The position numbers were made by a program, and so were the translations under genes. This document shows, piece after piece, positions 1-64,000 of a stretch of DNA of 64,000 bases. The stretch's first letter is position 1, and each line of letters opens with the position of its first letter. A model generated the notes under the pieces. That model was not told the DNA's origin, did no database searches, and saw only the letters and a program-made list of their open reading frames with translations. The stretch is from a bacterium (GTDB taxonomy: Bacteria > Bacteroidota > Bacteroidia > Cytophagales > Cyclobacteriaceae): contig JANSWY010000024.1 in NCBI GenBank assembly GCA_024743255.1, positions 1-64,000 on the forward strand, read 5' to 3'.

Positions 1-2740
1 CCCAACTCAAACAGCACCAGATGCTGGTCTATTCTTACAGGCTGATGGAGTAGGTGGAGTAAGCTATGCAGGTGAGCTTGATGGCGACCCTAACAACGAG
101 ATAGAATTACCCACTCAAACTGCGCCAGATGCTGGCCTATTCTTGCAAGCAGATGGAGTTGGCGGAGTGAGTTATGCTGCAGAGCTTGATGGTGATCCAA
201 ATAATGAGATAGAGTTGCCAACTCAAACAGCACCTGATACGAACCTTCCATTAATTGCTGATGGAGTTGGTGGAGTTAGTTATACGGCTATTGATCCTAC
301 TGTTGCACTTACAGCTGGAGGGGCAACTACTGGCCAAAGGCTAGAGTTTAATGGAACAAACTGGGGCCCAGTTAACGCTGCATCCTTTAGCACATTAAAT
401 GCTATTCCTAAAGGAGATGGTGCTGGTGGACAAATAGCTTCAGATATATTTAGTGACGCAACAAATCAGGTAACTATTGGTATCCCGACAACATTGCCAA
501 ATGTGAAATTTGCAGTAGTTAATCAGTCAACTAACCTAAATTTTGGTGGGGCCAACTTCTCAGATACACCGGGTCAAGGAGCAAATTTTGCTGTGCTTAG
601 ATCTAGAGGTACACCTGGTGGTGAGGGTGTTCTTCAGTCGAATGATGCAGTTGGTGTTTTTGCTTACAATGTATGGGACGGGACTTCTGATTTCATTTCG
701 GTTGCCAGTATGAGAGTGGATGCAACTGCTAACCACACTGCAGGATCCAACTATGGTTCGCAATTTACGATAGCAACAATTGCGAACGGAACATCTTCTG
801 AGCAAGATCGCTTTAGGATTCAAGGCGATGGTACTATTGTTCTAAATGACAATACTGCAATTGGAGCCGGTCCTACAACCGGAGCTAAGCTTCAGATTAA
901 TCCAGATAATGGGCAGGTTAATGCATTAAGAATTAATCCTGAAGGTGGTGGATCCAACACAGGGGAGCTTCAGTGGATGGATTTGGGTTCTAACTTTGTT
1001 GGTTTCAGAGCACCAAATACTGTTGTAAGTAATACGGTTTGGACTTTACCTGATGATGATGGTGGATTAGATGATGTATTAGCTACCAATGGGTTAGGTG
1101 AATTATATTGGAGAACTCCTGGAGTATTTGACTCTGATTTAGAATTTGTTGATGGGTCAATCCGTACAATTTATGTCGCTCAGCCATCTACAGGTCCAGG
1201 AAACGATTTAGTAATCCACGCTGGTGATGCAGCAAACACAAGTGGTGCAGATGGTGGAGATTTATACTTGTCAGGCGGATTACAAGATGGTGGTGGTTTG
1301 CAGGGAGAAGTGTTTATTGATGGCCCAACTACTATTGGATCAGGTTCGCCTCTAGGCGCGAGTTTCTTTTTTGATAGTGGCACTGAATATAATAATACTA
1401 CGGTTACCGCAACCACTGTTCAAGGTGATGGAAGTACAGTTAGTGTTTCAAAAGCAAGTGGTACAATTGCTTCTGAAGCAACCGTTACAGGAGGAGATAA
1501 TCTTGGTTCATTCGCCTGGTTAGGATACGATGGTACTGATTATCAACCAGCAGCATTTATTACTGGTACAGCTCTAGAAAATTATAGTACCACTGGTTTT
1601 GGAGCCAGCTTGCTAATACATACAGTTCCTTTGGGGTCTACTGCACCGGCTCCAATAGTGGAAATAAATGATGGAGGAATAGAAGTGTTTGAACGTGGAG
1701 GTGTTCCCGGAGGAGCTACTTTCTTTAGCGATAACGGTAATGCTGCCAGAATTTCTACTCCAGCTGGTTTACCAGGACCTATGGATTTTGTCTTGCCGCC
1801 AAGTGAAGGAGCAAATGGAGAAACACTAACTTCAGATGGATCAGGAGGCACCTATTGGGCTAGTAGCTCTGCGTTTTCAGCATCTAATGAAGTCCCAAGG
1901 GGCGATGGAGGAGGACAAGTATCATCAAATATTTTTAGTGATGGATTCTCAGTTTTAGTAGGTTCCAATGACTTTGCATTGGGTCAAAACTTTGGAGTAG
2001 TAAATGAAGGGTCTCCATTGAGAACAGCATTTGTCAATTATTCTAGTACTGCCGCTGATGACGCGTCTTCATTGGGATTTGTGAGGGCCAGAGGTTCTGC
2101 CGCTATTCCAGCAAGCCCACAGTTGAATGATAGATTGGGAGCAATAGAGTTTAATACTTATATAAGTTCAATTACAGATGCAGCTCAGATCATTGTAAAT
2201 GCAACAGAAAACCATAATCCGAATGGAGGAGTCGAGATGCTGTTTAGAACTTCTGCAAATGGTCAAAATTCTCCTCAAGACAGAATGAGAATTGATCAAA
2301 ATGGTGATGTGGAAATTGCAACTTCCTTGAATTTGGGTCCAATGTCTGTAGATAACCTTGGAAATATTACAGCTGCCAATAACGCGGATTTTGGAGATGT
2401 TACATTGAGAAGAAGTATAATCAACCAACCTGATCCTGCTGTTGTAGATGCTGATGTTACTTTGGTGATTCCGAGCGATCACAAGTACGTACGCGTGGAG
2501 AGCCCAGGTGGTGGAGGTGCATTGAACGAGATTGTAGGAGCAGTAGATGGTCAGGAGATAATTATAGTTAATATAGGAACAGGAAATGTTGTAATTGAAT
2601 CTCTGGGTTCAGCTGCTGTGAATATCCTTCTTAATAATGATACTCAATATACAATGACGCCAAGAAGCACACTGCACCTAATGTATGTTGGTGGAACTAT
2701 CAATAATTGGATAGAAATAGGAAGGGCTGCTCAACCATAA
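1..2740 (+). CDS. Giant tail-fibre-like surface adhesin, 3' part (5' end outside window)
   Basis: The frame is open from base 2, so the window starts inside the gene; no real start is present. The visible part is about 912 residues. It begins with 36-residue tandem repeats, then holds two copies of a roughly 150-residue module. Each copy starts with a (K/R)GDG-GGQ-(S)-IFSD motif and ends in a (D)RxRI-x-GDG/NGD motif like phage tail-fibre heads. The last 90 residues (YVRVESPGGGG, then DGQEIIIVNIGTGNVVI, ending WIEIGRAAQP) resemble a beta module found at the tips of tail-fibre and large surface proteins. There is no recognisable T9SS sorting domain at the C terminus. The next gene starts 5 bp downstream, followed by PorP/SprF and PorE-like genes, so this is probably an outer-surface or filament protein of a T9SS-linked operon (inference). 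The function is not proven. Confidence 0.75.
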   Translation, partial: PTQTAPDAGLFLQADGVGGVSYAGELDGDPNNEIELPTQTAPDAGLFLQADGVGGVSYAAELDGDPNNEIELPTQTAPDTNLPLIADGVGGVSYTAIDPTVALTAGGATTGQRLEFNGTNWGPVNAASFSTLNAIPKGDGAGGQIASDIFSDATNQVTIGIPTTLPNVKFAVVNQSTNLNFGGANFSDTPGQGANFAVLRSRGTPGGEGVLQSNDAVGVFAYNVWDGTSDFISVASMRVDATANHTAGSNYGSQFTIATIANGTSSEQDRFRIQGDGTIVLNDNTAIGAGPTTGAKLQINPDNGQVNALRINPEGGGSNTGELQWMDLGSNFVGFRAPNTVVSNTVWTLPDDDGGLDDVLATNGLGELYWRTPGVFDSDLEFVDGSIRTIYVAQPSTGPGNDLVIHAGDAANTSGADGGDLYLSGGLQDGGGLQGEVFIDGPTTIGSGSPLGASFFFDSGTEYNNTTVTATTVQGDGSTVSVSKASGTIASEATVTGGDNLGSFAWLGYDGTDYQPAAFITGTALENYSTTGFGASLLIHTVPLGSTAPAPIVEINDGGIEVFERGGVPGGATFFSDNGNAARISTPAGLPGPMDFVLPPSEGANGETLTSDGSGGTYWASSSAFSASNEVPRGDGGGQVSSNIFSDGFSVLVGSNDFALGQNFGVVNEGSPLRTAFVNYSSTAADDASSLGFVRARGSAAIPASPQLNDRLGAIEFNTYISSITDAAQIIVNATENHNPNGGVEMLFRTSANGQNSPQDRMRIDQNGDVEIATSLNLGPMSVDNLGNITAANNADFGDVTLRRSIINQPDPAVVDADVTLVIPSDHKYVRVESPGGGGALNEIVGAVDGQEIIIVNIGTGNVVIESLGSAAVNILLNNDTQYTMTPRSTLHLMYVGGTINNWIEIGRAAQP
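2..289 (+). repeat. 108-bp in-frame tandem repeats (36 aa)
   Basis: Unit starts fall at bases 2, 110 and 218, exactly 108 bp apart. Each unit encodes PTQTAPDAGLFLQADGVGGV followed by SYA-ELDGDPNNEIEL. The first two units are nearly identical, and the third degenerates after TAPD. The array is cut by the window edge and probably extends upstream. Confidence 0.9.
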
Positions 2741-2745
2741 TTGTA

Positions 2746-3975
2746 ATGAGAAAGTACTTAATATTCATATTACTTCTTTGCGTGTTTAACCTGTCTCATG
2801 GACAAGGTTCATTCTACTTTGCTGATTCTACCATATTCAGCCTTGGGGATAGTACACAATTCTATGCGGGAGGAAATACCACGTTTGATGGAGAGCTTAT
2901 TAATAATGGTGAAATCATTAGCTATAGTAATATTGATTTCGGAGAAAACTCAGAGGTTGGAAGTCTTTCATTTGTGGGACCCGGTGATCAAAGCATATCA
3001 GGTGATACTATTTTGGTAATCGATTTTGAGGTGGATAAGGAAAGTGGGGAAGTAATTCTTCTTTCTGAACAAGTTGTTGTAGAAGGTACCTTAGATGTGA
3101 TAAATGGGGTAATCGATTCAGAAAATGAAGAAGATTTAATCGTAACTGGATCATCACTTGGGGGCGGTGCAGATGGGTATGTAGAAGGGAATCTTGTGGG
3201 TTTAGCATCAAATGGCACACTTACATTTCCAATGGGACTCAATGATTATCCGAATTACATCACTCTGTCTACAGATAACCTAAATGCAATTTTTAGAGTT
3301 GAGTGCAGGTTACCTTTGTCAGAAAGATTAAGACCTACAGAAGATATGGTTGGAATCGCTGATGAAGTGGAATGGGTGATTACCACCACCAACCTGGATT
3401 CTGTCGAAGTTTCAATTTCTACATTATTCAGTGGGGTAGATTTGACGAGCTTTTCAAATGGTCAATCTATTAGAGCCCAGGCTTACTCACCAACTGTTGT
3501 TAAACTGGGACCAAACGATACAATCTATCAGGATTTAGGAGTTGCGGAACTTTTAGATGATTTGGTAGATGTTAATAACCTGAGTTCCGGAACTTTAACC
3601 AGTGCTGACAAATTCTATGTTAGTCAACAACCTACTTATTTAAGTGTTGCATTGATTCCACAATTGCTTAGACCAGCATTCTTTATTCCAAATGCATTTT
3701 CTCCTACCGCATCATTTGAAGAAAACAGAGTCTTTAGACCATACTTCACAGGTGCTAATGTTACGGTTCTGCAAATGGAAGTTTTTGATCAATTCCAGAA
3801 TAGGTTGTATTCGGTTTCTGAGAATGGAGATAACATTGATTTAAGTGCATATGGTTGGGACGGACTGTTATCTGGTGGACAAAGCTCTGATGAAGGAGTT
3901 TATTACTACAATATCCGTATTGTCGCAGGAGGGAATGAATATAAAAAGGTCGGATCTTTTATTTTGGTGAACTGA
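2746..3975 (+). CDS. Secreted protein with T9SS type B (CHU_C-like) sorting domain
   Basis: The start is taken at the ATG at 2746 because it begins a clean signal peptide (MRKYLIFILLLCVFNLSHGQ); an upstream in-frame start would overlap the previous gene. The product is about 409 residues. The middle is beta-rich, with glycine/asparagine repeats typical of pectate-lyase-like or adhesin folds, and no catalytic motif was recognised. The last ~90 residues (FFIPNAFSPTASFEENRVFRPY through YYYNIRI and KKVGSFIL) match the gliding-motility-associated type B C-terminal domain used for T9SS export. The stop overlaps the ATG of the downstream PorP/SprF gene by one base. Type B cargo is known to depend on a cognate PorP/SprF protein, so the pair probably works together. 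The exact role is unknown. Confidence 0.85.
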   Translation: MRKYLIFILLLCVFNLSHGQGSFYFADSTIFSLGDSTQFYAGGNTTFDGELINNGEIISYSNIDFGENSEVGSLSFVGPGDQSISGDTILVIDFEVDKESGEVILLSEQVVVEGTLDVINGVIDSENEEDLIVTGSSLGGGADGYVEGNLVGLASNGTLTFPMGLNDYPNYITLSTDNLNAIFRVECRLPLSERLRPTEDMVGIADEVEWVITTTNLDSVEVSISTLFSGVDLTSFSNGQSIRAQAYSPTVVKLGPNDTIYQDLGVAELLDDLVDVNNLSSGTLTSADKFYVSQQPTYLSVALIPQLLRPAFFIPNAFSPTASFEENRVFRPYFTGANVTVLQMEVFDQFQNRLYSVSENGDNIDLSAYGWDGLLSGGQSSDEGVYYYNIRIVAGGNEYKKVGSFILVN

Positions 3976-5006
3976 TGAGAAGAATATTCTACATACTTAC
4001 ATTGGTTATGACGTATTCTGTTTCCGCTCAGGACGGTCAGTTTTCTCAGTACTTTACCACCACCACTTTGGTTAACCCTGCATATGCGGGAGTTAGGCCT
4101 GAAATGGAATTCTCATCAAACTTTAAGAGGTCCGGCAATCTTGATACGGATGCTTTTTTCGAGTTGGCTCAGGCGACTTTCATTTTTCCATTGAAAGTAA
4201 CTACCAGTTCCACAAACCAAGTAGGGGGAGTTGGAGCGACCTTCTTTAGAGAACGACGTGGGTTTCAAGGAATCTACACTGCACAGAAGATTTTAGCTAC
4301 AGGTGCTTATTCAATCAAATTAAGTCAGTTTATTAAAAACCGACTTGTATTTGGTCTACAAGCCGGAGTAGTTCAAACCAAGCTATCCGATGAAGTACTT
4401 AACTGGGGATCACAATTCAATCGGTATTTTGGATTTGATGATTCGAGGCAGGGAGAAACTATTGCAACAGGTGCATTTTACTATCCCACTGTGAATTTTG
4501 GGTTAATGTATACTGTATATGACAATGAAAACATTTACATCCGTGATAAAAGTTTAATAGTAGGGATCAGCGCGGATAACCTGAATAGACCTAAAACTGG
4601 TGATGATTCAAATACGAGGAAGAATATCTTGTATAAAGGATTTGGCTCATTGAAATTACGAATGACACCAAGGTGGTATGTGCACCCGTCAGTATTAACA
4701 TTATTGGATGAAAGTAATTTGCAATTTAACGTTGGATGTTACTTCTCGACAATCCTAAATTCAGTAAGATCTAAAACCAGTGTACTCATGCATGCTGGTT
4801 CATGGTATAGACAAGGAGACTCATTTATTGTGCTTGGAGGCTTCCAGGTGCAGCAGCTCAAGATAGGGGCAAGTTTTGATCTTAATTCGGAATCTTTCTC
4901 TGATAACATCGTTTTTAGTCAGTCAAATCCTTCATATGAAGTTAGTTTGACGTATATTATTACTAGATCTAAAAAGGTTAAAAGAGTTTCTAATCCTATT
5001 TTCTAA
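3975..5006 (+). CDS. PorP/SprF family type IX secretion outer-membrane protein
   Basis: 343 residues with a signal peptide (to VSAQD) followed by the family hallmark QFSQYFTTTTLVNPAYAG. The rest alternates short amphipathic strands, as expected for an outer-membrane beta-barrel, and ends with SYEVSLTYIITRSKKVKR, typical of PorP/SprF proteins. Members of the family sit in the outer membrane and handle export or anchoring of type B CTD substrates such as SprB. The gene is translationally coupled to the type B CTD gene just upstream and lies 8 bp before the PorE-like gene, so it is a dedicated partner of this operon (inference from context). Confidence 0.93.
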   Translation: MRRIFYILTLVMTYSVSAQDGQFSQYFTTTTLVNPAYAGVRPEMEFSSNFKRSGNLDTDAFFELAQATFIFPLKVTTSSTNQVGGVGATFFRERRGFQGIYTAQKILATGAYSIKLSQFIKNRLVFGLQAGVVQTKLSDEVLNWGSQFNRYFGFDDSRQGETIATGAFYYPTVNFGLMYTVYDNENIYIRDKSLIVGISADNLNRPKTGDDSNTRKNILYKGFGSLKLRMTPRWYVHPSVLTLLDESNLQFNVGCYFSTILNSVRSKTSVLMHAGSWYRQGDSFIVLGGFQVQQLKIGASFDLNSESFSDNIVFSQSNPSYEVSLTYIITRSKKVKRVSNPIF

Positions 5007-5014
5007 AGAAAAAC

Positions 5015-7375
5015 ATGTTGCGAGCTACGATCATAGTGATGGCCCTTACGGTTTCTTCATTGGCAATGGCACAGTCATCGGTTCCAAGATTGATGAAAAT
5101 TGCTAATGAGCATTATGAAGCAGCACAATACACTGAAGCAATAGAGTTCTATTCACGGGTAGTTAAGCTCAACAAGATTTCTGGAGAGGCTCGATACAAG
5201 TTAGCAATGTCTCTATACAGGACTTTGCAATATGATAGAGCCAAGAAACACTATCGATTTCTCTTCGAAAACCAATATCCTGACTACAAACATCTCGCAA
5301 ATTATTATCTGGGGAATATTCTTAAGCTTAGCAGCTCATTTGAGGTAGCAGATACAGTTTTCGCACATCTTCTTAAACAGCCTGGTGTTCCAGATGAAAT
5401 ATTGGAATTAGCCAAAAAACAACAGGAGGGATGTCAGTTAGCAATCAATCAGAAAAAGCAGAATAGGGGATTTAGAATTTCTGAGATGAAAGAATTCAAT
5501 TCTGAATATCATGATTTTGGAGCTGTATTGAACAAAGCTGGTGGGACCATGGTATTTGTAAGTACAAGAAATACAGGGAAAAGCCAATTTGATGCCATAC
5601 AATACGAAGGATTGTTGCCGGATCTCCTTCAATTTTCCAGGAAAGGAGATAAATGGCGTAATAGCACTTCCAAAGATGGTTTCGACAAGTTTAACACGCA
5701 ATGGTCAGAAGGATCTGGATCATTCACTGCGGATGGTCAGTTTTTTTATTTCACTTCTTGTCGGTCCAATGATGGAGCTGATTGTAAAATTATGGTCAGT
5801 AAGTTGGAGGGCGATAAATGGAGGGAGCCTCAAGCTTTAAATGATTTCATCAACATGCCTGGAGTGGAGAATAAACATCCTTACATTACTCAGGGTGGAG
5901 ATACCTTGTTTTTTGTATCAGACAGACCAGGAGGAATCGGAGGAAGCGATATTTGGATGAGCTTACAGGGTTATGATGAGGGTTCATGGACCCCTGCCAT
6001 TAACCTGGGAGACATTATCAACACTGCTTCAAATGAGATCACTCCATTCTATTCGTCAAAATTTTCTTGTTTGCTGTTTGCTAGTGATGGACATGTGGGT
6101 TATGGAGGGTATGACATTTTTGCAGCAAAAGGAGAATCATTCTTTGAACCTCAAATATATAACCTGGGTGACCCATTCAATTCAGCTCTTGATGACACCT
6201 ATTTTTACATAACAGATAGTGTAGGATTTATTGCTTCAAACCGAATAGATAAAAGGAATTTAGATCTTTACAATTTCCAGGTTTCAGATGAAAGGTTATA
6301 TCTGTCACTTCTGATTTCAGGGGAATCTTTGATTGATGAAAGAGTTGTAGCACGTTATAGAGATATCAGGTCTTTGGATTTGACCACCTTTAGGGTTGAA
6401 GATTATCAAGGGTTTGAGATTTTTGATCCGGTAAAAAGGGAAAAACCAAAACCATCGTTACTTAGTAATAATCCGTTTGGGGAAGAGGCAACCGAAACGA
6501 CCACAACTGTAGTTGCATCAAACACCAGTTCAACATCAGATCAAACAACCAACACCTATCGGCCAGAGGTGTCGCCTGAAAAGAACTCTTCCGATTATTA
6601 CAGTGAGCAGCAATACACTTCTCAATTTGTTGCTGCAGAAATCAAAGACATTGAAGGCCTGAATAAGTCTGAATTTGAGAAGCTGTATTTTGATTTTGGG
6701 TCCAAACAACTGAATTACCAGACAGTGATTTCACTACATAATTTGGTTGATCAACTGAAGACTCAATCTGACCCAGTAAATAAAATAGTAATTGTATCAA
6801 GCACGGATAATGTTGGAAGCTCCGAGTATAATTTGAAATTGAGCTTAAGTAGAGGAGATTTAATAAAAAGATTTTTGATAGCAAGAGGTCTTCCCGAAGA
6901 TTTGATAGAAGTAAGCGCTCATGGAGAGAATAATTTGCTTTCCAAAAATGATACCTGGTACAATCATGTTTTTAATAGACGGGCAGAAATTCATATCTAT
7001 AGTGAAGGAAATATTGTATTAAATACAGCGAGATTACTTCTTGTTAGACAAGATATCAGTTTCTCAGATGCCTTATCTGTTCTTGGAGTCACTCAGAAAG
7101 AATTTTTGAGTTGGAATAAATTGAGAGGTGAGACCTTAAAAAGAGGTCAGATCATAAGGGTTGGGAAGGATATTTCAGTGGTGCCAATCAAGTATTTTCT
7201 GGAAGAATCGGATATCAAATATCAGTTCTTTCCATATGTTGTCCAGGAAGGTGAGACGGTTCAGTCAATTGTTAGTAAGTTTGGAACACCAGAGGAGTTG
7301 TTGATGGAAATCAATCAGCTTGATGGAGACTTGGCTGCAGGAGACGAAATATTTGTTTGTAGGTTTAATTTCTAG
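5015..7375 (+). CDS. PorE-like protein: TPR, PD40 propeller, OmpA and LysM-like domains
   Basis: 786 residues with a signal peptide (to SLAMAQ). Order: TPR-like helices about 25-150; a PD40/WD40-like propeller about 160-400 with blades such as SDRPGGIGGSDIW and YGGYDIFAAKG; a low-complexity linker about 485-540; an OmpA-C peptidoglycan-binding domain about 555-660 (YFDFGS, TDNVGSSEYNL, NRRAEIHIY); and two C-terminal LysM-like segments (about 670-720 and 735-786). Known PorE proteins have TPR, propeller and OmpA parts and tie the T9SS to peptidoglycan; the extra LysM-like tail is a variation. It is the last gene of the four-gene surface operon. Its 3' end overlaps the convergent CHAT gene by 11 bp. 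Confidence 0.88.
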   Translation: MLRATIIVMALTVSSLAMAQSSVPRLMKIANEHYEAAQYTEAIEFYSRVVKLNKISGEARYKLAMSLYRTLQYDRAKKHYRFLFENQYPDYKHLANYYLGNILKLSSSFEVADTVFAHLLKQPGVPDEILELAKKQQEGCQLAINQKKQNRGFRISEMKEFNSEYHDFGAVLNKAGGTMVFVSTRNTGKSQFDAIQYEGLLPDLLQFSRKGDKWRNSTSKDGFDKFNTQWSEGSGSFTADGQFFYFTSCRSNDGADCKIMVSKLEGDKWREPQALNDFINMPGVENKHPYITQGGDTLFFVSDRPGGIGGSDIWMSLQGYDEGSWTPAINLGDIINTASNEITPFYSSKFSCLLFASDGHVGYGGYDIFAAKGESFFEPQIYNLGDPFNSALDDTYFYITDSVGFIASNRIDKRNLDLYNFQVSDERLYLSLLISGESLIDERVVARYRDIRSLDLTTFRVEDYQGFEIFDPVKREKPKPSLLSNNPFGEEATETTTTVVASNTSSTSDQTTNTYRPEVSPEKNSSDYYSEQQYTSQFVAAEIKDIEGLNKSEFEKLYFDFGSKQLNYQTVISLHNLVDQLKTQSDPVNKIVIVSSTDNVGSSEYNLKLSLSRGDLIKRFLIARGLPEDLIEVSAHGENNLLSKNDTWYNHVFNRRAEIHIYSEGNIVLNTARLLLVRQDISFSDALSVLGVTQKEFLSWNKLRGETLKRGQIIRVGKDISVVPIKYFLEESDIKYQFFPYVVQEGETVQSIVSKFGTPEELLMEINQLDGDLAAGDEIFVCRFNF

Positions 7376-10274
7376 AAACTAATACATAAGCTCCCCAGTT
7401 GAATGGGTTTTTATTTTCAGTCTTAAAGATGCTTCTTGCATTAAAAAAGGCTTCTTGTGGGTCTTCAACTTGTCTTAATTGTTCGTAATACAAATTCATA
7501 AACCTTCTTGCAGCCTGGTCATTGATTTTCACCAAACTAATCAAAACATTATCAGCACCTGCCACTAAAAAGGCTCTTTGAAGACCAAATACACCTTCAC
7601 CATTTTTTACTGTTCCTAATCCCGTTTCGCAGGCTGCCAATACCACGACACTAGTTTGATCGAGCACCAAATTCATTGCTTCATACGCAGAGAGAATACC
7701 GTCTTCATTTCCTGCTTTACTTAAGTATAGGCCACTACTATTTAATGGTTCGGTAAAACTTGGATCTTCGTTGAAGTAACCATGTGTTGCAATATGTACC
7801 ACACCGGGATTATTTAAGGCCTTTACTTTATCTTCAGTCGCATCATTATAATAAAAAGTCTCCGACCGCCACTTTCTGACATCCAATATGTTGGTAATAT
7901 CCTGAGCTTCTCTTTCAGCCCCTGGCAATGGAGCTAGCTTATAATTTTCGCCTAAAGTGGTAAATGCCGGATTCCCGAATATTCTTGCTTCACGTTTTAG
8001 GCGTTTCTTTTGTTTACCGAGGAAATCTTTAGTACTTGTAATATTGATGATGTCATATTTATCAGATACATATTGATCATTACTTGCATCATAAAATACA
8101 GAAGGATTCACTTTGTAAAATATACCATCTGGAGCCATGTATACGCGCTTGACATCTGGAATCTGCTGGTCCACTACTCTCCAGAACGTCCCATAACTTG
8201 TGGTGTCTTTTAACCCGAACTTCAGGAGGTTGGTGTATTTTGAAAACCCCCTATCAAAATCAGCATATTTCGACCATTTGATAGATTTTAAACTGGAATC
8301 TGATTCAATAATAAAGGCTACATAATCAGATCTGTCTTCAAACCCCTGGTTGATCTTTTCGTCTTCTACTTTGATGGAGTAGTTTCTGTATTGAATGATC
8401 TCCAAAGCAACTGAGCTGTCCGGCAACACTCCACCAATTTGCTGCCATGTATAATATCCTGAATTCTCCTGATCAGAAAATACCTTGAAACTAAGCGATA
8501 GTTTTTTCTCTAAATCATCAGACTCCTGCTCGAGCTTTTCGAGCGAAATACCATGCATGGAACGATCTTCCTCAGATAAAAGATAGGCCTGGGCCAATTT
8601 GTATTTTACATCTTTCCATTCCTCGTATGTTCGTTTAATGGATTGATCATTACTAGACTGAACCAGCTTTCTCATCTTGTCAGCCGCATAAAACAAAACA
8701 CCTTTTGTATTGATGAAATGATTTAGTGCTGTTTCTGACCATTTGGTGTCAAAATATTTATCTGAAAAGGCTAAAGCACAGAATCTCTCAACATTGTTTT
8801 TAGTCTCTTTGAAGTAAAGCTGGCGTTGCTGTCTGGTCAAAACCGGGAAGATCTGACGCATATGTTGAATTTCAATTTCAAGAGCTTCATTAAGTACTTT
8901 CAAGGCGTTAGTGGTGTCTCCACTTGCCAGATGGTATAAGCCCATGTCATTTAAGGATTTGATGTAGGTTGGATGATTTTTCCCCAGTGATTCCTCTCTA
9001 ACTTTTTTGGCATTATACAATAATTTACCGGCCAAAGAAATATTGCCTAATTGAATATATATGAGTCCAATATTGTTAAGTGTGGTAGCGTACCTTTGAT
9101 GATGCTCACCGTAGATCACCTTGTCCATATCAAGCACTTTCATATACAGGTTTAGTGCTTCGCTGAGATTGCCTAATTCTTTGTTGGTGTGTGCGAGATT
9201 ATTAATACAACTGGCATAATCCGGGTGCATGCTACCAAATAAATCACGAAACCCTTCAGCACTTTTTTTGAAATAATCCAAAGCCTCCTGAGTTTTTCCT
9301 TGCCGCATATAGATAGTTGCCAGGTTGTTCATCATATATGGCCTGATAGTTCGCATGTCCTGAGTGAGCTCCAAAGCATTCTCAAGATGTTTCTGAGCAG
9401 ATTGAATATCATTTATTTTATAGTACAGTAGTCCAAGACCATTGAGCGTTTCCAGGACCAGAATGGAATCACTTGGAAAGTCTTTGTTTTTCATTTCCAG
9501 ATTGTGAAGCAAATAGCTCTCCGAATCTGAGTATTCCCCCTGTTCAATTTTAAGAGCTGAGAGTCTATCAATGGCGGTTAAGTAAAGCATTTGATTTCCT
9601 CCTGCTTTTGACAACTCAATGGCTTCTACAAGTTTTTTCTCACTTGCATCCAAATCACCGAAGTGTCTGTAGGTTGTGCCAATTTCAATTAACAATCGTA
9701 TGGTAAGTGAGTCTTCAAGGAAAATCTCATCTCCAACAATTTCTGCAGCGTTTAAAGCTGTCATACTCTCATTGAATTTTCCCGTTTCACGATAAAAGAC
9801 TCCCTTTTTAAATAGATGAAAAACATTTTCCAGACTCTTATATCCGTATGCTTTTTCTACTATTTTATCAGCGGTTTTTAGCATTTCTCCTGCTTCTGAG
9901 AAATTACCGGTTTCATTATAAAGCGCTGATAAGTTGTAGTAAGTATCTAGTTGTTCGATGGAGGTTGAATCATCACTGGTTTTTGCTTGTGCTAATGCTC
10001 GTTTGAAAGTTTCTAAGGCCAGAGTTTGATCTTTGGCTTCCCAAACAGCCAACCCGACTAGGTTATAAACGCCGATTAGACCGATATCAACATTACATTC
10101 ATTTGCATCCAGTTTTTGCAACAGTTCATTGGAGTAATAAATGGTCTTTTCATTCTGGTGGTATTTAAAATATTCAATACTATCCAATAACTGAAGACAA
10201 CTTTGTGCCTGAGCTAAAAGTGGAGTAAACCCAATAAAAAGTATTAAAATGAAATGACCTACGCTTTTATTCAA
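7365..10274 (-). CDS. Exported TPR-CHAT protease-like protein
   Basis: 969 residues. A signal peptide (to AQAQSC) indicates export. Residues about 30-500 are tandem TPRs of the kinesin-light-chain kind (NNLATIYMRQGKTQEALDYF, NNLAHTNKELGN and others). Residues about 650-965 are a CHAT (caspase-like, clan CD) domain with the predicted dyad His831 in HIATHGYF and Cys882 in VVLAACETGLG. CHAT proteases are known as TPR-CHAT effectors and as CRISPR-associated Craspase; secreted versions are common in Bacteroidota but poorly characterised. The gene runs convergent to the PorE-like gene and overlaps its end by 11 bp, with no visible separate terminator. Substrate and partner are unknown. Confidence 0.9.
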   Translation of the reverse strand: MNKSVGHFILILFIGFTPLLAQAQSCLQLLDSIEYFKYHQNEKTIYYSNELLQKLDANECNVDIGLIGVYNLVGLAVWEAKDQTLALETFKRALAQAKTSDDSTSIEQLDTYYNLSALYNETGNFSEAGEMLKTADKIVEKAYGYKSLENVFHLFKKGVFYRETGKFNESMTALNAAEIVGDEIFLEDSLTIRLLIEIGTTYRHFGDLDASEKKLVEAIELSKAGGNQMLYLTAIDRLSALKIEQGEYSDSESYLLHNLEMKNKDFPSDSILVLETLNGLGLLYYKINDIQSAQKHLENALELTQDMRTIRPYMMNNLATIYMRQGKTQEALDYFKKSAEGFRDLFGSMHPDYASCINNLAHTNKELGNLSEALNLYMKVLDMDKVIYGEHHQRYATTLNNIGLIYIQLGNISLAGKLLYNAKKVREESLGKNHPTYIKSLNDMGLYHLASGDTTNALKVLNEALEIEIQHMRQIFPVLTRQQRQLYFKETKNNVERFCALAFSDKYFDTKWSETALNHFINTKGVLFYAADKMRKLVQSSNDQSIKRTYEEWKDVKYKLAQAYLLSEEDRSMHGISLEKLEQESDDLEKKLSLSFKVFSDQENSGYYTWQQIGGVLPDSSVALEIIQYRNYSIKVEDEKINQGFEDRSDYVAFIIESDSSLKSIKWSKYADFDRGFSKYTNLLKFGLKDTTSYGTFWRVVDQQIPDVKRVYMAPDGIFYKVNPSVFYDASNDQYVSDKYDIINITSTKDFLGKQKKRLKREARIFGNPAFTTLGENYKLAPLPGAEREAQDITNILDVRKWRSETFYYNDATEDKVKALNNPGVVHIATHGYFNEDPSFTEPLNSSGLYLSKAGNEDGILSAYEAMNLVLDQTSVVVLAACETGLGTVKNGEGVFGLQRAFLVAGADNVLISLVKINDQAARRFMNLYYEQLRQVEDPQEAFFNARSIFKTENKNPFNWGAYVLVSRN

Positions 10275-10367
10275 TGTAATTGGAATTATGGATATATATA
10301 AAAATAATACATTTTCCTTCCTTGTGAATTGAAAAGCCCCAATTTTCGATAAAAGCGGATTCCTGGT

Positions 10368-10733
10368 CTATTTTCTATTACTGTACGCCCATAGGATTAA
10401 TAGCGGGTGAATTATGATCAGTCTTACCCATGCTACCCAGGCAGGAACACATAGCCCATCGGAGACACACCCTCCTAATTCAATGAAATACCAATGAGAT
10501 GGAATAAATGCTACCAGCATGGCTATTGTCAGGTAAGCTGAAATTTTCCTTGTTTTTTGAATGGCAAACCCAATACCCAGCAATATTTCAATAATGCCTG
10601 CAGCAACGTTTATGAATTCCGGATATGGGAAATAATCAGGTATAAGCGGAAGGTAAAATCCTGGGTCTCTAAAGTGATTAAATCCAGCGAAAATATAAAA
10701 TGCGACAATTAAGACTCTGCTTACTTTTTTCAT
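10368..10733 (-). CDS. DoxX/MauE-like small membrane protein
   Basis: 121 residues from the ATG at 10733, which forms an ATGA overlap with the preceding gene's stop; an ATG four codons upstream (10745) is an alternative. There are four hydrophobic helices, with the DoxX-like signature FAGFNHFRDPGFYLPLIPDY near the N terminus and GIIEILLGIGF in the second helix. The family is associated with quinone/redox membrane functions but usually lacks a known reaction. It is the last gene of a three-gene minus-strand operon with a flavin reductase and another four-helix protein, divergent from a photolyase gene. Confidence 0.85.
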   Translation of the reverse strand: MKKVSRVLIVAFYIFAGFNHFRDPGFYLPLIPDYFPYPEFINVAAGIIEILLGIGFAIQKTRKISAYLTIAMLVAFIPSHWYFIELGGCVSDGLCVPAWVAWVRLIIIHPLLILWAYSNRK

Positions 10734-11143
10734 TTTAATTGCCATTTAAGGTTTTTGTGTACAGAGTATAAGATTGCAAAAAATGGATACCACCAGATTA
10801 AGTCATTTGTAAAAAGGGTAGCTCCGAACCCTAGTGGGGCGTTACCAGTAAAGTAATTCATCACGAACCCAAGTGGTCCGAATAATTTCCCTATTAATCC
10901 AACTGCAACAATTGGCCAATGTCTCAATGGAGAATAGCTCGCCCACCAATACCCTAAACCGTAAACACCAATCACCATGCCCATGCCTTGCCAGATCATA
11001 GGGTGATTCAGGGGCTCCATTCCCGTAAGGGTAAAGAAATGATCTGGAAAGAAAATTACCCAGGCTCCCCAAATCAAGTTGTAGATAGCAGCAACTTTAA
11101 GCACCAAACCCATCCAGGGCTTTTCCAATTCTTCTATATTCAT
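10730..11143 (-). CDS. Four-helix membrane protein of photolyase operon
   Basis: 137 residues, four predicted transmembrane segments (LVLKVAAIYNLIWGAWVIFF; MIWQGMGMVIGVYGLGYWW; IVAVGLIGKLFGPLGFVM; the last near WWYPFFAILYS). No catalytic motif is visible, and I know no experimentally defined function for this family; similar proteins are sometimes labelled alkyl hydroperoxide reductase without clear support. It overlaps both neighbours through ATGA stop-start junctions (flavin reductase upstream, DoxX-like downstream), so the three products are probably made together. Confidence 0.75.
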   Translation of the reverse strand: MNIEELEKPWMGLVLKVAAIYNLIWGAWVIFFPDHFFTLTGMEPLNHPMIWQGMGMVIGVYGLGYWWASYSPLRHWPIVAVGLIGKLFGPLGFVMNYFTGNAPLGFGATLFTNDLIWWYPFFAILYSVHKNLKWQLK

Positions 11144-11787
11144 TTCAGGTATTCGTTTATTTGAGTAGTTGGTTGATTAGGTCTTGCATAATTAAACCTT
11201 GCAATCTTTTTTGGACTGAGATATGCATCCAAGCCATTAATAGAGGTAGTATCAGCTTCATTCAAATCAATAAAACCATCAGTCTTGATAAGATTTTCTT
11301 TCAGTTTTATTTCCTGAATACTACCAAGCACCAGAATTGTATCATTTATTGCTATTTTATACTCTTCTTCGAACTTCATACCTATTTGTATGTGCGATTC
11401 TTTCACATATGGTACTCCTCCAAAACCTGATAATTCTTTTGTGAAACCACAGATTTCAAATTCATCTATCTCTTCCTCATATTTTGCAGATGTCTGGTGA
11501 GCCTGTTCTACAATTTGGCTATTAACATGATTAATGGTATAGTACCCAATGTCCTTTATGTTCTTGTAAGTATTTCTTGGGACCGTGGTAGGCCTTGTAA
11601 CAAACCCCAAAACTGCAGGATTACTTCCAAAATGAGTGACGGAACTAAACACAGCAACATTATATATGCCTTTTTCACTTACCGTTCCAATCAAATTAGA
11701 ACTTTTGAATCCAGAGATTGAATTAATGAAATTATTCCGGTACAATCGCTCCATACCCTGTATCTCTTCTCTTGAAATTGATAACAT
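11140..11787 (-). CDS. Flavin reductase family protein (FMN-binding split barrel)
   Basis: 215 residues from the ATG at 11787; longer in-frame starts would run into the divergent photolyase gene, so they are disfavoured. The conserved flavin-reductase core is visible: NLIGTVSEKGIYNVAVFSSV, then NPAVLGFVTRP with PRNTYKNI, then a TINHVN segment and an HIQIGM beta-barrel strand. Members bind FMN/FAD and supply reduced flavin or act as oxidoreductases. Position as the first gene of an operon divergent from a cryptochrome/photolyase suggests a link to flavin supply in light repair (inference). Confidence 0.88.
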   Translation of the reverse strand: MLSISREEIQGMERLYRNNFINSISGFKSSNLIGTVSEKGIYNVAVFSSVTHFGSNPAVLGFVTRPTTVPRNTYKNIKDIGYYTINHVNSQIVEQAHQTSAKYEEEIDEFEICGFTKELSGFGGVPYVKESHIQIGMKFEEEYKIAINDTILVLGSIQEIKLKENLIKTDGFIDLNEADTTSINGLDAYLSPKKIARFNYARPNQPTTQINEYLK

Positions 11788-11847
11788 ATTCAATTTTATA
11801 ATTTGAATACCCAACAAATACAGACCCGATAATGTTGGTTTTTTTGT

Positions 11848-13362
11848 GTGAAACAAAATCAAAAGAAATATCAAAAGCTTGCTCTGATACTTGGGGATCA
11901 ATTATTCCCAGACCATAGTGCTCTGGAACCAGATGAAGAAACTCTGTTCTTTATGGCTGAGGATTATGATTTATGTACTCATTTCAAATACCACAAGCAT
12001 AAATTGATCTTATTCTTATCGGCGATGAGATCGCATGGTGATTTCATCAGGACTAGTGGTGACCTTGATTACTGGGAATTAAACGAATCAAACAGGAATA
12101 AATCTTTTGAGGATAAGCTGAAAGAAACAATTCTAAAGAGCGGTATTTCGGAGATTTCCACTTACGAAGTTTCGGATTCCTTTTTCAGAAATAGATTACT
12201 GAAGCTGGCGGAAGAACTGAATCTTAAAATATCCTTTAAATCCTCACCAGCATTTCTTACCAGTCAATCCGATTTTACTAATTACCTGGGACAGGTCAAG
12301 AAACCATTTATGCATACCTTCTATCAGAGACAAAGGAAAGCAATGAATCTTTTGTTGGATGAGTCAGGAAAACCAATGCATGGTAAGTGGTCATTTGATG
12401 AGGATAACAGGAAGAAGTTACCAACCAAGACTTACGTCCCACAAAGAAATGTTGCAGCTTCAACTACTCACACTGAAAAAGTTATGAAGCTGGTCGATCA
12501 ATTATTCCATGATCATCCTGGTGATATTAAATTCTTTAATTGGCAGACTACAAGGGATGGTGTATTGAATGAGTTACAGCATTTCCTGGATGAAAAGTTT
12601 AGTCATTTTGGTCCGTATGAGGACGCCATTGAACCGGAACACACCTTTATGTTTCACACCACATTGTCACCTTATTTGAATATGGGTATTATTACTCCTC
12701 AGGAATTGGTGAACGCAATTGTCAGCTATGCTCAGAAAAATCAAATTCATTACCCAAGTGTGGAAGGTTTGATTCGACAAATTGTTGGATGGAGAGAATT
12801 TGTGAAAGGTATTTATGACAATTATGAGGAAAAGCTGCAATCAAACTTCTTCGATCATAAGAATACCATGAAAGCGTGTTGGTATGACGGGACCACAGGA
12901 ATAAAACCTTTGGATGATAGTATTAAGAAAGCTGTACAGCATGGATATACACATCATATTGAAAGACTGATGATACTGGGCAATTTTATGTTGCTGTGTG
13001 AGATACATCCTGATGAGGTGAATAAATGGTTTATGGAAATGTATGTTGATTCTGCGGATTGGGTGATGTTGCCAAATGTGTATGGAATGAGTCAATTTGC
13101 AGATGGAGGAATTTTTGCGACCAAACCCTATATCGCAGGAGCCAATTATATCCTCAAAATGAGCCATTATAAGAAATCAGAAACATGGGTAGAAACTGCA
13201 AATGGATTGTACTGGAGGTTTATTGATCGGAATAGAAGTTTATTTCAGAGTAACCCCAGAATGTCAATGATGACCAGGACATTAGATAAAATGGATGATC
13301 AGAAGAGAAGCAATTTGTTTGAAAAAGCTGAGACTTTCATTTCCTCAGTAACAAACAATTGA
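11848..13362 (+). CDS. Cryptochrome/(6-4) photolyase of the PhrB/COG3046 type, FeS cysteines missing
   Basis: About 504 residues starting at GTG (no suitable ATG; start still uncertain). The N terminus LALILGDQLFPDHSAL and the antenna domain fit the prokaryotic FeS cryptochrome/photolyase family; the FAD domain carries MFHTTLSPYLNMG, GWREFVKGIY, HHIERLMILGNF and MSQFADGG (from Met414). Known members hold a 4Fe-4S cluster through one Cys before the HHIxRLM helix and three in a C-x2-C...C-PF-x-LYW segment. Here the first aligns with Pro in GIKPLDDS, and the later segment reads SHYKKSETWVETANGLYW, shortened and without cysteine. The fold and FAD motifs look intact, so it may still repair DNA or sense light without a cluster (inference). 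Confidence 0.88.
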   Translation: MKQNQKKYQKLALILGDQLFPDHSALEPDEETLFFMAEDYDLCTHFKYHKHKLILFLSAMRSHGDFIRTSGDLDYWELNESNRNKSFEDKLKETILKSGISEISTYEVSDSFFRNRLLKLAEELNLKISFKSSPAFLTSQSDFTNYLGQVKKPFMHTFYQRQRKAMNLLLDESGKPMHGKWSFDEDNRKKLPTKTYVPQRNVAASTTHTEKVMKLVDQLFHDHPGDIKFFNWQTTRDGVLNELQHFLDEKFSHFGPYEDAIEPEHTFMFHTTLSPYLNMGIITPQELVNAIVSYAQKNQIHYPSVEGLIRQIVGWREFVKGIYDNYEEKLQSNFFDHKNTMKACWYDGTTGIKPLDDSIKKAVQHGYTHHIERLMILGNFMLLCEIHPDEVNKWFMEMYVDSADWVMLPNVYGMSQFADGGIFATKPYIAGANYILKMSHYKKSETWVETANGLYWRFIDRNRSLFQSNPRMSMMTRTLDKMDDQKRSNLFEKAETFISSVTNN

Positions 13363-13415
13363 AGAATTTGACTGTTAAAATTCCATAAAATCTATCATAT
13401 TTGAGAGTTGAAATG

Positions 13416-13440
13416 TTTCAATATTTTTTGGAAGTTTAAG
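13416..13440 (+). promoter_or_regulatory. Candidate operator, copy 1 (upstream of GbsR/MarR gene)
   Basis: TTTCAA-TATTTT-TTGGAA is a near-perfect inverted repeat followed by AGTTTAAG, ending one base before the regulator's ATG. It matches 23 of 25 bases of a second site in front of the ECF sigma gene. A further inverted pair, TTGAAA-TG-TTTCAA, overlaps its left side. The position suggests autoregulation by the GbsR/MarR protein (inference). Confidence 0.6.
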
Positions 13441-13441
13441 A

Positions 13442-13954
13442 ATGAGTGAAGAGCTAAAATACGATAATGCGAAAGCTTCTTTGATTGAAGCGTGGGGTTC
13501 TCTTGGAACAAGCTGGGGAATTAATAAGACAATGGCGCAGATCAACATCCTATTGTTAATATCCTCCAAACCCCTCACTACTGATGAAATCATGGATGAA
13601 TTAAACATCTCAAGGGGGAATGCCAATCTCAACTTAAGAGCATTATTAGATTGGGGTGTCATCTATAAAAAACATATTCCAGGAGACAGAAAGGAATACT
13701 TCTACTCTGAAAAGGATATTTGGGAAATGGCCAGGATAATCTCGAGGGAACGAAGGAGAAGAGAGTTAGAACCTGCATTGAAGGTTTTGAAAAAAATAGC
13801 AGAGCTTGAATCCAACGGTAACGAAGATGCTGAGGAATTAAAGAAAGTATCGAAAGATCTTGAAGAATTCACCACACAAGCCATGCAACTGCTTGAGAAA
13901 CTGTCAGATATGGAGAAAAGTAAGATCGGAAAATTGCTAATTAACATGATATAA
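13442..13954 (+). CDS. GbsR/MarR family transcriptional regulator
   Basis: 170 residues. A winged helix-turn-helix occupies about 25-90 (TMAQINILLLISSKPLTTDEI then ISRGNANLNLRALLDWGVI and a wing PGDRKEYFY), followed by helices rich in Glu/Lys (about 105-165) that probably form the dimerisation coiled coil. This is the GbsR-type branch of the MarR superfamily. It sits between a cryptochrome gene and an ECF sigma gene inside a light-repair cluster, and a palindrome lies directly before its start and again before the sigma gene. Likely job: repressor of itself and of the sigma gene (inference). Confidence 0.9.
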   Translation: MSEELKYDNAKASLIEAWGSLGTSWGINKTMAQINILLLISSKPLTTDEIMDELNISRGNANLNLRALLDWGVIYKKHIPGDRKEYFYSEKDIWEMARIISRERRRRELEPALKVLKKIAELESNGNEDAEELKKVSKDLEEFTTQAMQLLEKLSDMEKSKIGKLLINMI

Positions 13955-13972
13955 AAATTTTTTTTATTGAAT

Positions 13973-13997
13973 TTTCAATATTTTTTGAAAGTTTGAG
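13973..13997 (+). promoter_or_regulatory. Candidate operator, copy 2 (upstream of ECF sigma gene)
   Basis: TTTCAATATTTTTTGAAA is a perfect inverted repeat with six-base arms and six-base spacer, followed by GTTTGAG. It lies just after the regulator's stop and 53 bp before the sigma-factor ATG. It is the same element as at 13416, with two differences over 25 bases. Confidence 0.65.
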
Positions 13998-14049
13998 AAA
14001 CATTATAATAACTTTTGTGGTTTATACATCAAAGTAACTGCAAAAGAAT

Positions 14050-14544
14050 ATGGAAACTACCTTCGATTATGCTTTAGACTCACACAGTAAACCGTTAATG
14101 GGTTTCGCTTTAAAGTTGACTAAAGACTACAATGATGCAAGTGACCTGCTTCAGGACACAATGATGAAAGCATTCAGCAATCAGCACAGGTTTCAAGAAG
14201 GAACAAACTTATCAGCTTGGTTGCATACAATAATGAGGAACTCTTTTATCTCAAACTATCAGCGTATGGTGAGACAGAAGACTTTCATCGACAAAACGGA
14301 TAATACATACTTCATCAATTCACAAAGCACCTCTAAAGCAGATGACGCTACTGTGGATTTGAATTATAAAGAATTGCTAAATGAGATTAAAAGATTAGAT
14401 GATCTCTATAGCGAACCATTTCTAATGTATTATGAAGGATTTAAATATCATGAAATTGCAGATAGAATGGGTGTTCCAATTGGAACGATTAAAAATAGAA
14501 TACATGTAGCAAGGCAGAAGATTAAAGGCTTTGTGAAAAGATAG
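14050..14544 (+). CDS. ECF RNA polymerase sigma factor
   Basis: 164 residues. Region 2 (about 10-75) has DASDLLQDTMMKAF and LSAWLHTIMRNSFIS; region 4 (about 110-160) has the HTH FKYHEIADRMGVPIGTIKNRIHVARQKI. No anti-sigma gene is adjacent; instead the gene lies directly downstream of the GbsR/MarR regulator with a shared operator-like palindrome. ECF factors in photolyase or carotenoid clusters often run light or singlet-oxygen responses (known for other phyla), so it may activate the surrounding photolyase genes (inference). Confidence 0.92.
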   Translation: METTFDYALDSHSKPLMGFALKLTKDYNDASDLLQDTMMKAFSNQHRFQEGTNLSAWLHTIMRNSFISNYQRMVRQKTFIDKTDNTYFINSQSTSKADDATVDLNYKELLNEIKRLDDLYSEPFLMYYEGFKYHEIADRMGVPIGTIKNRIHVARQKIKGFVKR

Positions 14545-14579
14545 GTTAAGTTAGTTAGATGTGTAATGTGAAGTTGGTT

Positions 14580-14605
14580 AGGCAGGGGCGATAAGTTCCC
14601 TGCCT
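14580..14605. terminator. Hairpin between convergent genes
   Basis: AGGCAGGG and CCCTGCCT form an 8-bp perfect stem with a 10-base loop between the sigma gene and the convergent membrane-protein gene. There is no long T-run, so it is a weak or bidirectional terminator. Confidence 0.55.
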
Positions 14606-15009
14606 TAAATGTTGACAAAGAAAGTAATAGCTAATACTACCGTCCAGATAAGGGCTCTGCCAAGATTAAATTGAATGAGTGATTTGATTGAATCCTCAAT
14701 GTCAGTACGCATAGAAATCTTGTTGTGGAGTGGTACCGCGTGAACAAAAGTGATATACCAGGCAGCAAGAACTAACGCCAAAGTAACAACTTCAAGAGGG
14801 GATTTATCCTGGTATAAAATATAGCCGTGAAGGAATAGCTGAGAGATCATTAAAGGCATCACAACAATCGTAATTCCTTTTGTATAGCGATGATGCCACC
14901 GTTCCAGATTGGAAGGGTTAAAATATTGAAAGGCTGGATATACTACGAGTTGAACTAGCCAAATCATAATAAAAACGCCAAAGTCAATCATTGTTATTAG
15001 CGTGTTCAT
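14605..15009 (-). CDS. Four-helix membrane protein, photolyase-cluster associated
   Basis: 134 residues with four hydrophobic helices (MIDFGVFIMIWLVQLVVYP; ITIVVMPLMISQLFLHGYIL; VVTLALVLAAWYITFVHAVP; ALIWTVVLAITFF). Polar residues inside or next to helices include LERWHHRYTK and HAVPLHNKI, with several histidines that could bind a metal or haem (speculative). It is divergent from the DASH cryptochrome with only 51 bp between start codons, and a 22-bp palindrome sits right at its start. I do not recognise a defined function. Confidence 0.75.
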   Translation of the reverse strand: MNTLITMIDFGVFIMIWLVQLVVYPAFQYFNPSNLERWHHRYTKGITIVVMPLMISQLFLHGYILYQDKSPLEVVTLALVLAAWYITFVHAVPLHNKISMRTDIEDSIKSLIQFNLGRALIWTVVLAITFFVNI

Positions 15010-15010
15010 A

Positions 15011-15032
15011 GGGAAGAAACATGTTCCTTCCC
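15011..15032. promoter_or_regulatory. 22-bp palindrome in divergent promoter region
   Basis: Arms GGGAAG(A)A and T(T)C(C)TTCCC flank a central ACATGT; 20 of 22 bases are symmetric. It sits one base from the minus-strand start codon and 28 bp before the cryptochrome ATG. It could be an operator shared by both genes or a leader hairpin. Confidence 0.5.
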
Positions 15033-15060
15033 GATTTTGTTAGACTTTAAAAGGAATTTG

Positions 15061-16371
15061 ATGAAAGCAATAGTTTGGTTTAGGAGAGATTTGAGAGTAC
15101 GTGATAACGAAACACTAAAACAGGCTCTTGAAAATTTCGATGAGGTGTTCCCAATTTACGTGTTTGATGAAAGTGAATGGAAAGAAACAAATCTTGGCTT
15201 TCCAAAAACAGGGTCATTCAAAACTAAATTCTTATTTGAATCTGTTAGTTCACTAAATGAAGGAATTAAGGAACTCAATGGAAAGCTAATCATTAGAAAG
15301 GGAGATCCTGCCAGAATTATTAATAGTTTAGCTCAGGAACTTGGGGTAAGCACAGTCCTAGCCTCCAAAGAATGTACAACTGACGAAATCAAACAAGAGC
15401 TGCAGCTAGAGAAATTACTTTGGAAGAACGGCATACAACTAGAACTGATTTGGCAAAGTACGCTATACCACCTATCAGACCTACCCTTTCCAATAAGCCA
15501 CTTACCAGATATCTTCACGGAATTCAGGAAGAAGGTTGAAAAAGAATCTTCAGTTCGGGATGAAATACAGGAAATCGCACCTTTTAAGAAATCAAGCTCA
15601 GTCGCTTCTATTCAAATTCCAACTTATTCTGATCTGGGGCTGGCTGAACCATGTCTGGATAAGTTATCGGCATTTCCTTTCAGAGGAGGTGAAGACAATG
15701 CATGGGACAGGTTGAGAGATTATTTTTGGGAGAATCAACATCTAAGTAATTACAAAAATACCAGAAATGGAATGATCGGTACGGAGTTTAGCTCTAAGCT
15801 TTCTGCATTTCTGTCTTTGGGAAATATTTCCGCCAGAAGCATCTATCATCAGGTGAAGAAGTACGAGAAAATGCTTCAAAAGAATAGCTCTACTTATTGG
15901 CTGGTATTTGAACTGATTTGGAGAGACTTCTTCCAGTTTGTTGCTAAACGATATAATAGCAGATTATTCAAAGTGACTGGAATAAAGTTGAAAGGCATTT
16001 CATATAATGAGGAGGTTGAGACATTCCGAAAGTGGTGTTATGGAGAAACAGGCCAGCCGTTTATTGATGCCAACATGCGAGAACTCCTCGCAACTGGCTA
16101 CATGAGCAACAGAGGAAGGCAAAATGTTGCCAGTTACCTGGTCAATGATTTAAAAATTAACTGGACCTGGGGAGCCATGTGGTTTGAATCTCTTTTGATT
16201 GATTATGATGCTGCAAGCAACTGGGGAAATTGGAATTACATCGCAGGAGTAGGTAATGACCCAAGAAGTGATCGCTATTTCAATACTGAAAGTCAAGCTG
16301 AGAGATATGACCCGAAAGGAGAGTTTGTCAACCGGTGGTTGGACCGTTCTGATATGTCATTAAAATACTAG
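15061..16371 (+). CDS. DASH family cryptochrome/photolyase
   Basis: 436 residues from the ATG at 15061, preceded by AAAAGGA. The N terminus [19 protein letters not shown] is the classic photolyase start. The FAD-binding half shows [39 protein letters not shown], and [20 protein letters not shown], which are DASH-type signatures, and ends near [24 protein letters not shown] proteins repair cyclobutane pyrimidine dimers, mainly in single-stranded DNA, with FAD and a folate antenna. It ends 4 bp inside the convergent DUF2256 gene. Regulation may use the palindrome at 15011. Confidence 0.93.
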
Positions 16372-16508
16372 GAGTTTTTATTTCTGCGACATCTTTCGCT
16401 GCAATATTTCACTTCATCCCAATTCTTAGACCACTTCTTTCTCCAATTGAAGGGTAAGCCACAAGTTTTGCAAACCTTGGAAGGAAGATGTGATTTCTGG
16501 TGAGTCAT
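16368..16508 (-). CDS. DUF2256 zinc-ribbon-like small protein
   Basis: 46 residues from an ATG that forms an ATGA overlap with the stop of the TIGR03643 gene. Pattern [16 protein letters not shown] then [12 protein letters not shown], with four cysteines in two C-x2/3-C pairs, is the DUF2256 signature and suggests zinc binding. The family is typically encoded next to photolyase-like genes, as here, but its role is unknown. Confidence 0.9.
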
Positions 16509-16786
16509 CTTTTTGAAACGTGATTGTTGGATATCTGCCTTTGTCTTGAGCATTTAAACCTTAAATCCGAGTCCTCAACTTTCTTAAGATGCTTGGTTTT
16601 TCTATTCTGAACTCGCTCCCTCCACATCAGGAAACTGCTCTTTTTCATACTATTCCTCATAATTTTAATGACTTCCTTTTCCGGCAGGTCAAACTGTGTC
16701 TGGATGGCATCAAATGGAGTTCGGTCTTCCCATGCCATCTCAATTACTCGGTCAATCACCTCCGGACTCAACTCTTTCTTCTTCAT
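16505..16786 (-). CDS. TIGR03643 family protein
   Basis: 93 residues: [20 protein letters not shown], then [13 protein letters not shown], then [17 protein letters not shown]. This matches the small helical TIGR03643 family that co-occurs with photolyases. It overlaps the 3' end of the upstream photolyase by 35 bp and the start of DUF2256 by 4 bp, so the three are an operon. The HTH-like first half suggests DNA contact, but no function is established. Confidence 0.88.
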
Positions 16787-18230
16787 TTTGTAGTGCTAAT
16801 ATTTTTCTTGCTTCTTCTCTGGTATGTCTTTTATTCTTTATAGACCATAGGTTCTTGGATGCCTCCTTATATGTCTGCTTTACATCCACAATCGGGAAGG
16901 GATAATCTTTACCAATCTTCACCCCATACATGTTTTCTTCCATGGCCGTCATGGTCCATGGTTTGTGTTTAAACTGCAATGGTAAATTCTTCAGTACTGG
17001 AACCCATTTTGAAATAAACACAGCATCAGGATCATTGTCTTCTGATTGCTTAACAGGATTATAAATTCTGACGGTATTGTATCCCGTAGTGCCAGCTTGC
17101 ATTTGAAACTGTGGGTAGTGTATTCCTGGTTCAAAATCCAGAAATAAGCTTGCCATATAATCAGCTCCTCTTTTCCAGTCGAGCCATAGGTGATGGGTGA
17201 GAAAAGATACCAACATTGATCTCATTCGAAAATTGAGGTAACCGGTTTCAATTAAGCATTTCATACAGGCATCAATGAGTGGGTATCCGGTATTTCCGGT
17301 TTCCCATGCCTGATACTTTTGTTCACTCCAATTATCTCTGATTTCATTATAAGCAGGATTGATATTCATGTATTCATATCTATCCATCATTTCAAATTTT
17401 TGTATAAAATGACAATGCCACCTTAGTCTCGACAAGAATGATTGAATGTTACGTTTGCTTCCTCCGTTTTTTGAAGCTTCCTTACCTGCTTGATATACTT
17501 GTCGCATCGACAGATTTCCCCATGCTAAATATGGCGAAAGCCTGCTACAGGATTTTCTACTATACTCTGGTTTTGATATATGCTTATTGTAATTGTTAAC
17601 TCTCACTTCAAAGAAGCTCTTCAAATAAAGTTTTGCCTTGCTTTCACCGCCTTCCTGGAAACTTGGATGTCTAGTTTTGAACTTCGAATCAACCTGTAAG
17701 TCATTAATTAATGAACCTTTCAATTTAACACTTTGCAGTTGCTCAATCTCAGGATTTTCAACTAGGCATTCCATTTTAGAATACCAATGTTTTGGCCAGT
17801 TATTCCTTTTCCTGATTCCTCTAATAACTCCTCCGGTTGGAGTTTCAGTCCAATTAATTCCATTGGTCTTACAAAACTCAGCTACTGCTTTATCCCGATC
17901 ATAAGTGATTTGTATACCGGTTTCCTCATGACTGAAAATAATTTTGATTTGATATTGTTCTGTAAGTCTTGTGAAGAATTCTTGTACTTCAGTTTGAAGA
18001 AGATATAGCTGTTGGTTATAGAATTTTAGTTGTTCTGCTAAGTCCGAAAAGCTTTCATAAACGAACCTCCAATGTCTTTCATCCGATTGTGGTGCATTAA
18101 TGAGACTTGGCTCCAGAAACCCAATTAATAAAGTTGGTCTCCGATCATCAATTGCCAGTTTCAAAGGCAAATGATCCATTAACCGGTAATCTCTTTTAAA
18201 CCAAACAATATTGATTTCAGGTTTGCTCAT
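16752..18230 (-). CDS. Cryptochrome/deoxyribodipyrimidine photolyase family protein
   Basis: 492 residues. N-terminal antenna domain: NIVWFKRDYRLMDHLPLKLA. FAD domain: SPYLAWGNLSMRQVY, SRLRWHCHFIQKFE, GYPLIDACMKCLIETGYLNF, RMRSMLVSFLTHHLWLDW and FDFEP-like LFLDFEPGIHYPQFQMQAG. This is the third photolyase-type protein in 7 kb and belongs to a different subclass from the DASH and PhrB-like ones; the linked TIGR03643 and DUF2256 genes are its usual companions. The target lesion cannot be told from sequence alone. Confidence 0.9.
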   Translation of the reverse strand: MSKPEINIVWFKRDYRLMDHLPLKLAIDDRRPTLLIGFLEPSLINAPQSDERHWRFVYESFSDLAEQLKFYNQQLYLLQTEVQEFFTRLTEQYQIKIIFSHEETGIQITYDRDKAVAEFCKTNGINWTETPTGGVIRGIRKRNNWPKHWYSKMECLVENPEIEQLQSVKLKGSLINDLQVDSKFKTRHPSFQEGGESKAKLYLKSFFEVRVNNYNKHISKPEYSRKSCSRLSPYLAWGNLSMRQVYQAGKEASKNGGSKRNIQSFLSRLRWHCHFIQKFEMMDRYEYMNINPAYNEIRDNWSEQKYQAWETGNTGYPLIDACMKCLIETGYLNFRMRSMLVSFLTHHLWLDWKRGADYMASLFLDFEPGIHYPQFQMQAGTTGYNTVRIYNPVKQSEDNDPDAVFISKWVPVLKNLPLQFKHKPWTMTAMEENMYGVKIGKDYPFPIVDVKQTYKEASKNLWSIKNKRHTREEARKILALQNEEERVESGGD

Positions 18231-18262
18231 TGATAAGTGAAACCTGAGAAGAAGAGGGATTG

Positions 18263-19033
18263 TTAATTCAAATTCAAAATATTTTCCCGATCAATAAATG
18301 ATGCCATATCTTCTCCTAATAGTTGATATGTCAATTGGGAAGGATGGACTCCATCACTAAAAAAATCGGTATTGGTATATTTACCATTTGCGCTCCAATC
18401 TTTGAGTTTGATGATTTTGTGATTGTAAAAAACACCGTCATACTCATTCGCAACATGGCCGAGTTCTTCACCCAGAATTTCAATCAGGTTTCCCATTACA
18501 AATTTCAATGGTCTGGTAAATGCCGCAAATTCCTTAACCGGGGGCATGCAATTAAATGCAATAGGAGTATCCGGATATTTCTTTTTACAATCCTCAATAA
18601 ATAACCTGATTTCTCTCTTCCAGCTTATTGGGTTATTCAATTTAAAAGTGTCGTTACCACCTGTCCCAACAATGATGAGATCGAATTGCTTCTCTGGAGA
18701 TTGAGGAAGTAATTCTTTCCGGACTTGTTTCATGGTATAACCACTTTTACCGTGTACCAACCAGTCGACTGAAAGCCCCTTTTGATTACTTAGGTTCCTG
18801 GCGAAAGTTCCTGGAAAACCTTCCTGATGAGTTTTTACCCCAACTCCGGCAACAGTACTTTCCCCAATCATTAATACAGAAATTTCCTTAGAGCCATTAA
18901 CTTTTTCATAGCCCGTTGGCCCTTCCGCTTCTGGAAGATCCGGAATCCTTTTTTTGATCAGTTTTCCCTGAACATAGATAATTGGAATCAGAGGAATAGA
19001 AACTATCGCTCCAAGTAAATATCTCACACTCAT
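18263..19033 (-). CDS. SGNH/GDSL-type hydrolase
   Basis: 256 residues. An N-terminal hydrophobic segment (about 5-22) suggests a membrane anchor or signal. The catalytic blocks are complete: block I GEST with Ser59, block III GTGGND, and the C-terminal DGVHPS with Asp227 and His230. Such enzymes are lipases/esterases or carbohydrate deacetylases. It follows the transporter gene (8 bp gap) and precedes the photolyase gene on the same strand, so it may be transcribed with them. Confidence 0.9.
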   Translation of the reverse strand: MSVRYLLGAIVSIPLIPIIYVQGKLIKKRIPDLPEAEGPTGYEKVNGSKEISVLMIGESTVAGVGVKTHQEGFPGTFARNLSNQKGLSVDWLVHGKSGYTMKQVRKELLPQSPEKQFDLIIVGTGGNDTFKLNNPISWKREIRLFIEDCKKKYPDTPIAFNCMPPVKEFAAFTRPLKFVMGNLIEILGEELGHVANEYDGVFYNHKIIKLKDWSANGKYTNTDFFSDGVHPSQLTYQLLGEDMASFIDRENILNLN

Positions 19034-19041
19034 GTCCTGAC

Positions 19042-21264
19042 TTATTTTATCTCTTTCTCCTTTTGAGCATTGACAAAAAGAATATTTCCAATGTCATCAT
19101 AACCCTGTAATATTGAATCGCCAAGCTGCTTGATAGCCTCACTTCTAAAACCGATGATAGTAAGATCAGCTGTTTTAGAAACCATGTTGATGATGTCTTT
19201 GTTGCTTTTATCGTCTGGTTTGGAGATCACATTGATGTTTGAAGGACGTATAGGCATTCGACCTTCGGTGGCTAATTCCTTTAGGTACTCCTTCTGTTCC
19301 AACACATCCTGATCCGGAAAGATTGCATAAATCTCAATATGAGCCTTTTGCCAATCCGGGTGTCCCATCATAATGTAACCAAGTAGGATCATCAAGTTGG
19401 CATTCTCAAAATCGGATTGAGTTATCCAGATGTGAATTTCTTGTTTGTGGCCAAATCCTTTTTCAGAGCTGGCCAATATGGTGATATCAAATTCTGCTGC
19501 TCTTACCAACGGAATGTTGTCGATAATGTCTTTTGTGTTTTCATTGGTTACTCGTGAGAATTCAAATAAAAACATGTTTCCCTCTTTTCCAGAAATGCTT
19601 GGAAGCTGAAGCGCTTGGGCAATCGCAGTGGTGTAAGAAGGAGATACCATTGTGTCTAAGTAAACATTAGACCGTCTACCTCCTGATACTTTAATCAGGC
19701 TTTGAAGATCCATTTCCGCCTGCATGTTTGTTTCTCTGGAGAGATATCCTTTTATGTAATGAATGTAATTACCAAATCCGTATCTATGGCTCATCCATCT
19801 TAGTAGATCAAAGTCCGCGGTTCTTTTGAATGCGTTTTTAGTAATGCAAATAATAGAAGGTCTCCAATCAGTATCGTCTGTTTCAGCATTTTGAAGGAAT
19901 ATTTGAATGCTTCTGGAAAGCTGAAAAATCACGCCCTGGAAAATCTTGGCAAGACCTCTTTTATCAGTATTAGATCTGGAAATGATGATGTAGATGATAA
20001 GCATTATCACTAATGATCCTACTGCATAAGGTGCATTCATAGAGAACATCAAATAAAAACACATCAAAGCTCCCACAAGAGAAAGTGGCCATTTTGATTT
20101 AAAAGTAGGTCTGTAGGATGGATCTGCAGCAAAATGATGAAGGAATGAAATCAAACATATTGCTCCGTATGTCACCATGAAAAACATGGAAATGATTTCT
20201 GCTACAAAGTTTACATTACCAATAGCAACAAAAACAATTGCAATAATACTTGTGATGATAATACCATTGATAGGCTCTTTTTTCTTCTTGCTCTCTTTGC
20301 TTACCCACGTGTTAAAGCTAGAATTACCAAATACTTTGTCACCAGCTAGTGCTTGCAATGTCCTGGGAGCAATCATAATTGAACCTAGTGCCGAGGATAG
20401 TGTTGCACAGACTAAACCAATTGGGATAATTGGTCCCCAATAGGCGATTTGAGTCATTATGAGTTGATCATTTGCCAAATCTTCTGGACTGGCTGCAATA
20501 TTAAGCTTGAAAGCCGCAGCAACATAAATAAGCATTCCGGCTAAAGTAGCCCAAATGGTACCCGATGGGATTGATTTCTTAGGGTCTTTTAAATCTCCCG
20601 ATAAACCAACTCCTGCAGCCATTCCTGTGAATGCAGGGAAAATAATTGCGAATACATAAAAGAAACTATCACCATCAGGGATTTTGGTTAGAAAATCTGT
20701 GGTGTTAGTTGATTGATATTCTGTTGTGCCTGCAAAGAACATCAAAATTGATACAAACAAAATGGCCACAACAGCATACAATGCTTTTACTCCAAGGTCT
20801 GCGCCTTTTGTTAGCATGAGTAGACTTACGAAAAGTGCTAGTGGTACACTGACAAATCTTTTATCTGTAATCCCCAGTTGATAAACCTGATTGACATAAT
20901 CAAAAACCGGAGAGAATGCTTCTGCGCATGCTATTATATAGAAGGCTACACTTACTGCCTGTGAGAGAAAGAGGGTAATCCCAATCGCAGCACCAATGTT
21001 TATTCCGAAAGATCGTGAGATAATATAGTAGACGCCACCTCCCTCTACTTTTTGATTTGTCGCAATTTCTGCAACTGCCATAGCCGTTGGGAGCGTGACC
21101 AAATGGCCGATTACGATAATCCCTAAAGTTCCAAGTAATCCCACATGTCCTACAGCATAACCAAACCTTAAGAAGAGGATCGCTCCAAGGATGGTTGAAA
21201 TGGTGGTCATGAATACTGGTAGAGTACCAAATTTTACTTTACCATCAGTTGGGGCTGTCGACAT
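19042..21264 (-). CDS. SLC12-like APC superfamily transporter (cation-chloride cotransporter type)
   Basis: 740 residues. Residues about 10-440 carry around 12 transmembrane helices beginning FGTLPVFMTTISTILGAILF, with MAVAEIATNQKVEGGGVYYI and the FPAFTGMAAGVGLSGDLKDP motif typical of cation-chloride cotransporters and amino-acid permeases. A 270-residue cytosolic C-terminal part (RPSIICITKN onward, with USP/CCC-like strands such as DLTIIGFRSEAIKQLGDS) follows, as in SLC12 proteins. The transported ion cannot be fixed from sequence. Confidence 0.88.
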   Translation of the reverse strand: MSTAPTDGKVKFGTLPVFMTTISTILGAILFLRFGYAVGHVGLLGTLGIIVIGHLVTLPTAMAVAEIATNQKVEGGGVYYIISRSFGINIGAAIGITLFLSQAVSVAFYIIACAEAFSPVFDYVNQVYQLGITDKRFVSVPLALFVSLLMLTKGADLGVKALYAVVAILFVSILMFFAGTTEYQSTNTTDFLTKIPDGDSFFYVFAIIFPAFTGMAAGVGLSGDLKDPKKSIPSGTIWATLAGMLIYVAAAFKLNIAASPEDLANDQLIMTQIAYWGPIIPIGLVCATLSSALGSIMIAPRTLQALAGDKVFGNSSFNTWVSKESKKKKEPINGIIITSIIAIVFVAIGNVNFVAEIISMFFMVTYGAICLISFLHHFAADPSYRPTFKSKWPLSLVGALMCFYLMFSMNAPYAVGSLVIMLIIYIIISRSNTDKRGLAKIFQGVIFQLSRSIQIFLQNAETDDTDWRPSIICITKNAFKRTADFDLLRWMSHRYGFGNYIHYIKGYLSRETNMQAEMDLQSLIKVSGGRRSNVYLDTMVSPSYTTAIAQALQLPSISGKEGNMFLFEFSRVTNENTKDIIDNIPLVRAAEFDITILASSEKGFGHKQEIHIWITQSDFENANLMILLGYIMMGHPDWQKAHIEIYAIFPDQDVLEQKEYLKELATEGRMPIRPSNINVISKPDDKSNKDIINMVSKTADLTIIGFRSEAIKQLGDSILQGYDDIGNILFVNAQKEKEIK

Positions 21265-21517
21265 AGAAAAAATTATTCGCTGTTGAGAGAGCCAATATAT
21301 AAATTAATCAGTTTGATCACTTCAAATATTTAAAAAACTACAACATACTTCCCGTTAATAGTTGAAAAAGCTGAGTGAATACCGGTTATTTATTTGCTGA
21401 GATATTTACGGCGAATGGGGGGTCTGATGCCGTATTTTGTTAAAATTCGATGTACTTATGATGTAGTATTTGATTGAGAGCTGTGAGGAATTGATGTATT
21501 CTATTTATAAATAATGT

Positions 21518-21542
21518 GTAAAAATCCTTTCTACATTTTTAC
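21518..21542. promoter_or_regulatory. Inverted repeat upstream of GH16 gene
   Basis: GTAAAAAT and ATTTTTAC form a perfect 8-bp inverted repeat with a 9-base spacer, 20 bp before the laminarinase start. It is a possible operator or leader hairpin. The rest of the 298-bp gap (21265-21562) is AT-rich; I see no gene or clear TAnnTTTG element there. Confidence 0.4.
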
Positions 21543-21562
21543 GCGAACCAATAAATGTTAAT

Positions 21563-24013
21563 ATGAAAGGAATTTACAAGAATTACGTCCTGGGAATACT
21601 GTTTCTGGGACTCAATTTTTCAATGCTCGCCCAGTGTCCAACGCTGGTTTGGAGTGATGAATTTGATGGAAACTCACTTGATTTAACCAAATGGGAACCT
21701 CAAATCGGTGATGGCTGTGATATCAACCTTTGTGGTTGGGGGAACAATGAGTTACAATATTACAAGGCTGAAAATGCTGTAGTCAACAACGGAACCTTAA
21801 AAATAATTGCCAAGAAAGAAAGAGTAAAAAGCAAAGGTTATACTTCGGCTAGGTTGAGGTCCAAAGGATTGGGGGACTTTACGTTTGGAAGATTTGAAGC
21901 CAGGATTAAGCTTATGACCGGGCAAGGGTTTTGGCCGGCATTTTGGATGCTCTCAACTAACGAGCCATACGGCGGTTGGCCTCAAAGTGGTGAAATTGAT
22001 ATCATGGAATACCTGGGCCAGGAAACTGAAAAAACGTTTGGGACTATTCACTACGGAGATTTATATCCAAACAACCAATTTCAGGGGAGAGATTTCTTGC
22101 TGTATGATGGGTCTACTTTTGATCAGGACTTTCATGTGTTTGCGGTTGAATGGGAAGCAGATGAAATCAGGTGGTATGTTGATGATATTTTATTCTCCAC
22201 CAAAACAAGTGCTGACATAGCCCCTTACAATTGGCCGTTTGACGCTACCAATCAAATGCATTTTCTTCTGAACCTTGCCGTTGGTGGGAACCTGCCAGGG
22301 GACCCGGATAGCTCCACACCATTCCCAAGTCAGATGGAGGTTGATTATGTGAGAGTTTACGATTTATTCAACCCTTCAATATCTGGCGATCGGTTAGTCT
22401 CTAATCAAGAGTCAGGGGTAACTTATACGATCAATAATGCCAGTGGAGGTTCTTCATTTAGCTGGAGTGTTCCGGCAGGTGCAACGGTTGCAAGTGGTTC
22501 CAATAGTAATCAGGTTACTGTGGATTGGGGGGCAACAAGTGGAGATGTAATTTGTAATGTGACAACAAACTGCATTACGAAATCCTACAAAATCAATGTC
22601 ACAGTAGAACCACCATTTATTTACGATTTTTCTTTTGAAAATTTTGATCAGCCTGCAAACGTGACGCTAAGTTCAGTGACAGGTCAGCTGGAGGAAGTAT
22701 CAAACCCAAACGCCTCAGGAGTTAATACTACTGCAAATGTTGCGGAGTATGTAAGAAACAATCAGGAGCAGTTCGATGTAATTGCTTACTCCACTAGCTC
22801 AATTTCGGATGCTGGATCATACAAGCATCGACTTGAAAAATTTTATATGGATGTACTAACCTCTGCACCGATAGGAACGGAAATTATTGTTCAACTGGAG
22901 AATAGCACCGAAGCTACTTCATCGAATTACCCAACAGGGCGACACAGCAGATATTCCGGAAAAATTACTCAAAATGGAGCTTGGCAAAGAATTGAGTTTG
23001 ATTTTCTAGATGCCCCGGATGGCTCAAGTTCAGATACAGGTGTGGATCAGATAATCATTCTTTTTGCTTCAAACAGTTTTACAGGAGATACCTACTATTG
23101 GGATAATTTCGATAGCTATACAATCGATGATGGCTCTGGACCGACTAATAATCCTCCAGTGGCTTCATTTACATATCAGGCCAACGACCTAAGCGTAGAT
23201 TTTAATGCTTCCGGAAGTTCAGACTCAGATGGTAGTATCACTAGTTACCAATGGGATTTTGGAGATGGCAATTCGGGATCTGGTGAACTAATCAGTCATA
23301 CCTATGCAGCTTCTGGAGACTACACGGTGACACTTACCATCGAAGATAATGAAGCAGCTATCGACTCTGATGTTCAGACTGTGTCAGTTTCTGAAGGTGG
23401 AGGTGCTGCTGTTTCTGTGCATGTTCAAAGCATAGTTACTGGTACGCAAAGTGCAGGTCAGGGGAATAAACGAGGGACTGCCACAGTTGTGGTTCATGAT
23501 GATAATGAAAGCCCGGTACAAGGTGTAACGGTTTCAGGGACATTTTCAGGAACATTCTCGGAATCTGTTTCGGGTGTAACAGACGCTTCAGGTTCAGTAA
23601 CCCTTGTTACCTCAGCTACTGCAAAAGGTGGAGTTACTGTTGGGTTCTGTGTTGACAATTTGGTTGACGGTTCACTGGTATATGACAATTCTCTAAACGA
23701 CATAACATGTGTTGGCTCTGGAGGTGCTCGTTTTGATAATTCTCAGGATGAGCTTGAGAATCCTTTTGAATTTACCGTTTTTCCAAATCCGTTTACAGAT
23801 CAGTTGTCTCTGAGGGCTGCAATGAAAACCAAAAGTGAAATCCGATTGCAAATTTTTGATATCAGTGGGCAAAAGGTTTATCAATCTGTAGAAAAATTAT
23901 CTGTGGAAAATCAGGAAATTTCATTTAATCTGGCCAATCTGGAGCCTGGTATCTATTTCATGGATATTATTCTGAATTCAGAGAAAATCCGACAGAAAAT
24001 TATGAAAAATTAA
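21563..24013 (+). CDS. Secreted modular GH16 glucanase (laminarinase-type), T9SS type A
   Basis: 816 residues. Signal peptide to about 23 (SMLAQ). GH16 catalytic domain about 28-268 with GEIDIMEYLG (predicted nucleophile Glu144, Asp146, acid/base Glu149) and flanking FWPAFWMLS and HVFAVEWEADEIRWYVDD. Then an Ig/PKD-like domain (~270-350), a carbohydrate-binding-like beta domain (~352-528), a PKD domain (~533-612, WDFGDGNSGSG), another Ig-like domain, and a T9SS type A sorting domain (~735-816, FPNPFTDQLSL to LEPGIYFMDI). It likely hydrolyses beta-1,3-glucan outside the cell, though GH16 also includes agarases and carrageenases. A strong terminator follows. Confidence 0.92.
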   Translation: MKGIYKNYVLGILFLGLNFSMLAQCPTLVWSDEFDGNSLDLTKWEPQIGDGCDINLCGWGNNELQYYKAENAVVNNGTLKIIAKKERVKSKGYTSARLRSKGLGDFTFGRFEARIKLMTGQGFWPAFWMLSTNEPYGGWPQSGEIDIMEYLGQETEKTFGTIHYGDLYPNNQFQGRDFLLYDGSTFDQDFHVFAVEWEADEIRWYVDDILFSTKTSADIAPYNWPFDATNQMHFLLNLAVGGNLPGDPDSSTPFPSQMEVDYVRVYDLFNPSISGDRLVSNQESGVTYTINNASGGSSFSWSVPAGATVASGSNSNQVTVDWGATSGDVICNVTTNCITKSYKINVTVEPPFIYDFSFENFDQPANVTLSSVTGQLEEVSNPNASGVNTTANVAEYVRNNQEQFDVIAYSTSSISDAGSYKHRLEKFYMDVLTSAPIGTEIIVQLENSTEATSSNYPTGRHSRYSGKITQNGAWQRIEFDFLDAPDGSSSDTGVDQIIILFASNSFTGDTYYWDNFDSYTIDDGSGPTNNPPVASFTYQANDLSVDFNASGSSDSDGSITSYQWDFGDGNSGSGELISHTYAASGDYTVTLTIEDNEAAIDSDVQTVSVSEGGGAAVSVHVQSIVTGTQSAGQGNKRGTATVVVHDDNESPVQGVTVSGTFSGTFSESVSGVTDASGSVTLVTSATAKGGVTVGFCVDNLVDGSLVYDNSLNDITCVGSGGARFDNSQDELENPFEFTVFPNPFTDQLSLRAAMKTKSEIRLQIFDISGQKVYQSVEKLSVENQEISFNLANLEPGIYFMDIILNSEKIRQKIMKN

Positions 24014-24044
24014 CACTTTCCAAATATAATTTTTGGTTAAAAAC

Positions 24045-24076
24045 AGGCTTCTAGAATATTCTAGGGGCCTTTTTTG
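24045..24076 (+). terminator. Rho-independent terminator after GH16 gene
   Basis: AGGC...GCCT outer pairs enclose the palindrome CTAGAATATTCTAG, followed by TTTTTT. Confidence 0.8.
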
Positions 24077-24206
24077 TACTTTTCGAAATTTTTTCAAAAA
24101 AAATAATATTCCGTGGTAGGAATTATTACAGCCCATCTGTTTCATTGACGTGAATGGGTCAAAAGATTCATTCGGAATTTTAATAGTTAACCAAACAAAT
24201 TGTATA

Positions 24207-25034
24207 ATGAGAAAGCTTAACTCGCTACTACTTATGGTAGCATGCGCATGCCTAATTTTTACTTCATGTGATAACAACTCAGAAATCACTTCAGAACAAG
24301 AAATTCCTCAAGAAGTTTTAGCTCACCTGGAAGCAGCCCATTTTGATACCGATCATGTAATGGTAACAGAAGGTGGTTATATCGTAGAAGGAGATATTTT
24401 CTTTACTGAGCAGCAAATCCTGAACTTAAACCCAGGAAGCCACTTACCACATGCTGAGCAGTATTCTACTGATAACCTTGTTACAGGACTTCCAAGAGTA
24501 ATCACAATGTATGCTTCAGAAGGAAGAAAAGGTTACAGCCCTGCTATGATTGCTGGACTAGACGAGGCGATCGCAAGGTTTAATGCAAGAGGATTAAGTA
24601 TAACTTTCCAAAGAATTTCAAACAGCAGAAGTGCAGACATAGTAATGACTAGACTGAGCAAAAGAGATGAAAGAAGAGGCGTTTTAGGCTCTGCTGGATT
24701 CCCTACAGCTTCTGGAGATCCTTATGGTGAAATCAAAATGAGTGGTATCCTTGAGTCTTCTTACGGACTTAGCACTGACGGTATCGCTACAATCATTGCA
24801 CACGAAATGGGTCACTGCATTGGTTTCAGACACACTGATTACTTCGACAGAAGCATCAGCTGCGGAGGTTCAACTGCAAATGAAGGAGATGGTGGCGTAG
24901 GAGCAAACCATATCCCTGGAACTCCAACTGGAGCTGATCTTGCTGGAAATGGATCATGGATGCTTGCTTGTACTGATGGATCTGACAGACCATTCACAAG
25001 TGCTGACAGAACTGCTTTAGATTATCTATACTAA
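24207..25034 (+). CDS. Lipoprotein metalloprotease, M57-type (metzincin motif)
   Basis: 275 residues from the ATG at 24207, which opens the signal peptide; an upstream in-frame ATG adds a non-signal leader. Lipobox LIFTSC gives a lipoprotein with Cys near residue 20. The zinc motif HEMGHCIGFRH (His199, Glu200, His203, Gly206, His209) is a complete metzincin motif. The protein matches the Bacteroidota M57 family. It lies between the GH16 enzyme and the convergent TonB receptor and carries its own terminator. Probably an outer-membrane or periplasmic endopeptidase; substrate unknown. Confidence 0.9.
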   Translation: MRKLNSLLLMVACACLIFTSCDNNSEITSEQEIPQEVLAHLEAAHFDTDHVMVTEGGYIVEGDIFFTEQQILNLNPGSHLPHAEQYSTDNLVTGLPRVITMYASEGRKGYSPAMIAGLDEAIARFNARGLSITFQRISNSRSADIVMTRLSKRDERRGVLGSAGFPTASGDPYGEIKMSGILESSYGLSTDGIATIIAHEMGHCIGFRHTDYFDRSISCGGSTANEGDGGVGANHIPGTPTGADLAGNGSWMLACTDGSDRPFTSADRTALDYLY

Positions 25035-25068
25035 GAAATAGCAGAATCTAGTAATATTTTACCTGAAG

Positions 25069-25102
25069 GGGTGCTGAGATGTGGTTACAGCGCCCTTTTT
25101 TT
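25069..25102 (+). terminator. Rho-independent terminator after M57 gene
   Basis: GGGTGCTG pairs with CAGCGCCC (one G-T wobble), followed by TTTTTTT, just before the convergent receptor's stop. Confidence 0.8.
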
Positions 25103-25104
25103 AT

Positions 25105-27642
25105 TTACTTGAATCTAATTCTCGCCATCACATTAGGAGTGAATCCAAGTGCAAGGTTTTCAATTCTTCTTGCTCCTGATAACCCTTCATTCCTGAAATA
25201 AGTATTGAGCTTGTTTTCTCTCCCGGTAAGATTCCAGAAAGCAACACCAAATTCACCAACCAGATTATCGCCTATATTGAACCAATATTTACCAGAAAAA
25301 TCAACTCTCAAATAATCATCCTGACGTTCGGTATTAGGGTTCAGGTAGTTGATTCGTCCTCCAATTATTGTAGGGTCACCAGGATTGGTAAAGGGGCTTC
25401 CAGACCTCCAATTAACATTAGTTGAGAGCTGCAAGTGATTGTCTTTGTATCCAAGACCTAATGTCAGTTGATGTGGGATATCGAGATTACTCGTGAACTT
25501 TGGTGTATTCAATGGAGTAAACACATATTCATTCTCTGAAAAAGCATAACTAACCCAACCAGAGAATCGATCAATCTTCTTATTGAATAGCAGTTCAATT
25601 CCCTTTACCAGGTAGCTACCACTTTCTCTAACCAACTCAAATTGGTTTTGAAAAGCCTGACTCGAAGTAATAATGCCATCCACCTGCTTCATGTATCCAT
25701 CAACAGTAAACATCCATCCGGATAGGTTGTATTGTAATCCAATTGAGCCTTGTGTGCTCGTAAGGAGAGGAATATCATCTTCATCCACTAATACCCATCT
25801 TCTTTTCTCTACTCCCAAAAAATCATTCTGTAAGTCAATTACCTGGACTAAGCTCTGACTTTTGGACTCTCCAAGTACCTCAATAGCAATGGCATCTGAT
25901 AATTGGTGGTTAAAGCTTAGTCTTGGTTCAATTGTGGTGCGGTCAATGTCAACATAATTGTTCAATCTCATCCCAACTTTAGCCTGGGTTTTCATGTCGG
26001 CTGATAAGTAATCAATTTCTGAGTACAATGTGTGATTTTGAATAATCTCCTTGATGTATCTGCGAAACTCAGGGTTATCAAGATCTTCCAGATTGCCTAC
26101 TGTGATTTCATTGAAGTGATATCCACCATTTAATTGAACAAGATCATTAATTCTGAATGATTGGTTAAATTTTAAACTGATGTCTGAAACTTCATTCTGT
26201 TGCAGAAGCCTTTGTGAGTTTTCAATATCGAAATTTATTGACTCCAGATCGTATTCTGACATGTTGACTTGGATCTGAGACTGAGTACTTTTGTTCCAAT
26301 TTCTGGAATATTGCAGGCCATAACCCACTGAATTTTGTTTCAAGGTACTTTGTTTGAATTCCTCTTCTCCATTTACAAACCCTGACTCTTCATGCTCCAA
26401 TTCATTTCCAATTTGAATCATTGATAATGAGACTCGGTCTTTGTCACTCAGTTTGGAATTGACTTTCACATTGAAGTCGTAATACTGAAATGATTCATTA
26501 CTGAAATTCACGGTATCCGTATCAGTGCTGAGGATTTCTGTATCTCTAAAAGCTCTGTCAGAATAACTTTCAAAGGTCGGCGAATCAAATAAATCTGAAA
26601 TTGATCTTCGGGCAGAAATTTGAACACTTGTTCCTTTCGTTATTGGTGTATTGATAACCAAATCGGTATTGAGGAGATTGAATCCACCTTGTGCTTGAAA
26701 CTCTTTCGCGATTTCGGTTGTGGAATTTATTTGAAGTAACCCAGATACAGCGTCTCCAAACTGAGCACTGGTACCATTCTTGGTAATACTCACCCGATCA
26801 ACAGCGTACGGATTAAAAGCAGATATCAATCCGAAGAAATGACCTGTTTGGTACATTCTTACTCCATCCCATAAAACTAAGTTTTGGTCATTTGTGCCAC
26901 CTCTGATGTTTATATCCGCTACAGATTCCTTGAAGCTGGAGATGCCTGGAAATGCTTGCAAAGAGAATAACACATCGGGTTCAATCAGTCCAGGTAGGAT
27001 TTGAAGATCTTTGGTGCTTACATATAATTGACCATTAGCCATCTTGTCAATCCCTGAAACCAGATAATCAGGGATAAGAATCTCTGGTAGTATTTGAAGT
27101 TTTGGAACCAGATAGATAGTACCACAGTCTGTGCCTTGTTTCGGTTCAGACGCAATTGACTCGTAACTTATATGTTGAACATTGAGATTTTGTCCTTTTT
27201 CAAAAGAAAGCTCGAAATATCCTGTGCTGTCAGATACGGTGTGATTCGATCCGTGTTTTACAGTAGCCAGTGCAATAGGATATTGCGATTCTATATCTAT
27301 TAGGTAGCCACATACTATTAGGGGTTCTTCCTTCTTGGTTAAGGCGAAATACTTATCGCTGATTTTCTCAACTTTAAGATTGGTTTCTTGCTGCAATAAA
27401 TCCAGGGCCTGTTGAAGAGTAAGGCCTTCTTTCAAGGGAACAATCAATACTTCATTTACAAACTCATCGGCATATGAAAATGAAATATCATAAGTGCTCT
27501 CAATTTTTTCAATGAATTGTGTTAAAGGGATTTTAGAGGTTTGGGAGTGAACTGAAAGAGAATTGAATAGGAATAGAAGAGTTCCCAGGAGTAGGAGCTT
27601 AGTTTGAATCTTGTTTAAATAGCAATATCTTTTTCCCTTCAA
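25105..27642 (-). CDS. TonB-dependent receptor with N-terminal STN domain
   Basis: 845 residues beginning at TTG and overlapping the FecR 3' end by 44 bp; no ATG is available nearby. Signal peptide to about 33. STN (secretin/TonB N-terminal) domain about 35-105, carboxypeptidase-like beta domain about 107-180 (GYFELSF), plug about 200-310 (VADINIRGGTNDQNLVLWDG), then the beta-barrel ending GFTPNVMARIRFK. It belongs to a FecI/FecR-regulated set: the STN domain signals through FecR to the sigma factor. The substrate is unknown; no SusD gene is next to it, so it is not a standard Sus pair. Confidence 0.92.
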   Translation of the reverse strand: MKGKRYCYLNKIQTKLLLLGTLLFLFNSLSVHSQTSKIPLTQFIEKIESTYDISFSYADEFVNEVLIVPLKEGLTLQQALDLLQQETNLKVEKISDKYFALTKKEEPLIVCGYLIDIESQYPIALATVKHGSNHTVSDSTGYFELSFEKGQNLNVQHISYESIASEPKQGTDCGTIYLVPKLQILPEILIPDYLVSGIDKMANGQLYVSTKDLQILPGLIEPDVLFSLQAFPGISSFKESVADINIRGGTNDQNLVLWDGVRMYQTGHFFGLISAFNPYAVDRVSITKNGTSAQFGDAVSGLLQINSTTEIAKEFQAQGGFNLLNTDLVINTPITKGTSVQISARRSISDLFDSPTFESYSDRAFRDTEILSTDTDTVNFSNESFQYYDFNVKVNSKLSDKDRVSLSMIQIGNELEHEESGFVNGEEEFKQSTLKQNSVGYGLQYSRNWNKSTQSQIQVNMSEYDLESINFDIENSQRLLQQNEVSDISLKFNQSFRINDLVQLNGGYHFNEITVGNLEDLDNPEFRRYIKEIIQNHTLYSEIDYLSADMKTQAKVGMRLNNYVDIDRTTIEPRLSFNHQLSDAIAIEVLGESKSQSLVQVIDLQNDFLGVEKRRWVLVDEDDIPLLTSTQGSIGLQYNLSGWMFTVDGYMKQVDGIITSSQAFQNQFELVRESGSYLVKGIELLFNKKIDRFSGWVSYAFSENEYVFTPLNTPKFTSNLDIPHQLTLGLGYKDNHLQLSTNVNWRSGSPFTNPGDPTIIGGRINYLNPNTERQDDYLRVDFSGKYWFNIGDNLVGEFGVAFWNLTGRENKLNTYFRNEGLSGARRIENLALGFTPNVMARIRFK

Positions 27643-28492
27643 TACTATATGAAATATTAAATGGCACTGTAATCGATCTTAAAGCAGCTTCCATGTGCTC
27701 GTGATCAAAACTACCAGTAAATAATCTCTCTTTATTTATTTTCTTAGTTCGTAAAGATACATCGAATTGTCTTTCGAACTCATCTAAAACTAAATGATAT
27801 GGAGTGCTTCTGAAAGTACTTTTGCCTTTTAACCATTCTGGAGAAACATTCAAAATCTCTTTCCAATTGTTAAAACCGGAAATAGTCCACTGAGCAGTTT
27901 CGCCTGGCAGAAGTGTAATTTCTTGATTTCCAGACTCTACCAATACTTTCCCTTCGTAACAATCAACCCTGAAATAATCCTGGCGATTTGTAACATTAAA
28001 TGATGTTCCAAGTACAGTAACATTACCTATTTCTGTCTGAACTGTGAATTTTTGTCCTTTCTCTACCTCAAAAAACGCTTCACCCGATAAATCAACCAAT
28101 CTTTCCGAATCCCAATCTGACTTGGAATACTTGATTTGAGTTCCGGCATTCATGAAAACTCTGGAGTTATCCGGTAAATTGAATGATAACGTTTCGTTAT
28201 TAGAAGTGGATAATAATGTGGGGCGTGGCATTAAGTAAAATACTACACTGCTTACAATTAGGAATACTGCTGCTATTTGCAACGCCGGTTTCAAAAATCT
28301 AACTATAGATTTTTTCTTTTCTGCTTTATCAAACTGGAAGTCGCCTGGATTGTACTCTGGTGCTTTGAAATTATCCAGCTCCTCATCCAAGGAGGAAATA
28401 AACCGGTATTCACTTGTTTGCTTAAAAGCCTCAAGCTCCTTCTCGGTCATTTCGCCGTTCAGATATTTCAATATGGTACTTTTTTCTTCCAT
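27599..28492 (-). CDS. FecR family anti-sigma/regulator
   Basis: 297 residues. Cytoplasmic N-terminal part (~1-80, helical, TEKELEAFKQ), one transmembrane helix (~88-105, ALQIAAVFLIVSSVVFYLM), and a periplasmic FecR domain (~115-215, FNLPDNSRVFMNAGTQIKYS, GEAFFEVEKGQKFTV, VTVLGTSFNVTNR) followed by a C-terminal STN-like domain (~225-297). It should bind the STN domain of the adjacent receptor outside and control the sigma factor inside. Upstream neighbour is the sigma gene (77 bp gap). Confidence 0.92.
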   Translation of the reverse strand: MEEKSTILKYLNGEMTEKELEAFKQTSEYRFISSLDEELDNFKAPEYNPGDFQFDKAEKKKSIVRFLKPALQIAAVFLIVSSVVFYLMPRPTLLSTSNNETLSFNLPDNSRVFMNAGTQIKYSKSDWDSERLVDLSGEAFFEVEKGQKFTVQTEIGNVTVLGTSFNVTNRQDYFRVDCYEGKVLVESGNQEITLLPGETAQWTISGFNNWKEILNVSPEWLKGKSTFRSTPYHLVLDEFERQFDVSLRTKKINKERLFTGSFDHEHMEAALRSITVPFNISYSIEGKKILLFKQDSN

Positions 28493-28569
28493 GCTTCTGA
28501 TATAAAACAGTTTAGCTGAATTTTCTCCTACCGTGATTCTCTATTTTTTACAAAATTATCTCGGTAAAC

Positions 28570-29091
28570 TTATATTTTGCCTAGTTTTTCTTGTAATATT
28601 TTTAATGCCGTATATATTCTTTTTTCTACTGTCTTCCTTGATACTCCCAGGATTTCAGCAATTTCCTTGTGTCTTTTACCTTCAACGCGGTTCATTAAAA
28701 ATGTGACCCGCTGATCTTCAGTAAGATCTTCCAATGCCTTCTTTAGCTTGTCCTGAAACTCCTTTCCTTCCAAAACAAATTCCGGAGACTCGTTGGTGCT
28801 ATTCTTTTGGGGTTCCTGACTTTTATAGTTAAGTACTGTTTTCTTTTTGGAAAGCTCATTAAGCATTTGATTGTTTGCAACCGTAAAGAGAAATGACTTT
28901 GCTTTATCAGGAGTGACCTTGCCACAGTTATCCCATAATTTGGCAAAAGCTTCCTGAACCAGATCTTCGGGATTATTATCTGCACCGTACTTATAGTATA
29001 GGAAATTATACAAATCCGGAGCTAACTTCTGAAATAGCTGGTTAAAAAGGGTACGGTTACATATGTTGTCTTTCTCTGAAGGCGACTTCAC
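28570..29091 (-). CDS. FecI-like ECF sigma-70 factor
   Basis: 173 residues, GTG start. Region 2 about 15-80 (LYNFLYYKYGADNNPEDLVQ, then AKSFLFTVANNQMLNELSKK) and region 4 about 118-168 (LEDLTEDQRVTFLMNRVEGK, HKEIAEILGVSRKTVEKRIY). It directs transcription of the FecR/receptor genes downstream and perhaps of the divergent DUF4382 gene, whose start is only 57 bp away (inference). Confidence 0.92.
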   Translation of the reverse strand: MKSPSEKDNICNRTLFNQLFQKLAPDLYNFLYYKYGADNNPEDLVQEAFAKLWDNCGKVTPDKAKSFLFTVANNQMLNELSKKKTVLNYKSQEPQKNSTNESPEFVLEGKEFQDKLKKALEDLTEDQRVTFLMNRVEGKRHKEIAEILGVSRKTVEKRIYTALKILQEKLGKI

Positions 29092-29147
29092 GGAGGCAAA
29101 TAAAAGAATTGTATTAGGAATTTTGCAAGATAATCTGTTTCATTATT

Positions 29148-30632
29148 GTGGAAGCACTATTTTATCATAGAATCAGACAATTTTTGATACTTTTTTTAGT
29201 GTCTGGTATTGTAGTGTCGTGTGGTGAAGAGGCTGAAGAACTGAAGCCAATAAATAGAGATTTGGTTTTTTCAACTCAATCAGAGCTGGGAGTTGCATTT
29301 AGACACATCTCATTGCTAGATGGGTCTTCCGACAATATTCTGGATAATTCCAATTGTCATAAAATCGTTTTTCCTGTTAGTATTGAATATCAAGGAGAAT
29401 CATCAATTATAGAAAACGAGTCAGAACTGGTTAATCTGATTGATCAATATAACCAGAACCCTTATTTAGGTTTACCTACCATTAATTCTTTTCCTGTTAC
29501 ATTAAGAACAGAAGATTATACAACAGTTACCATTGCTTCTGCTTCTTCCTTGGAGGCATTAGCAGCAACATGCAATTCATTAATCGACTCAGATATTGAA
29601 TGTGTAGATTTCATATATCCGGTTAAGGTTGCTACATATGATGAAATGAATCAGCTTGCAGATGTCGTCACAATGGACAGTGATGAAGAAATGTATTTTC
29701 TGCTATCCAATGAGAAGGACGGAGACTTTCTGGCGATACAGTATCCTATAGATGTTATTGACGCATCAGGTGAAGAAGAAACTATAATAAGTAATTCTGA
29801 TTTTGAGTCACTTTTAGGCTCAGATGCTGAATCATGCGATGAGAATGATGTTTTATATGAAGATGCTGGAGGACCGACTCCTACTTTACAAACACTATCA
29901 TTGCAACTAACTGATGCGCCATTCCCATTTGGGCTAATTTCAGAGGTTAATATCAATATCACCAGGGTGGAGGTGAAAACCGGTGAGGAGAATGACAGTA
30001 TTCCTTTTATAACAATCTATGATACCCCTACTACTTTTAATATGTTGGATCTTACAAACGGGACTACCGCACCATTAGGGTCGACCGACCTTCCTTTAGG
30101 GAGTTACGAGTTTTTCAGAATTATAGTAGACGATGGTAATGTTGTGATGGAGGATGGTGAGATATTCGAATTGAAGGTTCCATCTGGAAGTCAAACTGGG
30201 ATCAAGATTGAAGCTGAGCAAAACATTGAGGTACAGGGAGGTGTTGATTTACAGTTTTTACTAGATTTTGATGTAAGTAAATCACTTGTGGTTAGAGGAA
30301 ACCCAGATTCCCCTAATGGAATTAATGGCTTTAATTTTAAGCCCGTATTAAGAGCAGTAAATTTGGCAAATACAGGTAGTATTGCTGGAGTTGTTTCTGA
30401 TATATCAACTACTGAACTGCTTGCAAATGCCACAGTCTCAATATTAGCCGCTGATACTGTATATACTACTTCACTTACCAATAACATGGGAGAGTATAGA
30501 ATTATAGGTGTAACAGAAGGTACCTACGATGTTCAGGTTGATTTAGATGGTTATTTGCCAGCTCTGCAAGAAGGTGTCAACATAAGTGTAGGAGCTGAGA
30601 CCTCACAAGATTTTCAGTTAACAGAAGAATAA
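29148..30632 (+). CDS. DUF4382 lipoprotein with carboxypeptidase-regulatory domain, paralogue 1
   Basis: 494 residues, apparent GTG start (no in-frame ATG upstream of the signal peptide). Lipobox VSCGEEAEE. Residues ~40-235 are a conserved N-terminal region shared with paralogue 2 (ISLLDGSSDNILDNS, DIECVDFIYPVKVA, NQLADVVT). Residues ~245-400 are DUF4382 (LSLQLTDAPFPFG, INITRVEVK, FKPVLRAVNL). Residues ~405-490 are a carboxypeptidase-like transthyretin fold (GSIAGVVSD, NNMGEYRIIGV). Probably an outer-membrane lipoprotein expressed with the FecI system; function unknown. Confidence 0.85.
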   Translation: MEALFYHRIRQFLILFLVSGIVVSCGEEAEELKPINRDLVFSTQSELGVAFRHISLLDGSSDNILDNSNCHKIVFPVSIEYQGESSIIENESELVNLIDQYNQNPYLGLPTINSFPVTLRTEDYTTVTIASASSLEALAATCNSLIDSDIECVDFIYPVKVATYDEMNQLADVVTMDSDEEMYFLLSNEKDGDFLAIQYPIDVIDASGEEETIISNSDFESLLGSDAESCDENDVLYEDAGGPTPTLQTLSLQLTDAPFPFGLISEVNINITRVEVKTGEENDSIPFITIYDTPTTFNMLDLTNGTTAPLGSTDLPLGSYEFFRIIVDDGNVVMEDGEIFELKVPSGSQTGIKIEAEQNIEVQGGVDLQFLLDFDVSKSLVVRGNPDSPNGINGFNFKPVLRAVNLANTGSIAGVVSDISTTELLANATVSILAADTVYTTSLTNNMGEYRIIGVTEGTYDVQVDLDGYLPALQEGVNISVGAETSQDFQLTEE

Positions 30633-30659
30633 TTTCAAGATATTTTACGATGAGTTTAA

Positions 30660-31069
30660 AAGAAAATGCCTCACAAAGTGAGGCATTTTCTTTTTCGTTG
30701 TGCGTTGGAACTATCAGACACAACCTACATAACATTTCTGTATTTGTGGTAAAAAAGAAGTGTATGGACCACAGATTAGAAACACTTACTCGGAACTGGT
30801 ATCATACACCTCAATATTTTTAAGAATTAGGAAGTCGTGGCACCAAACCACTGAATAGCCACATCTTCCTAAATCTATTTTTTGTGAACAAACAGCCATA
30901 TATAAATAGCCGCCATGTACCGGTTGAAAATTAATCTTGTTAAATAGGCACTGTATACCAAACACCAAGCATTGATATCAAAAACAATACTTTCATAGCT
31001 ATCTGGTTTAATTTCGATACTTCTTGCCTGCTCACATGTATAAAACCGATGAATTGTCATTATTCCTAC
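30660..31069 (-). ncRNA. Candidate structured ncRNA, copy A (downstream of DUF4382 paralogue 1)
   Basis: This 410-nt stretch aligns over its whole length, with indels not in multiples of three, to 32883-33255 after the second paralogue. Conserved blocks (plus strand) include GGAACTAT-n-ACACAACC, ACAGATTAGAAA, CTTGTTAAATAGG, CAATACTTT and ATTCCTAC. A hairpin at 30827-30872 (TTAGGAAG/CTTCCTAA and GTGGC/GCCAC) is kept in both copies. Both copies end, in the minus direction, at a terminator of unrelated sequence, so the minus strand is the likely transcript. Short minus-strand ORFs here are not conserved. It fills most of the 605-bp gap between genes. Confidence 0.5.
30663..30689. terminator. Bidirectional terminator after DUF4382 paralogue 1 and ncRNA copy A
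   Basis: AAAATGCCTCAC and GTGAGGCATTTT form a 12-bp perfect stem with a 3-base loop; T-rich sequence follows on both strands. It ends the plus-strand DUF4382 gene and the minus-strand RNA. Confidence 0.85.
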
Positions 31070-31162
31070 TTCCCCTACATTTTTTTACAATGCTTTCGCT
31101 TTTGTAATAAACTGGTGAAAAGCTAGAAATAACCACGATTGGTATTTATTGATAATACGCGG

Positions 31163-31170
31163 TATTTTTG
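31163..31170 (+). promoter_or_regulatory. Bacteroidota -7 element upstream of paralogue 2
   Basis: TATTTTTG matches the TAnnTTTG consensus, 68 bp before the predicted start. Confidence 0.5.
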
Positions 31171-31237
31171 TTAACGCTACTTTATTTATAGCTACATAGC
31201 CACTCACGTGCAAGAGGGTACCCGTTAAAAAGAGAGA

Positions 31238-32860
31238 TTGAACGAACATAAATTGAGCCATAACAGATATCACGGATTTTATTTACTACTGATTCTTGCA
31301 TTGGGATCTATATTCATAGGTTCCTGTGAGACAGAAGTACGGGAAATTGATCCTCTTGATGAACAATTTGTCTTTACCAGAAATTCAGATATCGGTACTA
31401 TTCTAGAAAATATTTCACTGCTGGATGGTTCTTTTGATAATATTCTTGATAATTCAAGCTTTTATAGGGTTGAGCTACCTGTGACGATTCAGTTTCAAGG
31501 AGAAAGTATTCTGATATCCAACCTTTCTGACATAGAGAATATAAGAACCGAATATTTGAAAAATCCTTATTTAGGTTTTCCACGGATAACGTCTTACCCT
31601 ATTACTTTACTGTCGGACCAATATGAAAACATGGTGATCACAGACGAATCAAATCTGCTGGAAGTAATTGGAGCAAGCAGAAATAGAATTGATCAGGACA
31701 TTGAGTGTGTTGATTTCCAATATCCAATAAAATTAGCAAGCTACGATCAGCTCAATCAACTTGCTGATGTAATTACAGTGCGGTCAGATGAGGAGTTATA
31801 TTGGACTATTTTAAATGGCAGCTCTGACGATATACTAGGGCTTCAATTTCCGGTGGCATTATTGAACCATGAGGGAGATGAGGAACTGGTGGATGATAAT
31901 CAGAGTTTTGAGAATGTTTTAAGTAGTCAGGGAAGTGTATGTGATGAATCTGATATTATATATGATCAGAATTTAGATGTTCCGCAATTAGAAACGTTAA
32001 CTCTTTCTTTAACTGATGCACCATTTCCATATGATTCAGTTGCGGAGACAAACGTTACTATTTCAAGAATTGAATTGAATACTGGGAATGACACCATTCC
32101 AACTGTGCTAATTACAGATCAACCACAAACCTATAATATTCTTCAACTGATAAATGGAGTCTCGGTCAATATAGGGTCTGTAGATCTACCTGCTGGAACT
32201 TTTGATTCATTTAAATTATTCATTTCGGAGAGTTGTGTTACCATGAAGAATGGCGAAACTTTTGAGATCCTCCTAACTGATGATATTCTTTCCGGTATAA
32301 CCATTAAGCCAATCGGAGAACTTGAGATTCAAGAATTCAGCAATCCAACTTTTCTTCTGGATTTTAACCTGGGTGCATCTTTTCTACCTTTTGTAGTTGA
32401 TGAAAATATTGTTGGGTTTGATTTAGTTCCTAAAATCACAAGTATTGATTTAGCCAATTCTGGTTCACTAAGTGGGATTGTTACTTCACAGGAAGATAGT
32501 TCACCATTGGGGAATGCTCAAATATCAATTTTTGCAGAAGATACTTTGTTCACTTCCTCGGCTTCAAATGAATTAGGAGAGTATCGAATCATAGGGCTTC
32601 CAGCGGGAAACTATAAGGTTGTCGCTGAGTTAGATGATTATGAGGATTTAGAATTATTGGATGTAGTTATTGAAATCGATATGGAAACTACATTGAACAT
32701 AAGTCTTACACCAGGTGATTCCGGTGATGATGGGGGACGAATTACTATTTGTCACATTCCTCCTGGTAATCCAGATAATGCCAGAACCATTGAAATTGAT
32801 GCATCCGCATGGCCGGCACATGAAGCGCATGGCGATTATTTGGGTGAGTGTGTTGATTAA
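31238..32860 (+). CDS. DUF4382 lipoprotein, paralogue 2, with C-terminal CHIPPGNP motif
   Basis: 540 residues, TTG start (31238 or 31253; no ATG). Lipobox IGSCETEV. It has the same layout as paralogue 1: shared N-terminal region (ISLLDGSFDNILDNS, DIECVDFQYPIKLA, NQLADVIT), DUF4382 (LSLTDAPFPYD), and a carboxypeptidase-regulatory domain (SNELGEYRIIGLPAGNYKV). It adds about 40 residues ending in ITICHIPPGNPDNARTIEID then WPAHEAHGDYLGEC, a motif with paired Cys and His residues seen at the ends of many secreted proteins and possibly metal-binding (inference). Tandem duplication with divergence; function unknown. Confidence 0.85.
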   Translation: MNEHKLSHNRYHGFYLLLILALGSIFIGSCETEVREIDPLDEQFVFTRNSDIGTILENISLLDGSFDNILDNSSFYRVELPVTIQFQGESILISNLSDIENIRTEYLKNPYLGFPRITSYPITLLSDQYENMVITDESNLLEVIGASRNRIDQDIECVDFQYPIKLASYDQLNQLADVITVRSDEELYWTILNGSSDDILGLQFPVALLNHEGDEELVDDNQSFENVLSSQGSVCDESDIIYDQNLDVPQLETLTLSLTDAPFPYDSVAETNVTISRIELNTGNDTIPTVLITDQPQTYNILQLINGVSVNIGSVDLPAGTFDSFKLFISESCVTMKNGETFEILLTDDILSGITIKPIGELEIQEFSNPTFLLDFNLGASFLPFVVDENIVGFDLVPKITSIDLANSGSLSGIVTSQEDSSPLGNAQISIFAEDTLFTSSASNELGEYRIIGLPAGNYKVVAELDDYEDLELLDVVIEIDMETTLNISLTPGDSGDDGGRITICHIPPGNPDNARTIEIDASAWPAHEAHGDYLGECVD

Positions 32861-32882
32861 TGAATTTGTACTTGAAGAAATG

Positions 32883-32904
32883 AAAAAGCCCCGTAATTCG
32901 AGGC
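32883..32904 (-). terminator. Minus-strand terminator of ncRNA copy B
   Basis: On the minus strand GCCTC-n7-GGGGC is followed at once by TTTTT. On the plus strand no T-run follows, so this terminator works only for minus-strand transcription, although no minus-strand protein gene lies upstream of it. Confidence 0.65.
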
Positions 32905-33255
32905 GCCTTCAATCCTGCTGCGTATCGGAACTATTACACAACCATTCGAAACAAGGAAACAGTACAGATTAGAAAACACTTTGTTTAATAGGTTTCACTT
33001 GCCTCAGTATCTTTTTAAAATTTAGGAAGCTGAGGCACAAACCACCGTAACCCACAGCCTCCTAAATGTTATTTTGTAAGTAAACATTGATTTCCCGTCA
33101 ATGTACCAGTTGAAATATGATCTTGTTAAATAGGTGATATATACCATACCCCCAATACTATAATCAAATACAATACTTTGAGGGCAATTTGGCCTAGTTT
33201 TGATACATCTTGTTTACTCACAGGAATTAAACAGATACTCCCCCCGGATTCCTAC
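32883..33255 (-). ncRNA. Candidate structured ncRNA, copy B (downstream of DUF4382 paralogue 2)
   Basis: Diverged second copy of the element at 30660-31069, in the same place relative to its DUF4382 gene. The shared hairpin is at 33021-33066 (TTTAGGAAGCTG with CAGCCTCCTAAA). Its one unpaired position on the plus strand (A-C) becomes a G-U pair on the minus strand, which again favours the minus strand. A one-strand terminator closes it. No conserved reading frame. Together with the repeats at 33252-33311 it fills the 506-bp gap after paralogue 2. Confidence 0.5.
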
Positions 33256-33311
33256 GAATAACCTAATATTTTCTACGAATGCCCTCATATCATCGATAAA
33301 AACGTTCGAAT
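33252..33311 (+). promoter_or_regulatory. Helically phased direct repeats (CTACGAAT)
   Basis: CTACGAAT occurs at 33252 and 33273, 21 bp apart, with a third related TTCGAAT at 33305, about three helical turns further. They lie 25-80 bp upstream of a -7 element. Direct repeats on one DNA face are typical of activator or LytTR-type binding (inference). Confidence 0.4.
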
Positions 33312-33335
33312 ACTTATATTTTTTATAAAAATCAT

Positions 33336-33343
33336 TATATTTG
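33336..33343 (+). promoter_or_regulatory. Bacteroidota -7 element upstream of 33367 gene
   Basis: TATATTTG is an exact TAnnTTTG match 24 bp before the ATG. Confidence 0.6.
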
Positions 33344-33366
33344 AGGTTCACTAAATCTACTTTGCC

Positions 33367-33978
33367 ATGCGATTACGGAACAGCCAGAGGTGGAGTGAGG
33401 GGATTATGTTGAGTTTAATCCTTCTATTCTCGGCGGCACTACAAGCTCAAAACGAGCAAAACCCAAATAATGAATTATCATTAATAAGTATTAATGCACT
33501 TCCAAGTGAAGGAAATACATCTTTCGAATTAAACTTCGAAACTGATAGTCTTAATATTCAAGGCCATGCTCAGACTCATATGGATGGTTATGACAGCCTT
33601 TCATTATCCAGTTTCGAGATGATTGATAGCGAAGATGGTAAGCTACTTAAGATTAAAGGATATATGATTGATAAAGAATCCAATCACATGTTGAGATGGG
33701 TTTCTGCTGTTAATTATACTTCAATTCCTAAGAATCTATTAAGTCTTACTTCTGCTAAATACATCCAGTTTGCGGCCTATTATAAATTGGATCAGGCAGT
33801 TGCAGGACTAAAGTTCTTCGATGGTTTTGATATCGATATTGTACAAGTGAATGGAATGTACAAATTGGTGGCGCCATACAGTAAGAACGATTTTAAACAA
33901 GCTAAGACGAAATATGCGGAATACCATATTTGGCCAGTTAGCTATCACGAAGCAAGAGTCGTAGAGACTGACTTCTAA
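33367..33978 (+). CDS. Secreted protein of unknown function
   Basis: 203 residues with a signal peptide (about 1-28, IMLSLILLFSAALQAQ). The mature part is beta-rich: FELNFETDSLNIQGHAQTHM, LSLSSFEMIDSEDGKLLKIK, then KYIQFAAYYKLDQAVAGLKF. I recognise no domain and no cysteines or catalytic motif. It has its own promoter element and possible activator repeats upstream and lies 91 bp before the M1 peptidase gene on the same strand. Confidence 0.75.
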   Translation: MRLRNSQRWSEGIMLSLILLFSAALQAQNEQNPNNELSLISINALPSEGNTSFELNFETDSLNIQGHAQTHMDGYDSLSLSSFEMIDSEDGKLLKIKGYMIDKESNHMLRWVSAVNYTSIPKNLLSLTSAKYIQFAAYYKLDQAVAGLKFFDGFDIDIVQVNGMYKLVAPYSKNDFKQAKTKYAEYHIWPVSYHEARVVETDF

Positions 33979-33992
33979 AAAAGCTTCTCTCC

Positions 33993-34086
33993 AGCAGATA
34001 AGATTTTAAGTTTGTTGATGCAACCTTCAATTTCGATATTGCATCTACCAACTAAACTCAAAAAAACTCATGAAATCTTATCTGCT
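33993..34086 (+). promoter_or_regulatory. Structured leader masking the M1 peptidase start
   Basis: AGCAGATAAGATTT (33993-34006) is the exact reverse complement of AAATCTTATCTGCT (34073-34086), which begins one codon after the ATG at 34070. Inside lies a second stem, GATGCAA/TTGCATC (34017-34045). In RNA the 14-bp helix would sit right at the start codon, so it could control ribosome access. It may also partly terminate read-through from the gene upstream. Confidence 0.6.
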
Positions 34087-37000
34087 AACCACTTTATTAT
34101 TAATTAATGCCTTTTATTCTAAATCTCAGAATTCTTACTTCCAACAAGAAGTCAATTACAAAATAGATGTTCGTCTAGATGACAAGGAACATTTTCTGCA
34201 CGCATTTGAAGAGTTGGAATATGTAAATAACTCTGGTCAAACACTCAATTATATTTTCTTTCATCTGTGGCCAAATGCTTACAAAACCAATCAAACAGCA
34301 TTTGCAAAACAACAAGTTGAAGCTGGTTCTCAGCGCTTTTATTTTACTTCTGATAAATATCGTGGCTATATAGATAGTCTTGATTTTAAGGTAAATGGAG
34401 TTCCTGTAGAAATTGAAGAAAATTCTGAAAACCCTGATATCATAAAATTAATTCTTAATGAGCCACTTACCGGAGGTGCTAAAATTGATATAACTACACC
34501 TTTTAGGGTGAAGATACCTTGGTCATACAGTAGACTAGGACGAATAAATCAACAGTATCAAATTACTCAATGGTACCCTAAACCGGCAGTATTTGATAAA
34601 GATGGTTGGCATACAATGCCTTATTTGGACATGGGTGAATTCTACTCTGAGTTTGGATCATTTGATGTTTCAATTACTGTTCCAGAGAACTATGTCATTG
34701 GAGCTACCGGTGATTTGCAAAATCAAAGGGAGCTTGAATTTCTAGACAGCTTGGGTAGCAATAACAAGAACATGGTTGAAGATAATGATTTGCGTAAAGA
34801 TCACCCTGAATCCAGTTCAAAAACTAAAACGCTGCGTTACTTACAAGACCGTGTACATGATTTTGCTTGGTTTGCGGATAAGAGATACCTTGTTAAAACA
34901 GGCGAAGTATCTCTCCCAGGTTCTGGTAGAAAAGTCAAGCTTTATGCTATGTATAACAAGGTAAATGCTGAGGTTTGGGAAGATATCATTGAATACATGC
35001 ATGATGGAATTCAATTTTATTCCAAGACAGTGGGAGAATATCCGTATGATGTAGCTACTGTTGTTGATGGAGCCTTGAGTGCTGGCTCTGGAATGGAATA
35101 CCCTACTATCACTGTATTGGGTGCTGATAGTGAAATTCTTTTAGAGTTGGTGACAGTCCACGAGTTAGGTCACAATTGGTTTTACGGGATTTTGGCTAGT
35201 AATGAAAGGGAGTTTACGTGGATGGATGAAGGCTTTAATTCATTTGTTGAACAAGATTACTTTTTGGAGAAATATCCAGATAGAGGTTTGCTTGGGACTG
35301 ATCCAAATAATCATGCGACAATTGGTGGAAGAATAGCCAGGTTCTTTAATGTATCCACCACTCCAATTGATCAACTGTACCCAATTGCATACAAAGCAGT
35401 AACAGCTGCGGGAAAAGATCAGGCTATGCAAACTCATGCGGCTGACTTTACGTCCATTAATTACGGTATCATCAACTATCAGAAAACAGCCACTCTGCTT
35501 AGGTATCTTCAAGGATATTTGGGAAAGGATTTATTTCAGAAATGCATGAAGACATACTACGATGAATGGAAGTTTAAACATCCAAAACCTGATGATGCCA
35601 AAAGAGTGTTTGAGGAGGTGTCAAAGCAAGACCTTTCCTGGTTCTTTGAAGACTTTGTCAAGACAACTGGTGGAGTTGAATACAAAGCAAAAAAGGTGTC
35701 CAAAACTGGGGATGGATATGGTTTAGTAATTCAAAATGTAGGGGAAATCGCTAGTCCTGTTGAAATCGCTACTGTAAAAGATGGTGAAATATTGGATTCA
35801 AAATGGTATCCAGGATTTGTGGGTAAACAAACTCTGAGTATTAAAACATCAGAAAATATTGGCTCTTTGTTGATTGATCCATATTTGAGAATGCCCGATA
35901 TAAATGCCCACAATAATGAAATCAAAACAAAAGGCATTACCAAAAAAGGTCAACCATTGAAGCTGAAGCTACTTGGATCGGTGGACTATCCAGATAAAAA
36001 TACGATATACTGGCTACCAACTATCGGTTTAAATACTAATGATGATTTTCTTTTAGGAGCAGCTTTCTACAATAGTATAATCCCGGAAAAGAAGTTTCGA
36101 TATATCGTGATGCCAATGTATAGTTTTGGATTAAACAAACATGCTGGACTCCATGATATTGCTTATAGCTGGAAAACACAGAGCTTTCAAAGAGTTGAGT
36201 GGGGAGCGCAATTCAAGGAATTTGCAGGATATCAGAAATACATGACAGATCTTACGTTTGAATTGAGACCGGATAATCCACGTACAGATGCGGATCAAAC
36301 CATCACTATTTCTCAGTCATATATAGAGTCTGATCAGGATATTTTACCATATTATGAGGAATCGGACTATTTCACTTCCGTAGAGTACTACAGAAATAAA
36401 AGTGATGCATTAAAAAGGATTTCTGTTTTGGTAGGAATTACTTCCAATATCCAGGATTTTACAGTGATTCAGTCTAGCTATAGATGGAGCAAGACGTATA
36501 AAAGGAATCATAAATTTAATCTCAGACTATATGCTGGAGCATTTATTCAAGCAAATGATCTTGCACCAATATATCAGTTAAATTTTTCAGGTAACCCAGA
36601 CTATCAGATGAATGATCAATTCTTCGATCGTGCTCAGTCTTCTAATGACCTTGCTGTCCTGACTAAACAAACTAACCTTGGGCAAGGCGGATTTCGAGGT
36701 TTCATTCCGGAATCTAGTGATGTAGGGATTGCAACCGTTAACTTTGATATTGATGTTCCCAAACTCAAATTATTCGAATTGTTTGTTGATGGTGGAGTCG
36801 ATTTTGATGGTTTTGACAGTTTCTATTCCACAGGCATAAGTTTGAATTTTAGTGATATTTTCCTTTTACACTTCCCATTAATTGGAGATAGTTACCAAGA
36901 AGTTACTCCTGGTAGTTTTAATGAGTTTACAGATAATATTCGATTTACTCTTAGGCTTGATCCTTTGAATCCTTACAAATTAATTAGGAATACTTATTGA
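34070..37000 (+). CDS. M1 family metallopeptidase with C-terminal outer-membrane-like beta domain
   Basis: 976 residues, signal peptide to about 19. The N-terminal half is an M1 aminopeptidase: GSGMEYP substrate-binding loop and HELGHNW with His364, Glu365, His368 and the third ligand Glu387 in WMDEGFN. From about residue 620 the protein turns into alternating short strands (IYWLPTIGLNTNDDFLLGAA, FRYIVMPMYSFGL, KFNLRLYAGAFIQ) and ends FTLRLDPLNPYKLIRNTY, which looks like a beta-barrel or large beta domain. It may be a peptidase tethered to the outer membrane (inference). Translation may depend on the leader structure at 33993. Confidence 0.88.
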   Translation: MKSYLLTTLLLINAFYSKSQNSYFQQEVNYKIDVRLDDKEHFLHAFEELEYVNNSGQTLNYIFFHLWPNAYKTNQTAFAKQQVEAGSQRFYFTSDKYRGYIDSLDFKVNGVPVEIEENSENPDIIKLILNEPLTGGAKIDITTPFRVKIPWSYSRLGRINQQYQITQWYPKPAVFDKDGWHTMPYLDMGEFYSEFGSFDVSITVPENYVIGATGDLQNQRELEFLDSLGSNNKNMVEDNDLRKDHPESSSKTKTLRYLQDRVHDFAWFADKRYLVKTGEVSLPGSGRKVKLYAMYNKVNAEVWEDIIEYMHDGIQFYSKTVGEYPYDVATVVDGALSAGSGMEYPTITVLGADSEILLELVTVHELGHNWFYGILASNEREFTWMDEGFNSFVEQDYFLEKYPDRGLLGTDPNNHATIGGRIARFFNVSTTPIDQLYPIAYKAVTAAGKDQAMQTHAADFTSINYGIINYQKTATLLRYLQGYLGKDLFQKCMKTYYDEWKFKHPKPDDAKRVFEEVSKQDLSWFFEDFVKTTGGVEYKAKKVSKTGDGYGLVIQNVGEIASPVEIATVKDGEILDSKWYPGFVGKQTLSIKTSENIGSLLIDPYLRMPDINAHNNEIKTKGITKKGQPLKLKLLGSVDYPDKNTIYWLPTIGLNTNDDFLLGAAFYNSIIPEKKFRYIVMPMYSFGLNKHAGLHDIAYSWKTQSFQRVEWGAQFKEFAGYQKYMTDLTFELRPDNPRTDADQTITISQSYIESDQDILPYYEESDYFTSVEYYRNKSDALKRISVLVGITSNIQDFTVIQSSYRWSKTYKRNHKFNLRLYAGAFIQANDLAPIYQLNFSGNPDYQMNDQFFDRAQSSNDLAVLTKQTNLGQGGFRGFIPESSDVGIATVNFDIDVPKLKLFELFVDGGVDFDGFDSFYSTGISLNFSDIFLLHFPLIGDSYQEVTPGSFNEFTDNIRFTLRLDPLNPYKLIRNTY

Positions 37001-37151
37001 TTATGTTAATGAAATAGCTATTTCCTTGTGTGATTCGTAATTTTACACAGTCATTGAAGAATCTTCAATAAATGAAGATTGTAATGTTTGTTTGTTGAAG
37101 AATTTCAATTGAGAGGCTATGATATTTGCAAAATTTCTCTTCTTTGTTTAA

Positions 37152-37165
37152 ATTGGTTGACCAAT
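37152..37165. promoter_or_regulatory. UxuR/ExuR-like operator upstream of alginate lyase
   Basis: ATTGGT-TG-ACCAAT is a perfect palindrome apart from the two-base centre. The form matches the ATTGGT-AT-ACCAAT sites of the GntR-family hexuronate regulators UxuR/ExuR (established in enterobacteria). It lies 52 bp before the PL7 gene; the exact reverse complement recurs at 39309. Confidence 0.65.
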
Positions 37166-37216
37166 AACTAGTTACTGGTTATCCATTGTTTTACGTAACC
37201 TAAACCTATAAATAAA

Positions 37217-39142
37217 ATGAAAATTAAAAAGCACTCTGCCAGAGTCCTTCTGGCGGTCTCATTATGTCTTGTTGGTTGGAGTTGTGAAGAGGATGCTATA
37301 TTAGTAGATACAGATCTACAAATGCAATCTGCGGTAGGGGATCAAATCAATATTTCTAATTCGGGATTTGAAAGTAGTTGGTCAGGATGGAATGATACTG
37401 ATCCTTCAGCCTTATCCAGCGATGCTAATTCTGGTTCAAAATCTGCTAAGATCACCGGATCCTCTGGTAGGTTTGAGCAAACAGTTTCTGTCAATGCCAA
37501 TACGAATTATACGTTGCAGGCTTATGTCCTGGATAATGGAAAAATTGGAGCCATTGCAGGAGGAAATGATTACAACCAAACTGTTGATCACAGCAACTGG
37601 TCTGCTGTTTCTGTTTCATTCAATTCAGGATCTTCAACATCGGTGACCATATATGGTGCTTACGGTGGAGGAGAAGGTAGATTTGATGACTTTTCATTGA
37701 CTGAAGGATCTTCAGGTGGTTCCTCGGGAGGTCAATTAGTTCCTGTAAGCGTTTCTGCGAATGGAGATGATGGGAATGTTCCACAAAATACACTTGATGG
37801 CAATTTTGGAACGAGGTGGTCTTCAAATGGCTACACTGGAAAATACATTACATATGATCTTGGGTCTAACAAGTCTGTATCCAGTATGAAAATTGCCTGG
37901 TTCAAAGGTGATCAACGACAAGCATATTTTAAAATTAGAGTGGGTACTTCCACATCTAATTTAGCTACCGTCTATGATGGTTCAACCTCCGGTAGCAGTG
38001 GAAATACAACAGGCCTTGAATCATATGATTTTGCTGCGACTACAGCCAGATATGTAAGAGTTTCAGGGTTTGGAAATTCAAGTAATTCCTGGAATAGTAT
38101 AACGGAGGCAGAAATATTTGGTAATGGAGGAGACCCTCAGGACACCACACCTCCCGGTGCAGTTTCAAACCTGTCAGCAAATGCAGGTGATGGAAGCGTA
38201 AATTTGAGTTGGAGTAATCCAGGAGATTCTGATTTCAGCAATGTGGAAATCAGTTATAATGGAAATACTATAACAACCTCCAATCAATCCAGAACGATTT
38301 CGGGATTGACCAATGGTAATCAGTACACATTTACTGTAATAGCTTACGATAATGCAGGAAATGCATCTGCATCAAGATCCGTTTCAGCAACACCTCAAGG
38401 CTCAAATCCACAACCTGGACAAACAAACTTGGCTAACTGGAAATTGACACTGCCAGTAAGCAATAGCAGCGGTTCACTTTCAGGAGGTCAGGGAGATGCT
38501 TATGAAGTTCCTGCTAGTACACTAGCAAACTGGACAAGTAACAGCGCCATTCCAAATGCATTAGAGCCTTATTTCAATTACAATTCTTCCGGGAATATGG
38601 AATTCTATTGTGTTTACACAGGTATTACAACTTCAAGTAATACACAAAATTCCAGAACTGAACTAAGAGAAATGATAACTGGTACTGATGATCAATACAA
38701 CTGGACTATTGGTGAAGGAGGTGTGATGGAAGGTAGGTTTAGAGTGAAAGATCTTAATAATGCTTCAAAACTCTTTGCAATGCAAATTCATGGTAAAGCT
38801 CCAGAATCCAAGCCCTTGTTGAAAATAATTTGGGACAATGGAAAGATAAGAGCACTGAGAAAAATCAACAGCGGTGGAAGTTGGGTAGATGACGAGGATA
38901 CAAGCTCCAGAGTGAACGTGGCAGCAAATGAATGGGTGAAGGTTAAAATCACTTGTAATGCATCACAACTTAGAGTTGATGTCAACGATCAGGAGATGAT
39001 TACCTGGACAGATGGTTTAATAGACGATTGGGGGAGCAATAATACATTTTACTTCAAAGCTGGTAATTATCTGCAGCATCATGACGTTGATGAAGGCCAT
39101 AGCGCTGTAGTGGAGTACGATTATGTTTATATAACGCACTAG
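37217..39142 (+). CDS. PL7 alginate lyase, multimodular lipoprotein
   Basis: 641 residues. Signal with lipobox VGWSCEED, so probably a lipoprotein. Order: carbohydrate-binding-like beta domain (~30-165), F5/8C (CBM32-like) domain (~173-305, NTLDGNFGTRWSS), fibronectin III (~310-395), PL7 catalytic domain (~400-641). PL7 motifs: SRTELRE (Arg480, Glu482, Arg484), QIH (Gln523, His525) and YFKAGNY (Tyr612 to Tyr618). It cleaves alginate by beta-elimination; which linkages it prefers is not clear (QIH is often linked to polyG preference). An operator typical of uronate regulators sits upstream. Confidence 0.93.
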   Translation: MKIKKHSARVLLAVSLCLVGWSCEEDAILVDTDLQMQSAVGDQINISNSGFESSWSGWNDTDPSALSSDANSGSKSAKITGSSGRFEQTVSVNANTNYTLQAYVLDNGKIGAIAGGNDYNQTVDHSNWSAVSVSFNSGSSTSVTIYGAYGGGEGRFDDFSLTEGSSGGSSGGQLVPVSVSANGDDGNVPQNTLDGNFGTRWSSNGYTGKYITYDLGSNKSVSSMKIAWFKGDQRQAYFKIRVGTSTSNLATVYDGSTSGSSGNTTGLESYDFAATTARYVRVSGFGNSSNSWNSITEAEIFGNGGDPQDTTPPGAVSNLSANAGDGSVNLSWSNPGDSDFSNVEISYNGNTITTSNQSRTISGLTNGNQYTFTVIAYDNAGNASASRSVSATPQGSNPQPGQTNLANWKLTLPVSNSSGSLSGGQGDAYEVPASTLANWTSNSAIPNALEPYFNYNSSGNMEFYCVYTGITTSSNTQNSRTELREMITGTDDQYNWTIGEGGVMEGRFRVKDLNNASKLFAMQIHGKAPESKPLLKIIWDNGKIRALRKINSGGSWVDDEDTSSRVNVAANEWVKVKITCNASQLRVDVNDQEMITWTDGLIDDWGSNNTFYFKAGNYLQHHDVDEGHSAVVEYDYVYITH

Positions 39143-39163
39143 TTTAAATTGAATTTTGTTACT

Positions 39164-39198
39164 AAAACTCCCTGCCGGTTAATCCGGCAGGGAGTTTT
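39164..39198 (+). terminator. Rho-independent terminator after alginate lyase
   Basis: AAAACTCCCTGCCGG pairs perfectly with CCGGCAGGGAGTTTT across a five-base loop; T-rich end. Confidence 0.9.
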
Positions 39199-39308
39199 AT
39201 TTAATGGCTGGTACTAAAATTGTAATAAGTGGAATTTTGCTTTATGTTTTCTTCAAACAGTAACGGTTTTCCTTGATATTATTTGGAATTTCATAAATCG
39301 GTAACTAA

Positions 39309-39341
39309 ATTGGTCAACCAATTATTGGTATACTAAATTTG
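39309..39341 (+). promoter_or_regulatory. Operator plus promoter of candidate small RNA
   Basis: ATTGGTCAACCAAT (39309-39322) is the exact reverse complement of the alginate-lyase operator. TAAATTTG (39334-39341) is an exact -7 consensus match. The TTG inside the operator lies 21 bp upstream of it, where the -33 TTG is expected, so the regulator would block the polymerase. Confidence 0.6.
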
Positions 39342-39347
39342 ATTGTA

Positions 39348-39546
39348 GCACAGCAGCTTTTTCAACAAACAGACAGAGTTCAGTCTAAGTGCCTAGTCTG
39401 GATTCACAACAAGATTCACATTTGATGTAAATAAGATATTATCCTGACTTGCTGATGCTCCAATAATCGCTTGCTGCTTTTTATAAGCGTCAGGATATTC
39501 TATGATGGTGAATCATAAACCGGGAATTCTGTTCCCGGTTTTTTTT
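39348..39546 (+). ncRNA. Candidate small RNA under uronate-type operator
   Basis: About 200 nt bounded by the promoter/operator at 39309-39341 and a strong terminator at 39518-39546. No convincing reading frame is present. Inside: GATTCACA occurs twice (39401, 39413), and GTGAATC (39508-39514) can pair with either copy, giving two alternative folds; CCTGAC and GTCAGG enclose a smaller hairpin. The exact start is inferred from the -7 element. It occupies most of the gap between the alginate lyase and the gene at 39550. Confidence 0.55.
39518..39546 (+). terminator. Rho-independent terminator of candidate small RNA
   Basis: AACCGGGAA pairs with TTCCCGGTT across a five-base loop; eight T follow. 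No protein gene precedes it on this strand for over 350 bp. Confidence 0.88.
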
Positions 39547-39549
39547 GTC

Positions 39550-39843
39550 TTAATTCAGTGAGGCCTGAGATTCTTCTCTACAATCGTTAATGATTTCGTT
39601 TACCAGATCTCTGCATATTCCGTTTTCGCACCCAATATCATAAAGACCTAGTACAGTACTATGACTGATCCATCCCACTCTAATTAGTTCATTGAAGATT
39701 ATCTTTCTCAATAATTTCAGTGTATTGTATTGTTCTTTGTGAATTTCAAACATATCTATCAGTTTAATCATGTTACTTATAAATGAGGCTTTAATCTCTT
39801 TTGATGATACAATAGTGGGATAGATACAGCCCAGGAAGCTCAA
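39550..39843 (-). CDS. Small hypothetical protein (doubtful, possibly remnant)
   Basis: 97 residues from a TTG start; the frame stays open further upstream (toward about 39910) without an ATG. Helical sequence, e.g. KASFISNMIKLIDMFEIHKE and LLRKIIFNELIRVGW. No family recognised. It may be a true small gene or the remains of a longer one. The remaining 186 bp to the glycosyltransferase operon show nothing clear. Confidence 0.35.
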   Translation of the reverse strand: MSFLGCIYPTIVSSKEIKASFISNMIKLIDMFEIHKEQYNTLKLLRKIIFNELIRVGWISHSTVLGLYDIGCENGICRDLVNEIINDCREESQASLN

Positions 39844-40029
39844 TCCAACTTTGAGTGTACTATTATGGGTGTTGAATGGTTCCCGATTGCTGTTGAATTG
39901 ACAATCGGATTAGCCGTTGATACTGGTCTGATGATTTCAACCATCCGGACGCACTTCTTGAGCCAGCCATCGCTTTTAAACTCAGTCACTTCAATCATTT
40001 GGACAGATTGCTAGAAAAACAATAGCAAT

Positions 40030-41172
40030 ATGATCCTTTTAATATGCGTCTCAATATTGATCTACACCTATCTAGGATATGGTTTGATCATGTGGTTTTT
40101 AGGTAAAAACAGGAAGAATATTCCAAGCTATTTGGAAGAACAACCAGAGGTTACTGTTGTGGTTGCAGCTTACAATGAAGAGCAATGTATTCAGAATAAG
40201 ATCAGAAATACGCTTTCCTTGAATTACCCTCAACATAAGCTGAAATTATGGATTGTGGCAGACGGATCAGATGACGATACTGTTGAGCTTGCAAGTGAGT
40301 TTGAAGGGGTAAAAGTGTTTCATCAACCCGAGAGAAGAGGAAAGGTAAATGCAGTGAATAGAGTAATGAAATTAGTGGAAACACCTTATGCTGTTCTTAC
40401 AGATGCAAATGCCATGCTAAATAAAGACGCGATTCAAGAATTACTGAAACACTTCTCCGATAAGAAAGTAGCAGCTGTTTCAGGTGAAAAGAAAGTGCAT
40501 CTAGAAGAGAATGAAGATGCTGTTTCGGCAGGTGAAGGCTTGTACTGGAAATATGAATCATTTTTGAAGAGGATGGATGCAAGAACAAATTCTCTTGTTG
40601 GAGCAGCAGGTGAGTTAATTGCAGTTAGATCGGATCTATATGAGCCAGTACCTGAGGACACAATTATTGAGGATTTCTATATGACCATGAGCTTTTGTAA
40701 GCAGGGTTTCAAAGTAGGTTACGAACCTAAAGCATTTGCAACTGAAAAGTCAAGTCAGGATATAGGACAAGAGTTGAAAAGGAAAATAAGAATATGTGCA
40801 GGTGGCTTTCAAAGTATTATCCGACTGGCTGGCTTGCTGAACCCTTTCAAATACGGTTTTTTGACCTTTCAGTATATCAGTCATAGAGTTCTGAGATGGA
40901 CGCTCGCACCAATAGCTCTAATCACATTACTTATCATATCAATAATTCAGCATGATTCCTCTGTGTGGCATAGTCTTCTATTCTGGTCACAGATAGGGTT
41001 CTATTCTTTGGCCTTTTTAGGATACGTTTTACAAAGGCAAAAGGTGAAAATCAAAGGAGCATTTGTTCCCTACTATTTTACTATCATGAACATAGCAGCC
41101 ATCATTGGCTTCTCAAGACTTTTATTCAACGACAACCTGGTTATCTGGGAAAAAGCAAACAGAAAATTATGA
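40030..41172 (+). CDS. Membrane glycosyltransferase family 2
   Basis: 380 residues. N-terminal helix (1-22), GT2 domain ~40-260 with VTVVVAAYNEE, VADGSDDDT, TDANAML, and EDFYMTMS with a KIRICAGGFQ segment comparable to the C-terminal GT2 motif, then three to four transmembrane helices. Similar to processive or lipid-linked sugar transferases that build exopolysaccharide. First gene of a four-gene operon; stop overlaps the next start as ATGA. Confidence 0.9.
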   Translation: MILLICVSILIYTYLGYGLIMWFLGKNRKNIPSYLEEQPEVTVVVAAYNEEQCIQNKIRNTLSLNYPQHKLKLWIVADGSDDDTVELASEFEGVKVFHQPERRGKVNAVNRVMKLVETPYAVLTDANAMLNKDAIQELLKHFSDKKVAAVSGEKKVHLEENEDAVSAGEGLYWKYESFLKRMDARTNSLVGAAGELIAVRSDLYEPVPEDTIIEDFYMTMSFCKQGFKVGYEPKAFATEKSSQDIGQELKRKIRICAGGFQSIIRLAGLLNPFKYGFLTFQYISHRVLRWTLAPIALITLLIISIIQHDSSVWHSLLFWSQIGFYSLAFLGYVLQRQKVKIKGAFVPYYFTIMNIAAIIGFSRLLFNDNLVIWEKANRKL

Positions 41173-42071
41173 AACCAACATTAAGCATTATAACAGTTAA
41201 TTATAACTCAGCACAGGAGACCACTGATTTTCTAAAGTCAATATGTGGCAATCCATTATCTACAGCAGTAGAGGTAATAGTGGTGGATAATAGCCAAACT
41301 AAGGGTCTTCAACAGAACCTATGGCAGATTAAATCAACAGTCAAATATGTAGGCGCTGAAGGAAATCTTGGATATGCCGGAGGGATGAACCTGGGTATGA
41401 AACACGCTTCAGGAGACTACTTGTTTCTGGTGAACAATGATACTACGGTTGATGTGAGTCAATTATTAGATCTTGTCGCGCAATACAGGCAATCCGGAGA
41501 GTACGGGATTTTATGCCCAGTTATTAAAAATGAAGACAATTCTGTGCAATACGCTGGATATACCATGCTCAATCCATTTACTGGACGAAATAAAACAATC
41601 ACTAAGGTTGATTATGGAAAAGACATAACAGAAACAGCATACCCTCATGGAGCAGCAATGTTGATCTCAAGGGAGAATCTTGATAGAGTGGGATACCTTT
41701 CTGAGGAATATTTCCTCTATTATGAAGAGATAGATTGGGGTCAGAGAATTCGAAATAAAGGGTTGAAAATTGGTGTTTTTAATAAATGTCATATTACTCA
41801 TGCTGAGAGTGGATCAGTAAATAAAGTAAGTCAGTGTAAGTTGTATTTCACAACAAGAAACAGAATTCTGTTTGCGAGAAATCATTTTCATAAAGTGGGT
41901 CAATTCTTTTTTACGATTTACATGTTGATGATTTCTATTCCGAAAGGACTGAAATTATTAATCAATCACAATTTTGAGTCGTTAAAGACATTCTTGGCAG
42001 CATATAAGTGGCATCTATTTAATAGTAGGTTTAGTAAAGAATTAGGAAATGGATTTGATGCACTTAGATAA
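41169..42071 (+). CDS. Glycosyltransferase family 2 (rhamnosyltransferase-like)
   Basis: 300 residues. GT2 motifs: LSIITVNYNSAQETTDFL, VEVIVVDNSQ, NLGYAGGMNLGMKHASGDY, LVNNDTTVD (DxD-like), and FLYYEEIDWGQRIRNKGLKI. This is the WcaA/rhamnosyltransferase-like subgroup used in surface polysaccharide synthesis. Coupled to both neighbours (4 bp and 23 bp overlaps). Confidence 0.9.
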   Translation: MKPTLSIITVNYNSAQETTDFLKSICGNPLSTAVEVIVVDNSQTKGLQQNLWQIKSTVKYVGAEGNLGYAGGMNLGMKHASGDYLFLVNNDTTVDVSQLLDLVAQYRQSGEYGILCPVIKNEDNSVQYAGYTMLNPFTGRNKTITKVDYGKDITETAYPHGAAMLISRENLDRVGYLSEEYFLYYEEIDWGQRIRNKGLKIGVFNKCHITHAESGSVNKVSQCKLYFTTRNRILFARNHFHKVGQFFFTIYMLMISIPKGLKLLINHNFESLKTFLAAYKWHLFNSRFSKELGNGFDALR

Positions 42072-43290
42072 CAGATTGCAAAGGGTATTAATCCTGGGGC
42101 TAGTTCGGCATGATGATCAAATTGCATCTACGACAATGGCATTGGCTAAAAGCTTTAGTCAAAATAATGAAGTGCTTTTGGTTGAGCACCCTTATACATT
42201 GATTGACTGCATGAAAAGCTTTTGGAAAAAGTCAACCTGGAAGAGAATAAGAGCCACTTTTGGTTTATCAACTCCAATAATTCAAGGAACGAATTGGCAA
42301 ATTCTAATTCCTCCTGTGACACTTCCAGTTAATTGGTTAAAAAGAGGAAGACTGTATAAGATTTTTCAAAAGGTTAATCACAGGCTCATTGGCAGGACAA
42401 TAAACAGATGTTTGACTAAACTAAAATGGAATGAATATGTCTACATTAACTCCTACAACTATCACTATCCGCACTTACAGCAATATTTAATAGAAGGGTG
42501 TTTACTAAGAACTTATCACTGCGTAGATCCTATCATAAAGCCCTACACCAGAAAGCATGGTCTGATTAATGAGAAGTTGACAGTTTTACAATCAGATTTG
42601 GTGATCAGTACTAGCTTAAGCTTGCAACAGAAGTGGGCGAATATGAATAGTAGCTATTTAATAACTAATGGTGTTTCTCAGTCTCTAATCAATCAATTCA
42701 ATACTGATAAGGGTGAAATAGACCCAACTATCAGGTCTCTGGGAACTTCGTTATTTGGATATTTTGGTGCGATCGAAAGGAGGATCGACTACAATTTATT
42801 GGAAAAGGTATTTAAAAAGAATCCTCAGTGGAAACTGGTAATGGCTGGTGTAATTGAACCACGTTACATGGATTCAGCACTTTTTCAACTACCAAATGTA
42901 CATTTGATTGGAAGTTATCAATATCATGAATTGGTTAAGCTTATAAACTCTGTGGATGTAACAATCATCCCATTCAAGAAAGATGACGCCTCTTCAGGAA
43001 TTTTTCCATTGAAAGTATATGAGTACCTAGCGAGTGGAAAACCAGTAGTTTCAACAGACTTCAATGAGTTTCTTACCTGCAAACTTAGAGATGTGATGGA
43101 CTTTGCTTCAAATGATCAAGAGCTTCAGCGGACCATGGAACAGGCTCTTAGAAATCCATCAGTAGGAGGGGAGAGAAGAAAATTGACAGCCAAACGGAAT
43201 ACATGGGAGATAAAGGCAAAGCAATTTCAAGAAATAATCAATATAGAATATGAAAGAAAGAATTTTAAAAGCTGCAAGGAACAACAGTAA
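42049..43290 (+). CDS. Glycosyltransferase (GT4/GT1-like)
   Basis: About 413 residues (start at 42049 or 42058). GT-B fold: N-terminal half without clear motif, C-terminal half with LFGYFGAIERRIDYNLLEKV, WKLVMAGVIEP, VHLIGSYQYHELVKLI and FPLKVYEYLASGKPVVST, the GT4-type nucleotide-sugar site. Third gene of the polysaccharide operon; overlaps the acyltransferase gene by 41 bp. Confidence 0.88.
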   Translation: MDLMHLDNRLQRVLILGLVRHDDQIASTTMALAKSFSQNNEVLLVEHPYTLIDCMKSFWKKSTWKRIRATFGLSTPIIQGTNWQILIPPVTLPVNWLKRGRLYKIFQKVNHRLIGRTINRCLTKLKWNEYVYINSYNYHYPHLQQYLIEGCLLRTYHCVDPIIKPYTRKHGLINEKLTVLQSDLVISTSLSLQQKWANMNSSYLITNGVSQSLINQFNTDKGEIDPTIRSLGTSLFGYFGAIERRIDYNLLEKVFKKNPQWKLVMAGVIEPRYMDSALFQLPNVHLIGSYQYHELVKLINSVDVTIIPFKKDDASSGIFPLKVYEYLASGKPVVSTDFNEFLTCKLRDVMDFASNDQELQRTMEQALRNPSVGGERRKLTAKRNTWEIKAKQFQEIINIEYERKNFKSCKEQQ

Positions 43291-43903
43291 GTTAAAGCAA
43301 GTACTTCACTACTTATTGTTCAGAAGAAAGCCTTACCAAAGTAATGTTAGATGGTATGTTTGGCTGATAACAACTTTCCCGAGGTATTTCAGGCGTGGTA
43401 TTAGTCGGTCAGCAAGATTGGATTTAGTGCCTTTTAATCGTTTTGTGTTGGGTAAAAGATCAAAACTGGAAAAGAATGTGACCATTAATAATGGCATGGG
43501 AGATGTCATTATTGGAGATGATGTACAAATAGGAATTGGAACAGTGATCATAGGAAAAGTTACTATGAAGAACTACTGCGGTGTTTCTCAATATGTTCGA
43601 ATTATTGGAATGCATCATGGGTTGGATCCGGTAGCGCCACATCACGATTTACCTTGCAGTACCTCACCAGTACACCTTGGTGAAGATGTGTTTTTAGGAA
43701 CTGGAACAGTAGTGATGGGTAAGAAAGATGGCACACCATTAGTATTGGGAGACTATTGCAGGATTGGCGCAAATTCTGTGGTAACAACAGATATTCCACC
43801 TTATTCAATTGCTGTTGGTAATCCTGCGAGAGTAGTAAAAACGTGGAACTTTGATTTGAAAAAATGGGTGTCTATTGTAGGAGTTAAAGAATTAGTGGCT
43901 TAA
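43250..43903 (+). CDS. Hexapeptide-repeat acyltransferase (LbH)
   Basis: 217 residues. Helical N-terminal ~50 residues, then left-handed beta-helix hexapeptide repeats (VTINNGMGDVIIGDDVQIGI, VHLGEDVFLGTGTVVMG, YCRIGANSVVTTDI) and the ending IPPYSIAVGNPARVVK typical of maltose/xenobiotic O-acetyltransferases. It probably adds acetyl groups to the polysaccharide or its precursor. Last gene of the operon. Confidence 0.9.
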   Translation: MKERILKAARNNSKLKQVLHYLLFRRKPYQSNVRWYVWLITTFPRYFRRGISRSARLDLVPFNRFVLGKRSKLEKNVTINNGMGDVIIGDDVQIGIGTVIIGKVTMKNYCGVSQYVRIIGMHHGLDPVAPHHDLPCSTSPVHLGEDVFLGTGTVVMGKKDGTPLVLGDYCRIGANSVVTTDIPPYSIAVGNPARVVKTWNFDLKKWVSIVGVKELVA

Positions 43904-43924
43904 GAGTGAATACTCCTAAGCCAC
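43895..43924. terminator. Hairpin between convergent genes
   Basis: GTGGCTTAAGAGT and ACTCCTAAGCCAC pair over 13 bp with one mismatch, beginning inside the acyltransferase's last codons. No strong T-run. Confidence 0.6.
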
Positions 43925-43930
43925 AAATTA

Positions 43931-45376
43931 CTACTCAATTTTCTTTCCTTCAATCCTCGAAAATTTCATACTAGCTACTGATTCGTCCTTAAAAGTAAAT
44001 TTGAAACGTTGGCCAGAGTTCTTACTGAAAAATGTACTATCAGATTCCGGCCATAAGAAAACAGGTTCTTCAGCTATGTCCGCATCTAATTCTAGCCCAT
44101 CATCCTTTACTATTATTGTTGCTTTACCGTATTCCAGAAAATCATACTTGCCTACAAATTTCGAGAGTTGCTCCTGAGATTGCTCTTCGAAGACTCTTTT
44201 GCTATGAGAATAATCTGGTAAGTTGTATTCCCTAACGATACTGTGCATTATTTCCCTCATTATGATGCCACCATTATTTGAATTAACCATAATCACCACT
44301 GCATTAGCCGTTTCTTTCCAAACTAAAAGCTCAGCCCGAAAACCTTCATCAGACCCACCGTGCCCAAAACTTAGATCGAGCACATAAGGACCAAGACCTT
44401 GTGAATCTTCGTTAGGAGTAAGCATTTCGTTAACCGTTTTTGCTTTTAAAAGTCCGTCTTCTTGTGATTGCAATATTTGCTGAATTTCTTTTCCCCATAG
44501 GATCAACTCTGAGGGTGTTGTCCAAAGACCAGCAGCAGCCATTTCCGGGTAGGTATGCCATTTGCCTTCTACCGGGTTGCCATCTGAATGATAACCTGTT
44601 GCAGCTATTTGATGATACTTTTCTGGGAGTGGATTCTCGTAAGTACTGGATTTCATTCCGAGCGGATTTAATACATTTTCATACATGATCTCAGGGAATT
44701 GCTTTTGTTCAACATCGGTGATCATAAGCTGCATAATGGTATAACCACCACCGGAATATCTCCAACCCTCACCTGGTTTTTTATAAACACGAACTGGGTC
44801 TGTGTTGCCTTTACCATCTAAGATTTCTGGAGTATCTGGAATGGTATCACCTTTGGCATATCCAGGAAAACCCCAGACAGTGAGGCCTGCTGTGTGGTTG
44901 AGAATCCTTCTAAGTGTGACTTTTTCTTCCTGAGTAAACTCATTATCTGGCAATTTCCAGCTTGATAGATAGGTGTTGACATTTTCATCTAAATCAAAAG
45001 TACCTTGTTCAACAAGTTGGAGCGCTCTGGTAGCCGCAATTGGTTTGCTAATAGATCCTGCTTGAAAAAGTGTTTCAGTAGTAACTTTTCGATTTTCTGA
45101 GCTATCTGCAAATCCATAACCTCTAGCCCATTCAACTTCGCCATTGTTAAGTGCTGCAATACTGACACCAGGAATATTTAATTCCCTCATTCTTTCTTCG
45201 ATACTGTAAATGTTTTGAATGATCGTGTCCTTGTATTGGATTTCCAGATTCGACTCCAGTCCATTTTCTATTCTGGAGATTCTTTCATTTAAGTATTCTT
45301 GGTTTTTATTGGAGTTGTTGACACAGCTCAATAGAATGTATGAGCTAAGTAAGATTAGGCAATTGGTTTTCATCAA
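43931..45376 (-). CDS. Serine hydrolase (class C beta-lactamase/DD-peptidase family), lipoprotein
   Basis: 481 residues. Lipobox LLSCVNNS. Beta-lactamase fold with SISK (Ser108, Lys111), YSGGGY as the Tyr motif and FGHGGSDEGF in place of KTG. A C-terminal ~100-residue extension (VGKYDFLEYGKATIIVK to KFSRIEGKK) resembles the DUF3471-type lipocalin-like tail of such hydrolases. Likely a periplasmic or surface peptidase/esterase rather than a true beta-lactamase (inference). Followed downstream on the same strand by nothing; upstream lies a second serine hydrolase. Confidence 0.88.
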   Translation of the reverse strand: MMKTNCLILLSSYILLSCVNNSNKNQEYLNERISRIENGLESNLEIQYKDTIIQNIYSIEERMRELNIPGVSIAALNNGEVEWARGYGFADSSENRKVTTETLFQAGSISKPIAATRALQLVEQGTFDLDENVNTYLSSWKLPDNEFTQEEKVTLRRILNHTAGLTVWGFPGYAKGDTIPDTPEILDGKGNTDPVRVYKKPGEGWRYSGGGYTIMQLMITDVEQKQFPEIMYENVLNPLGMKSSTYENPLPEKYHQIAATGYHSDGNPVEGKWHTYPEMAAAGLWTTPSELILWGKEIQQILQSQEDGLLKAKTVNEMLTPNEDSQGLGPYVLDLSFGHGGSDEGFRAELLVWKETANAVVIMVNSNNGGIIMREIMHSIVREYNLPDYSHSKRVFEEQSQEQLSKFVGKYDFLEYGKATIIVKDDGLELDADIAEEPVFLWPESDSTFFSKNSGQRFKFTFKDESVASMKFSRIEGKKIE

Positions 45377-45468
45377 ATTTTGAGTTTTAGTATTGATCGG
45401 TTTTTTTGAGTACCGAGGATTTGATGAATGGTTACGTGGTTGATGGTTAATTTTGGTTGCTTAGTTTT

Positions 45469-46497
45469 TCATGAACTCCCTCTTCTTAATATCTTAACTA
45501 TCCTGTTAATCGTAATTTCAGAGAGATTCCATTCATATCCATTAAAATCAGTTGTATTGATAAACTGTACCACAACAGCATCAATATCTTTATGGTATTC
45601 TGCCAGACTTTGGTAACCAACAACAAGACCTCCATGGTCATAGACATAAGGATAAATCTCCTTTTCTCCGTCATCAAAAACTGAACCATCGTTTAAAGCC
45701 CGCAGGAAAATGCCCACATCCTGAGCTGTTGCTAACATTCCATATTCCCTGGCTTTAAAATCATCGTCGTACCCAACATAATATCCACTCATAACATCAC
45801 CTAAATCAACATCTTTGATTGAAAAATAGGTGTTATTAAGGTTCAGAGGAATCAATATTCTCTCTTTGATAAATCTTTGGTGCTGGTAACCAAGTAATTT
45901 ATCCATGAGCTGACGAAGCAATAGATAATTAGTATTGGAATATTCATAATCTTCATCGGGTTCAAAACTAGCTGGTAAATCGAGAGCAAACTCAAGAGCT
46001 AGTTTACCATTATCTTGTTCATTTTCCCAGTATGCAGGATTATCTGTATAGTTGGGTATGCCAGACCGGTGTTGAATCATCATCTTTAAAGTGATCTTTT
46101 CTGCATTTTCAATTCTACCTACAAGTTCAGGAAAGTGATAAGCAACTGTTTCATCTAAAGATAGGCGTCCCTCTTTAACGAGCTTGGTGATAGAAACGGC
46201 CACATATAGTTTACTTATACTGGCGATTTTAAATAATGAATTTGGATCAGCTGGTGTTTTGGATTTTCGATCCTTCCAGCCTCCGGTATAAAATGCTGGT
46301 GGTTTTCCGGCTTCATCCACATAAACAATCATGCCATCAAACCCATGACCAATAGCCTCCTCTACCTGCTCCTGTATGGTGTCTGGTAGAGGAAGTATCC
46401 ATGCTTTTACCAATATCCAGGGGACATAGAATAATGAGAATGCGGTACTTGTTAATAACACAATTCTAAATATCTGTTTACCCCGATTCTTTTTCAT
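45469..46497 (-). CDS. Serine hydrolase (beta-lactamase family), membrane-anchored
   Basis: 342 residues with an N-terminal transmembrane anchor (~11-32). Motifs SISK (Ser93, Lys96), YSNTNY and YDHGGLVVGYQS. Closely placed paralogue type of the gene downstream (43931), but shorter, without the C-terminal tail. Function probably peptidase or esterase. Confidence 0.88.
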   Translation of the reverse strand: MKKNRGKQIFRIVLLTSTAFSLFYVPWILVKAWILPLPDTIQEQVEEAIGHGFDGMIVYVDEAGKPPAFYTGGWKDRKSKTPADPNSLFKIASISKLYVAVSITKLVKEGRLSLDETVAYHFPELVGRIENAEKITLKMMIQHRSGIPNYTDNPAYWENEQDNGKLALEFALDLPASFEPDEDYEYSNTNYLLLRQLMDKLLGYQHQRFIKERILIPLNLNNTYFSIKDVDLGDVMSGYYVGYDDDFKAREYGMLATAQDVGIFLRALNDGSVFDDGEKEIYPYVYDHGGLVVGYQSLAEYHKDIDAVVVQFINTTDFNGYEWNLSEITINRIVKILRRGSS

Positions 46498-46588
46498 TTT
46501 TCCTTATTGTACACAACAATGTGTAATTATGTGGTATTGAATGAAAGGTAATAATAATTAGATTTGCTATCAATATTCCCCCTTTGTA

Positions 46589-47920
46589 CTACATATCCTC
46601 AGCCACAAACAAAATTCTAAACGGCTCAGAATTTAACCATTTTTTTGCGGCCAACTGTATATCCTTTTTAGTAGTTTGTAACTGAATTCTCAGTTGATCA
46701 AAATAGTATGCCGGATCATCTTCATATAATAGTCCCTCACCCAATAACTCAGTTCTACTAAATTGGAAGCCCAAATTATTTTGCATGCGAACCATTCTAT
46801 CTATGACTTTTTGCTTGCCCAACTCTAACTCTTTATTGGAAACTCCATAATTCAGAAGAGATTCGATTTGATCTTTAAGCAGGATTTCAGCAATGGTACT
46901 GTCTTTTAAAGAAGAAAAGGAAACATACATACCAAACTGACCTCCATATTCATAAAAATCTACTAAATCGCGTGAGTTAGCTTCAATTACATCTTCTGTT
47001 AAGGATTTCAGTTTGCTTAATCTTTTGTCTAATATATGGGAAAGTAGATTCAATGTTGAAGCATCTTTTGAACCAAACTCTGGTGCTGCCCAACTGAATA
47101 TCATTACATGATTTGCTGAATCCGGAACCGGACTAGGTAATGTCAATCGCGAATTTTGATGCTTTCCTGGTTTTAGAGGTTGTTTGCTGAAGTTTTCTCC
47201 AGGGAATTGCCCAAAGTATTGAAGCACCAACTGCTTTGCCAATAGTGAGTCAAAATTCCCTACTATGAAAAGGTAGCTATTGGAGACTTTAAAATATTTG
47301 TCATACCAATTTTTAAAATCTGAAATGATGAATTCTCTATTGTTTTGGCGAGTCCCATATCCACCATGTCCATATGGATGATCCACTCCATATGTGCCGC
47401 CATCAATTGCTGAACTTCCGATTGCACTCCAGAAGAGATTAGAAGAGTTTCTTTCTATTTCTGCCAGTACCCTTTTTCTTTCGTATTCCACATTTTTTTC
47501 TGAAATTCGGTCAGGTCCCGCGGAAAATCTTCCTGCCGAGTATTGGAGAGCAAGCTCAAACCCTTCCGGTTCAACCTGTACAAAATACCTGATGAAATCC
47601 TTTCTGACCTGGGCGTTACTATTCGTCATATAGGAAAAGAATAGATCGTATTTTTCCTTCCCCATGGGTGTTCCGGGAGTGACATGCTCGAAAAAATGTG
47701 CAAGTCCATGTTGATCTTTATTTTCATATCTGACTCCTCCTCTTACCCAGAATTCTACCGAAATGTCCTTGACAGAGGTGTCTTGTTGAAGTACAATCTG
47801 AAGTCCGTTATCTAAAGAGTAATGTTCAAAATTCATCAAGAGAGAATCAATTGAATTGACTTGTGCTTGAAGAGGGAAAGATGCACATAATGCGATTAAT
47901 ATAAATTTTAGTCTGACCAT
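46589..47920 (-). CDS. M16 family zinc peptidase (insulinase-like)
   Basis: 443 residues with a signal peptide (to PLQAQ). Inverted zinc motif H-x2-E-H: His75, Glu78, His79 in HGLAHFFEHV; the third ligand is probably a Glu in the VEYERKRVLAEIERN helix. N-terminal M16 domain about 35-190 and C-terminal M16_C about 200-370. It most likely degrades peptides in the periplasm. One-chain, about half of long M16A proteins, as in bacterial M16B; a partner inactive subunit is not visible here. Confidence 0.88.
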   Translation of the reverse strand: MVRLKFILIALCASFPLQAQVNSIDSLLMNFEHYSLDNGLQIVLQQDTSVKDISVEFWVRGGVRYENKDQHGLAHFFEHVTPGTPMGKEKYDLFFSYMTNSNAQVRKDFIRYFVQVEPEGFELALQYSAGRFSAGPDRISEKNVEYERKRVLAEIERNSSNLFWSAIGSSAIDGGTYGVDHPYGHGGYGTRQNNREFIISDFKNWYDKYFKVSNSYLFIVGNFDSLLAKQLVLQYFGQFPGENFSKQPLKPGKHQNSRLTLPSPVPDSANHVMIFSWAAPEFGSKDASTLNLLSHILDKRLSKLKSLTEDVIEANSRDLVDFYEYGGQFGMYVSFSSLKDSTIAEILLKDQIESLLNYGVSNKELELGKQKVIDRMVRMQNNLGFQFSRTELLGEGLLYEDDPAYYFDQLRIQLQTTKKDIQLAAKKWLNSEPFRILFVAEDM

Positions 47921-48061
47921 TTGTATGTTAGTTTGATATGCTCAGATGACTTTGGTATTGACAAATGGATGCATGGTCTGATTTTCTTAGGGTTGAATCG
48001 GGACTTTAATGGTCTCAATCGGGAATTGAGGGCGAGGAGATTTACATTTAGAAAGACATCT

Positions 48062-48092
48062 GAGTCAAAGAAGATTCTTGCTGACTCTTTTT
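48062..48092 (+). terminator. Orphan plus-strand terminator
   Basis: GAGTCA-AAGAA-GA-TTCTT-GC-TGACTC is followed by TTTTT on the plus strand only. No plus-strand protein gene precedes it, since the neighbouring genes run on the minus strand. Confidence 0.5.
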
Positions 48093-48124
48093 AGGAAGTA
48101 GCTAGAGAGGACTATTAATTTTAT

Positions 48125-48394
48125 TCATTCAGACTCATTAACCTGACCTTTTTTCAAATTGCGTATAAGCAGTTTGAATAACATAGGAGACAGCCAAATT
48201 ATCAATAAGAAAATCCCAATAATCTTCAAATACGCATAGAACCCTGGACCAATGCTACCATCAGATGCAGAAATGAATTTCGAATTCATATGGATATCAA
48301 AAACAGCCATAAATACAAATGCCCCAGGCAGAGCCAGGACGCTCAGGAAAATTTGAATGGTGAATGTTATGATCTGTTTGTTAGTAATTCTCAT
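48125..48394 (-). CDS. Small two-helix membrane protein
   Basis: 89 residues: two transmembrane helices (IQIFLSVLALPGAFVFMAVF; IIGIFLLIIWLSPMLFKLLI) with a short loop and a charged tail. No family recognised. It lies 21 bp downstream of the DUF2200 gene on the same strand. Confidence 0.6.
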   Translation of the reverse strand: MRITNKQIITFTIQIFLSVLALPGAFVFMAVFDIHMNSKFISASDGSIGPGFYAYLKIIGIFLLIIWLSPMLFKLLIRNLKKGQVNESE

Positions 48395-48415
48395 CCAGAG
48401 GAGTATTTCATTGCT

Positions 48416-48793
48416 CTACTTTTTCTCTTCCCTCAAAATTTTCTCCATCTTCCGACCTTTGGCCAATTCATCAACAAGCTTTTCGAATTGTCTGCATTGT
48501 TTGTACAGTTGAAATTCTTCCTCTATTTCTTCAATTCGATAACCACATACTACTCCTTTAATCATATGTGCATTGGGATGTATTTTGGCTTGCTCGAAAA
48601 ATGTTCTGAAAGTAACTTTTTCATCAATCAGTGACTGTAATTTGTCCTCATCATAACCTGTGAACCACTCTATCACCTGATGGAATTCTACTTTAGTTCT
48701 ACCATTCTTTTCCAGTCTATTCCAGTAAAGAGGGTAGATGGAGGCGAAAATCATATTCGCAACTTTCTCTTCTTTCTCGGTTGTAACTTTCAT
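48416..48793 (-). CDS. DUF2200 family protein
   Basis: 125 residues: MIFASIYPLYWNRLEKNGRT, HQVIEWFTGYDEDKLQSLID, VTFRTFFEQAKIHPNAHMIK and KLVDELAKGRKMEKILRE are characteristic of DUF2200. Cytosolic, no signal; function unknown. Its start overlaps the 3' end of the next upstream gene by 77 bp. Confidence 0.9.
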   Translation of the reverse strand: MKVTTEKEEKVANMIFASIYPLYWNRLEKNGRTKVEFHQVIEWFTGYDEDKLQSLIDEKVTFRTFFEQAKIHPNAHMIKGVVCGYRIEEIEEEFQLYKQCRQFEKLVDELAKGRKMEKILREEKK

Positions 48794-49199
48794 TTTGTTG
48801 ATTTAGTGTGGTTTGGTTAGTGGAAGGTAGTAAGAAATATGGAGAGTCTTTAGTCAGACAGTCTTTTAGGATGGTGAACACCTTTTGGCTAAAGCCACTT
48901 TTTTCTGTCGATTCGGGTGTGACCAAAGTATATTGCCAAAGGGATGATTTTTTAGAAGAAATTAAATAGAGGCAACCTTGCGCATTAATATTGGAGTTGA
49001 ATCCGTGGATCTCATACTCATCAAGCATCCTCTTGTTCTTGGCGTAAAACCGTTCAAACCAATTCTCTTTTTCCATGATTGTCTCAGAGTCGACCAGCAT
49101 TTCTGGCCACAACGATTTCAACTCATCTTCGAATTGGTTGATGATCGAATTAAATGCTTTGCTCGAAGTTAATACATTATCGTACCCAGTGATTTCCAT
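48717..49199 (-). CDS. Hypothetical protein
   Basis: 160 residues, no signal peptide. Helical start (SSKAFNSIINQFEDELKSLW), then strand-rich part (NINAQGCLYLISSKKSSLWQ) and a helix (GFSQKVFTILKDCLT). No family recognised. The last ~25 residues, rich in Arg/Glu, overlap the DUF2200 gene and may be read past a lost stop. Confidence 0.55.
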   Translation of the reverse strand: MEITGYDNVLTSSKAFNSIINQFEDELKSLWPEMLVDSETIMEKENWFERFYAKNKRMLDEYEIHGFNSNINAQGCLYLISSKKSSLWQYTLVTPESTEKSGFSQKVFTILKDCLTKDSPYFLLPSTNQTTLNQQNESYNRERRESCEYDFRLHLPSLLE

Positions 49200-49281
49200 C
49201 AGAACAAATAAAATTCATTTAGTAGTTTAGATGTTTAAATAATTAGCCTTGTTTAGAGAAGTGAAATGTCTACCACCCTAT

Positions 49282-49692
49282 TTATGGTGCTGTTTCCTCC
49301 TTCCATGTGACTGCCAGGTAAATAATCAGTAAGCCAGTACAAATCTCAAAGAAGCTAAAGAACATATAATGTGGTGTTCCTCCCATAGTCACCGTAAAAG
49401 CCTGAATGGAGGTTGTAATGATACCAGTAACAATATTCAAATATTTGTTCACTTTGAACTTCAGGGTTCTGGATAAAACAATCATAATCATGGGTATTTG
49501 CATGATCCCAGCGAAGATTAATAAAAACTCTTCGGTAATCTCCATACCACCCACTGTACCAGATAAAAATGCCTCTAAATACTTAGAAAGGTGTAACGTA
49601 AATACATCACAGTAGATATAATTCACTGTTAGGTATATCCAAAGTAGAGATAATAGATTTTTACGATTGCCGTCCCATTCAAAAACTTTCAT
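49282..49692 (-). CDS. DUF6326-like four-helix membrane protein
   Basis: 136 residues with four transmembrane helices (LLSLLWIYLTVNYIYCDVF; FLLIFAGIMQIPMIMIVLS; NIVTGIITTSIQAFTVTMG; FFSFFEICTGLLIIYLAVTW). Resembles the DUF6326 family. Single gene; function unknown. Confidence 0.7.
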   Translation of the reverse strand: MKVFEWDGNRKNLLSLLWIYLTVNYIYCDVFTLHLSKYLEAFLSGTVGGMEITEEFLLIFAGIMQIPMIMIVLSRTLKFKVNKYLNIVTGIITTSIQAFTVTMGGTPHYMFFSFFEICTGLLIIYLAVTWKEETAP

Positions 49693-49834
49693 AGTATTCC
49701 GGTTTAGATTTTACAATTCACTAAGCAGGTTGTTGTTAAAAATTACAATAAGATATAAATGTCTATGAACTAATAGGCTAAATAGTGAAGCGAATAAGTA
49801 CACTTTTTTTTCTAGTGTTACAAAGAAAATAAAG

Positions 49835-50128
49835 TCACTCAGGTTTCAACTGTCGATTATCCTGCATGGCTACTACAATAATTTCACTTCCCCGAACATA
49901 GTAGTAAACAGAAGTATGTTTGTGCAAAACTGCTTTTCTTAACTCAGGATATTTATGAGAAGCAGGGTATAATTCAGGGAATAACGATATGGTCTGTTCA
50001 AACTGTGAAATCAACTTTAGAAAGTTCTTTTCCTCTCTTTTTGTGAATTTTCTTGTCAGATAGTTGCGAATACTTTGGGCGTTACTTAATGATCGAGCTG
50101 TCCACTTGACTTCAAGTGATTTAGTCAT
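49835..50128 (-). CDS. RelE/ParE-type toxin
   Basis: 97 residues: LEVKWTARSLSNAQSIRNYL, a helical middle, then YPELRKAVLHKHTSVYYYVR and EIIVVAMQDNRQLKPE, the ParE/RelE fold. Overlaps the antitoxin gene by 8 bp, toxin second. Target (ribosome or gyrase) cannot be told. Confidence 0.85.
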   Translation of the reverse strand: MTKSLEVKWTARSLSNAQSIRNYLTRKFTKREEKNFLKLISQFEQTISLFPELYPASHKYPELRKAVLHKHTSVYYYVRGSEIIVVAMQDNRQLKPE

Positions 50129-50375
50129 TTGAACCTAACTCCTTCCAGAAAATTTCTGAAGAGATTGTGTTGCCTTCTTCTAAATCTTTCAAACCTAGTT
50201 TTATGTTATTCTTATCTTGTTCGCTTAAGCTATCCCACCAGTCGCCATTCGAAGAGCCTCTTGAAAGTTTAATGGAATTTAAAAGGTGTAGAAGGTTGGA
50301 ATCATTTAGTGAACCTACCCATTTTGACAATTCTTCTCTCAATAAATTGAATTCTGCGGTACTCATTTTTGTCAT
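50121..50375 (-). CDS. Antitoxin partner of RelE/ParE toxin
   Basis: 84 residues from the ATG at 50375 (50366 also possible; the frame opens further upstream at a GTG). Helical; C terminus DKNNIKLGLKDLEEGNTISS then FWKEL is the usual toxin-binding tail of such antitoxins. No clear DNA-binding domain seen. First gene of the pair, so it is made before the toxin. Confidence 0.8.
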   Translation of the reverse strand: MTKMSTAEFNLLREELSKWVGSLNDSNLLHLLNSIKLSRGSSNGDWWDSLSEQDKNNIKLGLKDLEEGNTISSEIFWKELGSND

Positions 50376-50487
50376 TTTATAAAGATACGAAATATGCACC
50401 AACACATGGTTAAAAATATCAGTGCGTTTATGATGCTAAATAAAACAATCCAAGTCTATTTATGGCGGACTGAATTAGTAAGGTAGA

Positions 50488-50502
50488 CCCCTTCGGAAGG
50501 GG
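50488..50502 (-). terminator. Hairpin downstream of CPBP gene
   Basis: CCCCTT-CGG-AAGGGG, a GC-rich hairpin 15 bases beyond the stop of the CPBP gene; T-run weak. Confidence 0.5.
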
Positions 50503-50516
50503 CCTAAGACATTGTC

Positions 50517-51179
50517 CTAAGCCAACCCAAAGTAAAAGCTAAGTATTCCCAATGTATTAAAAAAGCCATGAATCATAATCATGAACCATAAATCATATTT
50601 GCGAAGGTAGAATATGATGAAAAATAGAGCTCCGACGGTTGTGGCAACAATTTGTCCGGTGAGTCCTTGCTGCATGTGCATGTATCCAAAGAAGCTGCAA
50701 AAGATTAGCATGTTAATCAGAAGGCTGATTTTACTATCGCCAAAGAATTTAACAAACTGTCTTACAAAGAATCCTCGGAAAATAATTTCTTCTCCAAAAG
50801 CTGCAGTTACCCAGATAACTAACAACCATGTAAGAGTAGTTGGGAGATTTCCTCTCAATTGTTCAGTGTTTGTGTAATTAATAGCATCTCCAGTTAGCAT
50901 CTCAACAGTAGGAACCAGTGCAAAGACATAGAAAACGAATAAGCCAAATGCTGTTAATGGAGCAATGAGTAACAGGTTTTTGGCATTGAATCTTTCACGA
51001 TAAAACCCAAGTGAAGAAAATGCTTTTCCCTTGAACTCAATGAAATTGGCAACAATGATTACTAAGGAAATAATGATGTTCTCAAAAATGGTTCTGGTCA
51101 CCGGCCCGAAGTACATGAAGAGGATAAAGGACAGGGTTACTATTGGAAGTATGATTTGTTTTAAAGTTAAGTTTTTCAT
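50517..51179 (-). CDS. CPBP family intramembrane metalloprotease
   Basis: 220 residues, about six to seven transmembrane helices. CPBP motifs: FGEEIIFRGFF (Glu130, Glu131, Arg135), FGYMHMQQG (His) and MIHGFFNTLG (His, Asn). Family includes CAAX proteases and bacteriocin-processing enzymes; substrate unknown. Confidence 0.88.
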   Translation of the reverse strand: MKNLTLKQIILPIVTLSFILFMYFGPVTRTIFENIIISLVIIVANFIEFKGKAFSSLGFYRERFNAKNLLLIAPLTAFGLFVFYVFALVPTVEMLTGDAINYTNTEQLRGNLPTTLTWLLVIWVTAAFGEEIIFRGFFVRQFVKFFGDSKISLLINMLIFCSFFGYMHMQQGLTGQIVATTVGALFFIIFYLRKYDLWFMIMIHGFFNTLGILSFYFGLA

Positions 51180-51289
51180 CTTTCTATTTGTTTAAATTGA
51201 TATGAGGGCAATATCAACCTAATCTACCCGCATAGAAAGGTGTTTATGTTGGATCGTCGTTAAGACTAGTTGAATTGTAACCGATCCAG

Positions 51290-52042
51290 TTACCAGTTCA
51301 TCCAGTTCTTAAATTCACTGGTTTTTGGCCTGCTTACAATGAATTCCTGATCTCTTGGATTGGTCACCTGAAGTATCACACGATGATTGAAATATGGCTC
51401 TATTTTCAAGATGGAAGACTTAGCTACTATTTGTCCACGGTTGATTTTGAAGAATTTTGATTGATCCAATGTGCTAAATAAATCATCGATTGTCTCTTCA
51501 ATGATGAAGCGCTTGCCAACCGTTACCCCGAAAGTGATGCTGTCTTCAGAATAGCAATAGAGTAAATCTGATATCTTGAGTTGGACAAACCCATTTCCCG
51601 ATTTTACCAGTATACCATCTCTTTCTGAAGGTCCTTGTATGTCGCTGAGAAGTTGCTTCAAAGTAGCTGTATCTAAAGCAGCAGAATTATTTGATTCGAG
51701 GAATTTGTCGAGTGCTCCTTTTAGATCTTCTTGTTGGATAGGTTTTAGTAGATAGTCAACACTATTTACTTTGAAGGCCTGGATAGCGTATTGGTCAAAG
51801 GCTGTTGTAAAGATGATTGGAGCTTTAACTGTTGTTTTTTGAAAAATTTCAAAGCTTAGACCATCAGCTAGTTGGATGTCCATGAAAACGAGATCGGGAG
51901 TTTCGTTTTGTTCGAACCAAAGCACAGCATCTTCGACTGTATCGATTATTTCCAATAACTCGAATTTAAACTCACAGGCATTCAACATTAACTGCAACTG
52001 GTTAACCGCCCGGATTTCGTCTTCAATGATTAAGATTTTCAT
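51290..52042 (-). CDS. LytTR-family response regulator
   Basis: 250 residues. Receiver domain ~1-120 with Asp55 (LVFMDIQLAD) as phosphorylation site and Lys in YLLKPI; LytTR DNA-binding domain ~140-250 (GILVKSGNGFVQLKISDLLY, FFKINRGQIVAKSSI). Two bases from the sensor kinase gene, so a cognate pair. Confidence 0.94.
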   Translation of the reverse strand: MKILIIEDEIRAVNQLQLMLNACEFKFELLEIIDTVEDAVLWFEQNETPDLVFMDIQLADGLSFEIFQKTTVKAPIIFTTAFDQYAIQAFKVNSVDYLLKPIQQEDLKGALDKFLESNNSAALDTATLKQLLSDIQGPSERDGILVKSGNGFVQLKISDLLYCYSEDSITFGVTVGKRFIIEETIDDLFSTLDQSKFFKINRGQIVAKSSILKIEPYFNHRVILQVTNPRDQEFIVSRPKTSEFKNWMNW

Positions 52043-52044
52043 GG

Positions 52045-53109
52045 CTATTCTTTAAGCATGCCTTCATTCAACAATGGAAGAGAAACAGAAAATTGATTCC
52101 CATCATTTACTATTTTCACTGATCTGTCAGAAATGAGAGCATAGCGCTTTTCAATATTTTTTAACCCCATTTTGGTAGAGGGGAGTTGTGTAGATTTCTT
52201 TTGAATTTTGTTAGTAACAACAATAAAATCAGCATCAATATCAACATTGATTACTAACGGTCTAGCCCGTGAAACAACATTGTGTTTGATCGCATTTTCT
52301 AAGAGCAATTGCAGACTCATTGGTGCAATCATCTTGTCTTCTGCAGATTGGGGAATGTTCCAATTTAATTTCAAATTCTCTCCAAAGCGTTCTGATTGTA
52401 CGTGGATATACGCTTTTGCAAACTTCAGCTCTGCCTTTAATGAGATCAGATTGGAGTTGCCCGATTCCAGTAAAAAACGATAGATATCTGATAGTTTGTC
52501 AACAAATTGCTTTGCATCCTCTTTAGGACTTTGGTCTATAATATCTCTAAGTGTATTCAGCGTATTGAAGAAAAAGTGGGGTTGTGCCTGGTTACGAAGT
52601 GTGTCAAGTTCGGCTTGTATGATCGCTTGTTTTGCTTGTTCTTCATCTCTGATTGATTTTTTTAGAAGAACGAAGAAGTAAACGGCTTCATAAATGGCGG
52701 TAACCATGGTTGTAAGAAAAATGGTGGTAACCAATGATCGGATTCTTTCAGAAAAATCATAGGAAACATTATCAGCAATTAACGAGACCAAGGTAACTCC
52801 AATGAAATCAACGGTGATCACTGTAAACAATGTGCCCAGGATAAGAAATGCGATACGCTTTGCACTATCCTTTAGACTAGGATAAACTTTTCTTAATTGT
52901 ATAAGAATGAATCTGTTGATCAGCCAATCTGTCGCTGAAAAGAAATATGAAACCACAAAGGTGAGCACCAATTCAATTGTGGTGAGATCTGTATCGGATA
53001 CATTAAAAACATAGACCGATGTTAAACCCAACAGGAAAACACCTATGATGACGAACCATTTATCATCGAATCCCAGGTATTTTATGCGTTTCTCTTTATT
53101 TGTAGGCAT
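52045..53109 (-). CDS. LytS-type sensor histidine kinase
   Basis: 354 residues. Four transmembrane helices in the first ~160, then the His_kinase domain with AQPHFFFNTLNTLRDI (phosphorylatable His), and an HATPase region with LLLENAIKHN and MGLKNIEKRY. Pairs with the LytTR regulator just downstream. Confidence 0.93.
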   Translation of the reverse strand: MPTNKEKRIKYLGFDDKWFVIIGVFLLGLTSVYVFNVSDTDLTTIELVLTFVVSYFFSATDWLINRFILIQLRKVYPSLKDSAKRIAFLILGTLFTVITVDFIGVTLVSLIADNVSYDFSERIRSLVTTIFLTTMVTAIYEAVYFFVLLKKSIRDEEQAKQAIIQAELDTLRNQAQPHFFFNTLNTLRDIIDQSPKEDAKQFVDKLSDIYRFLLESGNSNLISLKAELKFAKAYIHVQSERFGENLKLNWNIPQSAEDKMIAPMSLQLLLENAIKHNVVSRARPLVINVDIDADFIVVTNKIQKKSTQLPSTKMGLKNIEKRYALISDRSVKIVNDGNQFSVSLPLLNEGMLKE

Positions 53110-53346
53110 TCAGATTTCAATTTCTTCTTGTGTAGATATAACTATTGCCAATCCGTAAGTTGCAAAACAGTTTGTTCAATTCATAAACTTAATATCCGTA
53201 ACTGGTATGATGTAGTGCAGATGCAAAAATTAATGCCAGAGTGGATATTTGAAAGGGGTTTGAGTTGAATTATCGTTAATTGGGGTTGAGTTGTTGGACA
53301 TCCACGTTCAATATTGACCTTGTGGAATTAAATAGGTATCTTATAT

Positions 53347-53360
53347 AAGCAAATTTGCTT
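53347..53360. promoter_or_regulatory. 14-bp palindrome upstream of esterase pseudogene
   Basis: AAGCAAATTTGCTT is perfectly symmetric and 38 bp before the start codon; CAAATTTG inside resembles a -7 element with one mismatch. Confidence 0.4.
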
Positions 53361-53397
53361 TGAGCTATCTCATTTTTCTAAACCCACCAAAGAAGTC

Positions 53398-54711
53398 ATG
53401 TCCACTAAAGCGCAGTACCCTTTTCCGCCATTCCTTAAATATTTTGAAGTCCTGGTATTAGTATTAGTCATTTTCTTGTCTGGTTGTAATGGCGATGATA
53501 ACGATACGTCAAATGAAGAACCTACCATTTCTAATCAGGATTTTGATGTGTCAGAGCACAGTGTATCTGGAACAGTAATAGGAATTATTACAGCCATTGA
53601 CCCTGACGGAGATGATCTCAGTTTTACAATTTCTTCCGGCAATGAGGAAGACTACTTTGCAATTGATCAAAGTACAGGTGAGTTAACAGTTGGTAGTGGT
53701 GTGCTTAATTTTGAGACTCAGAACTTACATGAGCTTGATGTCAGTGTGAGCGATGGTAAAACGGAAGTTAGTGCTGAAATATTAGTAAGAGTTGCTGATA
53801 TTGACGAGTGTGAGGCGGGTTTATGCCCTTCTTATCTGGATATGATTTATGCAGAAAGTGATGTTACTATCAGCACCGGATTAAATTATGGGACTAGTCC
53901 AGCTCTCAAATATGACTTTTATTCGGTTGAAATAAACTACGATCCGAGCCGTCCGGTTGTAATAGTATTTCCATATGCTCAAGTAAATAATCCAAATGCT
54001 GCAGTACCAGCATTAGAAGGACATTGCAAGGATTTGGCTCGGAGGGGTTATGCTGTTGCATTAGCTTATCAAAGTGATCCTCTGGGTGGAGATACCTTTA
54101 AGGAAGACGTAACATCTTACATTGACCAGGTGCATGGTTAAAAAGCTGCTATTCGACATTTCAGGAAAGAAGCCGAATCTATGAGGCTTGATGAACATAA
54201 TATTTTTTTATCTGGTTGGGTGGATGCTTCCATTGCAGCTTTAATGACTGCTCATTTGGAACTGGAGGATATTGATGAAATGATAGATGGCTCAACTGAG
54301 TTTCAGGAAGTTTATGATGAAATGGGATTTGATGGAACCGAGAATTTGGGATTTGATTCTGACATCCGGGGTGTGACGCTTATGACAATATTTGCGTCAG
54401 ATTTAGCAATTATTGATGAAGGAGGCCCAGCAATGATGATCATTCATCACGAGGATACTGAATTAAGTGATGGAACTGTAATGATGGGAGCATATACATT
54501 TGATAACGACATTTACACTACTACTTTATATGGTCCGGATTTGATTAAAGAACAGGCAATTGCAAATGGCTTTGTTGAAGGTGAAGACCTTGGATATATT
54601 CTAATGAATGGGGGAGATAATGATCCAAACTTTAACCCTTACTTTGCTACGGTTACTTCTGATAATTGGAATGATATAGCTGCTTTCTATCATAGGAATT
54701 TGGATAGGTGA
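53398..54711 (+). pseudogene. Lipoprotein with cadherin-like domain and alpha/beta hydrolase domain, nonsense-interrupted
   Basis: One reading frame runs from 53398 to 54711 except for a single TAA at 54139-54141, between IDQVHG and KAAIRHFRKEAES. That region is normally continuous in this hydrolase family. Before the stop: lipobox LSGCNGD, cadherin-like domain (~45-130, GTVIGIITAIDPDGDDLSF) and the start of the hydrolase (RPVVIVFPYAQ). After it: NIFLSGWVDASIAALMTAHL, where GxSxG would be expected, but no intact nucleophile elbow is visible. So the stop and a damaged active site both argue for decay. Confidence 0.8.
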
Positions 54712-54760
54712 TAGGTTCTCAAGACAAAGCGAAGAATTGTTCGTAGCTGAAAAACAATTT

Positions 54761-54985
54761 TTACAACCAATTCATCCAAAGTGCCACAGCGAAACCGAGA
54801 CAAAAAAAAGAGGCAGCTTTCATCAAAAATCTCAGGCTTGTAAAATACCATGATGCCTTGTCTTCAAGTTCAGGGTTTATTCTCATCAGCCTACTTCGAT
54901 GTTTCTTCAAAATGATTGGGCCTACCAACCAGAATATCAGAGCCCCAGATACAAAATATAACGTCAGATATACTTTCTCCTCCAT
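54761..54985 (-). CDS. Small membrane protein
   Basis: 74 residues from the ATG at 54985 (a longer start would overlap the gene upstream). Two transmembrane helices: LTLYFVSGALIFWLVGPIIL and FLMKAASFFCLGFAVALWM. Lies 13 bp after the PSD-like gene. No family recognised. Confidence 0.6.
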   Translation of the reverse strand: MEEKVYLTLYFVSGALIFWLVGPIILKKHRSRLMRINPELEDKASWYFTSLRFLMKAASFFCLGFAVALWMNWL

Positions 54986-54998
54986 GTCGTACGATGTG

Positions 54999-56138
54999 TT
55001 ATTTCGCCAATGTCCCAATTTGCTGACCTTGTTTAACAGTCAGAGAACTGAATTTACCCTTTTGAAATAGTAACAACACTGTTGATCCACCATATTCAAA
55101 GTGGCCAAGTTTCTCACCTTTTTGAACAGCCATTCTTTTATCCTCCGTTATGTCTTTGAATTTACCCTCAAAAACTACGGACCCCACTGTTTGCAGTCCA
55201 ATTGGAATCATTGCAATATGGCCATAATGCTCTGTTTTGATAATAAAATAACCATGCCTGAAATTTTGAAAAACGCTATAGTCCTTATTGTATGCTACAT
55301 TCCCATTGTTAATCATATCCAGCATGTCTGGCATCCCGAAAAGGCGGTCACCAACAGATTCTTTGGATTCTACAATTATCCCCTCTGTTGGAGCGTGATA
55401 ATGATGATAATTATGCGGTAATAGGAAAACTGCCAGAGCTGTACCACCAACAAATTCTTTTGCATACTCTGAATTATCAAGCAATTCATTTAACGATAAC
55501 GTCATTCCGCTTTTAGTGGGAATAGCTGTCTCCAAACTTAGATCATTATTAATCATGTTGATTATGCCATCTGCCGGAGATACAAGTGCAGATGCATCTT
55601 CTACCTGATCAATTGGCCTGGCACCTGGCTTCAGATCTCTTACAAAAAAGTCATTGAAGGAATCAAATCCACCTTCCGGGTAAATGAATTCATCGTTATT
55701 GAGAGTTGGATCATTTAACCAATTCTCAATGATGGAAACCGATTCTGGACTATCCAGGAATTTACCACGTTCTTCTACGAAATTGAGTGACCAGGACTTC
55801 CCTTTTTCACCCAAGATGAATTCCATTCCATCTGGATTTTTATAGAATAGAAAAGTGAATTCCAGTATTCTGTCCAGACCATTATGTGCATTTGGTAAGA
55901 AGTAATACCACTCATTGATGAAATCATATAAATCGTCAATCCCTTTTCCCTTCCAGGGGTTTGGTGAGCCATCTTTAAGAGGGTGAATGTTCTTAAACAT
56001 TCCATCAATCGTAGATTTAAAATCTTTGTCTGATTCGTATAAAGTTCTTAGCTCAGTTACTGGTGGACAGTCTTGGGTTTGCGCTGAAGCTATGAAGCAT
56101 GTGATTATGGCAATTACCAGAATAACTGATTTTTTCAT
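54999..56138 (-). CDS. Secreted phosphatidylserine decarboxylase-family protein (PsiD-like layout)
   Basis: 379 residues with a signal peptide (to IASAQ). N-terminal ~25-165 resembles the PSDC-type domain (SFNDFFVRDLKPGARPI marks its end); the PSD catalytic part follows with Asp190 in SPADG, His248 in NYHHYHAP and the cleavage motif GGST (Gly351-Ser352), where self-cleavage would make the pyruvoyl group. All key residues are present. The same two-part layout occurs in fungal tryptophan decarboxylase PsiD, so the substrate may be a free amino acid instead of phospholipid (inference). Export to the periplasm is unusual for an enzyme of this class. Confidence 0.88.
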   Translation of the reverse strand: MKKSVILVIAIITCFIASAQTQDCPPVTELRTLYESDKDFKSTIDGMFKNIHPLKDGSPNPWKGKGIDDLYDFINEWYYFLPNAHNGLDRILEFTFLFYKNPDGMEFILGEKGKSWSLNFVEERGKFLDSPESVSIIENWLNDPTLNNDEFIYPEGGFDSFNDFFVRDLKPGARPIDQVEDASALVSPADGIINMINNDLSLETAIPTKSGMTLSLNELLDNSEYAKEFVGGTALAVFLLPHNYHHYHAPTEGIIVESKESVGDRLFGMPDMLDMINNGNVAYNKDYSVFQNFRHGYFIIKTEHYGHIAMIPIGLQTVGSVVFEGKFKDITEDKRMAVQKGEKLGHFEYGGSTVLLLFQKGKFSSLTVKQGQQIGTLAK

Positions 56139-56212
56139 GGGCAGGTGATATTAGGAATTACCAATATAGTTATTTTAAGTTGTTAAGCTGAAAGTAAGAA
56201 ATGTTGGTAGGC

Positions 56213-57814
56213 TTACTTAAAACGATGACAATACATATCTCCATCGGCTGTTACACCATAGAGCATGTTGTCTTTTCCTCCAAATACATAAGTGTATTTC
56301 TGCCAGCCAGAACCTATTAGCAACCCATATCCATTGTTAGACCACTCCATTTCACCATGCCGGGTGTTCACATACCAATACAGATCTCCTTTGTTATCTA
56401 CCCGATAAATCACTCCGTCCTGACCTACTCCCCAAAATTTGACAGTTGTGTCATTCCATCCTGTTCCAATGACCGTTCCTGATTTTGGATGCCACTGTTC
56501 TGTGCCATTACCTGTTGTCTGGTACCAAAGTAATTCTCCATTGTTTCGCATGGCATAGATCATACCGTTACTTCCAGCTTTAACGTCCTTGAAGCCCTGC
56601 CACCCAGTACCAATTCTATTTCTTCCTTGCCAACCACTTGTGCTTCTGCTTGTGTTTTTATACCACCATAGATTTCCAGATTCATCAATGGCGTAAATGA
56701 CTTTATCCGTACCAGCGAAAATTTTTGTGTACTCCTGCCAACCTGCTCCAATTTTATTGCCGCCTTCCCATTTTTGAGTGTTGACAACCATGTGATCATA
56801 ACCGTGGAAGTCGCCATTGCTTTTGATTCCGTAGAAATAGCCATTATTACTGGTAATGATTGTTTCAAATAGTGGTAACCAACCTGTGCCTATCAATACA
56901 CCATCTGAGTACAGAGAGGGTGACTTAGGAATATTTGCTGCCTGCTGATCCTGGAATTGTTTGCTGGCGATATAGGATCTGGCTTCACTTATATAGCCGG
57001 CGTAAGTATTCGCTTTATCCATTTTATCAAGTAGATCAAGTATCTTGTTTGTTACCTTTTCTACACGTTTTTTTGGGTTTTCGGCTTGCAGTTTATCCAT
57101 CAGGAATCCCAAAGCTTCACTACCATACATTTTGCATGCTTCTTTTCCATATAAGACTGTATAATCAGGATTTGTAATCTTGGATGCTGATAATGCCTGA
57201 TCTTTTAGTCCCATAACAAACATCATGGACTCAGCAAAGTCATCATAAACCATGCTTGCTACTGCACCAGCGGGCTCGATGGGGTCATCCAGAGCTTTTA
57301 CAAAGTCCTTTTGCATTGCCTGATTGAATCGTTTGATGAGAGAAATATTACCTTCTAAAATTTGTGGTACTTCACAAAGAAATTGTTCTGTAGCCCAGGC
57401 CATGCACTCTTTGCACTCTTTGGCGCCTGCACTAGTCGCGCCATAGTTGTCCAGAGGTGTTTGCATTGATTTAAGTGCGTTACTAACTGGAGCGATATAA
57501 TTACTGCATTCCAGATTGGTCAAATTGCCAAGTGTATTGACAGCATTATTCATTTCATTAAGCCAAGAAGTAGACGCATTGATCATGGTAGTTTCTGACT
57601 CTTTGGCAAATTCCTGAAAAGTTTGACCGGTAGCTGTGGTGTAATTTTCCAAAGAACTGATAGCTGTTTTACTCCAGTTATCTGCTTCTTTCAGTCCATC
57701 ATCCAGGTTTTTGACGGTGCTGTTTACTTCTTTCACAAACAGGTCCCAAATATTCTGGCCACTGGCCTGGAAAAGGGTGAAGCAAAGTAGAATGGTGGAA
57801 GTGATTTTGTACAT
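56213..57814 (-). CDS. Secreted protein with tachylectin-2-like beta-propeller
   Basis: 533 residues with a signal peptide (to QASGQ). Residues ~25-295 are helical with several cysteines (CSNYIAP, CKECMAW). Residues ~300-533 are five ~47-residue repeats with IG(T/A/S)GW and a YxxxxxGxLWWY pattern, the tachylectin-2 propeller that binds N-acetyl sugars in the known member. Possibly a cell-surface lectin; role of the helical part unknown. Single gene. Confidence 0.85.
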   Translation of the reverse strand: MYKITSTILLCFTLFQASGQNIWDLFVKEVNSTVKNLDDGLKEADNWSKTAISSLENYTTATGQTFQEFAKESETTMINASTSWLNEMNNAVNTLGNLTNLECSNYIAPVSNALKSMQTPLDNYGATSAGAKECKECMAWATEQFLCEVPQILEGNISLIKRFNQAMQKDFVKALDDPIEPAGAVASMVYDDFAESMMFVMGLKDQALSASKITNPDYTVLYGKEACKMYGSEALGFLMDKLQAENPKKRVEKVTNKILDLLDKMDKANTYAGYISEARSYIASKQFQDQQAANIPKSPSLYSDGVLIGTGWLPLFETIITSNNGYFYGIKSNGDFHGYDHMVVNTQKWEGGNKIGAGWQEYTKIFAGTDKVIYAIDESGNLWWYKNTSRSTSGWQGRNRIGTGWQGFKDVKAGSNGMIYAMRNNGELLWYQTTGNGTEQWHPKSGTVIGTGWNDTTVKFWGVGQDGVIYRVDNKGDLYWYVNTRHGEMEWSNNGYGLLIGSGWQKYTYVFGGKDNMLYGVTADGDMYCHRFK

Positions 57815-57954
57815 GGCGTGTTTATTTAGGTTTCGCTAGCATGAGGGTCTTAATTGAGTTAGATGCTAATTCAATTCCTTAGCCTCAAAGATTTTCGCTT
57901 AGTTCAGTTTTCCTAAAGTTAATCAATGATCATTTAGGTGCTACAAACCAAGCC

Positions 57955-58809
57955 CTAAATCTCACCAGCCCTTGCCAGTTGATCTGCTTTAGAAAGTAAT
58001 ACCACTTCCACAACCAATAAAGGAACCAATATGAGCACTCCTACAAAAGAGAATATTAGGCTCATGTAGGAGATGCCAAAGACCAATTCCAGATTCCCTG
58101 CTACCTTGGCTAATCTTCCCATTCCATCCTGAAGCCGCTTTAATCCAATTCCCAGAAAAACTGAAATAGTGCCTAGTGGAATCACTGATAAGGCCCGGAA
58201 AGTGCTTTCCGGTCCATTCAATTCCTGGAAATAAAGAATAATAACGCCCTCTGTGAGATACATGAAGGGAACAAATATCAATGATATATATGCGGCAGTC
58301 TTGAGGAGAGATACTTCAAATAAAATGCTCAGTGATAAAATCCCTTTGGTGAATAGAAAGAAGGAAATTGCTGCAATCACCTTTACAATTACCATCATGT
58401 ACTGCAGCATTGTTTCATTTGCTGAGTTTTCAGTATAGATCTCTATGCTTTGCTCGAAAATGACCATCAATAGATATATTATCCCAGATATCCAGGCGGG
58501 TAATAGCGCTTGCTTGAGTGTGGGTTCTGAGGCACTGACAAGTAACATATTACTCAATGTTTTGGAGGACTTTTGCTCTTCGCTTATATCTGAATTGTAC
58601 CAATCATCTATATTTTCTCCGAGTGCCTCGAGTAGGATTTTTGTGGTTACTGATCGCGGTGTTACTGCTCCGGATTCAATTCGCTGAATGGTACGGATGC
58701 TAACATGAGATTTCTCTCTCAACTCCTGCTGAGTTAATCCTTGTTGTGAGCGGATCTCAAAAAGTCTTTGTCCCAGCTGTGGCTGACTAGTTAGATTGGT
58801 CTTTCCCAT
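57955..58809 (-). CDS. XRE-family membrane-bound transcriptional regulator
   Basis: 284 residues. HTH_3 at ~12-65 (LGQRLFEIRSQQGLTQQELR, VSIRTIQRIESG), then four to five transmembrane helices. Such proteins can sense membrane signals. Starts 23 bp inside the upstream CPBP gene, so the two form an operon. Confidence 0.88.
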   Translation of the reverse strand: MGKTNLTSQPQLGQRLFEIRSQQGLTQQELREKSHVSIRTIQRIESGAVTPRSVTTKILLEALGENIDDWYNSDISEEQKSSKTLSNMLLVSASEPTLKQALLPAWISGIIYLLMVIFEQSIEIYTENSANETMLQYMMVIVKVIAAISFFLFTKGILSLSILFEVSLLKTAAYISLIFVPFMYLTEGVIILYFQELNGPESTFRALSVIPLGTISVFLGIGLKRLQDGMGRLAKVAGNLELVFGISYMSLIFSFVGVLILVPLLVVEVVLLSKADQLARAGEI

Positions 58810-59608
58810 GAATGCGTTTGGTGTATCTGTATGTCAATACTACAAAAGTTATGAAAATTATTGCTTGCAATGCTCCTCCAAAATACTCATTTGCCTGCAA
58901 CATTGCATTTGTTGGGGTATTAGGAAAGTCTATTTCAACCAATGCAGGAACCCAATATTTTTTCCCGATTACAGCAAGTGCCAGGTTTAATCCAAAGTGG
59001 AATCCTGTTGGTAGAGCAATTCCGTTAGATCGGAGTGCCATCCAGCCAAAAGCAAAGCTCCAAACCCCAGTTCCAATAAAAGAAGCCATCAATGACCAAC
59101 CTCCAATGTAGTGATACAAAGCAAAAAGAATAGCTATTGAAAATTGAGCGGCCCAAACACCGTATGCATTTTTTATCTTAATGAAAGTATAGGACCTGAA
59201 AGCTATTTCCTCCATAAAAGCCAAAGGAATAAGAGACAATGCCATCAAGGCGAATTGTGACAAATCAGCCTGAACGAAACTGATTTGTAGTCCACTATAC
59301 CATGCCTGTAATAGAAACATAATTGATGCTAAGATGAGCCCAGCAAAAGATCCTATTATGAATCTTGTTAAGGTGTTTCGATCGGCCAATAGGAAATAGT
59401 CCTTCCATGTTTTGCGATCTACTTTTATGAAAACATAAGTGATGGCTAATGCGGTTAATGAACCTACCGCTCCATAAGTGAATCGCTCATTAACTCCCAG
59501 GAAGAATGGAGAGATGCTTAGTAATACTACCAACATTAGAGAGAAGGAGAAAAGCACCGGAACACCCAGTGAGGTCAGAATGATTTTAACGTTTTTCGTT
59601 GTTGTCAT
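58787..59608 (-). CDS. CPBP family intramembrane metalloprotease
   Basis: About 273 residues from the ATG at 59608 (MTTTKNVK); a longer start at 59680 exists but adds an unlikely leader. About eight transmembrane helices; motifs MEEIAFRSY (Glu-Glu...Arg), FALYHYIGG and GFHFGLNLAL. First gene of an operon with the membrane XRE regulator, which suggests proteolytic or stress signalling (inference). Confidence 0.87.
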   Translation of the reverse strand: MTTTKNVKIILTSLGVPVLFSFSLMLVVLLSISPFFLGVNERFTYGAVGSLTALAITYVFIKVDRKTWKDYFLLADRNTLTRFIIGSFAGLILASIMFLLQAWYSGLQISFVQADLSQFALMALSLIPLAFMEEIAFRSYTFIKIKNAYGVWAAQFSIAILFALYHYIGGWSLMASFIGTGVWSFAFGWMALRSNGIALPTGFHFGLNLALAVIGKKYWVPALVEIDFPNTPTNAMLQANEYFGGALQAIIFITFVVLTYRYTKRIHGKDQSN

Positions 59609-59720
59609 GTCATTGAATTTTTTGTTTGATTGCAAGTCTAGTGGGGAATTCAAATGAATCATGAATTTTGAGGGCGACACTCAGGCGTCACTTGCATTTT
59701 TGGGGCATGTGGTAGGTTTT

Positions 59721-59807
59721 GGAGTATGCTTTAGGGAAGTTGTAGTGCGTTCTGGGGAGTACGCTCTGGGGAAGTAGAAGCGGAGATGGAGTATGCTTCT
59801 GGAAAGG
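59721..59807. repeat. Three imperfect 20-bp tandem-spaced repeats
   Basis: Copies of GGAGTATGCTTTAGGGAAGT begin at 59721, 59756 and 59788 (35 and 32 bp apart) in the gap between the CPBP and SGNH genes. Reading frames over them seem accidental. Nothing else was found in 59609-59999. Confidence 0.55.
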
Positions 59808-59999
59808 GATTGGGAAGATGGAAATATAGTGTTCACATGTTGGGACAACTTGAGAAAGTGTAGATATTCCAATTAAGACAACAATTGCCAATCCATTGAT
59901 TTACATTGAAGCTTTATTTTATTGGTACGGGGGTTGGCTAGCTGAATTATTCGACTAAAGTAAAATTAAGGTTTAGGTACTAAGCATCCAAAATGAACA

Positions 60000-60869
60000 T
60001 TATAGACGTTTATTAGCACTAACTACGCATATTGTTGTGCGTTCAGGCTTTCCAATCATTTCTCCAATAAATTCTGAGACTTGTTTTGCTCCATAACCAT
60101 TCAAATGAGTTAAATCGTACATTACTTGTTTTCTGTTTTTTAAACTTAGGGAGTCTATCCTGGTACTTTTAGCTTCAGTTCTAATTTGCTCAAAAAACTT
60201 ATCTGTTTTGTTCTTAATTGGAGAGTTGTTTTCAATTTCATTTAATAAATCATGATATGGAAAATCAATTAAATTAATTCTGCAATTTTTGCTTTTTAAT
60301 TTCCTAACTCCTTCAATGTATAAATTTTGTTTGTCGTTCAAATAATGTGGTACTGTTTTATAAAAATTTTCGAAAAGAGATATTGGTTCACTAAATGTTA
60401 TACTATCAGAATATTTATACATGTTTGTTTCCGATAAAAATAGCTTTGTTGGTCTCCTATTCTTTTTGATTATTTGAAAAATCTCTTTTCGAGAATAATT
60501 ATTGTTTAATAGGGATTTTAGAGCAAATAGTGAGATGCCACTCCTATTATTATCCATTTCTTTTCTTCTTACTTGTGCAGGTTTAGAAATTGCAACTAAG
60601 ACATCAGAATCGGAAGGGACCTTATCAGCAAAAACAAGAAAATCGTAAACACCTGCACCATGTTTGGCTGCTGTGTATATTTTTTTATCTGTTTTCAGAC
60701 TTAGGACGTTTAAATCAATTCCCTGATAAGTTTGAGAGTCTCCCCAAATAAATAAAGTATTGTTTGCGTTTTTAGAATTGAAAAAAAGGTCAAAAGAAAA
60801 ATATATCACTACATAAATAATGGGCAGTGCTACTATAAAAACCGATGTTTTAGTTATAAACCTACGCAT
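60000..60869 (-). CDS. SGNH-like protein, MBOAT partner (AlgJ/AlgX-like role)
   Basis: 289 residues from the ATG at 60869; a longer frame would overlap the MBOAT gene. Transmembrane anchor (~8-28), then FIWGDSQTYQGIDL with the GDS block (Ser45) and near the C terminus DLTHLNGYGAKQVSE, matching the Asp-x-x-His block. It starts 4 bp after the MBOAT stop, an arrangement known for AlgI/AlgJ-type polysaccharide O-acetylation, so it probably transfers acetyl groups outside the membrane (inference). Confidence 0.78.
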   Translation of the reverse strand: MRRFITKTSVFIVALPIIYVVIYFSFDLFFNSKNANNTLFIWGDSQTYQGIDLNVLSLKTDKKIYTAAKHGAGVYDFLVFADKVPSDSDVLVAISKPAQVRRKEMDNNRSGISLFALKSLLNNNYSRKEIFQIIKKNRRPTKLFLSETNMYKYSDSITFSEPISLFENFYKTVPHYLNDKQNLYIEGVRKLKSKNCRINLIDFPYHDLLNEIENNSPIKNKTDKFFEQIRTEAKSTRIDSLSLKNRKQVMYDLTHLNGYGAKQVSEFIGEMIGKPERTTICVVSANKRL

Positions 60870-60873
60870 AATG

Positions 60874-62310
60874 CTAAAACTGAAAGTAAATAAATTGTTG
60901 CTCCTTTCCTCCAAACCAAAAAATTGCAATGATAATAGCATAATACATTACACACCTTACTGGAAACCACCAATTTAATCCTAAATTTGAAATTGCGTAT
61001 TGTCCTTCTCTTCCAATCCATTCTATTAAAACAAACAACAATAATAGTATTATTAAATTTCTTGGTCGGACTTCTGGTATTGTAAATAGTGAAGAAGAAA
61101 ATATTTCAGAAATGTAGCTTATTGCATGTTGGAAGTTTTCTGCTCGAAAGAGTATCCAGGCAAATACTGTCATTCCAAATGTTAGTGACATAAAAAATAG
61201 TTCTCTAAAGCTTGGGAAAAACTTACCTTTAGCAACTATTTCTAAATTATTTCGATTGTTTTTAGTCAAAAGAAGTGGTAAGAAGTAAATGGCATTTAAA
61301 GCTCCCCAAAGAATAAATGTCCAATTTGCTCCGTGCCAAAAACCGCTGACGATGAAAATAATAAAGGTATTTCTTACCTTCACCCAAGATCTTCCGCGAC
61401 TCCCTCCTAGTGGAATATATAAATAATCTCTAAACCATGTAGAAAGTGAAATATGCCATCTTCTCCAAAATTCCGCAATGTCTCTTGAAAAGTATGGGAA
61501 GTTAAAGTTTTGCATTAAATCAAAACCAAATAGTCTTGATATTCCTATTGCTATATCCGAATAACCTGAAAAATCACCATAAATTTGAAAAGTAAAGAAT
61601 ATGGCACCAAATACTAATGTACTTCCTGAGTAATCTGTTGAATTGTTGAAAATTAAGTTCGCGTATACGGCACAATTGTCTGCAATTACAATTTTTTTAA
61701 ATAAACCCCAAAGTATTTGACGGAGACCATCAACAGATTTGCTGTATTCAAATTTTCGTTTTTGGTAAAATTGGGGTAATAAATTAGTTGCTCTTTCGAT
61801 TGGGCCAGCCACTAATTGAGGAAAGAAACTTACGAAGGCTGCAAAGGCAATGAAGTCTTTGGTAGGTTCTAGTTTTCTTCTATATACATCAATAGTGTAG
61901 CTTAAGGTCTGAAAAGTGTAAAAACTAATACCCACAGGAAGGATAACGTTCAGAGAATTGGCCTTAATTTCCATTCCAAAAAATGAAAAGGCGGATACGA
62001 AATTCTCAAGAAAAAAATTGTAGTATTTAAAAAATGCTAAGAAGCCCAAATTCACACCAATACTGGTCCAAAGTAGTATCTTCCTTTGAAGATCATTCTC
62101 CTTTTTTGATAACCTTAAGCTAATGGAATAATCAATAATAGTGCTAAATATGATCAATGAAAGAAATCGCCAATCCCACCATCCGTAAAAAACGTAGCTG
62201 GCAAAAACAATTAGTAAGTTCTTTATTCGAATGTTGTTATCAGCAATAGACCAATAGAATACAAATACTAGTGGGAGAAATACTGCAAAGTCTAAGGAAT
62301 TGAATAGCAT
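60874..62310 (-). CDS. MBOAT family O-acyltransferase (AlgI/DltB-like)
   Basis: 478 residues with around ten transmembrane helices. Conserved MBOAT blocks: VGISFYTFQTLSYTIDVYRR, FPQLVAGPIERA, FWRRWHISLSTWFRDYLYIP and FIVSGFWHGANWTFILWG with the invariant His. Moves acetyl groups across the membrane for polysaccharide modification. Upstream of its SGNH partner. The polysaccharide might be the product of the 40-44 kb operon (inference only). Confidence 0.92.
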   Translation of the reverse strand: MLFNSLDFAVFLPLVFVFYWSIADNNIRIKNLLIVFASYVFYGWWDWRFLSLIIFSTIIDYSISLRLSKKENDLQRKILLWTSIGVNLGFLAFFKYYNFFLENFVSAFSFFGMEIKANSLNVILPVGISFYTFQTLSYTIDVYRRKLEPTKDFIAFAAFVSFFPQLVAGPIERATNLLPQFYQKRKFEYSKSVDGLRQILWGLFKKIVIADNCAVYANLIFNNSTDYSGSTLVFGAIFFTFQIYGDFSGYSDIAIGISRLFGFDLMQNFNFPYFSRDIAEFWRRWHISLSTWFRDYLYIPLGGSRGRSWVKVRNTFIIFIVSGFWHGANWTFILWGALNAIYFLPLLLTKNNRNNLEIVAKGKFFPSFRELFFMSLTFGMTVFAWILFRAENFQHAISYISEIFSSSLFTIPEVRPRNLIILLLLFVLIEWIGREGQYAISNLGLNWWFPVRCVMYYAIIIAIFWFGGKEQQFIYFQF

Positions 62311-62539
62311 AAACTTAAGAATACATTAATTACATATTACTAATTTTGCCATAAATACATCGAACGACAATCTTGCTAGTGCCGAACTAATGAAATTTTC
62401 GGCAAAAGTAGCATCTTTCGATGAGATTCAGGATGAATGGAAGTATCGTATCTAAATGAGCTGTGGAGAATATCACTATTTATTTTAACTCCTCCCCAGA
62501 ACTCATGACATGTTTAGTAATCACGCTTTCTTATTTCAC

Positions 62540-63640
62540 TCAGAACAGTTCTAACTTGTCTACACTAAACAACTCTTCTTTCTTATTTCTTCCTTTCAAT
62601 TCTATCTCACCTTTGGAGCTATATTGATAGTTTGATTGGGGTAATAATTCTTTAATCGCACCGGAGATCAGCAAGTCAGATTCTAATTCCTTGCAGAGAC
62701 TTTGGATTCTGGCGGTTGTATTTAAGACATCACCCGTAAACACAATTTCTTTTTTTAAATCTCCAATTTCTCCAATAGTGGCTTCACCAAAATGAATTCC
62801 CGCTTTGAAACCAATTTCAAAACCATATTCATTCAATAAAGCTTCCCTTTGTTTCTCAAGTTGATCTTGAATGTCAAAGAAGCATTTGATGCAGTTTGCC
62901 TGGTTAAACCCTTTCTCTGGTTTCCAGGAAATCACGATTTCATCTCCTATGTACTGGTAGACTTCACCCAATGAATTGATGATGGGGTCCGACATAATTT
63001 TGTAATAGGTGTCCAGTAATTTGAAATATTTTATGTGCCCCAATGCTTCGGCTATTGTTGTTGAAGATTTCATGTCCAGAAACATGAAAATCCGTTTTTC
63101 AATTTTGGGTTGGTGGTATTTCCCAGAAAAGAAATTTAGAAACAGATGATGACCTAAGTTTTCACTTATCGCCGAATAGATCAAACTAAAAATAACCCTG
63201 ACCGACAAATGAAACAAGGTAACAAGAAAAGAGACACTTATAAGAAACCTACCCAGTTTTTGCCATGCATCAGCTTCCAGTAAACTTATACCTGTTTCCA
63301 GAGAAGACGCCACGGGATAAAAGATGACGATGATGACGATAATGAGTGTGAGGTAGGTTAAGAATTTGTAAAAAAGCTTGACCCATAGTGATCTATTTGA
63401 GAATCTCTTTTCCAGATAAATGACTTCTAAAGTCCCAACAATAATTCCAACAATGGCATTTGCCAGACTCGCAAAAATCAGGATAGGGATGGTGAGGGAA
63501 ATATCAGTATCTGGATTTAGATTTTGATTACGTGTTATCCCAATCTCAGTGACATCAGTGATCCATCCACTTAATACCCAAATTATTGCGAAGGGAAGGA
63601 TCCTTGAAATGTTTCTTTTTGCTTTTGGAGAGATTTTCAC
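62540..63640 (-). CDS. Membrane-anchored adenylate/guanylate cyclase
   Basis: 366 residues. Four transmembrane helices in residues ~10-155, then a class III cyclase domain ~180-360 with the metal Asp pair (Asp189 in FLDMKSST and Asp233 in YIGDEIVISW), a GIHFGEATIGEIG segment and FTGDVLNTTARIQSL. Makes cAMP or cGMP; substrate choice cannot be fixed from sequence. Single gene. Confidence 0.9.
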   Translation of the reverse strand: MKISPKAKRNISRILPFAIIWVLSGWITDVTEIGITRNQNLNPDTDISLTIPILIFASLANAIVGIIVGTLEVIYLEKRFSNRSLWVKLFYKFLTYLTLIIVIIVIFYPVASSLETGISLLEADAWQKLGRFLISVSFLVTLFHLSVRVIFSLIYSAISENLGHHLFLNFFSGKYHQPKIEKRIFMFLDMKSSTTIAEALGHIKYFKLLDTYYKIMSDPIINSLGEVYQYIGDEIVISWKPEKGFNQANCIKCFFDIQDQLEKQREALLNEYGFEIGFKAGIHFGEATIGEIGDLKKEIVFTGDVLNTTARIQSLCKELESDLLISGAIKELLPQSNYQYSSKGEIELKGRNKKEELFSVDKLELF

Positions 63641-63774
63641 GCTAAGTAGACAATGTTATCTTAAATGTAAGGAATGATGATTGATTATTGCTAAGGTAGA
63701 TGAGTAAATGTGGTGGTTTGGGGTTTGGATGTTTTATGTGAAGTAAAACAATTTGCGTGTAGTTATAGTGGACC

Positions 63775-63834
63775 GTGTCGGGAGACACTCGTGATTATTG
63801 GGAGTTTTAAGTCGCCCTACGGAAGACTTAAAAC
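63775..63834. repeat. Two adjacent hairpins in intergenic region
   Basis: GTGTC-GGGA-GACAC (63775-63788) is followed by GTTTTAAGTC/GACTTAAAAC (63804-63834, perfect 10-bp stem). They could be a terminator region or REP-like element. The rest of 63641-63890 shows nothing clear. Confidence 0.45.
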
Positions 63835-63890
63835 AACTCTATGTAAATGTGGTTTGGATTTTTTGGGGGGGAAATGGATGAACTAACGAA

Positions 63891-64000
63891 TTAACTCTTT
63901 TCAAACCCTTCCTTATTCTGTTGACTTCTCTGATCAATAATGGCTTTAATCTTGCGTCGAAACTTTATGTTTTGTTGGTATTGTTTCTTGTTCAGCATTT
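63891..64000 (-). CDS. C-terminal end of a gene running off the right edge (hypothetical)
   Basis: The last ~36 codons (ending IIDQRSQQNKEGFEKS) are very basic and stop at 63891. An ATG lies at the very edge of the window, so this may be a short gene or, more likely, the end of a longer one. Confidence 0.35.
   Translation of the reverse strand, partial: MLNKKQYQQNIKFRRKIKAIIDQRSQQNKEGFEKS

Follow-up and report, generated by a model that had tools for sequence, protein, structure and literature searches.

Two regions of the minus strand, each convergent with a DUF4382 lipoprotein gene, are diverged copies of one element that combines a conserved RNA fold with a conserved 31-codon frame. They lie in the window, a 64,000-nucleotide stretch of a contig from a bacterium of the Cyclobacteriaceae (Bacteroidota), and are called here copy A and copy B. 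The duplication, the minus-strand structure, the conservation of the frame at the protein level, and the pairing of the start codon in both copies were computed. On this basis each copy is quite plausibly a small minus-strand gene for a toxin-like, silent mRNA of a membrane peptide, a reading that we put forward tentatively. Its heavily folded and terminated RNA, ∼375 to 410 nt long, would serve as messenger for a single-pass membrane peptide of 31 residues. In the full-length transcript, whose 5′ and 3′ ends would be joined by a short closing helix, the GTG would pair with sequence past the stop codon and lie buried within a 12-bp helix. With the GTG buried in this way, the full transcript would be expected to be poorly translated until it is processed, remodelled, or caught during synthesis. 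The positions of all features are collected in Table 1.

Table 1. Positions in the window of the two RNA copies, their parts, and the adjoining lipoprotein genes.
Feature	Positions	Strand	Remarks
DUF4382 / carboxypeptidase-regulatory-like lipoprotein gene, in front of copy A	29148..30632	plus	
RNA copy A, predicted	30661..31069	minus	5′ end placed from closing helix; 3′ end, terminator repeat
Perfect 17-bp inverted repeat, end of copy A	30658..30694	minus	may also serve the plus-strand lipoprotein gene
Large hairpin, copy A	30827..30872	minus	downstream of ORF
Start-codon helix, copy A	30883..31036	minus	arms 31036-31025 and 30894-30883, 12 pairs
ORF, copy A	30940..31035	minus	31 codons, GTG to TAA, MSRQEVSKLNQIAMKVLFLISMLGVWYTVPI
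Paralogous DUF4382 gene, in front of copy B	31238..32860	plus	
RNA copy B, predicted	32881..33255	minus	ends placed as for copy A
Terminator-like hairpin, end of copy B	32888..32904	minus only	from terminator scan
Large hairpin, copy B	33022..33065	minus	downstream of ORF
Start-codon helix, copy B	33075..33222	minus	arms 33222-33211 and 33086-33075, 12 pairs
ORF, copy B	33126..33221	minus	31 codons, GTG to TAA, MSKQDVSKLGQIALKVLYLIIVLGVWYISPI

Duplication, fold, and ends of the RNA

That the two regions are duplicates had been proposed in a first-pass annotation, and the comparison agrees. When copy A was searched by blastn against its own genome (6.6 Mb), the matches were copy A, copy B (71% identity over ∼280 nt, query 41-320, E 3.5e-26), and an inverted self-match of the terminator repeat; the copies also share a gapless block of 136 nt that is 74% identical. 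Over the whole aligned length 223 of 349 positions (64%) are identical. The identities in the 5′ leader, the ORF, the stretch 3′ of the ORF, the hairpin stretch, and the 3′ tail were 59% (20/34), 72% (69/96), 68% (38/56), 78% (40/51), and 63% (59/94, with 29 gap columns), respectively. The DUF4382 proteins next to the copies are 42% identical (203/485), and their genes are saturated, with an NG86 dS of ∼2.1 and only 28 of 78 four-fold sites identical. Because neutral sequence of the same age is expected to be near random, RNA stretches that are still 59 to 78% identical appear to be under selection, which is the simple reading of their conservation; later gene conversion may have contributed to the similarity. 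All coding and structural evidence given below comes from these two sequences of one genome.

The fold distinguishes the strands when the two copies are considered together. The two-sequence consensus fold with the terminator gave a z value of −5.93 for the minus strand versus −1.28 for the plus strand, and without the terminator the values were −5.65 and −0.53. For the 5′ half they were −3.83 and +0.76, for the large hairpin alone −3.08 and −1.89, and for the 3′ half alone −1.85 and −2.37, the last pair not separating the strands. Single-sequence folds of the minus strand with the terminator gave −5.12 for copy A and −4.02 for copy B; like-for-like values without the terminator are close (copy A, −2.12 minus and −1.49 plus; copy B, −1.31 plus), so single-sequence folds distinguish the strands weakly. 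All 80 of the 80 consensus pairs are kept in both copies, 10 of them with changes on both sides; 1 of 500 shuffles reached this, and slid versions gave at most 3. Such counts are biased toward the consensus, which was itself built from the two copies, and the column-shuffled z value is the fairer test. The large hairpin is conserved, as had been noticed before, and one of its A-U pairs is changed to G-U, which is compatible with the minus strand only. The closing helix between the 5′ and 3′ ends has seven pairs, one of them variable. The modelled folds uphold the earlier suggestion of a minus-strand RNA convergent with each DUF4382 gene, and we consider it highly likely that a duplicated structured RNA of this kind is present.

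Several established RNA types were considered and set aside. A 3′ UTR of the lipoprotein mRNA was rejected on the ordinary consensus fold of the plus strand, a cis leader because the terminator precedes any minus-strand gene in the ORF list, and tmRNA because ARAGORN reported 0 genes in the window and Rfam gave no match. Rfam had 0 matches at the gathering score over the whole window, and the best matches of a permissive scan (18.8-25 bits) were far under their gathering scores, in agreement with the earlier remark that the RNA is not recognizable as RNase P, tmRNA, 6S, or SRP RNA.

The ends of the RNA were less uniform than first described. A terminator in the minus direction had been claimed for both regions. 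For copy B this stands, its terminator-like hairpin being on the minus strand only, but the repeat of copy A can act in both directions and is absent from the list of the terminator scan; that scan, with 4 sites in 5.3 kb versus 3.0 in shuffles, is by itself little proof. The description of the two terminators as unrelated was overstated, since GCCTC occurs in both left arms in the same alignment columns. No promoter could be assigned on either strand of the two copies, and a search for a convincing plus-strand promoter inside both found none. By eye, a weak plus-strand −7-like box without a good −33 partner, at most a tentative candidate for an antisense promoter, is present within the frame at the same aligned place, near 31009 in copy A and near 33195 in copy B.

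The shared frame, its start codon, and the predicted peptide

The RNA had been described as non-coding, with no reading frame shared by the two regions. The alignment contradicts this: one GTG-to-TAA frame on the minus strand is common to both copies and free of gap columns in each, and a conserved coding frame is what the first-pass annotation had itself named in advance as evidence against its view. The indels not divisible by three to which it had pointed are present, but they lie outside the ORF and say nothing against the frame. The two products are identical at 22 of 31 residues, and the changes between them include R/K, E/D, M/L, F/Y, and M/V. Read in one frame of the minus strand, the gapless block has 10, 7, and 18 substitutions at the first, second, and third codon positions, and the ORF itself has 7, 6, and 14 differences. 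In a structure-aware null, the same substitutions were moved among positions with an equal base and an equal paired or unpaired state. The observed protein score of 113 compares with 51.9 (sd 15.5) and 50.9 (sd 15.4) in the two directions of this null, in which 0 of 20,000 replicates reached the observed score in either direction and the frame stayed open in 3,433 and 4,327 of 20,000. A simpler null reached the score in 0 and 1 of 20,000. Among 13 frame segments on both strands the 31-codon frame ranks first, the runner-up having a p of 0.0055. This pattern of conservation as protein argues against the non-coding label and suggests that the RNA very probably codes for a peptide. The GTG start is supported by the fading of the similarity between the copies upstream of it; no Shine-Dalgarno sequence lies near the GTG, so the start is treated as putative.

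Helix 3 of the consensus contains the GTG; its 12 pairs are complete in both copies, and its 3′ arm lies past the stop codon. Between the copies one pair of this helix is changed on both sides and four pairs on one side. For the three bases of the GTG in the complete RNA, the probability of being unpaired is 0.05, 0.01, and 0.12 in copy A and 0.00 in copy B. In an RNA truncated ahead of the partner arm this probability is 0.06 to 0.23 in copy A and 0.44 to 0.48 in copy B; truncation frees the start codon only in part because other pairs form, and the mean openness around the start is hardly altered by the cut (from 0.35 to 0.30 in copy A and from 0.31 to 0.43 in copy B). Removal of the 3′ arm of the closing helix left the pairing of the start unchanged in the folding model. 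A fold that blocks translation initiation is common, though not universal, among type I toxin mRNAs; in the two copies the start codon is paired, but its predicted release on truncation is partial.

The peptide has a polar, positive N terminus followed by a hydrophobic stretch, with a net charge of +2 and a best 19-residue mean hydropathy of 1.67 in copy A and 1.97 in copy B. Single-sequence AlphaFold modelled the copy B peptide as one helix (residues 3-28, mean pLDDT 87.6). We predict that the 31-residue product is a single-pass membrane peptide; a short hydrophobic peptide (<60 residues) with a membrane helix is the form expected of a type I toxin, and the peptide has this form by prediction only. 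At E ≤ 10, Pfam gave no match for copy A and only a sub-cutoff match to DPAGT1_ins (E 0.019) for copy B, a negative that to our knowledge covers the type I toxin families so far as Pfam holds them. NCBIfam had no match to the peptides, and neither PADLOC nor a phage tblastn search had a match to that of copy B. In PHROGs there was one weak match to a holin family over the membrane stretch, with E values of 0.0021 for copy A and 0.11 for copy B. None of the 14 pattern stretches found for the peptides in viral contigs was confirmed as a relative. A peptide search at E ≤ 0.5 matched 95 of 295 genomes of the family, the own genome included; no credible relative was among them, the best match outside the own genome (E 0.0049) being about what chance gives for 295 genomes.

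Distribution of the RNA and the DUF4382 locus

Relatives of the RNA were sought with blastn, with a sequence-only model, and with a covariance model of 221 positions. The class and family genome samples overlap, and stricter filters apply above 40 genomes, so weak relatives may be lost. By blastn, 1 of 39 genomes (relatives and the own genome) had a match, and this was the own genome. In 32 other loci, retrieved because they encode DUF4382-type proteins, the sequence-only model had no match beyond the window. It matched 4 of 395 class genomes, including the own, and the other three matches were rejected as lying inside long ORFs. Three of 390 family genomes matched, again including the own; a match inside a 398-aa ORF was rejected, and a match in a further genome (G010), overlapping only a 65-aa ORF, was poorly aligned and judged to be probably chance. 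A covariance search, proposed earlier as a check on the RNA, recovered both copies but yielded no credible relative in 245 family genomes: in the own genome only the two copies were found at E ≤ 10, and the one other genome with a match (E 0.07) was rejected, the match lying opposite a 472-aa ORF. In the 32 DUF4382-type loci this model gave one match, with an E of 1.1. Pattern scans were also made. Among 28 viral stretches the sequence-only model gave a single match, which was poor (E 0.017) and did not fall on the pattern site, and among six further ones a match (E 0.023) covering the pattern site alone. A genome scan for one pattern, which covers only relatives with that exact stretch, returned eight stretches, and the three of these that were read (L074, L078, and L079) held no such RNA. 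As no credible relative came from the genome searches made, the RNA and its peptide are known from one genome.

In the window, genes for an ECF sigma factor, a FecR-type anti-sigma factor, and a TonB-plug receptor (25105-29091, minus) are divergent from the DUF4382 genes (29148-32860, plus); the FecR, TonB-plug, and DUF4382 genes themselves point to the Bacteroidota. Two short elements, GTTAAAAAG and GGGTAC, were seen by eye upstream of both DUF4382 genes (29038-29062 and 31213-31236), in differing order, and are possibly a sigma-factor site. The lipoprotein had matches at E ≤ 1e-20 in 51 of 148 family genomes; outside the own genome, near-full-length matches occurred only in G114, G043, and G047 (43%, 42%, and 34% identical, respectively), of which G043 and G114 belong to one genus and G047 to another. 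Each of the three loci also has, next to the DUF4382 genes and divergent from them, three ORFs whose sizes and layout correspond to the ECF, FecR, and TonB genes of the window; ORF translations were read for G114 alone. A short DUF4382 gene comes next after 36 bp in G114, 33 bp in G043, and 11 bp in G047, and spacings of 11 to 36 bp leave no room for the RNA between the DUF4382 genes in any of the three loci. The pairing of the RNA with each DUF4382 gene, claimed earlier, is thus true of the own locus but fails in these three loci from two genera. Homology with a ∼290-bp spacer beyond the short DUF4382 gene of G043 and G114 was considered and rejected, there being no convincing alignment. The same-genus genome G001 has no DUF4382 gene at E 1e-20 and no downstream peptidase at E 1e-50.

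Other features of the window were recorded. Protein B has an extra C-terminal tail of ∼48 residues (GRITICHIPPGNPDNARTIEIDASAWPAHEAHGDYLGECVD and a few preceding residues; 32720-32857) that protein A is without. The N-terminal ∼235 lipoprotein residues (29148-29850) match a separate set of proteins without DUF4382 in many family genomes, over a query range of about 6-247 in which no Pfam domain was reported. Elsewhere are two different DNA-photolyase-type genes (DPRP-related and FAD_binding_7) within 5 kb (11848-13362 and 16752-18230), a multidomain alginate lyase gene with Alginate_lyase2, F5/F8 type C, and fn3 domains (37217-39142), and two adjacent minus-strand genes with a Pfam Beta-lactamase (serine hydrolase) domain (43931-46497).

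A candidate toxin-like mRNA and its alternatives

A hydrophobic peptide, a start-codon lock, and tandem duplication together are the design of a type I toxin mRNA, which suggests that the peptide would act on the membrane of its own cell. Most likely, in our judgment, it does so and the fold keeps it silent; transcription, the block of translation, membrane action, toxicity, and any antisense RNA are the parts that we infer. The antisense antitoxin is the defining part of a type I system. Since such an antitoxin is not established here and any toxicity is putative, we do not file the gene as a type I member, and describe it as apparently built like a type I toxin mRNA and resembling a gene for a self-poisoning peptide.

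Other readings accommodate part of the same evidence. The structured mRNA may instead encode a small membrane protein that is non-toxic, perhaps one that assists or regulates the neighboring ECF/FecR/TonB/DUF4382 surface system, and the fold would then be a translational switch. This reading draws on the same frame and fold as the toxin-like one, and both copies adjoin paralogous lipoprotein genes; we nevertheless regard it as somewhat unlikely, because the surface system can do without the RNA, as the three loci from two genera indicate, and because tandem copies and a locked start suit a harmful product better. The RNA 3′ of the frame is conserved in its three stretches (68%, 78%, and 63%) beyond the need of a simple mRNA and ends in a terminator-like hairpin, as would befit a dual-function sRNA, which would regulate by base pairing and encode a small peptide as well. 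A conserved 15-mer, however, has a single further site in the genome, with one mismatch, which is no more than the control, and we consider this explanation distinctly unlikely.

It is very unlikely that the RNA is purely non-coding and its frame accidental. The fold has good support, and some of the conserved sequence is outside the frame, but structure-aware shuffles never matched the observed protein score, and this frame ranks first among the 13 segments. The copies might also be what is left of a mobile element, or a gene in decay that was duplicated along with the lipoprotein gene and no longer has a function. This would fit the narrow distribution and the lack in G001 of both the DUF4382 gene and the downstream peptidase. 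Against it, the genome has two copies only, no plasmid DNA match was found, the phage and viral-contig searches gave no match to the copy B peptide and no confirmed peptide relative, respectively, and decaying sequences this diverged would not retain every consensus pair together with a protein-like pattern; we give this account scarcely any credence.

For the toxin-like reading, known systems offer partial parallels. The hok/sok systems have multiple or tandem copies, a structured mRNA of ∼400 nt with a 5′-3′ fold-back, and a small membrane peptide, as here; unlike theirs, the peptides in the window have no match to a Pfam toxin family, no overlapping leader ORF or Sok-like RNA was identified, and the closing helix does not hide the start in the folding model. 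Dual-function sRNAs such as SgrS/SgrT likewise combine a short ORF with conserved non-coding sequence in an independent, terminated RNA, whereas the frame described here is buried in structure. The RNA is longer than expected for AapA. In the AapA/IsoA family of Helicobacter (PMC6733600), a small membrane-type peptide is encoded in a folded mRNA and the full-length AapA transcript is inert through a long-distance interaction, which in AapA3 joins the 5′ and 3′ ends and hides the Shine-Dalgarno sequence; several copies per genome also occur, AapA I to VI being named there. The present element differs from AapA in that the start codon itself pairs beyond the stop, no antisense RNA is established, and there is no sequence relation. 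The msoT1/msoA1 pair of Microcystis (PMC12390103) is also a type I-like candidate outside the phyla known for such systems; MsoT1 is described as a protein with a pair of predicted membrane helices and was assayed in E. coli, whereas the peptide described here has one predicted helix and is known from sequence alone.

According to that report (PMC12390103), type I systems before the cyanobacterial case were known only from Proteobacteria, Firmicutes, and Tenericutes, and search bias is named as a likely cause of this limit. Our literature searches found no type I system in Bacteroidota. The two copies may, though we hold this with some doubt, represent a new narrow family in Bacteroidota of type I toxin-like membrane-peptide genes, silenced by pairing of the start codon beyond the stop and occurring twice, behind the surface-lipoprotein genes that are likewise duplicated. 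Membrane-peptide genes inside structured RNAs are easily overlooked by gene finders and homology searches, and here two diverged copies in one genome gave a coding and a structural signal without a known relative. A toxin-like peptide would widen the known range of type I-like systems; a peptide of another kind would still leave a clear case of an RNA on which selection has apparently acted for both fold and peptide.
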